DNA of 25,650 bases, from IMG/VR virus record IMGVR_UViG_3300030060_004053, positions 1 through 25,650 of that record; one strand, given 5' to 3'. The stretch is from a virus. Below are positions 1-25,650 of the stretch, one piece after another (position 1 is the first letter of the stretch; every line of letters starts with the position of its first letter). The notes under the pieces are model-generated. The model was not told the DNA's origin and searched no databases. It was given only the letters and a program-made list of their open reading frames with translations. The translations under genes were made by a program, and so were the position numbers.

Positions 1-1647
1 AGTTGCTGTGTTACTATTAGCTGCTGCTAATTTTTGCACACCTACTAAAGCATTTTTATCAGGCGTGCTTCCATCTCTAGCTTCATTTAATCCTGTAGCA
101 TCCCTGATCATTTGCATATAATAATTATAAGTACTTATTAATGCGGTTAACTTATTTGTGCCAGCAGTATTATTAATTTCTTGTATTGGTATTTTACCTG
201 GGTTCATATCACCATCAGATGTAAAAGATCTACCAATTATACTACCAGTTTGGAAAAACATATTCAATGCTTCTTGTGGATTATAGTTGCTACCGTTCCC
301 TAAATCAATTTCAGCTAAACCATCAGCATCAACATAAACACCATCAGGGACCATTCTTGATAATATTTGCTGTATTTTTAAATGAGTTAATTGAATCATA
401 TCAGCAAAACTAGTTATTCTACTAACTAAAGATTCAACTTTACCATTATATATTCTTGGCGCGACAAGCGAATAATTCATTTTAACTTTATTAGCATCGC
501 TTTTTTCTCTAAGCATGTTTTCGCAAAGATTCCATTTTAAAAGTTTTTTTGCACCCGGTATATATAAACCCTCATAAAGCACCTCTATATTTTTTGCTAT
601 ACGCTCGAACTTTAATCCTTCTGTACTTGGCGGATTAAATGCATCAGATTTTCTTATAATTTTTTCTGCGCCTGTTGCAGTTTCTTTTACTTTATATACT
701 TCATTCATATAAGTTTTATAGTTAAAATATAAAACTTCTATTGAATTATTATCTGTTTTATCAGATCTTGATAAGTATTTATTATATAAATTATAATTAC
801 TGCCGCCGTTTTTAATTAAACTTTGTAAATCCTCATCGGTTAAATTAGGAAATTCTTTTTTAAGATCAACCAAAGTTACGGTTTTCATTTCGCCAATATA
901 ATATATATCATCAAAATAAGGTGAATCAGTATATGAATATACTAAATTAGCAGGATCTACATATTCAATTTTTATACCATTAGAAGTATCAAACGTGTTT
1001 TTTACACATGCCATACCTAATACTGCTAAATCATAATAAAATCTTTTCTTTGTTAATTCATAATTATTTATATTAAAAACAGTTTGTATTGCTTGCTCTT
1101 CTGCAATTTCAATAGCCTGCTTATAATTTAATTGCATATGAAGTTGTAGCTCTTCATTATTTTCAGGAAGTTGATCACTAGGCATACTAGATAAATCTAT
1201 TCCAAAATTTTCAGCTATATATTGTGTTACTTTTTGCGTTTGCATATCAGTAACTATTCTTTTCATATATTCTGTTCTTTGGTTTACACCAAAAGGATCT
1301 TGAGAATATGCTTTAATATCATATGTTCTTTCTGCAATACCATTTACAACTATATCAACAAACTTAGGTATAATAGGTACAGGCTTCCAATCTAAATTAA
1401 GATATGACAAATCGCCATTAATTGACAATTCGTCTTTATATTTTTGTATGCTTTGCTCGCCTCTAGCATATAACCTTAGTTTATGAAAATTATTTTGGTT
1501 ATTTAAATATCTGTTTATACCAGATGATTTTTTAAACCATTCATTTTCTATAGCTTTAGCAACTTCTAAGCCATACTGCATTGATAATTTTTCATCATCA
1601 CTAACAGCTTGACTTGGAAAGTATGATTTCATAACTGATTCAGCCAT
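1..1647 (-). CDS. Phage portal protein (C-terminus beyond the window)
   Basis: A 549-codon open frame begins at the ATG at 1647-1645 and continues off the left edge, so the C-terminus is missing. The portal would form the dodecameric ring at the capsid vertex through which DNA is packaged. Support comes mainly from position: it directly follows the large terminase gene and its ATG overlaps the terminase TGA (ATGGCTGA). Size and composition also fit, with a long mixed alpha/beta protein starting MAESVMKSYF, a mid-region EYVDPANLVYSYTDSPYFDD typical of portal wing/stem regions, and a later helical TSFADMIQLTHLKIQQILSR stretch like a portal stem helix. The overlap suggests translational coupling. 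It is a partial gene only because of the window edge. No diagnostic motif was found, so the name rests on synteny and general resemblance to long Bacteroidota-phage portals. Confidence 0.8.
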   Translation of the reverse strand, partial: MAESVMKSYFPSQAVSDDEKLSMQYGLEVAKAIENEWFKKSSGINRYLNNQNNFHKLRLYARGEQSIQKYKDELSINGDLSYLNLDWKPVPIIPKFVDIVVNGIAERTYDIKAYSQDPFGVNQRTEYMKRIVTDMQTQKVTQYIAENFGIDLSSMPSDQLPENNEELQLHMQLNYKQAIEIAEEQAIQTVFNINNYELTKKRFYYDLAVLGMACVKNTFDTSNGIKIEYVDPANLVYSYTDSPYFDDIYYIGEMKTVTLVDLKKEFPNLTDEDLQSLIKNGGSNYNLYNKYLSRSDKTDNNSIEVLYFNYKTYMNEVYKVKETATGAEKIIRKSDAFNPPSTEGLKFERIAKNIEVLYEGLYIPGAKKLLKWNLCENMLREKSDANKVKMNYSLVAPRIYNGKVESLVSRITSFADMIQLTHLKIQQILSRMVPDGVYVDADGLAEIDLGNGSNYNPQEALNMFFQTGSIIGRSFTSDGDMNPGKIPIQEINNTAGTNKLTALISTYNYYMQMIRDATGLNEARDGSTPDKNALVGVQKLAAANSNTAT

Positions 1648-3859
1648 AATTTTTTATTATTTTTGATATAGTTCCTTTATTTTCGTATTTACTTAAAGTA
1701 ATATTAACTTTTTGTTTTATTCTTTCGGCATTAGGGCGGTATTTATTTTTATTACATGCCATTATAGCTAACCCTGAGCTTATGGCGGCATCAAACTTCG
1801 TTCTTTTATTTATATCAAATTTAGCCCAATCATTTAATGTCGTATTAAAATACATTGTTCCGTATTCACCATCACCAGTAATACCAACGTAATCATTAAT
1901 ATATGTTTCAATTGCAGCCGCGTGTGCTTGCCTTATGTCTTCACTTGAATTAGGTATACCACCTATTTCTTTTTCTGCAACCGATAATTTATTTCTAGCT
2001 TTATCAGGTCTATTCATTGAATAACCTCTGTAGCCTCTTCTTTTTAAATAATATAATAATCTTGGTTTGTTATTTTCTGCAAGTAATGGCATACCATAAA
2101 ATACTAATGCCATTAATACATCTTCAAAAAACATTTCAGCAGTTTGTGGCCTAGCTATATATTCAAGAAAAAACATATTTGCTGGCGCCTCTTCCATACT
2201 AAATTTAGTTAAACCATGTAACGAACCTTTAGATCCTTGCCCATCTGTAGTTCCAGATATATCATAACTATCACAGCCAAAAGCACCCATATGCTCATTG
2301 CCTGGATATTTAATACCATTTTTAGTTATAATATTATTTTGTAATCTTACATTCGGAACCCAGCTGACTTTAAACCTTCCGTTAGGATTTGGCGTAAACT
2401 GGACTTTCGTGTCTTTAATTCCATTTTGCCACGTAAAACTGCCAACGGTAACTTGTGACATATTCGCAACTTCATCATTGTAATCAATTTGTTCGTAAAT
2501 TTTTGCTAAATTAAATATACTATTTTTTGTTTCGTCTCTAAACGCATGCTCTTCTGTTCTTGGAAATTGTCTATAAAATTCATTTAAAGCGTCTTGGTCT
2601 TGCTTTAATCCTTCTACTTCATTTTCCCAATGTTCGATAACGCCAATTGAAATTTCATCTCCATATATGTCTTTGACAATTGTTTCGGGTGTTTCGAATA
2701 CAGGTATTCCATAAGAATCAATGAATCCTTCGTAGTTCCATTCCATAGGTATGAACAAACTATATAATCCCGAACGAGTCTGTCCGTTGCGGTTTCTTTT
2801 GGTAACATCTGAGTCATGGTATAATTTTTTAAAGTTTTCACCACCTTTATCAGCAGAGTTGCTTGTTGAGCCCATCATACATTTTCCTATGACTCTACTT
2901 CCTAATCTTAATGTGGTTTTCGTGACCCTCCAGTTGTTGAGAATGTTTTCGGGGCGTTCCCATTTACCCGCTTCATCATGTACGAGGAGTGCGAGTTTCT
3001 CACCGTCGTAGGAGTTATCACCGGTGTTCTTCCAGTCGATTGTGGTGTCCAATCCCTGTATATCTTCAATGGCTTCGTTGGCGGTAAGCTTTCTTCTGGT
3101 AAACTTACTGGCTGGGACACGATAAGCGAGTTCAGTCTTGGGCCTGTCCATTCCGTCTTGTATCGGCTTGAAAAAGAATGGGTAATTGACAGAGATGGGA
3201 ACCACCTTATCTGTAAACATTTTTTTGGCATCAGCACCGGACTTAGATAATATACCATACCTGGAGTCACTTGATATGGTTGCCAAGTTAACAGTCTCTC
3301 CAGATGCCATGAATGAAAACCCAGATCGTCTGTTCTTAAGATAACACATTCCATAGGATCGTGAATCTGCCTTGCAAGCTTCCCAGAAAAGGAAAAATAA
3401 TCTATTTGCTTCTCGAAAGTCTGGTTTCCCAATATCAATTTTGGTCCACTGCAAGTACATATAATGAGTGCCACTAATATAAGTAGGAGCGCCTTTGTTA
3501 TAAAACCAAAAGCCTTCATCTCTTTTAGTGAATTCTGAATCAATATATGCATGCCATTTATTTTTAAAATCTACTGGCATATCTCGCCAGTCAAATATTG
3601 TTTTTATTTTTTGTAATTCTTTTGGGTATTCTTGAACTTCCCATTTATCATTACCTTTAAACACATTTTTAGGCTGCTTAGGTAATGCTATTTTAAGATT
3701 TTGTATTTCATATATATCACCTATCATTCCTGTTTTACTTATTACAATAATATCGTGTTCTTTATTGTAACCATATTTCCATTTTTTACTTTTATTAAGT
3801 CTTTTAATGGTATTTATTTTAATAGGCTGTATAATATTATATAGTGTTTGCTTATACAT
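1640..3859 (-). CDS. terL: Terminase large subunit (packaging ATPase/nuclease)
   Basis: The 739-aa product is the motor that docks on the portal, pumps DNA into the prohead and cuts the concatemer. The N-terminal ATPase domain has a Walker-A-like segment around residues 172-183 (CYLKNRRSGFSF, a degenerate P-loop). A clear Walker B is at 289-300 (LALLVHDEAGKW, catalytic Asp-Glu 295-296). The C-terminal half fits an RNase H-like nuclease: FGCDSYDIS near 527-535, an acidic residue in FFLEYIARP near 566, and KFDAAISSGLA near 689-699 supply plausible metal-binding acids. The ATG overlaps the TAA of the upstream gene (TAATG) and its own TGA overlaps the portal ATG, so the three are probably translated as a unit. 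Length is at the long end for TerL, as in Bacteroidota podoviruses. Confidence 0.9.
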   Translation of the reverse strand: MYKQTLYNIIQPIKINTIKRLNKSKKWKYGYNKEHDIIVISKTGMIGDIYEIQNLKIALPKQPKNVFKGNDKWEVQEYPKELQKIKTIFDWRDMPVDFKNKWHAYIDSEFTKRDEGFWFYNKGAPTYISGTHYMYLQWTKIDIGKPDFREANRLFFLFWEACKADSRSYGMCYLKNRRSGFSFMASGETVNLATISSDSRYGILSKSGADAKKMFTDKVVPISVNYPFFFKPIQDGMDRPKTELAYRVPASKFTRRKLTANEAIEDIQGLDTTIDWKNTGDNSYDGEKLALLVHDEAGKWERPENILNNWRVTKTTLRLGSRVIGKCMMGSTSNSADKGGENFKKLYHDSDVTKRNRNGQTRSGLYSLFIPMEWNYEGFIDSYGIPVFETPETIVKDIYGDEISIGVIEHWENEVEGLKQDQDALNEFYRQFPRTEEHAFRDETKNSIFNLAKIYEQIDYNDEVANMSQVTVGSFTWQNGIKDTKVQFTPNPNGRFKVSWVPNVRLQNNIITKNGIKYPGNEHMGAFGCDSYDISGTTDGQGSKGSLHGLTKFSMEEAPANMFFLEYIARPQTAEMFFEDVLMALVFYGMPLLAENNKPRLLYYLKRRGYRGYSMNRPDKARNKLSVAEKEIGGIPNSSEDIRQAHAAAIETYINDYVGITGDGEYGTMYFNTTLNDWAKFDINKRTKFDAAISSGLAIMACNKNKYRPNAERIKQKVNITLSKYENKGTISKIIKNYG

Positions 3860-4131
3860 TACTTAGATCTTCTTTCTGCAAATCCGCTAAAAGCTTTTTC
3901 TTTATTTTCTAAAGGTTTATTTTCTAGTAAAGCTTTTTCTTCTTCAATGCGATTTAATATTTCAAATGCATCAAATATTGCAAGTTTTTTTGTAGCTGCT
4001 GCGTTTTTTAATCTATCAGCAGATATATCATCATCTGAATCAACAATAGGTTCTTTAGCAACTTTAATTAACTCATCTACTGCTTTCTGTCCAGCTTGGA
4101 TTATATTCTTTTTCGTTTCCTTGACATTCAT
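3859..4131 (-). CDS. Small helical protein upstream of terminase (possible small terminase or hypothetical)
   Basis: A 90-aa, Lys/Glu/Ala-rich, probably all-helical protein starting MNVKETKKNIIQAG. Its stop codon overlaps the terminase start (TAATG), and its own start lies inside the 3' end of the preceding GroES-like gene by 59 nt, so it belongs to the packaging operon. Position directly before terL is where many phages keep the small terminase subunit, but there is no recognisable helix-turn-helix and the protein is short, so this is only an option. A connector or scaffold-like helper is equally possible. I do not recognise the family. Confidence 0.6.
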   Translation of the reverse strand: MNVKETKKNIIQAGQKAVDELIKVAKEPIVDSDDDISADRLKNAAATKKLAIFDAFEILNRIEEEKALLENKPLENKEKAFSGFAERRSK

Positions 4132-4672
4132 ACTTAATAGATATTGAATTAGTTAATACTCTATATAATCTTTCGCCATCAACAATAAATTCAAATTCAC
4201 TGCTTGGCGTAAACCCAACTAAATCACCTTTATTTATATCTTTAAGTTCTTTATCAATATATTTAGCAATACCTCTTAATGGAACTTCTTTTTCTAATAA
4301 TATACTATTTGATTGAATTGGTTTTACAAAACAATAACCTTTAGGCGCATGCCATTTATTATTTCTTTTGTATAAAAATATTTGGTCTGATTTAACAAAA
4401 TATTTATTATCTTCCCAATAGCTTCTGCTATTTCGCTCTATACCCCTAACGTCATACCATCTTCTAAAAACATTATGATGTATGACAACTTCATCGCCAA
4501 CTTGTATGTCGGTGTTTTCAACTTTAGGAATAGCAAGAACAATACCGATACGACTAACAAACTGATGACTAGATATTTCTGAATTTAAAACCAGCTCTTG
4601 GTCACCAATTTGTTTTATATTTTCGTATCTTTCTTTTTTTGGTTTGATTATAAAATCAAATAAACTTTGCAT
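4073..4672 (-). CDS. Tandem GroES-like (co-chaperonin fold) protein
   Basis: A 199-aa protein in the packaging operon. Two segments read like GroES barrels. In the first (about residues 38-70), RIGIVLAIP is followed by a DIQVGDEVVIHH turn, matching the GroES G-x-V-x-A-x-G ... V-x-x-GD-x-V pattern. In the second (about 112-178), GYCFVKPI, then a short Pro/Arg loop, GIAKYI, INKGDLVGF and a late LYRVLTNSI match GroES strands in the same order. The two halves are joined by a tyrosine- and arginine-rich stretch. A normal GroES is about 95 aa, so this would be a double-domain form. Proteins of this type are, as I recall, common next to packaging genes in marine phages. The same phage has a separate canonical groES-groEL pair at 18.97-20.78 kb. 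The assignment is by eye; a GroES-fold structural protein without chaperonin function is the main alternative. Confidence 0.5.
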   Translation of the reverse strand: MQSLFDFIIKPKKERYENIKQIGDQELVLNSEISSHQFVSRIGIVLAIPKVENTDIQVGDEVVIHHNVFRRWYDVRGIERNSRSYWEDNKYFVKSDQIFLYKRNNKWHAPKGYCFVKPIQSNSILLEKEVPLRGIAKYIDKELKDINKGDLVGFTPSSEFEFIVDGERLYRVLTNSISIKYECQGNEKEYNPSWTESSR

Positions 4673-4890
4673 TAATATTCTAAATTATATTCAACTGCAA
4701 TTGCCATATTTTTATTAAAATCTTTCCACGGCAATACTTCTTTGCCTTTTTTAATAAAAATAGAAAACTTATTATCTTCTTCAACAATAGAATCTATAGT
4801 GTGGCCGCCATATACTTCTTGACCAACAGAATAGTGCATTGCATCGTTTTTATAATCTCTGCCAATACTAATCTTCCTTACTAGGCTCAT
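4672..4890 (-). CDS. Conserved-looking small phage protein, function unknown
   Basis: A 72-aa protein starting MSLVRKISIG and ending in EYNLEY. It has a beta-rich look with a central VYGGHTIDSIVEED segment and a WKDFNKNMAIAVEY C-terminal motif that I associate with unassigned proteins of marine phages. The reading frame also has a TTG codon at 4899, three codons upstream, but the ATG at 4890 is preferred. The stop overlaps the start of the GroES-like gene by a single base at 4672, and the start lies inside the 3' end of the coiled-coil gene, so it is part of the same packaging operon. No catalytic motif, signal peptide or membrane segment is visible. Confidence 0.65.
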   Translation of the reverse strand: MSLVRKISIGRDYKNDAMHYSVGQEVYGGHTIDSIVEEDNKFSIFIKKGKEVLPWKDFNKNMAIAVEYNLEY

Positions 4891-5134
4891 CTTCTTCAAT
4901 TTCTTTTATAGTACCGTCAGTTAAGTTTACAGATACTTTGCCATACTTTTCTTCAAGCGTATTCTGTAATTCTTGCAACTGAGCTTGTGACTTTTGCACT
5001 GTAAGTACCGCAATTTGTTTTTGCATTTCTAAACCACCAATTTGCATCTGCACATTATTGATAACTTGTACTTGCTCTTGAATTAATTTTAATTCTTCAT
5101 CTGTGATTTTTAAATCATCTGTTTTCTTTGCCAT
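4868..5134 (-). CDS. Small coiled-coil protein, first gene of the packaging cluster
   Basis: An 88-aa acidic protein. Residues about 10-68 are rich in Gln, Glu, Leu and Val with heptad-like spacing (EELKLIQEQVQVINNVQMQI, then QKSQAQLQELQNTLEEKYG), so a helical hairpin or coiled coil is likely. A short C-terminal strand region (KVSVNLTDGTIKEIEE) ends in an acidic tail. It begins 66 nt downstream of the nucleotidyltransferase-like gene, the largest gap in this part of the left arm, and that gap holds a perfect palindrome. It could therefore be the first gene of a separately controlled transcript. Function unknown; a scaffold or assembly helper is possible but unsupported. Confidence 0.65.
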   Translation of the reverse strand: MAKKTDDLKITDEELKLIQEQVQVINNVQMQIGGLEMQKQIAVLTVQKSQAQLQELQNTLEEKYGKVSVNLTDGTIKEIEEDEPSKED

Positions 5135-5171
5135 AAAATTTAATTTTAATTATTACTACTATGTTTATATC

Positions 5172-5190
5172 ATTACGTATTTTACGTAAT
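5172..5190. promoter_or_regulatory. Perfect palindrome between fibre and packaging blocks
   Basis: ATTACGTA and its exact complement TACGTAAT are separated by three T residues, giving an 8-bp stem. On the plus strand the stem is followed by TTTTT, resembling an intrinsic terminator pointing rightward, although no rightward gene is nearby. On the minus strand it sits between two leftward genes and is not followed by a U-tract. It could be an operator, an RNA processing hairpin or a barrier to antisense transcription. Confidence 0.45.
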
Positions 5191-5200
5191 TTTTACTTTA

Positions 5201-5695
5201 TTAATTTAATGCTAAAGGTTCTTTACTATAAGTTCTACCCTTATCATTAAACTTTTCAGTCATCCAAAACAAACCATCGGCTTTCCATTGGCCATGCCAT
5301 CTTGGTGCTCTAGGGCCTCTTCTGTCTGTATGTTTTGCAAATTCCCATATCCTATTTGCATTACCTTTTATTTTATCTAAAGATTCTACATAATATATAT
5401 CAAATGGACCTAATTTAGATGCTTCTTCCATTAATACAGGTAAATCATCACCTATATTTCCTGTGATACATATATCTATATCTGTTGTTTTCCAGCCTTC
5501 TAATAACCCACCAACTAAATATAGTTTATATCCAGACCAATCTAATTTTAATAAATCTTCAATACATCCTTTATATATTGCATCTTCAGTGCTTTCCATC
5601 CAAGGAACAAGTTGTAATCCTCCGTTTACATATCTTACCTCCCCGTCTGTTTCAAGGTTTAAATTATCTATGTTTAAATCTTCAAAATATCCCAT
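5201..5695 (-). CDS. Minimal nucleotidyltransferase-like protein
   Basis: A 164-aa protein with YLVGGLLEGWKTTDIDICIT around residues 59-78. A Gly-Gly turn followed about ten residues later by Asp-x-Asp is the signature of the DNA polymerase beta-type nucleotidyltransferase superfamily (GG ... DxD), which transfers nucleotides to proteins, RNA or small molecules. The third carboxylate may be the Asp of FDIYYVESL near 98. The C-terminal part is Trp/Arg-rich (RAPRWHGQWKADGLFWMTEK). The gene lies between the giant fibre gene (3 nt gap) and the packaging cluster. Such genes occur in marine phages, but substrate and role are unknown. The motif is clear; activity is inferred. Confidence 0.6.
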   Translation of the reverse strand: MGYFEDLNIDNLNLETDGEVRYVNGGLQLVPWMESTEDAIYKGCIEDLLKLDWSGYKLYLVGGLLEGWKTTDIDICITGNIGDDLPVLMEEASKLGPFDIYYVESLDKIKGNANRIWEFAKHTDRRGPRAPRWHGQWKADGLFWMTEKFNDKGRTYSKEPLALN

Positions 5696-5698
5696 ATT

Positions 5699-8600
5699 TT
5701 ATATATCATAACTTGTTAATGTAAATACTATTGTTACTGCAACATCTTGCCAAGTTTTTAAACTAGCACTTTTTTGATAAACTAAAGAAAATTTATCACC
5801 TGCTGCGTATGTAATATCACTGTGAGCAGTAGGGGTCCATGTTATTGCGCTGCTAGAAGCTGTTAATTCACCACTTGAAGAATTATTAGTAACTGCACCA
5901 TTTTTATAAGCTTTTAATTCTGTTGTAAAACTAGAACTAACACTACCCGCTACATTTTTAAATATTACTTTTTTCAACACACATGCATATGGTGTAATAA
6001 AGAAATGGGGAGCAAATGCACCTGATACACTTGTTTCTGTTATACTACCCATTAATGGAATTATTCTATTAGCTGTGGTAGAAGTTGTATCATCAAGAGA
6101 CGCATGAATTACCATAGGTACACTTCTGCCTTTTACATCTCCGCTTATAGACACATCGCCTGTTATACTAGCTCCAGAAGTTGTTGCTTCTATTCTCAGT
6201 ACGTTATTTGCGTAAATATAACTATGACCACCGCTAAAGAACTGCGCCATATTACTAGTGCCTCCTGAACTTTTTATATGAACGTGGCTTGATAATATGT
6301 CTAAACTTCCTGTGCCGCCATCCTTTATAATAGAGTCACTACCATCGTGATATATTTTTAAATCATCACCATCACCAAACCTTGCTTGTACATTATCTTT
6401 ATGTCTAGTAAAATTGCTTGCGGGGTTTATTTGAAATTTAGTAAAAGTTCCAACACCTCCTTCAAAGTATTTAAAATCAAAAGAATCACCACCTTGCACC
6501 TCTAAAAAATTACCGGTACCCATTTGAAAAGAATCACCAAATAGATAATTTGCATTTCCAGTATCAACTTTCAATCCTATATCACCACCTGCATCTACTT
6601 GAAATAATACTGTACCAGTGCCATCATCATTTACTTTAATAGAATTGCCTTTTAAAATTAAACTACCAGTTCCTGTATCATTTATATAAGAATTACTACC
6701 ATCGTGATATATTTGTAAATCAGCACCTGAACCTAATCTTAATATTTTACTATCTGTTATTAGTATATCTTCTGAAAATTTTGTTCTTTTATTAGTACCA
6801 TCTAATTTGAAATATTCAGTAGTGCCACCACCTCCATTATCACTTTGGAAAGAAATATCTTTATCATTAGCTTGTTGCATAATATAAAGATCTCCACCAT
6901 TATTATCTATATATGAATCAGTGCCGTCGTGATAAATATCTAAATCTCCACCACTACCAAACTCTGCCCTAATACTATCGCTATGTCTTGTGCCTTTTGA
7001 AAAAATTGTTTTTACATCTGCACCATCTAATCTAAAATATTCAGTTACGCTACCACTACCATCATCAGATTCAAAAATTATGTCAGAATCATCTGCTGAA
7101 TTTTTAATTGTAAGATTACCTGTAATATTATTTATAAAAGAATTTGAACCATCGTGTACTAAAATTAAATCACCACTACTACCAACTTTTAAATTTACGT
7201 TGTCTATAAAAAATGTATCTTTACTAAATACATTTATTTCCGAACTACCATCTAATCTAAAGTATTCAGTAACACCACCAGATCCATCGTCACAAAAGAA
7301 CTGTATATCAGCATCATCAACTTCTTGTTTAATTATGATATTTCCTGAAATTACTTGTTTTAATAATGTATTACCGTTGTTTACAAGTAATTGTCCATGC
7401 TCACTGCTACCAATTCTTAAAGAACTAGAATCCGTAATAGTAAATGTTTCTTGGGCTTTTACCCTTTTATTTTGCCCATCTATGAAAAAATATCTTGTAA
7501 CACCACCGCTAGCGTCATCAGAATAAAACTCAATATTTTTATCATCTGCTGTATTTCTTATGTTTAAATGACCTGTAGCGTTGTCAATAAAAGTATTTGT
7601 TCCATTGTGATATATTGACATATCTCCTGATGAACCTACTTGAAGATTAATACCATCGTCCATTCTAAGTCTTTTGCTGAACCTAGTTAAAGCACCACTA
7701 CCATCTAAATAAAAATACGTAGCAAGTCCACCAGAACCATCATCGCATCTAAATACAATATCTCTGTCATCATTAAACTGCTGAATATATAAATCTCCAG
7801 TACCATCACTATTTATAAGTGAATCTGAACCATCGTGTAATATTTTTAAATCTTGAGAATTTCCAGCTTTTAAAGCAAAATTATCAGGCATATGAATACC
7901 GGTGGTTCCAGTCATAGTGCCACCAGCTAAAGATAAAGCATCTGTTATACCATAACCTGATAAAGTTGTAGGGGTGCTTGTAATAGTACTAAACGTTTGC
8001 GTATGTTGTGCTGGTGTAAATGAACTTGGTACTCCAGATAAAGAACCATAAGCGCCATCAAAACTTGATGTCCCAGCACCTATATTTGTTCTAGCATTTG
8101 ATTTTTGAATAGAAGTTAACCCTTGACTAGCCGTGTCAACTCTAACTCTATTACTTAAAGATGTTGCTGTTGTTGTGCTAAAGTTTTCATCATCGCCTAA
8201 CGCAGCTGCTAATTCATTTAATGTATTTAATGCGCCTGGTGCTGAGTCAACTAAATTTGATACAGCTGTAGTAACAAAAGCAGTTGTAGCTATTTGAGTT
8301 GAATTATTCCCAGCGCTTGCTGTGGTTGATCTAGGCGTGCCTGTAAATGTTGGACTTGCTATTTTACCATATCTACTATCACCATATGTTTGAGTAACTA
8401 AATACTGCCAGTCTTCCCAACTAGTTCCTCTATATCTATAGGCTATTCCAGTTGTATTATTAGCACTTCCTTTTGAAAACAACTGAATACCATAATCTCC
8501 ACTACCTTGAGTAATAACTAAACCTGTTGAGTGAGAACTACCAAACGGATTATTTGTAGAACCTGTTAATCTATAAGAACCTCTAGTTGTTATTGTGTCC

Positions 8601-10366
8601 CAGTCATTACCTGATGATGCAAAGTTAGCAAATGAGTTTGCATTTATATATGTAGTATTAGCTGTTAGGCCAGTACCACCTTTTGCAACACCAATTACAT
8701 CACCCTGCCAATTAGCATTTGTTATATTGCCAGTTACATTTAAATTACCTGAAAAAGTTGCATTGCCTACAACATCTAATGGTTCAGATGGGGTTGCTTT
8801 CCCAATACCTACATTTCCGTTTTCTAATATTTTTAATCCACCACTTGTTTGTGTATGTGGTGCTATTAAAAGACCTTTTGTTGTATCAGTTGTGTTATCG
8901 CCATCAATTGAAAATATTAAACCTATGTCGCCGGCATTTGAAATACCTGTATAACCGCCACTTCCTAAAGATGGAACTACACTTACAAAACTAGTCCCGT
9001 CATCAACTCTAAGTGCTTGTATATTTGTTGATGATTCAACCACATGTAATTTATTGCCAGGTGAAGCAGTGCCCATACCAACATTACCAGTAAAATAAGA
9101 ATTATTTGTTGATGTATTTGCATAACCACCACCTGCATGAACAATTGCACCGCTTGGTACGTCAATCCTGCCATCATTTCTAACACTAAATAAACTTGTT
9201 CCTGAACTGTTACGTGCGATAAACGCATTTGCAGATGTATCGCTTGTTGAGCCATTAATTTGTAATTTTGCACCTGGTGAAGTGGTGCCTATTCCAACAT
9301 TGCCTGTAGCAGTTATATTACCTTCAATAGTTATGTTACCAGTAGTGTCTTGTTTAAAAGCATCTGCATTAGAACTACTACCAATATTAAAATTACCGGA
9401 AGCGTCTTTCCATAACCTATGACTTACGGCGTTACTACTTGTTATAGCCATACCGTTACCCGAAGCGTCGCCGTTTTGTCTTAATACAAACGCGCCTGTA
9501 GTTGACACGCCAGTACCACCGTTAAGAGTTAAAGCGCCAGTTGATGTGCTTGTAGTAGTTATTGTGCCTGTAGACGTTATAGCTCCAGAACCTATTGTTC
9601 CAATATTTTTTAAGTTTCTACTTAAATCAATAAACTGTGTTCTACTACCATCGCCTATATATAAACCATTATCACCAGCTGTAGTGCTATCAGACTTAAA
9701 TTGAAATACATTTCTATTTGACCAACTTGTATCATTACCAGGAAAACCATAAGCAACAAAACCACTTTCAGCTGCAAATAATACTTGTTCATTTGTCCAA
9801 CTATGATTAGCTTTAATAATAGATTTTACATCTCCAGCTGTAATAGCAACTGTATCATCAGCTCCTAATGCAAGAGCTCCATTTTCGCTAACTCTACTAA
9901 GTATTGTTTTTTCTGTACCGTTTACATCTATTTTTAATAGTGCTACCTCTGTAGTATATTCACCTGTATCGCCCGAAGGTTCATGGTCAAACACTATATG
10001 ACCATTAGCTGTAGTAAATATAAGATTATTATTCATTGTTGCAGCAGTTAATGCTAAAGTCCCATTAATAGTAGGGCTTTCTAATACTAAACTTGTATTT
10101 GCACCACCTAATGTTAAAGTTCTTGTTGAACTAGAATCAGCAAATATAGCCATATTCTGTTCAAATCTAATATCAACAGTATTTGTTCCATCACCAATAA
10201 AAACATCATCGCTACCATTACCAATAATAATATCACCTACAGAATTACTTAAAACTAAGTCATTACCATTTTGATCTATTTTACCGGCATTAGAACCTGC
10301 GGTAGTTTTAAATTGTATCTGACCTGCGCCGTGTATATTTAAATCATGTAAAAATTCTTTACCCAT
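5699..10366 (-). CDS. Large repetitive tail-fibre protein
   Basis: A 1555-aa Gly/Ser/Thr/Asp-rich virion appendage, probably a trimeric fibre that contacts the host surface. From the N-terminus: beta repeats (1-350); three NVGIGTTSP-type repeats near 356, 429 and 518, each followed by a KLxV-like strand; a segment about 553-660 resembling pyocin-knob domains (AKGGTGLTANTTY to EDWQYL); SPTFTGTPRSTTASAGNNST (671-690), a common fibre linker; six tandem units of about 75 aa (831-1284) plus a seventh GDGDDLKIYHDGSDS copy near 1331; and a non-repetitive C-terminal domain (about 1415-1555), likely the receptor-binding tip. No peptidase S74 chaperone is seen at the end. It starts 11 nt below the G8 protein gene. 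Confidence 0.85.
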   Translation of the reverse strand: MGKEFLHDLNIHGAGQIQFKTTAGSNAGKIDQNGNDLVLSNSVGDIIIGNGSDDVFIGDGTNTVDIRFEQNMAIFADSSSTRTLTLGGANTSLVLESPTINGTLALTAATMNNNLIFTTANGHIVFDHEPSGDTGEYTTEVALLKIDVNGTEKTILSRVSENGALALGADDTVAITAGDVKSIIKANHSWTNEQVLFAAESGFVAYGFPGNDTSWSNRNVFQFKSDSTTAGDNGLYIGDGSRTQFIDLSRNLKNIGTIGSGAITSTGTITTTSTSTGALTLNGGTGVSTTGAFVLRQNGDASGNGMAITSSNAVSHRLWKDASGNFNIGSSSNADAFKQDTTGNITIEGNITATGNVGIGTTSPGAKLQINGSTSDTSANAFIARNSSGTSLFSVRNDGRIDVPSGAIVHAGGGYANTSTNNSYFTGNVGMGTASPGNKLHVVESSTNIQALRVDDGTSFVSVVPSLGSGGYTGISNAGDIGLIFSIDGDNTTDTTKGLLIAPHTQTSGGLKILENGNVGIGKATPSEPLDVVGNATFSGNLNVTGNITNANWQGDVIGVAKGGTGLTANTTYINANSFANFASSGNDWDTITTRGSYRLTGSTNNPFGSSHSTGLVITQGSGDYGIQLFSKGSANNTTGIAYRYRGTSWEDWQYLVTQTYGDSRYGKIASPTFTGTPRSTTASAGNNSTQIATTAFVTTAVSNLVDSAPGALNTLNELAAALGDDENFSTTTATSLSNRVRVDTASQGLTSIQKSNARTNIGAGTSSFDGAYGSLSGVPSSFTPAQHTQTFSTITSTPTTLSGYGITDALSLAGGTMTGTTGIHMPDNFALKAGNSQDLKILHDGSDSLINSDGTGDLYIQQFNDDRDIVFRCDDGSGGLATYFYLDGSGALTRFSKRLRMDDGINLQVGSSGDMSIYHNGTNTFIDNATGHLNIRNTADDKNIEFYSDDASGGVTRYFFIDGQNKRVKAQETFTITDSSSLRIGSSEHGQLLVNNGNTLLKQVISGNIIIKQEVDDADIQFFCDDGSGGVTEYFRLDGSSEINVFSKDTFFIDNVNLKVGSSGDLILVHDGSNSFINNITGNLTIKNSADDSDIIFESDDGSGSVTEYFRLDGADVKTIFSKGTRHSDSIRAEFGSGGDLDIYHDGTDSYIDNNGGDLYIMQQANDKDISFQSDNGGGGTTEYFKLDGTNKRTKFSEDILITDSKILRLGSGADLQIYHDGSNSYINDTGTGSLILKGNSIKVNDDGTGTVLFQVDAGGDIGLKVDTGNANYLFGDSFQMGTGNFLEVQGGDSFDFKYFEGGVGTFTKFQINPASNFTRHKDNVQARFGDGDDLKIYHDGSDSIIKDGGTGSLDILSSHVHIKSSGGTSNMAQFFSGGHSYIYANNVLRIEATTSGASITGDVSISGDVKGRSVPMVIHASLDDTTSTTANRIIPLMGSITETSVSGAFAPHFFITPYACVLKKVIFKNVAGSVSSSFTTELKAYKNGAVTNNSSSGELTASSSAITWTPTAHSDITYAAGDKFSLVYQKSASLKTWQDVAVTIVFTLTSYDI
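6649..7876 (-). repeat. Six tandem ~225-bp coding repeats in the fibre gene
   Basis: The fibre frame repeats a unit with the pattern LxxGSxGDLxIYHDGSxSxI, then a loop, a DDxDIxFxSDDGSGG segment, TEYFxLDG and FSK. Unit starts fall at residues of about 831, 908, 983, 1059, 1134 and 1209, spaced 75-77 aa. The third unit is most diverged (HGQLLVNNGN replaces the YHDGS turn). The sixth loses the DDGSGG part, where the fibre changes to a different beta segment. Confidence 0.8.
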
Positions 10367-10376
10367 TTTTTATTAT

Positions 10377-13178
10377 TTAAATTCTTCCTGATATTCTTTT
10401 TTTACCAACATTAAAATTTGCTGATGGTCTTATTGTTACTTTTGCAAAATTCATTGGCCACATTTGTAATCCATTAGCCGGTGCTTTTGACATAGCTACG
10501 TGTATATCTTCTGCTTCAAAGCCTTCATGAACTAAATCATGATCTTGAAAATAATAACCAAATCTTAAATAGTAGCTTGAATATTGAGGTTGTACTGTTA
10601 TTATTTTTGTTTCAAAAGCGCCAATTGCATCTGTAGTGTGTTGTTCGTATTCTATAAAACCATTATATAATTTTCCTTGAGCTTGCGTACTGTTTTTTAT
10701 ATCTGCAGTTTCATTTGAATCATTTAAATCAAATTCATCTTGATAAAAATTATGATTATTAGAATTTACATCATATTCATTAGCGCCAAATTTTGCGTTA
10801 AAAGCATATGCCGCAATTATATAAGGTGGAGATGATGAATCAACGCCTCTAGATGTTCCATCCCACTCTGTTTCATTTATTTTAATTACAGATTTTATTT
10901 TAACAGTACAATTTGCTGGCACTTGAATCATACCAAAGGAATTTGGATTACCACTCCATGCAGAAACGTATAGATCACGAGCATAGCCCTTTAAATTTTT
11001 AAATCTTGTTATATTGTAATATATAAATACTTTTTCACTTTCTTTAAATCCTTGTTCACTAAAGCAACAAACAGCTTTCCAACCAGTACCGCCTCTATAT
11101 AAAGCTTGATGAGAACTCGCGTGACTTAAAACAACATTTTGGTATTTTCTACCAAGAGAACCTGTTTTATATATACTAGAAGTTGCATCCCAAGAATTAG
11201 GATATATTTTAGAATCATATACATGAAAATTACTATGACTATCAGCTATATACGTTGCTTGACTAAATTTATCAGCAAAAAATCTTTTATAATTAGGGGT
11301 TACGCTACTTCCTCCAAAATAAAAAGCATAACCACGTTGATTTTCACTTCTTATATAAGCAGCCATTGATTGGTCGTTTTGCCTACCAAGATTATAAAAT
11401 AAATAACCATAGTCTTCAGAACTATAAGCCTGCATATATGAGTATTCATTAGGATATTCATATGCAGCTTCAAAAGACATATTAGAATAATTACAATGTG
11501 CTGTTATATGCCCATGTGATTTTATATGATATTGCGAACTCCAATGCCAAACACCCCTACCTGCTCCAACTACTATATGATTTCTATTAACCATACCATA
11601 GGGATGTCTAATAGTTATACCAATATAACTTTCACCATCTCTAGTATCATTACCAGCATGGTTGTATGCTGTAAAACTACATCCATCTATATAGTTTTCA
11701 CCTGTTTGTGTAATACCGTTGCTATTATGTATTGTTGTATTGTCTGCAGCGCTACCGGTTGTAGATTTTCTGAAATAACCATTATAACCAGCTATATTTA
11801 CTCCGGATCTAAAGTTTGTATTATCATTAGTATTATTACCTAAACCTATAAACTCTACATATTTTATTTTAACTCTTCTTGTTGGTGCATTATTCCAACT
11901 GTTGCTTGTCCAATATTTTACATTAAAAAAGACTCTTGCTGTAGAGTTATCTGCATCAGCTATATCATTACCACTACTATCACAAGCTTTAATAACAATA
12001 TCTCTTTTCATTTTTACAACAGGATTACCCACTGCACCATTAAAAAGTATATCTCTATCAACAGTTATTGTTTTAGCACTAGAATCAACACTTGTTATTG
12101 TGTAGTTAGCTTTAAGCCTCCACTGCCCTTCATTAACCCCCACTGAAGTACTTCCAAATCCGCTAGAAGTATAATAATAATCACCAGCAAGATTACCACC
12201 AAGTTTATCAAAACTAGCATGTATATAAACTGTGTCGCCAGTTGAAAAATCAGTTACATCATTAAGTGTAATGGTTCTAAGACTAGTAGCACCTATATAT
12301 TCTGTTGCTATAGCGCTTGCAATTCTTCTGCAGAATTTTCCATTTATGTGATATTTTTCGGTGCCGGTTTGATATACTTTTGCACCAATTAAGGAGGGAT
12401 CGTTGTCTACAGAGCTACCAAAGGTTATGGTATTTTTGCTTATATCTGTAACACGTAGTACGTTTCTATTATTACCAGTACCAAATATTAAATAATAACC
12501 AACTCTAAATATTTCTGCATCTTCAGATATTGTTATTGTAGAACCACTAACAGACTGTATTGTTGCTTCAGGACCAACATATCTTCTAACATAAATCCTA
12601 TCATTTGTGGTGTCTACGTCATGAACAAAAAAGCATTCGTCATTTACAAGTGAAAAATCTTCTTCTCTTTTGTAAAGTGATATTCTATCGTTAGCCGCAA
12701 AATTTGAAGCGTCTGCTACTGTTATGTATGTAGCGTCTGGTGCTTGATTACCATTAACAGTTGTTACTAAAGTTGGTTCGCTACCATCTATCTGAACACC
12801 ACACCATCTTCTACTATTTATTTGTATACCATGTTGTGCATCTTGATCGCCTGACATTTTTATTTCAGTACCGCCAACCATACTAAGTAATGACCCTGAA
12901 GTGCTAGTGCCTTCAACAAACTCACCAGCTGTATTATTACTGTTATTAGTATTATTTACAGTCATACGACCGTGTAAGTGCATTTTACCGCCATTAGCAA
13001 AATGTAAATTACCGTCTATAGTAACGTCTCCAGTTCTTGTTGACTGTATATCTGTATTTAAAGTAACTTTATGGCCATGTGCAATAACTACTAAATCATC
13101 AGCGGCAGGAACTGATCCTCCTGACCATGTAGAGCCTGTAGCCCAGTTACCCGATGAATTACTCGTTATTGTCGCCAT
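10377..13178 (-). CDS. G8-domain / beta-helix tail appendage protein
   Basis: A 933-aa protein. Residues about 9-75 (NWATGSTWSGGSVPAADDLV, then V-x-L strands and VTIDGNLHF) match the G8 domain pattern: a Trp-containing start, GGxVP, then a beta sandwich with IxGxLxF. G8 domains occur in carbohydrate-linked extracellular proteins such as CEMIP and TMEM2. Residues about 270-660 have the short strands, Asn ladders and Gly turns of a right-handed parallel beta-helix (VEFIGLGNNTNDNTNFRSGV, IDGCSFTAYNHAGND, HIVVGAGRGVWHW). This suggests a tailspike that binds or degrades polysaccharide. No catalytic residues can be assigned with confidence. Its start overlaps the upstream 64-aa gene by 20 nt, and it precedes the giant fibre gene. 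Confidence 0.75.
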   Translation of the reverse strand: MATITSNSSGNWATGSTWSGGSVPAADDLVVIAHGHKVTLNTDIQSTRTGDVTIDGNLHFANGGKMHLHGRMTVNNTNNSNNTAGEFVEGTSTSGSLLSMVGGTEIKMSGDQDAQHGIQINSRRWCGVQIDGSEPTLVTTVNGNQAPDATYITVADASNFAANDRISLYKREEDFSLVNDECFFVHDVDTTNDRIYVRRYVGPEATIQSVSGSTITISEDAEIFRVGYYLIFGTGNNRNVLRVTDISKNTITFGSSVDNDPSLIGAKVYQTGTEKYHINGKFCRRIASAIATEYIGATSLRTITLNDVTDFSTGDTVYIHASFDKLGGNLAGDYYYTSSGFGSTSVGVNEGQWRLKANYTITSVDSSAKTITVDRDILFNGAVGNPVVKMKRDIVIKACDSSGNDIADADNSTARVFFNVKYWTSNSWNNAPTRRVKIKYVEFIGLGNNTNDNTNFRSGVNIAGYNGYFRKSTTGSAADNTTIHNSNGITQTGENYIDGCSFTAYNHAGNDTRDGESYIGITIRHPYGMVNRNHIVVGAGRGVWHWSSQYHIKSHGHITAHCNYSNMSFEAAYEYPNEYSYMQAYSSEDYGYLFYNLGRQNDQSMAAYIRSENQRGYAFYFGGSSVTPNYKRFFADKFSQATYIADSHSNFHVYDSKIYPNSWDATSSIYKTGSLGRKYQNVVLSHASSHQALYRGGTGWKAVCCFSEQGFKESEKVFIYYNITRFKNLKGYARDLYVSAWSGNPNSFGMIQVPANCTVKIKSVIKINETEWDGTSRGVDSSSPPYIIAAYAFNAKFGANEYDVNSNNHNFYQDEFDLNDSNETADIKNSTQAQGKLYNGFIEYEQHTTDAIGAFETKIITVQPQYSSYYLRFGYYFQDHDLVHEGFEAEDIHVAMSKAPANGLQMWPMNFAKVTIRPSANFNVGKKRISGRI

Positions 13179-13353
13179 CTACTATTACTTCGTTATATTG
13201 TTCTTGATATTGAGATACATTTAACGCTATTTCAAATGATAGTTTGTCGCTATTATCAACAACTGTGTTGTCATTGATAACAGCAACTATATCATCATCT
13301 TTTGTGAGCGTTAAAGTAGCATCTGTTTTATCGTATTCTACTTTAATTATCAT
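13159..13353 (-). CDS. Small acidic protein between fibre genes
   Basis: A 64-aa Asp/Val/Asn-rich protein (MIIKVEYDKTDATLTLTKDD) with alternating beta-type residues. It sits between the 622-aa fibre gene (11 nt gap) and the G8 protein gene, whose start lies 20 nt inside its 3' end, so translation may be coupled. Fibre chaperones and short adapter proteins often occupy such places, but no family is recognised. Function unknown. Confidence 0.6.
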   Translation of the reverse strand: MIIKVEYDKTDATLTLTKDDDIVAVINDNTVVDNSDKLSFEIALNVSQYQEQYNEVIVDGDNNE

Positions 13354-13364
13354 TTAATTATATT

Positions 13365-15233
13365 TTAGTCTAGAGCTTTTATTAATACTCTTAATGATCC
13401 AGTGCCTGATACAGCTCTAATAGCTATATTTGGTGTAATTGTTATAGTACTAGTTGTTGCTCTTATTACATCTAATTTTACTTCAGCATATTGATCTACT
13501 ATATCTGTGCCTGAAGTTGTTAAATCTGTAACCATTGCAAATATTTGTACTATAATATCTCTTGTTCCTAAGCTGTGTGTTATTGTGTGTGAAGCTCCAG
13601 CAGATATTGCGTCTGTTATTGCAGATACGTGTTTTCTATCATCGTCAAATTGCTTAACACCGGCAGGTGTAACAACTACTCCACTACTTGCACCTGAACT
13701 AGCTTCTGAGGTTGTTGCTATTTCAACAACACCTTTAGTAGTTGTGTTGGCGCCAGAAACACTTAATACAGTTCCAGCTCTTTGAATATTAGTACCAGCA
13801 AATCTTTCAGCAAGTTTATCAATTGAAGTAACACGCATTGTGCCATTGTCATTGTGTATAAATCCATCACCATTCGTAACACCTGTTGAACCAACCGCAG
13901 TGTCACCATCTAATAAATTAAGTTCGGCGGTTGTTAGTGTAGCGCCATCTATTAATTGTACTTCAGTACTTTGTAAATCGGCTAAAGCCTCTGCTACAGA
14001 AGTGTGCATAGTGGCTAACTCTGTAAGTTTTGAACTAGCAGATTGATATAATGAATCACTATCTGTGCCACCTATTTTTATAGACGGAACTGTAATACCA
14101 TGAGAAAAATCAAATTCATCATCTGTGGCATCCCATAATAATGTAGCGTCAGTAGAAGAATTTACAGCATCTTGAATAGTAATACCTGCTCCATTAGCAG
14201 TTGAACTTGTATCACCTGAACCTTTATTTATTGTTATGTTTTTATCTTCAACATCTAAAGTTGAAACATTTGCAGATACAGTATCACCGCTAACAGTTAA
14301 ATCACCAGTGATAACTAAATCATTACCAATTGTTACAGTATCATTACTATCACCAATTGTAACTGCATTAGAAGGAAAACCAGTTCCTAATTTAGTTTTT
14401 AAGACTGCCTGAGTCATATCAGCACCTGTATTGGTATTAGTTACTGTATTTGTATATGTAATTTTATCTCCACTTCTAGCAATACTTAATCCCGTGCCAG
14501 CTTCTAAAACAACATCATCTGTTGCGGCGCCGTCTGCACCTGATTGTGTTAATCTAATTTTTTCTTCATCAGAATTATCACCATCTACAGCTGATATTGC
14601 ATATACATTTTGTGTGTTTGTATCTGTGCCAGTATATGTTACTTTTTGAGTAGAAGAGTCAAATGAAACTGACACTGAGCCTGCACTAGCAAATCTAATT
14701 TCTTCATTTTCTGTTACAGTAAATTGATCAGCACCATCTTCTCTGGCAATTTTAAATCCGTCACCCATATCAACTGTATCAGTGTTTGTGTCAGTTGATG
14801 CAAATGTAAAATGACCGGTGGTGCTATCTTCAGTAATTGTTATATTGCTGCCAGCTATAAGTTCTATTGAACCTGATCTTTGTGTTGAGTTGGTTTTACC
14901 AACAGTAGTCGCAGCACCGGCGTTAATTGTTACAGCCCCATCCGTTTCATCTAATGTTATATTTGTGCCGCCAATTAAATTTAATGTTTCAGTAGAAGCA
15001 ATTGCGCCTCCATCAACTTGAACAGGTCTAAATGTATTTGCATCTGCTGTTAATGAAATCCAAGAACCAGAACCAGATGTTCCAGAGTAATACTTTATTG
15101 TATCAGTTCCTGTATCATATATTATTTTACCTTCTACATTTGATGCAGAGGCTTCTGTTGTTTTGTGTAAAATAGCGTTTTGCAGCTCTGATACACTTCG
15201 TAAGTCTAAGTGATTTAAAAATGGTATTGCCAT
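13365..15233 (-). CDS. Tail-fibre protein with GDLTVSGD-type repeats
   Basis: A 622-aa Thr/Ser/Gly/Asp-rich fibre protein. The N-terminal part (MAIPFLNHLDLRSVSELQN, then GKIIYDTGTDTIKYYSGTSG) is a conserved-looking anchoring region of marine-phage fibres. The centre has beta-rich repeats (TGTDTNTQNVYAISAVDGDN) and the segment DLVITGDLTVSGDTVSANVS near 308-327, followed by LDVEDKNITINKG. A likely helical region around 395-440 is followed by the GTVLSVSGANTTTKGVVEIA motif, and the last 100 residues (TITHSLGTRDIIVQIFAMVT and later strands) look like a compact tip domain. It starts 7 nt after the 113-aa gene, which appears to share a similar tip domain. Probably a structural side or baseplate fibre. 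Confidence 0.8.
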   Translation of the reverse strand: MAIPFLNHLDLRSVSELQNAILHKTTEASASNVEGKIIYDTGTDTIKYYSGTSGSGSWISLTADANTFRPVQVDGGAIASTETLNLIGGTNITLDETDGAVTINAGAATTVGKTNSTQRSGSIELIAGSNITITEDSTTGHFTFASTDTNTDTVDMGDGFKIAREDGADQFTVTENEEIRFASAGSVSVSFDSSTQKVTYTGTDTNTQNVYAISAVDGDNSDEEKIRLTQSGADGAATDDVVLEAGTGLSIARSGDKITYTNTVTNTNTGADMTQAVLKTKLGTGFPSNAVTIGDSNDTVTIGNDLVITGDLTVSGDTVSANVSTLDVEDKNITINKGSGDTSSTANGAGITIQDAVNSSTDATLLWDATDDEFDFSHGITVPSIKIGGTDSDSLYQSASSKLTELATMHTSVAEALADLQSTEVQLIDGATLTTAELNLLDGDTAVGSTGVTNGDGFIHNDNGTMRVTSIDKLAERFAGTNIQRAGTVLSVSGANTTTKGVVEIATTSEASSGASSGVVVTPAGVKQFDDDRKHVSAITDAISAGASHTITHSLGTRDIIVQIFAMVTDLTTSGTDIVDQYAEVKLDVIRATTSTITITPNIAIRAVSGTGSLRVLIKALD

Positions 15234-15240
15234 AGTTTTT

Positions 15241-15582
15241 TTAGTTTAAGTATGCGTAGCCACTCTCTGCAGCCGCTAAAGTTATTGTTATAGTATTTCC
15301 GTTATTGTATTTTACACCAGCAAATGCACCAACATTTTCATAAACATCATCGCTGCTTGAAAATTTAATGCAAACATCAGGGAATGCATTTAAGTTGTGA
15401 TTTATTACCCAGGTAGTTGAGGCTAGTGTTTGGTTATGTGTATAAAGCCTTTCTTTTTTTATAAAAGTTTTTAAATCTGCAATTTTAAAATTTTTAGTAT
15501 TTCCAGTCGCAGAATCAGTACCTAGTAGCTTATCATTATCATTGATAGTATTGTCTAAAGCTATATTCTTAATTCTAGGCAT
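15241..15582 (-). CDS. Short tail-tip protein (fibre C-terminal domain homologue)
   Basis: A 113-aa protein. The N-terminal half is helical/linker-like (MPRIKNIALDNTINDNDKLL). The C-terminal half, TTWVINHNLNAFPDVCIKFS with later AAAESGYAYLN, follows the H-x-L ... V-x-I-x-x tip pattern also seen at the end of the neighbouring 622-aa fibre. It probably encodes a small baseplate or fibre-tip protein. It abuts the holin gene: its start codon ends one base before the holin stop. Confidence in function is moderate because only a short motif supports it. Confidence 0.6.
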   Translation of the reverse strand: MPRIKNIALDNTINDNDKLLGTDSATGNTKNFKIADLKTFIKKERLYTHNQTLASTTWVINHNLNAFPDVCIKFSSSDDVYENVGAFAGVKYNNGNTITITLAAAESGYAYLN

Positions 15583-15981
15583 TTATTTTTTTCTTAATTT
15601 TTCAACCGAGCGCCCTCCAAAATACGCGCCGATTACAGTTATAAGGACAATTTGTAATAGGTCTGTCCATTTTTCTTCTACCTCAAAAGCAATAGAACCA
15701 GAATCAATAAAAACCATTAATACAGTACTTATAATTAAGAATACTAATACTAACGGTCTAACTGAACGTGTAAGCCAATTTCCATGCTCTAAATCAGCTT
15801 TCCATCTTTCAGTAACATTTTTTTGCATTTCTTTTTCTGCTTCTATAAATATCTGAGTCATTTCTTTTTCAAACTCAGCTTTTTCATCTTTTGTTCTAAT
15901 AAATTTATCGGCAACACCGGCCAGCTTGTCCACAACTGCTCCCCCAGTGTTACCAAATAGTTTAGATAATATTTTTGACAT
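15583..15981 (-). CDS. Holin, GTA holin 3TM-like
   Basis: A 132-aa protein that would oligomerise in the inner membrane to time lysis. After an amphipathic N-terminal region (about 1-60, with VADKFIRTKDEKAEFEKEMT) come two hydrophobic helices, about 75-92 (PLVLVFLIISTVLMVFID) and about 106-122 (DLLQIVLITVIGAYFGG), then a short basic tail RSVEKLRKK. This layout, including the KFI.T..EK segment and RPLVL..LI, matches the GTA-type three-helix holins found in many marine phages. The gene is between a secreted-protein gene (1-base overlap at 15981) and tail-tip genes. No endolysin with a recognisable domain is adjacent. Confidence 0.75.
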   Translation of the reverse strand: MSKILSKLFGNTGGAVVDKLAGVADKFIRTKDEKAEFEKEMTQIFIEAEKEMQKNVTERWKADLEHGNWLTRSVRPLVLVFLIISTVLMVFIDSGSIAFEVEEKWTDLLQIVLITVIGAYFGGRSVEKLRKK

Positions 15982-16361
15982 TATTTTATTTTTCTTCTTT
16001 TTAATTCACTAGAACCAAACCATCTTCCAGAATAATTAACAGCCAAAGTATTTTCATCAATATATGTATATTCACAATATAATCTCCATCCATTATCATG
16101 ATTTATAATCATTGTTTTAACAGAATCATTCGATACTTCCATAACTACTTCTTCTACTACATCTCTTTCTCCAAAAGAAAAATTTAAAAATTTATAACCT
16201 TCTTCTTCGTTATTTAATATTACTGTATAATAATCTCCTGTATTATCGTCATTCCAAATACCTGTAAAATCATTTACCATATCGTTATGACTTAATTGAC
16301 TAGATTGTCCTAATATAGTTATGCTAAAAAGCATAGCTAGTGCTAAAATTGTTTTTTTCAT
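15981..16361 (-). CDS. Secreted/periplasmic small protein with signal peptide
   Basis: A 126-aa protein. The first 19 residues (MKKTILALAMLFSITILGQ) form a standard signal peptide: two Lys, a hydrophobic core and a small residue before a likely cut near Gly18-Gln19. No lipobox Cys is present. The mature part is beta-rich and acidic (FTGIWNDDNTGDYYTVILNN, then CEYTYIDENTLAVNYSGRWF), with a G-x-W turn at each end reminiscent of lipocalin-like barrels, but this is only a visual impression. It overlaps the holin gene by one base and so is co-expressed with lysis. It may aid lysis, block superinfection or protect the cell surface; none of these is proven. Confidence 0.65.
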   Translation of the reverse strand: MKKTILALAMLFSITILGQSSQLSHNDMVNDFTGIWNDDNTGDYYTVILNNEEEGYKFLNFSFGERDVVEEVVMEVSNDSVKTMIINHDNGWRLYCEYTYIDENTLAVNYSGRWFGSSELKRRKIK

Positions 16362-16387
16362 ATTTAATTTAATTTAATTGTTTGTAT

Positions 16388-17653
16388 TTAATTTCTTCTT
16401 CTACCGCCGCCTCGGCCACCTCTATATTTAAAACTAGGTCCGCTTTTGCTTCTTCTTTTACCAACTATTCTTGCGCCTTTATATCTTGCTGGTCTAAATA
16501 AATTTAAATCGCCAATTGCTTCGCCTATTTGTTTAAATAATCCTGGTCCTTTTGTCTTTTTTTCTTTTTTAGGTTTTGGCGGATTATTTGGGTCAAATGC
16601 AGGTGCAAATCTAGACGGCTTAGGTGTTTTAATTTCAGGCATTACAATTCCTTCGCTTGATGGTTTAACTCCTATGTCTCCAAATTTTGCAATATCTGCA
16701 AGTCTTCCAATTGATTTTTCCATGTCTAATGTAAACTGAGCTTTCTTATATAATTGACTACTTTTTGGTTGTTTTAAAGCAAAGTCAAGGTCTTGTTGAT
16801 TAGTAATTAAATTTCTATTTTCTCTTTTTAATTGATTAAAATAATCAGAGCTTCTAGCTAAATTTACAAAATTATATTGCTCACCTGATCTTGGATTTAT
16901 TGGTGCATAACTAGATTCATATTGAGCTGTTCCAAATCCACCACTTGATTTAACATTTTTGTGTCTTTTACCTCCTCCGGTTTGTCTAAAAAATTCACCT
17001 AATAAATCGCCTTCTAAGTTATAGGTTCCGCTATAACCTTTTTGATTTCCTGTGTTAAACTTGTAAAAATCACCAGCGCCGCCCGTAATTTTACCTGATC
17101 TTAAATTTCTTTGATAAGATGTATTAGGCATATTACTTATTGAGTAACTATATGCTGTATATTTTGGCTCATTATCTGCTAATTTATAAGCACCCCCTGG
17201 TACGTTATCGCTAGTACCATAAATTCTAAATCTAGATCCATCACCGCCGCCTTGGGCATCTGCTGGAGTTTTAAATACATCATCATTTAAAATATAATTT
17301 TGAGTTTTAACAAATGATCCTTGTTTTGGTAAATCATCAATTTTCACTCTTTTAAAATCAGGGTCTTGCTTCATTGCAGAAGGCGTAATAACACCTCTTT
17401 CATTTCTTATATTATCTAAATTACCCATATAAGAAGCAGGTTTCATAGCGGTAGCAGGGTCATAGCCAAATTCTTTTACTTGGTTTGCACCCTCTGCACT
17501 TCCTGCCATTTTTCTTAATCCTTTTCCTTTATCTCCTGGAGGAATAGGTTTTAATGCAAATGCAGGTTTACCCGCCATATAAGTTGCGGCTTGCATTTCA
17601 GGATTCATCATAAATCCTTTTTGTGCATTTTTCTTTTTGTTGTGTTTTGCCAT
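16388..17653 (-). CDS. Basic, low-complexity protein; possible internal virion protein
   Basis: A 421-aa Lys/Arg/Gly/Pro-rich protein. The N-terminus (MAKHNKKKNAQKGFMMNPEM) and C-terminus (FKYRGGRGGGRRRN) are strongly basic, and a KPKKEKKTKGPGLFKQIG segment lies near 352-369. The middle has few hydrophobic runs and many Tyr, Asn and Gly, as expected for a disordered or elongated nucleic-acid-binding protein. It lies between a small Cys-motif gene and the secreted/holin pair. A DNA-associated virion protein would fit, but no domain is recognised. Confidence 0.55.
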   Translation of the reverse strand: MAKHNKKKNAQKGFMMNPEMQAATYMAGKPAFALKPIPPGDKGKGLRKMAGSAEGANQVKEFGYDPATAMKPASYMGNLDNIRNERGVITPSAMKQDPDFKRVKIDDLPKQGSFVKTQNYILNDDVFKTPADAQGGGDGSRFRIYGTSDNVPGGAYKLADNEPKYTAYSYSISNMPNTSYQRNLRSGKITGGAGDFYKFNTGNQKGYSGTYNLEGDLLGEFFRQTGGGKRHKNVKSSGGFGTAQYESSYAPINPRSGEQYNFVNLARSSDYFNQLKRENRNLITNQQDLDFALKQPKSSQLYKKAQFTLDMEKSIGRLADIAKFGDIGVKPSSEGIVMPEIKTPKPSRFAPAFDPNNPPKPKKEKKTKGPGLFKQIGEAIGDLNLFRPARYKGARIVGKRRSKSGPSFKYRGGRGGGRRRN

Positions 17654-17664
17654 TTTTTTTGTTT

Positions 17665-17832
17665 TTATCTGTTTTTGTATGGAAACATAATATTCATAGC
17701 CTTACGTCTACCTTCGCAGCCGCATGGTATACTAAGGCCATTAGATACTCTATCTACAAGTCCTTTGATTCCTGTTTTTGTTGTAAAATTTTCTATTGAG
17801 TCGCCTAGACCCTGTGGTTTTTCTCTATACAT
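17665..17832 (-). CDS. 55-aa conserved-looking protein with Cys-Gly-Cys motif
   Basis: An easily missed frame from the ATG at 17832-17830 to the TAA at 17667-17665, filling the gap between two larger genes. The start (REKPQGLGDSIENFTTKTGI) and end (IPCGCEGRRKAMNIMFPYKN) match a small-protein pattern I recall from marine phages and bacteria: GLGD-x-I-E, a Thr/Gly-rich helix, and C-G-C-x-x-RR-x-x-x-N with a terminal FPY. The CGC/RR motif could bind a metal or contact nucleic acid; no function is known. Gaps are 11 nt on the 3' side and 2 nt on the 5' side, consistent with the operon. Confidence 0.75.
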   Translation of the reverse strand: MYREKPQGLGDSIENFTTKTGIKGLVDRVSNGLSIPCGCEGRRKAMNIMFPYKNR

Positions 17833-17834
17833 AA

Positions 17835-18128
17835 TTATCTGTGTCTACTACAGCACCATCTTCTTCTAGCAGCTTTTCCTCTTTCACCTTTCCAACTTCT
17901 TGATCTACTACAAAAAGCTTTTTGTCTTTTATAAGCTTTAGTACCTGGTTTTACTTTACAATTAGTAACAGCAGTTTTTAATTTACTGCCTGGATTATCT
18001 CTTCTATATTTAGCGACGCCTTTTTTAGTCATACCGCCACCAGCAGCTGCACCTTCTTTTTTCTTGTCTCTTACTTCGTTATAATAACCTAAGGATTTTT
18101 TTCTTGATGGTGCGTTTTTATCTGCCAT
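17835..18128 (-). CDS. Small very basic protein (DUF5872-like)
   Basis: A 97-aa Lys/Arg/Gly-rich protein: GGGMTKKGVAKYRRDNPGSK (residues 30-49), then TAVTNCKVKPG, then KAFCSRSRSWKGERGKAARR. The GM-x-KKGV-x-x-YRRxNPGSKLxTAVT and FC-x-R motifs resemble small basic proteins (DUF5872-type) I recall from aquatic phages. Charge and Cys positions fit nucleic-acid binding, perhaps inside the virion. It lies 2 nt from both neighbours. Family recognition is from memory and unconfirmed. Confidence 0.65.
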   Translation of the reverse strand: MADKNAPSRKKSLGYYNEVRDKKKEGAAAGGGMTKKGVAKYRRDNPGSKLKTAVTNCKVKPGTKAYKRQKAFCSRSRSWKGERGKAARRRWCCSRHR

Positions 18129-18130
18129 AA

Positions 18131-18532
18131 TTAACTTAGTTTTGTTGGAAAGTAATTTGTTTTATTATATATAGGTTTTTCAATAGGATTTTTTGGATCA
18201 CCTATTGATATTACTTCTCCTTTTACTATCATACCATTACCAACTCTAGGATAAACTTGAACAGGTTCATCTTTTTTTGGCTGATGATAAACATTATTAC
18301 TGTCAAACCATGCTTCGCCTTTTCTCATTTGCATAACATGTAGCTTTTCATGTTTAACAGCTTCTTCTTTTTGATCTTCATTTAGTTTACTGTTTATGGT
18401 AACAGTTCTATCCATATCAGCATAACCCCAGGCTTTACCTAAATTTTTTTCAAATACTGGTACATCAGGCGTAGAATGTTCTTCGTTTATACCCAATAGC
18501 CCCGGAATATTAGTTTTCATTTTGTAGCCCAT
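18131..18532 (-). CDS. Small HExxH protein, possible zinc metallopeptidase
   Basis: A 133-aa protein. Residues 58-67 (AVKHEKLHVM) contain a perfect HExxH (His61, Glu62, His65), the zincin metal site, preceded by an acidic helix (NEDQKEEAVK) as usual. A third zinc ligand is not obvious. Downstream are YHQPKKDEPVQVYPRVGNGM and a proline-rich end. A phage zincin of this size could trim a virion protein or act on the cell envelope, but it could also be structural. The start overlaps the stop of the winged-helix gene (TAATG), so translation is coupled. An alternative ATG four codons downstream is possible. Confidence 0.6.
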   Translation of the reverse strand: MGYKMKTNIPGLLGINEEHSTPDVPVFEKNLGKAWGYADMDRTVTINSKLNEDQKEEAVKHEKLHVMQMRKGEAWFDSNNVYHQPKKDEPVQVYPRVGNGMIVKGEVISIGDPKNPIEKPIYNKTNYFPTKLS

Positions 18533-18972
18533 TAGCGATCTTTATCCTTAATCATATCATCTATAGCTTTATTATAAACTTTATCAGTATATGATTTATT
18601 ATTATAAAATACACTACGCTCGCTAGTAGGTAAGTCTTCTTGCGCGAGCATTATTCTGTATATACGAGATATAAGTTGACTACATTTAAATGAGGTTTTA
18701 TATATACTGTATTTTATAGTTGTTCTATTTCTATGACGCCATACATCTATCCACCCTTCTTTGCGAAGTCTTTCCCATCTGTTTTTATCCCATGAGTATG
18801 TATATACGCCTTCTATAAATTCATTACGTGTAAATCGCGATTTGCAATCTAAATAGATTAAAAGTTCTAAATCAGCGTCTTTTAACCCGTAAGTTTTACA
18901 GGCCCATTTACGTATGAGCCTATAATACTTTAATAAATTTAAATCTTTTAAATCACTTGGCTCTAGTCTCAT
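18532..18972 (-). CDS. Putative winged-helix DNA-binding protein
   Basis: A 146-aa protein with helices around DLKDLNLLKYYRLIRKWACK and LKDADLELLIYLDCK, then FTRNEFIEG, YSWDKNRWERLRKEGWIDVW and a basic beta hairpin RHRNRTTIKYSIYKTS. This order (three helices, a wing with RN-rich turn) fits a MarR/PadR-type winged helix, and the WERLRKEGWI region would be the recognition helix. It could regulate late genes, but its position inside the late block is as consistent with a structural or packaging role. It overlaps groES by the shared ATGA. Confidence 0.6.
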   Translation of the reverse strand: MRLEPSDLKDLNLLKYYRLIRKWACKTYGLKDADLELLIYLDCKSRFTRNEFIEGVYTYSWDKNRWERLRKEGWIDVWRHRNRTTIKYSIYKTSFKCSQLISRIYRIMLAQEDLPTSERSVFYNNKSYTDKVYNKAIDDMIKDKDR

Positions 18973-19226
18973 TCAACTAAAACTATATCACCAAGCTTTA
19001 ATACATAATATAGTTTATCTTTCCATTGAATACCATGCCCTGCATGCTTATCGTAATGTACTATATCGCCTGTATTTAACATTTCCACTTTATCACCAGC
19101 AGAAATTATTTTGCCTTTTGAATATCTTATATCTTTGTTTTGATCTTCAGTAAGCTCTAAGCCACCTACTTTCTTCGGTGCTTCTTTAATTTTTTCTATT
19201 ACTATATAATAATTAACTGCTTGCAT
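18969..19226 (-). CDS. groES: Co-chaperonin GroES (phage-encoded)
   Basis: An 85-aa GroES, the lid of the chaperonin. VNYYIVIEKI at the start, the mobile-loop region KKVGGLELTEDQ (residues 19-30), YSKGKIISAG, TGDIVHYDK, and a final YYVLKLGDIVLVE match GroES strand by strand. The mobile-loop hydrophobic tripeptide that docks onto GroEL (IVL in E. coli) reads LEL here. It is slightly shorter than the usual 95-97 aa, with a reduced roof loop. It overlaps the groEL 3' end by 14 nt and lies 3' of it, reversing the usual bacterial groES-groEL order. Acquired from a bacterium or a phage lineage; phage groES alone is common, the pair less so. Confidence 0.85.
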   Translation of the reverse strand: MQAVNYYIVIEKIKEAPKKVGGLELTEDQNKDIRYSKGKIISAGDKVEMLNTGDIVHYDKHAGHGIQWKDKLYYVLKLGDIVLVE

Positions 19227-20778
19227 TGTCTAGTCTTATATTTGAAATTACACAATCTGCAGAAATTATAGTATTAACAACACTAACTGCATTCTTTAGT
19301 GCTGTCTTAGTTACAAGTACAGGATCAATAATGCCAGATTTAATCATATTAACTTGTTTTCCACATACAACATTAACACCTGTTCCTTGCTTACCTGTTT
19401 CTTTATATTCTAAATTAGCGTTTTCTAAAATAGTTTTATATGGAGCCTTTATAGCTTCTAATAAAATACGTTCGCCTTCATTTTCAGGTTGTATATTATA
19501 ATGAGCATCTAATAACGCAACCCCACCACCAGATACTATTCCTTCTTGTAATGCAGCTTTAGTTGCATATATAGCGTCTTCAACTCTATCTTTCTTTTCT
19601 TTTAACTCAATTTTAGAATCGGCGCCGACTTTTATCATCGCAACTTGCCCATTTAGCATAGCTAAACGTTCTTGTTGCTTCTTCTTAAAGTACGGATCTT
19701 TTTCTTTTTTTATTTTCTTTTCAACGTTTTTAACGCGTTCTTTAGAAATTTCACCTTGATCTATAGTTTGAAGAACTGTATGTGTATTATCGGTTATAGC
19801 TTGTTTAGCTTCACCAAGAACATCTGGATTTATTAAATCTAAATCATCACCAAGTTCTTCGTCTATTATTTTTGCTCCAGTCAATATCGCAAGATCTTCT
19901 ACTGTATCTTGCTTAGTTGGTCCGAATCCAGGCAGATCTACAACATTAACTTTTATATTGCCTTTTACCTTGTTAGCTAATAAAGCTGCCATAGGTTGTT
20001 GTTCTACGCCTGCAACGATTAATAAGCTCCTTTTCTTTTTAATAACAAACTCCAATACATTTTGTATTTTACGAATATTAGGTATTGGCGAAGTAACTAT
20101 CAGTACGTACGGGTTGTTTAGTTCTGCCTTACCTTTATCCTTATCTGTTATAAAATGTGGCGATTTGAGTCCGCCTTCTATTCTGGTGCCCTCTACGAAT
20201 TTAACGTATGTGTCATGGGTCTCAGACTCTTCCATTAGGACGACACCATCCTTACCTACTTTCGAATAGGCTTGCGATATAATATTTCCTAGAGCTTCAT
20301 CATTATTGCAACTAATAGCACTCACGGATCTTAACATGTCATCCTTGACTGGAATTGCTTCCTCCTGCAAGTGCTTAGTTACTTTATCAAGGGCGGAGGA
20401 TATACCTAATTTAACATTACGTACACCCTCATCCTTAATCTTCGCATATGCTAAATGCAACAATGCCTGCGCAAGCACTGTCGCTGTTGTTGTGCCGTCT
20501 CCAGCTTCTTTCACTGTATTCCTAGCCGCTTCCTTTATTAGGGTAGCGCCTATATTTTCGACCGGATCATATAAGACTACGGATTCTGCTACCGTTACAC
20601 CGTCTTTTGTTATAACCGGCCGACCTAATGCGTCTTCGTATATTACGCATTTTCCTGAAGCACCTAAGGTTGACTTTACTGCGTTAGCTAGTTTATCAAC
20701 CCCGTGCGTTATTTTATCTTTTGCATCTGTCCCGAAAGACAGATTTTTTACTATCTCACTTGGGTTATTATATTCCAT
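19213..20778 (-). CDS. groEL: Chaperonin GroEL (phage-encoded)
   Basis: A 521-aa 60-kDa chaperonin that folds proteins in an ATP-driven ring, here probably capsid or fibre proteins. Equatorial signatures are intact: ITKDGVTVA (56-64, Asp59), AGDGTTTATVLA (92-103, Asp94) and RVEDAIYATKAALQEGIVSG (398-417, catalytic Asp401), followed by GGGVALL. LPGFG (282-286) marks the apical domain. By-eye alignment to E. coli shows changes at the substrate- and GroES-binding face: Tyr199 to Leu204, Tyr203 to His208, Leu234 to Gln239, Val264 to Ala268. Phe204 and Leu237 are kept. The flexible GGM tail is absent, the protein ending LDNASS. It heads the groEL-groES pair; a 26-nt gap precedes it. Confidence 0.95.
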   Translation of the reverse strand: MEYNNPSEIVKNLSFGTDAKDKITHGVDKLANAVKSTLGASGKCVIYEDALGRPVITKDGVTVAESVVLYDPVENIGATLIKEAARNTVKEAGDGTTTATVLAQALLHLAYAKIKDEGVRNVKLGISSALDKVTKHLQEEAIPVKDDMLRSVSAISCNNDEALGNIISQAYSKVGKDGVVLMEESETHDTYVKFVEGTRIEGGLKSPHFITDKDKGKAELNNPYVLIVTSPIPNIRKIQNVLEFVIKKKRSLLIVAGVEQQPMAALLANKVKGNIKVNVVDLPGFGPTKQDTVEDLAILTGAKIIDEELGDDLDLINPDVLGEAKQAITDNTHTVLQTIDQGEISKERVKNVEKKIKKEKDPYFKKKQQERLAMLNGQVAMIKVGADSKIELKEKKDRVEDAIYATKAALQEGIVSGGGVALLDAHYNIQPENEGERILLEAIKAPYKTILENANLEYKETGKQGTGVNVVCGKQVNMIKSGIIDPVLVTKTALKNAVSVVNTIISADCVISNIRLDNASS

Positions 20779-20804
20779 TTAATTAAATTTGTTTTAAGTG
20801 GTTA

Positions 20805-21092
20805 TTATTCGAATGTTTTGACTACTTTTGGTCCTTCTAAGAATTCTAGCTTCTTTTTATAGTGGTCAATGCTGCCATCTATTGCTGCTTCAACGCCTTC
20901 TATGGTCTCTCTTCTAGTAGTATCTACCCATTTATCGTCTAAATCTAGGTATTCTGCTTGATAAAAGCCATTTGGTAGTTGAACAATTCTCCAGTTTTTC
21001 TTTTCGACCATCTTTTGCCAAAGATCGATGGTTTTTTCGGTTATTCCCATTGCCTTGTGAGGCCAAGAATAAGTTTTGTAATAAAATGTCAT
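20805..21092 (-). CDS. Small protein of unknown function upstream of groEL
   Basis: A 95-aa protein from the ATG at 21092 (MTFYYKTYSW). The frame extends upstream to a TTG at 21125, but the ATG is preferred and avoids the region just downstream of the previous gene. Trp- and Lys-rich N-terminal half (LWQKMVEKKNWRIVQLPNGF) with alternating strand and helix, then TIEGVEAAIDGSIDHYKKKL, a likely helix. The W-R-I-V-Q-L-x-N-G-x-Y pattern suggests a small beta-sheet fold, but no family is recognised. Part of the left-arm transcript, 26 nt upstream of groEL. Confidence 0.6.
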   Translation of the reverse strand: MTFYYKTYSWPHKAMGITEKTIDLWQKMVEKKNWRIVQLPNGFYQAEYLDLDDKWVDTTRRETIEGVEAAIDGSIDHYKKKLEFLEGPKVVKTFE

Positions 21093-21137
21093 TGGTTTTG
21101 GTTTTATATTAGTATAATTACGCAAAAATATTGGTTT

Positions 21138-21368
21138 TTAGTACCCGTAACGTCTTCTGGTTCTTTCGTTTTTGGTACCTCCTTTGCCTCCGGCTCTATT
21201 TTTAGAAGCTTTTACGCATTTTTTGAGCCTATGGTCATAATCATAGCCTTTTGGACATGCTTTTTGTTGTGCAGTACGTTTTTTATACTTACCCCACTCA
21301 CTCATAGCGTATCTTTTGTCTCTTGCTGCCTTTGCTCGGCGTGCTGTAGCTGATAATTTTTGTGCCAT
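21138..21368 (-). CDS. Small basic protein, first leftward gene
   Basis: A 76-aa Lys/Arg-rich protein: SATARRAKAARDKRYAMSEW in a basic helix, then ACPKGYDYDHRLKKCVKASK with two Cys 14 residues apart, and a GGKGGTKNERTRRRYGY tail. The CP-x-GY-x-YD pattern gives a disulfide- or zinc-stabilised loop, and the charge suggests nucleic-acid binding. It is the promoter-proximal gene of the leftward block, next to the divergent regulatory region. Function unknown. Confidence 0.6.
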   Translation of the reverse strand: MAQKLSATARRAKAARDKRYAMSEWGKYKKRTAQQKACPKGYDYDHRLKKCVKASKNRAGGKGGTKNERTRRRYGY

Positions 21369-21667
21369 ATGTTATATTATTACCTATAATATTAGAATTT
21401 TAAGAATGTGACGCTTGCTAACTACTATTATATACTTATTAGCTAATGTCGTATTAGATATATAGGATTAATGGGTTACACATACGTATGTCGTGCCACC
21501 GCTGTAACCGGAAACGCTATATATAAACGCAGCCCCCGTGCTTAATTGCCGTTTTAGCTTGCTGTTCTAGGGAAACCTGCTGGACCTCGGCGAGCCTAAG
21601 GTATTGCATTATAATAATTTCCACCGGATATTCAGCTTTTCCTGCGGAACCTATGCTGTATAGCAAT
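21369..21667. other. Divergent non-coding region 1 with hairpins
   Basis: No credible gene. It lies between the leftward late block and the rightward early block and looks richer in GC than flanking genes from about 21,470. Visible structure: GGTTAC at 21,474-21,479 pairs with GTAACC at 21,504-21,509 and encloses the 12-bp palindrome ACATACGTATGT (21,480-21,491). CTGTA/TACAG at 21,657-21,672 forms a hairpin. The leftward promoter for the late genes must be here but I cannot place it. A structured RNA, origin or operator cluster is possible. Confidence 0.4.
21653..21667 (+). repeat. Direct repeat copy 1 (ATGCTGTATAGCAAT)
   Basis: Exact 15-bp match to 22,292-22,306. It overlaps a CTGTA/TACAG hairpin here and lies directly before promoter 1. 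Confidence 0.6.
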
Positions 21668-21710
21668 TACAGACCTAGCACGTAGCTTGATTGATATTAT
21701 ATATGTAACT
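21668..21710 (+). promoter_or_regulatory. Early promoter module copy 1
   Basis: TACAG, four bases, AGCACGTA, 13 bases containing TTGATAT, then TATATATG followed by TAACT. It matches the four other copies in element order and exact spacing, with two substitutions in the AACACGAA box. It drives the 44-aa membrane protein, whose ATG is 25 nt past the last box. Confidence 0.75.
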
Positions 21711-21729
21711 AAAGTAAATAAAATATATT

Positions 21730-21864
21730 ATGAAAAGAAAATTCACACACTATGCAATCAACGTTGTACTAATCAGTTTGACCTGGCTATTCGGATTCGG
21801 GTTCATTAACCTCATCATCCATCTAATGTTTAACGACCCAACGATAACGTTTGGCGGCTGGTAA
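21730..21864 (+). CDS. 44-aa single-span membrane protein
   Basis: A short frame behind promoter 1: MKRKFTHYAI, then a hydrophobic stretch of about 23 residues (NVVLISLTWLFGFGFINLII) and a short C-terminal NDPTITFGGW tail. The basic N-terminus followed by a hydrophobic helix predicts a small inner-membrane protein with the N-terminus inside. Its codon use is ordinary and the leader is A-rich, and it has its own promoter with another directly downstream, so it is probably a real early gene. Small membrane proteins of early phage regions often modify host functions, but no homology is recognised. Confidence 0.65.
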   Translation: MKRKFTHYAINVVLISLTWLFGFGFINLIIHLMFNDPTITFGGW

Positions 21865-21867
21865 GAA

Positions 21868-21910
21868 TACAAAGTAAACACGAAACACAATTGATATTAT
21901 AAATGTAACT
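21868..21910 (+). promoter_or_regulatory. Early promoter module copy 2
   Basis: TACAA, four bases, AACACGAA, 13 bases ending TTGATAT, TATAAATG, then TAACT. It starts four bases after the 44-aa gene stop and precedes the 100-aa gene ATG by 22 nt (last box to ATG). It is exactly 200 bp from copy 1. Confidence 0.8.
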
Positions 21911-21926
21911 ATTAAAACTTAAAATT

Positions 21927-22229
21927 ATGAATGCGAAATTAAATCAAGCTATTAGCAAACTAAGTAAGAAAGAACTAAAAGAAATCTTTCCACCAATAAC
22001 ACGTAAGAACTTTGTAGTAAGAAAGTCATGGTACGGTAGAAACCAAATCATAACATTCACTAACAACAAGAATCAAAAGATTACTTATAATCACGACGAG
22101 GTTCTTAAAGTAATGTTACCAAAGCTAAGCATAATGCCATGCTGGCTAAAGCGAGGCTACTGGTCACAGTCAACTGACATGCCAACTAATGTTAGAGACA
22201 AAGTAATAGAAAGAGTTGAATTAAAGTAA
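21927..22229 (+). CDS. 100-aa basic protein, function unknown
   Basis: A Lys/Arg-rich protein starting MNAKLNQAISKLSKKELKEI, a helical N-terminal half. The middle (VVRKSWYGRNQIITFTNNKN) looks like two beta strands with a basic turn, followed by KVMLPKLSIMPCWLKRGYWS and a helical end. The basic character and position as a single gene behind promoter 2 suggest an early nucleic-acid-binding or host-directed protein. No family recognised. Confidence 0.7.
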   Translation: MNAKLNQAISKLSKKELKEIFPPITRKNFVVRKSWYGRNQIITFTNNKNQKITYNHDEVLKVMLPKLSIMPCWLKRGYWSQSTDMPTNVRDKVIERVELK

Positions 22230-22531
22230 ACTACTCAGCTATCTACACCCGCGCTTCGAGCTCACTGAAAGTGTCACTCAACAGCGGGGTGATGCTGTAT
22301 AGCAATGTATAGCATTGCGTATAGCAAAAATTGCGCCGGAAATTCACCGTATGCCGTATTGTCATATAATAGTTACTAACATGACAGATCGACGGTCGGT
22401 AAATAGTGTGACAAAAGCTTACTATTATTACTAATATTACTAGCTAACGTCACTATTTTCACTTTACACAAAGAGAGAGTTTGAATTATACCTACAATAC
22501 TTTTTTTACTAATAAACAACTAGTATACTTT
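22230..22531. other. Non-coding region 2 with hairpins and repeats
   Basis: About 300 bases without a gene, with candidate secondary structure: CCCGC/GCGGG around 22,248-22,288 enclosing CACTGAAAGTG; GTATAGCA three times at 22,298-22,325; the GCAATG/CATTGC hairpin at 22,302-22,318; TGTCAT/ATGACA at 22,360-22,386; and an imperfect inverted repeat from about 22,402 to 22,456. It shares the 15-mer and a ccgga-attcaccg-like block with region 1. A structured RNA, origin or regulatory array is plausible. Confidence 0.4.
22292..22306 (+). repeat. Direct repeat copy 2 (ATGCTGTATAGCAAT)
   Basis: Exact 15-bp copy of 21,653-21,667. Here it leads into two more GTATAGCA repeats and a 6-bp hairpin. Confidence 0.6.
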
Positions 22532-22574
22532 TACAAGCTAAACACGAACTAAAATTGATATTAAGTATGTAACT
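22532..22574 (+). promoter_or_regulatory. Early promoter module copy 3
   Basis: TACAA, four bases, AACACGAA, 13 bases ending TTGATAT, TAAGTATG, then TAACT. It drives the three-gene run 22,589-23,233; distance from last box to ATG is 20 nt. The second and third gene of the run begin inside the previous coding region. Confidence 0.8.
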
Positions 22575-22588
22575 ATAAAAATAATAAA

Positions 22589-22873
22589 ATGAATACTAAA
22601 GAAATTATTAACTTTACTAAAAACGAAATAGTAAAACACAAAGAAAATGTAAACTATTGGGGAAGTGAAGAAGACGTAAACAATGAAACTATAATTATTA
22701 ACTATGTAATGCATAATGGCATAGTGAATCAAGACTGGTTTGACGAGAGATTGAAGTCAACAAGTATAGAAATGTTAGAAGATATACTAAGAGAATTATA
22801 CTTAAATCACTTAGACAAACATGACGAAGATGAGGTAACTAGAGATGAATACATACAATACTTTGCATTATGA
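22589..22873 (+). CDS. 94-aa acidic protein, function unknown
   Basis: Starts MNTKEIINFTKNEIVKHKEN and contains NNETIIINYVMHNGIVNQDW and LEDILRELYLNHLDKHDEDE. It is acidic and largely helical, ending with an Asp/Glu-rich segment. First gene of the operon behind promoter 3; its stop overlaps the next start (ATGA). Perhaps an inhibitor or DNA-mimic-like protein given the charge, but that is speculation and no family is recognised. Confidence 0.7.
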   Translation: MNTKEIINFTKNEIVKHKENVNYWGSEEDVNNETIIINYVMHNGIVNQDWFDERLKSTSIEMLEDILRELYLNHLDKHDEDEVTRDEYIQYFAL

Positions 22874-23013
22874 GTAGATTAGATAAGAGAATAGTAGCGT
22901 TACTGAAAATAGAAATGTTCACTAAAAGTGGACTAGAATACAGTGACTTGAGTAAAGAAGAAATATTAAACCAAATTAACCAACTAATAAACGAAGCATA
23001 TGAACCAGAGTAA
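22870..23013 (+). CDS. 47-aa protein, function unknown
   Basis: A short frame from ATG 22,870 (ATGA overlap with the previous gene) to TAA 23,013: MSRLDKRIVALLKIEMFTKS, then GLEYSDLSKEEILNQINQLI. Two helices with a leucine-rich second one. The 14-nt overlap with the next gene fits coupled translation. Too short for family assignment. Confidence 0.6.
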   Translation: MSRLDKRIVALLKIEMFTKSGLEYSDLSKEEILNQINQLINEAYEPE

Positions 23014-23233
23014 AAAAGGTGATACATACTATGTGTGTAAGTCAATGAAGGAATTGATTGCTTACACTAAAATGAAAAGAAAACAAAGAAAACATAGCCA
23101 TGCTAAAATACTAAAAGTATACGGTGAGTGCCGAGGTATGGGTAATCGAAGATATAAAGTTGAAGGTAAAAAAACTTATAGTAAAGGTAAACAATATGCT
23201 TATACTCACAGGTGGAATCACTTTTACAAATGA
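23000..23233 (+). CDS. 77-aa very basic protein
   Basis: Starts MNQSKKGDTYYVCKSMKELI and continues with KMKRKQRKHSHAKILKVYGE, ending with a KGKQYAYTHRWNHFYK tail. Two Cys 31 residues apart (13 and 44) do not form a clear zinc site. The charge and aromatic residues suggest RNA or DNA binding. Last gene of the operon; its 3' end overlaps the upstream part of promoter 4. Confidence 0.65.
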   Translation: MNQSKKGDTYYVCKSMKELIAYTKMKRKQRKHSHAKILKVYGECRGMGNRRYKVEGKKTYSKGKQYAYTHRWNHFYK

Positions 23234-23267
23234 AACACGAAATAGATTTGATAATATATATGTAACT
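23225..23267 (+). promoter_or_regulatory. Early promoter module copy 4
   Basis: TACAA, four bases, AACACGAA, 13 bases with TTGATAA, TATATATG, then TAACT. The upstream element lies inside the 3' end of the 77-aa gene. The next ATG is 18 nt past the last box. Confidence 0.8.
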
Positions 23268-23279
23268 AATAAAAAAAAT

Positions 23280-23387
23280 ATGTATAAAATAAAACTTAAA
23301 ACAGTGTACTTCTTAGTTGTAATACTACTAAGACCAACAATAAAAGTGTTAAAAAAAATAGAATATAAACTAATAAATACAATATAA
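23280..23387 (+). CDS. 35-aa hydrophobic peptide behind promoter 4
   Basis: MYKIKLKTVYFLVVILLRPT followed by a basic, Lys/Ile-rich end. The N-terminal 20 residues contain a short hydrophobic run suited to a small membrane peptide. Reading frame opens before this ATG, but the promoter position and the A-rich leader favour this start. One base separates it from the next gene. Coding status is moderately likely because of its length. Confidence 0.5.
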   Translation: MYKIKLKTVYFLVVILLRPTIKVLKKIEYKLINTI

Positions 23388-23388
23388 T

Positions 23389-23643
23389 ATGCAAACATTA
23401 TACCAAAGACTAAAGCCAGAAATCAAAGCAAAACTAAAAGAAAATGCACAGAAATACGAGTACGGACCACGTGAAGTAATTGCTGAACTACATAGATTTA
23501 CTTTGTACAATGACTTAACTATGCGTACTATTAAAGATTTACTAATCTGGGGTGATGTAAATGAATTTGAGTGGGATAGAATTGATTTTAAATACGGAAA
23601 TGAATTATTTATAGATGGAAAAATTGACAATGACAGAATTTAA
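23389..23643 (+). CDS. 84-aa protein, function unknown
   Basis: MQTLYQRLKPEIKAKLKENA gives an amphipathic helix, followed by KYEYGPREVIAELHRFTLYN and a D/E/W-rich half with NEFEWDRIDFKYGNELFIDG. Helical start, mixed end. Member of the promoter-4 operon; overlaps the next gene at its 3' end. Confidence 0.7.
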   Translation: MQTLYQRLKPEIKAKLKENAQKYEYGPREVIAELHRFTLYNDLTMRTIKDLLIWGDVNEFEWDRIDFKYGNELFIDGKIDNDRI

Positions 23644-23836
23644 AGATTTTGACCCGGTAAAAATAGCTAATAAGCTAAAGCAAGTTGAAGAGTTTGAAGC
23701 AAAGTATGGCTCTAACAACTTAACAAGAGCATGGTACAAATGGTGTAATAGCTATGAGTACAGAAAAAAAGAATGGGAGTGGAGACAAGGTCTTGCTAAA
23801 GCTCATGAAGAAATATACGTTAAAAAAATATACTGA
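23615..23836 (+). CDS. 73-aa protein, function unknown
   Basis: ORF from ATG 23,615 (MEKLTMTEFKDFDPVKIANK) with an alternative ATG at 23,630 whose A-rich leader and 14-nt overlap with the previous gene are also plausible. Trp-rich second half (RAWYKWCNSYEYRKKEWEWR), likely helical. The stop sits one base before the next ATG. No family recognised. Confidence 0.6.
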   Translation: MEKLTMTEFKDFDPVKIANKLKQVEEFEAKYGSNNLTRAWYKWCNSYEYRKKEWEWRQGLAKAHEEIYVKKIY

Positions 23837-23837
23837 T

Positions 23838-24053
23838 ATGATAAAGTTTGATAGATATAAAGAAAATTTAAGACAAGTTGGTAGTGATATATATTCATAC
23901 TCAACTCACGTTGCAACGATCGAATATGATGACAATTACCACTTAACAGGTAATTTAATACAACACGGATGGTGGAGCGTAACAACCCAGAAACATATTA
24001 ATTATGTTGCAAGAGAATTAGGTTTAACAGTAAAAAAAGATTATGTCGAATAA
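23838..24053 (+). CDS. 71-aa protein with THVATI and TTQKHINYVARELGL motifs
   Basis: Start taken at ATG 23,838, immediately after the previous stop; the frame runs upstream inside the neighbouring gene but that is probably a shadow. MIKFDRYKENLRQVGSDIYS, THVATIEYDDNYH, then HGWWSVTTQKHINYVARELG. A compact small-domain pattern (conserved His, Trp-Trp, TT-x-KH) that I recall from phage proteins, perhaps DUF8033-like. Function unknown. The next gene starts 10 nt before its end. Confidence 0.65.
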   Translation: MIKFDRYKENLRQVGSDIYSYSTHVATIEYDDNYHLTGNLIQHGWWSVTTQKHINYVARELGLTVKKDYVE

Positions 24054-24234
24054 CGAATTAAACTATAAAGCATGGGCTCGGGAAGAATGGGAAAAGTTTT
24101 ATAAAGCAAATCAAGATAAATATGATGGCTTAGAAGACTTTGAAATAGCTTACGGGTTTTTAGTGCATATGTATAACAATCGATTAGGTAAATTTAACTT
24201 ATCTAACTCTATAAAAAATATTAAATTAAAATGA
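24043..24234 (+). CDS. 63-aa protein, function unknown
   Basis: MSNNELNYKAWAREEWEKFY and then GLEDFEIAYGFLVHMYNNRL. Acidic and helical with a central hydrophobic helix. Overlaps the previous gene by 11 nt and ends 4 nt inside the next. Promoter-4 operon member; no family recognised. Confidence 0.6.
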   Translation: MSNNELNYKAWAREEWEKFYKANQDKYDGLEDFEIAYGFLVHMYNNRLGKFNLSNSIKNIKLK

Positions 24235-24431
24235 GTAAAATGAAAGAAATAGATAGGATAGCAGAGTACTTACACGAAGTAATGCTAGAAAACCTTGACG
24301 ACTCAATTGACTGGGCTGTTGATGGTATACCTGAAATAGAAAACTTAGAGAATGATGAATATAACCAAATGAAAACAGCAATAATAAAAAGAACAATTGA
24401 GTATATGCTGAATTATCATAGAGAATTATAA
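24231..24431 (+). CDS. 66-aa acidic helical protein
   Basis: MSKMKEIDRIAEYLHEVMLE, DSIDWAVDGIPEIENLENDE, and a C-terminal helix with TAIIKRTIEYMLNYHREL. Strongly acidic in the middle. Last gene of the promoter-4 run, overlapping its predecessor by 4 nt (ATGA), with promoter 5 directly behind it. No family recognised. Confidence 0.6.
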   Translation: MSKMKEIDRIAEYLHEVMLENLDDSIDWAVDGIPEIENLENDEYNQMKTAIIKRTIEYMLNYHREL

Positions 24432-24432
24432 T

Positions 24433-24475
24433 TACAAGCTTAACACGAAATAGATTTGATATTATAAATGTATGA
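24433..24475 (+). promoter_or_regulatory. Early promoter module copy 5, possibly leaderless
   Basis: TACAA, four bases, AACACGAA, 13 bases ending TTGATAT, TATAAATG at 24,463-24,470, then T and the ATG of the next gene at 24,472. In the other copies 18-25 nt lie between the last box and the ATG; here there is one base. A transcript starting a few bases past the box would have no leader. Confidence 0.75.
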
Positions 24476-24663
24476 AAAAATGTAAATGTTCAAATATAAT
24501 ACCCGCTGGCCGTATTGCCTTAGGTTATAGTACTTGTATCTCCTGCAGTGCTATACAACAATATAGTTACATTCCCATAATCAACGGTAAGACGGGTAAT
24601 ACCATCCAAGTTGTGTCACCAGAAGTTTCGGCTTCGGTGCACAAAGCTTGGAGAAGAAAATAA
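24472..24663 (+). CDS. 63-aa small zinc-ribbon-like protein
   Basis: Residues 4-25 (CKCSNIIPAGRIALGYSTCI with a following SC) give four Cys in a C-x-C-x15-C-x2-C pattern, a small treble-clef or zinc-ribbon. The rest (YIPIINGKTGNTIQVVSPEV and a basic KAWRRK tail) is beta-then-helix. Small conserved phage proteins with a C-x-x-C zinc site and a KTGN motif are known in the marine phages I recall; DksA/TraR-type zinc proteins are a further comparison. Regulatory role possible. Start at the ATG because the TATAAATG box is immediately upstream. Confidence 0.7.
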   Translation: MKKCKCSNIIPAGRIALGYSTCISCSAIQQYSYIPIINGKTGNTIQVVSPEVSASVHKAWRRK

Positions 24664-25057
24664 GTTATAGGCATGGCGAAGGCGAATTTACGCGGACGCA
24701 AGATATAACAGAGACGAGTAGCTTAATTAGGATAGGTAAGCGGTTTAACAAAGCTCTATCACATAAGTGAATGGCTCGTTTTAAGGCTAGTAAGTTTAGC
24801 AGTATTAAGGTGGCCGCATGCAGCCCGTAACTCTTAATATGGTCGCGGTAAAATTCCGCAGAGTCTAAAAATATTAATGTCGGAGGCGCACCGCTACTGC
24901 GAATATGGTACAATTTAAAATACCAATATATTCAGATAAGTATGAGCGACCCGAGACCTTTAGGGTAAAACACGAAGGACGGTAATTGGTAGTTACATGT
25001 AAACTACATCACCCCAGAAAGCGTGGGTATGTGCACAATACCACCCTATAATATTAT
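24664..25057. other. Non-coding region 3 upstream of the tRNA
   Basis: About 390 bases without a convincing gene on either strand and visibly less AT-rich than flanking genes. Local hairpins: GCGG/CCGC around 24,845-24,860, TGGTA/TACCA at 24,906-24,925, GTAGTT/AACTAC at 24,989-25,007, and a bulged GTGGGTAT/ATACCAC stem at 25,023-25,044. A structured RNA transcribed into or with the tRNA, or a tRNA-processing leader, are possible. Confidence 0.35.
24969..25006 (+). promoter_or_regulatory. Degenerate sixth promoter copy before the tRNA
   Basis: AACACGAA at 24,969-24,976 is followed by TTGGTAGTTACATGTAAACT. Compared with the canonical TTGATATTATAAATGTAACT it is two to three bases displaced and lacks the upstream TACAA. 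The core is partly palindromic. It would transcribe the tRNA and the downstream 152-aa gene. Confidence 0.4.
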
Positions 25058-25132
25058 AGCGGGATGGAGCAGTTTGGTCAGCTCGCAGGGCTCATAACCC
25101 TGAGGTCACAGGTTCGAATCCTGTTCCCGCAA
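25058..25132 (+). tRNA. Initiator tRNA-fMet (CAU), CCA not encoded
   Basis: Full cloverleaf: acceptor 25,058-25,064 with 25,125-25,131, D stem GAGC/GCUC, anticodon stem CAGGG/CCCUG with CUCAUAA loop (anticodon CAU at 25,093-25,095), variable AGGUC, T stem ACAGG/CCUGU with UUCGAAU. Initiator hallmarks are present: three G:C pairs at 29-31/39-41, A11:U24 in the D stem, and no Watson-Crick pair at 1-72 (A1 opposite A72; E. coli has C1-A72). The discriminator is A and the next bases are CTA, so CCA must be added. It lies behind the degenerate promoter copy. Confidence 0.9.
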
Positions 25133-25153
25133 CTAACTGAAAATCAATTAATT

Positions 25154-25612
25154 ATGGAAATTTTAACTGATGAAATAATCATCGAAAAACTAAATGAAGA
25201 TGGCTTTATGGAAGAGCCGGATGGTCCTTGGCTACTAGAGTATATTCGATCAGAATACGGTGGTGAATTAGACACTACAAGTGACTTTATTGACGACAAG
25301 TATACATTAAAAATATATAGTGAATCCACTTATGATTGTTACGATATATACTGGTGTACTCATGAAAATAGACCTCATGTATCACAAGACGGTTACTACT
25401 ATGAAGATTATTCTGACTGGTCGGATAAAGCAGTAGATGAATTAACTAGTGGCGGTAACGTATGGATAGAAAATCATATATGGAGTGACATGGAATATGA
25501 CTTCAACCACAGGCTTGAGGAGTGGTGGCAAGATATATATGAAGAATTAATGGAAGAAAAAAAAGAAGAACTATTAGACACTGGTGAATATAAATTAGAA
25601 GAAGATGAATAG
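25154..25612 (+). CDS. 152-aa acidic, Trp/Tyr-rich protein
   Basis: Starts at ATG 25,154, 22 nt after the tRNA. The frame continues upstream across the tRNA but that part is not credible as protein. MEILTDEIIIEKLNEDGFME, KYTLKIYSESTYDCYDIYWC, DGYYYEDYSDWSDKAVDELT, HIWSDMEYDFNHRLEEWWQD and a Glu/Lys end. Rich in Asp, Glu, Tyr and Trp, so strongly acidic; a DNA-mimic or inhibitor is conceivable, but no family is recognised. Its stop overlaps the next gene. Confidence 0.7.
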   Translation: MEILTDEIIIEKLNEDGFMEEPDGPWLLEYIRSEYGGELDTTSDFIDDKYTLKIYSESTYDCYDIYWCTHENRPHVSQDGYYYEDYSDWSDKAVDELTSGGNVWIENHIWSDMEYDFNHRLEEWWQDIYEELMEEKKEELLDTGEYKLEEDE

Positions 25613-25650
25613 TAGAAAAGCATACGAATTAGAACACGGCGCAGATATAA
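25605..25650 (+). CDS. Start of a further small gene (cut by the window)
   Basis: ATG 25,605 overlaps the previous stop by 8 nt, giving MNSRKAYELEHGADI before the window ends. The overlap style matches the other early genes. Product unknown because most of it lies outside. Confidence 0.5.
   Translation, partial: MNSRKAYELEHGADI

Follow-up and report, generated by a model that had tools for sequence, protein, structure and literature searches.

Middle promoters of phage T4 carry a MotA box at about -30 and are read, together with AsiA, by the host sigma70. The sigma factor of phage 7-11, SaPh711_gp47, recognizes late promoters of the form GTAAtg-(16)-aCTA, and that of phiEco32, gp36, recognizes a single element, tAATGTAtA, with gp79 as co-factor; the promoters of both factors serve late genes and, in phiEco32, middle genes as well (PMC8948821). 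In Flavobacterium, sigma-A reads TAnnTTTG at register -12 to -5, and the mRNAs of Flavobacterium psychrophilum have a median leader of 24 nt, with 5.5% being leaderless (PMC9723704). Here, we describe five sites in a 25,650-bp IMG/VR virus fragment (the window, meaning the whole stretch analysed) that we consider quite likely to be promoters of a phage-encoded sigma70-family factor, by means of which the virus very probably reprogrammes host transcription. Computation established the motif, the strand it occupies, its geometry relative to gene starts, the presence of a sigma gene and the co-occurrence of that gene with the motif.

The - strand of the window carries structural genes, portal, terminase and groEL, and the + strand carries small ORFs and a tRNA-Met. 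All five sites lie on the + strand, each just 5′ of small ORFs (Table 1). A preliminary description had reported five copies of one module with identical internal spacing, and a scan with TACARN4AACACGAAN13TATATATG at up to three mismatches returned precisely those five sites in the window and none in 100 dinucleotide shuffles. The spacing it had claimed, 9 from TACA to the box and 21 from the box to TATATATG, was likewise recovered from the sequence, as were the trailing bases, TAACT after four copies and TATGA after the fifth. Copy 1 has AGCACGTA instead of AACACGAA as its box, and the motif runs on to TTGATA(A/T)TATAWATG. The start of the ORF behind copy 5 is at an identical position in G020 (64,493 bp), the closest of the long relatives considered below.

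Table 1. Predicted promoter copies and right-edge gene of the window, with window coordinates unless G020 is named.
Feature	Span (strand)	TACA start	Upstream block	Box	-10	Predicted +1	Matrix score	Predicted leader	Associated gene
Promoter copy 1	21667..21705 (+)	21668	TACAGACCT 21668-21676	AGCACGTA 21677-21684	GATATT 21693-21698	G 21705	37.5	25 nt	ATG 21730; 44-aa ORF 21730-21864
Promoter copy 2	21867..21905 (+)	21868	TACAAAGTA	AACACGAA 21877-21884	GATATT 21893-21898	G 21905	44.8	22 nt	ATG 21927; 100-aa ORF 21927-22229
Promoter copy 3	22531..22569 (+)	22532	TACAAGCTA	AACACGAA 22541-22548	GATATT 22557-22562	G 22569	40.0	20 nt	ATG 22589; 94-aa ORF 22589-22873
Promoter copy 4	23224..23262 (+)	23225	TACAAATGA	AACACGAA 23234-23241	GATAAT 23250-23255	G 23262	41.4	18 nt	ATG 23280; 35-aa ORF 23280-23387
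Promoter copy 5	24432..24470 (+)	24433	TACAAGCTT	AACACGAA 24442-24449	GATATT 24458-24463	G 24470	40.2	2 nt (nearly leaderless predicted mRNA)	ATG 24472; 63-aa ORF 24472-24663 (MKKCKCSN...)
Right-edge gene, first codons	25606..25650 (+)								G020 homologue 42696-42977

The window's terminase is about 62-65% identical to that of the uncultured podovirus MW202828, 44% to those of Flavobacterium elemo phages and 36-41% to those of Cellulophaga and Maribacter phages. A strict-motif scan of viral contigs yielded 35 stretches, nearly all of them from contigs with multiple copies, almost always on one strand. Fifteen long contigs, whose terminases are 70-95% identical to the window's, were examined in full. 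A 42-column weight matrix located 3-15 sites per genome in these relatives, all on a single strand within each genome, and gave zero matches on the opposite strand or in the reversed sequence of the same 15, an outcome that was unchanged at thresholds 10 through 16. Matrix scores were bimodal, the motif was far above chance across the relatives, and the consensus was YTTACARNCYNAAYACGAN6WTYGATAATATAWATGTAAC. Equal frequency inside coding regions had been named beforehand as grounds for discarding the promoter reading; 8 of the 168 sites in the 15 relatives fall inside ORFs of at least 100 aa, as against 138 expected from coverage, and the reading stands on this point. Among loci chosen by terminase, which mostly cover the structural region, motif matches occurred in 2 of 80. 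The pairing of TTACA with TGTAA as a hairpin stem was considered and rejected, the column frequencies giving no compensating change.

Promoter geometry was taken from 604 distinct sites, which come from related genomes and hence are not all independent. GATAAT occupies columns 16-21 with 98-100% conservation per column, AxYACGA and GATAAT stand 9 apart in 322 of 340 pairings, and column 28 is a purine at 99% of sites (G 69%, A 30%), with T preceding it in 78%. The positions of the first ATG in downstream ORFs form two peaks, one at columns 28-32 (leader of 0-4 nt) and one at columns 46-52 (18-24 nt), with a dip between. Both peaks persist in a tally of protein families (29 and 88), in which the dip has 4.8 per column and the second peak 18.9. 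A further peak, at column 26 (18 families), we attribute largely to the ATG internal to the motif, since for many of these ORFs the second peak contains an in-frame ATG. From the near-invariant purine at column 28 and the distribution of gene starts, we infer that +1 is the last base of the TATATATG box, which would therefore span -7 to +1. A conserved noncoding RNA in some relatives, whose first conserved base lies at about column 28-29, agrees with this placement. The proposed +1 cannot serve the genes of five families, whose starts at columns 22-24 precede it.

Counted from that predicted start, the elements would be TACARnCY at -37/-30, AAYACGA at -28/-22 and GATAAT at -12/-7. Two assignments in the preliminary description are thus not supported. 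It had aligned TATATATG with the host -7 element, but this box lies five bases downstream of the predicted -10, GATA(A/T)T at -12/-7. It had also given AACACGAA the position of the -33 element, where TACAR would sit, at -35, with AACACGAA lying within the spacer at -28/-21. A conserved box within the -10/-35 spacer is not usual as a sigma contact and counts against a sigma factor as the explanation. The motif resembles promoters of Flavobacterium sigma-A (PMC9723704) in the register of the -10/-7 element and in leader lengths, and the second gene-start peak would fit the 24-nt median leader of that genus. It differs from them in having GATAAT rather than TAnnTTTG and TACAR/AAYACGA rather than TTTG at -33, so that the Bacteroidota combination of TTTG at -33 with TAnnTTTG at -7 is not what the motif contains.

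Comparison of gene content identified a 254-aa protein in 15 of 15 motif-bearing genomes. Judged by its homologies, this protein is a sigma70-family factor with regions 2 and 4: PHROG 351 ("RNA polymerase sigma factor") matches it at 4.5e-14 to 7e-22, Pfam Sigma70_r2 and Sigma70_r4 are found in 12 and 8 of 14 homologues, respectively, its PDB profile matches are all sigma factors, and for its predicted structure (pLDDT 77) the best 50 Foldseek matches are all bacterial sigma factors. The gene is absent from the window. In G020, about 2.5 kb separates the start of the right-edge gene's homologue from the sigma gene (39701-40465) downstream of it, and by this synteny the sigma gene is expected just beyond the right edge, the window ending too early to include it.

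We also selected 80 contigs by sigma homology alone, at least 3 of which (L196, L198 and L250) are shared with the motif set. The motif was present in 50 of the 52 in which 7 kb or more of sequence precedes the sigma gene, and the other two (L257 and L274) carry variants with GATAATATAAATG and the spacing intact and a different upstream block. Sites in these 52 contigs lie upstream of the sigma gene in 354 cases versus 8, and across all 80 contigs, 394 of 400 sites are on the same strand as the sigma gene and 6 on the opposite one. This co-occurrence is confounded by common descent, all phages concerned being related. The earlier suggestion that a phage sigma-like factor reads the module is supported, with a sigma70-family gene in all long relatives and a motif that tracks it.

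Alternatively, the motif might be read by a host sigma factor on an unmodified host polymerase, leaving the phage factor to serve other genes. GATAAT does sit where host sigma factors read the -10/-7 element, and some promoter must act before the phage sigma exists. We nonetheless regard this as improbable, given that 84,980 bacterial and archaeal genomes (257 Gb) contain just 6 exact matches, near the chance level as estimated, and that the motif is unlike the flavobacterial sigma-A -7 box and the sigma-54, SM5 and ECF motifs of PMC9723704. It is also missing from relatives that lack the sigma factor and have related hosts: neither a homologue of the 254-aa protein nor the motif was detected in MW202828 or the elemo phages. 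A simple pattern search for host-type TTG-N17-23-TAnnTTTG promoters, from which the first sigma might have been made, showed no enrichment, and this counts against our main reading.

The T7 promoter, too, has AATACGA as its core. This shared core, the fully rigid spacing and the giant ORF found among the virion genes of all relatives could be taken to mean that a phage RNA polymerase uses the motif as its promoter, either a T7-like enzyme or a virion polymerase residing in the giant protein (2,200-3,860 aa). A search for RNA_pol (PF00940) had no match in 17 records, where the positive controls gave no signal either; RNA_pol_Rpb1_2 (PF00623) had no match with controls that were positive, and no single-subunit RNA polymerase gene was seen among the core genes. 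We rejected a virion polymerase in the giant ORF, as the giant protein of G020 has no Pfam match. A purine start 7 nt past GATAAT also suits a sigma promoter better, and we give a phage polymerase as little credence as a host sigma factor.

Returning to promoters of the phage sigma factor, a second protein may contribute to their recognition. Overlapping the sigma gene or close upstream of it is a gene for a 205-aa protein with a C-terminal HTH (a weak Pfam HTH_11 match), for which structure prediction gave a pLDDT of 89 and a search of the PDB gave no significant match; in G020, where this gene occupies 40462-41079, the homologue of the right-edge gene starts about 1.9 kb upstream of it. The HTH gene adjoins the sigma gene in 77 of 80 loci. 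Phages without it instead carry TCGAAnnnTAATACnA-N9-GATAATA, usually in 5-6 copies per sigma-bearing record and on one strand, and of 7 sigma-bearing records with TCGAA motifs, 0 have the HTH gene; other lineages have TGCAR or AAGGTT instead of TACAR with the HTH gene present. Given these varied blocks, the upstream block, as read from the sequences, is the part that drifts between lineages, and the -10, the spacing and the predicted start stay constant. The pattern suggests that the HTH protein contributes to recognition of the upstream block. A clean rule by which it reads TACAR was not upheld, because TACA is gone from L265, which has the HTH gene, and is kept by L283/G039, which does not; one HTH-less phage retains TACAAAC yet carries AATATTA. 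We put forward only tentatively, as a possibility we would not bet on, a division of labor in which GATAAT and the spacer box are read by the sigma factor and the -37/-30 block by the HTH protein, whose fold is unmatched, leaving that block free to evolve (TACAR, TGCAR, AAGGTT, CGGAC, and TCGAA where the HTH gene is absent) around a fixed -10, spacing and start. The HTH-less phages may be a single clade, and by eye they have a DNA-ligase-like gene upstream of the sigma gene.

The near-constant proximity of the HTH and sigma genes, together with an upstream block that at -37..-22 exceeds the usual length of a -35 element, would also be expected if the motif were an operator or an RNA-level element, such as a binding site for the HTH protein, regulating genes transcribed from elsewhere. 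The -10 and +1 signature and the retention of motifs in genomes without the HTH protein speak against this, and we find it the least probable of the alternatives, by a little.

As promoters of the phage factor, the sites resemble those of 7-11 in pairing a phage sigma70-family factor with the host core and in being bipartite, well conserved and low in copy number. They differ in sequence, in having a third box in the spacer and in location: 7-11 sites precede late genes, whereas the structural-gene strand of the 15 long relatives has 0 sites. The late-gene placement known from phiEco32 and 7-11 is likewise not seen in the sigma-selected set, where the 6 opposite-strand sites are the exception. 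With phiEco32 the likeness is a phage sigma factor accompanied by a second phage protein acting on transcription, here putatively the HTH protein, which is likened to gp79 by role alone and not by relationship. However, phiEco32 promoters have no -35 element and gp36 no region-4 homology, whereas the present family has region 4 and upstream boxes. As in T4 middle promoters, a box near -30 (here -28/-22) replaces or supplements the -35 element beside a normal -10; T4 uses host sigma70, whereas these phages supply their own sigma, and where T4 has an activator of MotA fold they have an HTH partner with no significant PDB match. A phage sigma factor with dedicated promoters is thus of a known kind; what appears to be new is this member, along with its host phylum and architecture. 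None of the papers searched described a phage sigma regulon for phages of Bacteroidota, and searches on AACACGAA and on flavobacterial phage sigma factors returned nothing relevant. The analysis provides base-by-base predictions of promoters and start sites for an uncultured phage family that is widespread and has relatives among the phages of Flavobacterium and Cellulophaga, and it proposes which proteins would read them. If correct, it would offer an orthogonal sigma/promoter pair for the Bacteroidota, for which genetic tools are few, and a set of naturally occurring promoter variants in which to study the evolution of sigma specificity.

In the mechanism we propose, the core of the host RNA polymerase, with the phage sigma bound to it, would recognize GATAAT at -12/-7, the rigidly spaced AAYACGA at -28/-22 and TACAR(nCY) at -37/-30, probably aided at the upstream block by the co-encoded HTH protein, and would begin transcription at the purine 7 nt past the -10. 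These promoters would switch on the small-gene cluster of the early (non-structural) strand, for which early or middle expression is inferred because the cluster forms the start of the non-structural arm. A late-gene copy of the motif was sought and none was found, the late-strand signals being TATAATATTWTATC-ATG at gene starts and, at a single locus, a TTACCC..GGGTAA hairpin. In some phages, the promoters would also drive the sigma gene itself, creating positive feedback; direct autoregulation is likely in L187, L229 and L256, since their sigma gene starts at motif column 28-30.

A conserved sequence of about 45 nt (GGGCCTGRCTTTGAAATAnnGTCGGAAGAGTAGACTCCGTCCTAC) has its 5' end near the predicted +1 of some copies of the proposed sigma promoter motif and is a candidate phage small RNA; for L124, one of the contigs of relatives that carry it, the sole Rfam match falls far under its gathering score. 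The non-coding stretch 5' of the third promoter copy in the window is also a candidate RNA, or a terminator; its predicted RNA fold beats shuffled sequences (z -2.4), and GTATAGCA repeats and a GTGAC..GTCAC hairpin lie within it. The stretch preceding tRNA-Met is patchily conserved among relatives; its fold energy was no better than that of shuffles (z -0.2), and an Rfam search of it gave no match.

Motif copies on the opposite strand are rare; those in L228, L231, L236 and L241 precede a conserved GGGGCCCGG stretch. Separately, L257, a contig from a phage whose motif is strongly altered, carries a second sigma gene that is ECF-like by eye, with a weak Sigma70_r2 match under the cut-off.

Every long relative has a giant ORF of 2,200-3,860 aa amid its virion genes. 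A Pfam search of the one in G020, the relative closest to the window, gave no match; motifs resembling zinc-protease and HAD were noted by eye, and the product is perhaps an injected polyvalent protein. On the structural strand of G001, G010, G013 and further relatives, TATAATATTWTATC lies directly 5' of ATG in several structural genes and a TTACCC-N15-GGGTAA hairpin sits between two structural genes, both of which are possible late signals. The structural strand of the window also encodes a phage GroEL, followed by a GroES-sized ORF.

Coordinates of features in the window and in contigs of relatives
Feature	Location	Remark
Non-coding stretch	window 22230-22531	82-89% conservation in close relatives
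Non-coding stretch	window 24664-25057	394 nt, richer in G+C
tRNA-Met	window 25058-25133	
GroEL	window 19213-20778	
GroES-sized ORF	window 18969-19226	
Giant ORF	G020 17694-25784	
Giant ORF	MW202828 741-12320	uncultured podovirus
Conserved ~45-nt sequence	L186 14615, L015 4548(-), L030 1721, L003 2106(-), L006 8038(-), L008 4927(-), L124 157	candidate small RNA
Opposite-strand motif copies	L228 2401, L231 500, L236 2292, L241 2103	
Second sigma	L257 7994-8518	ECF-like by eye
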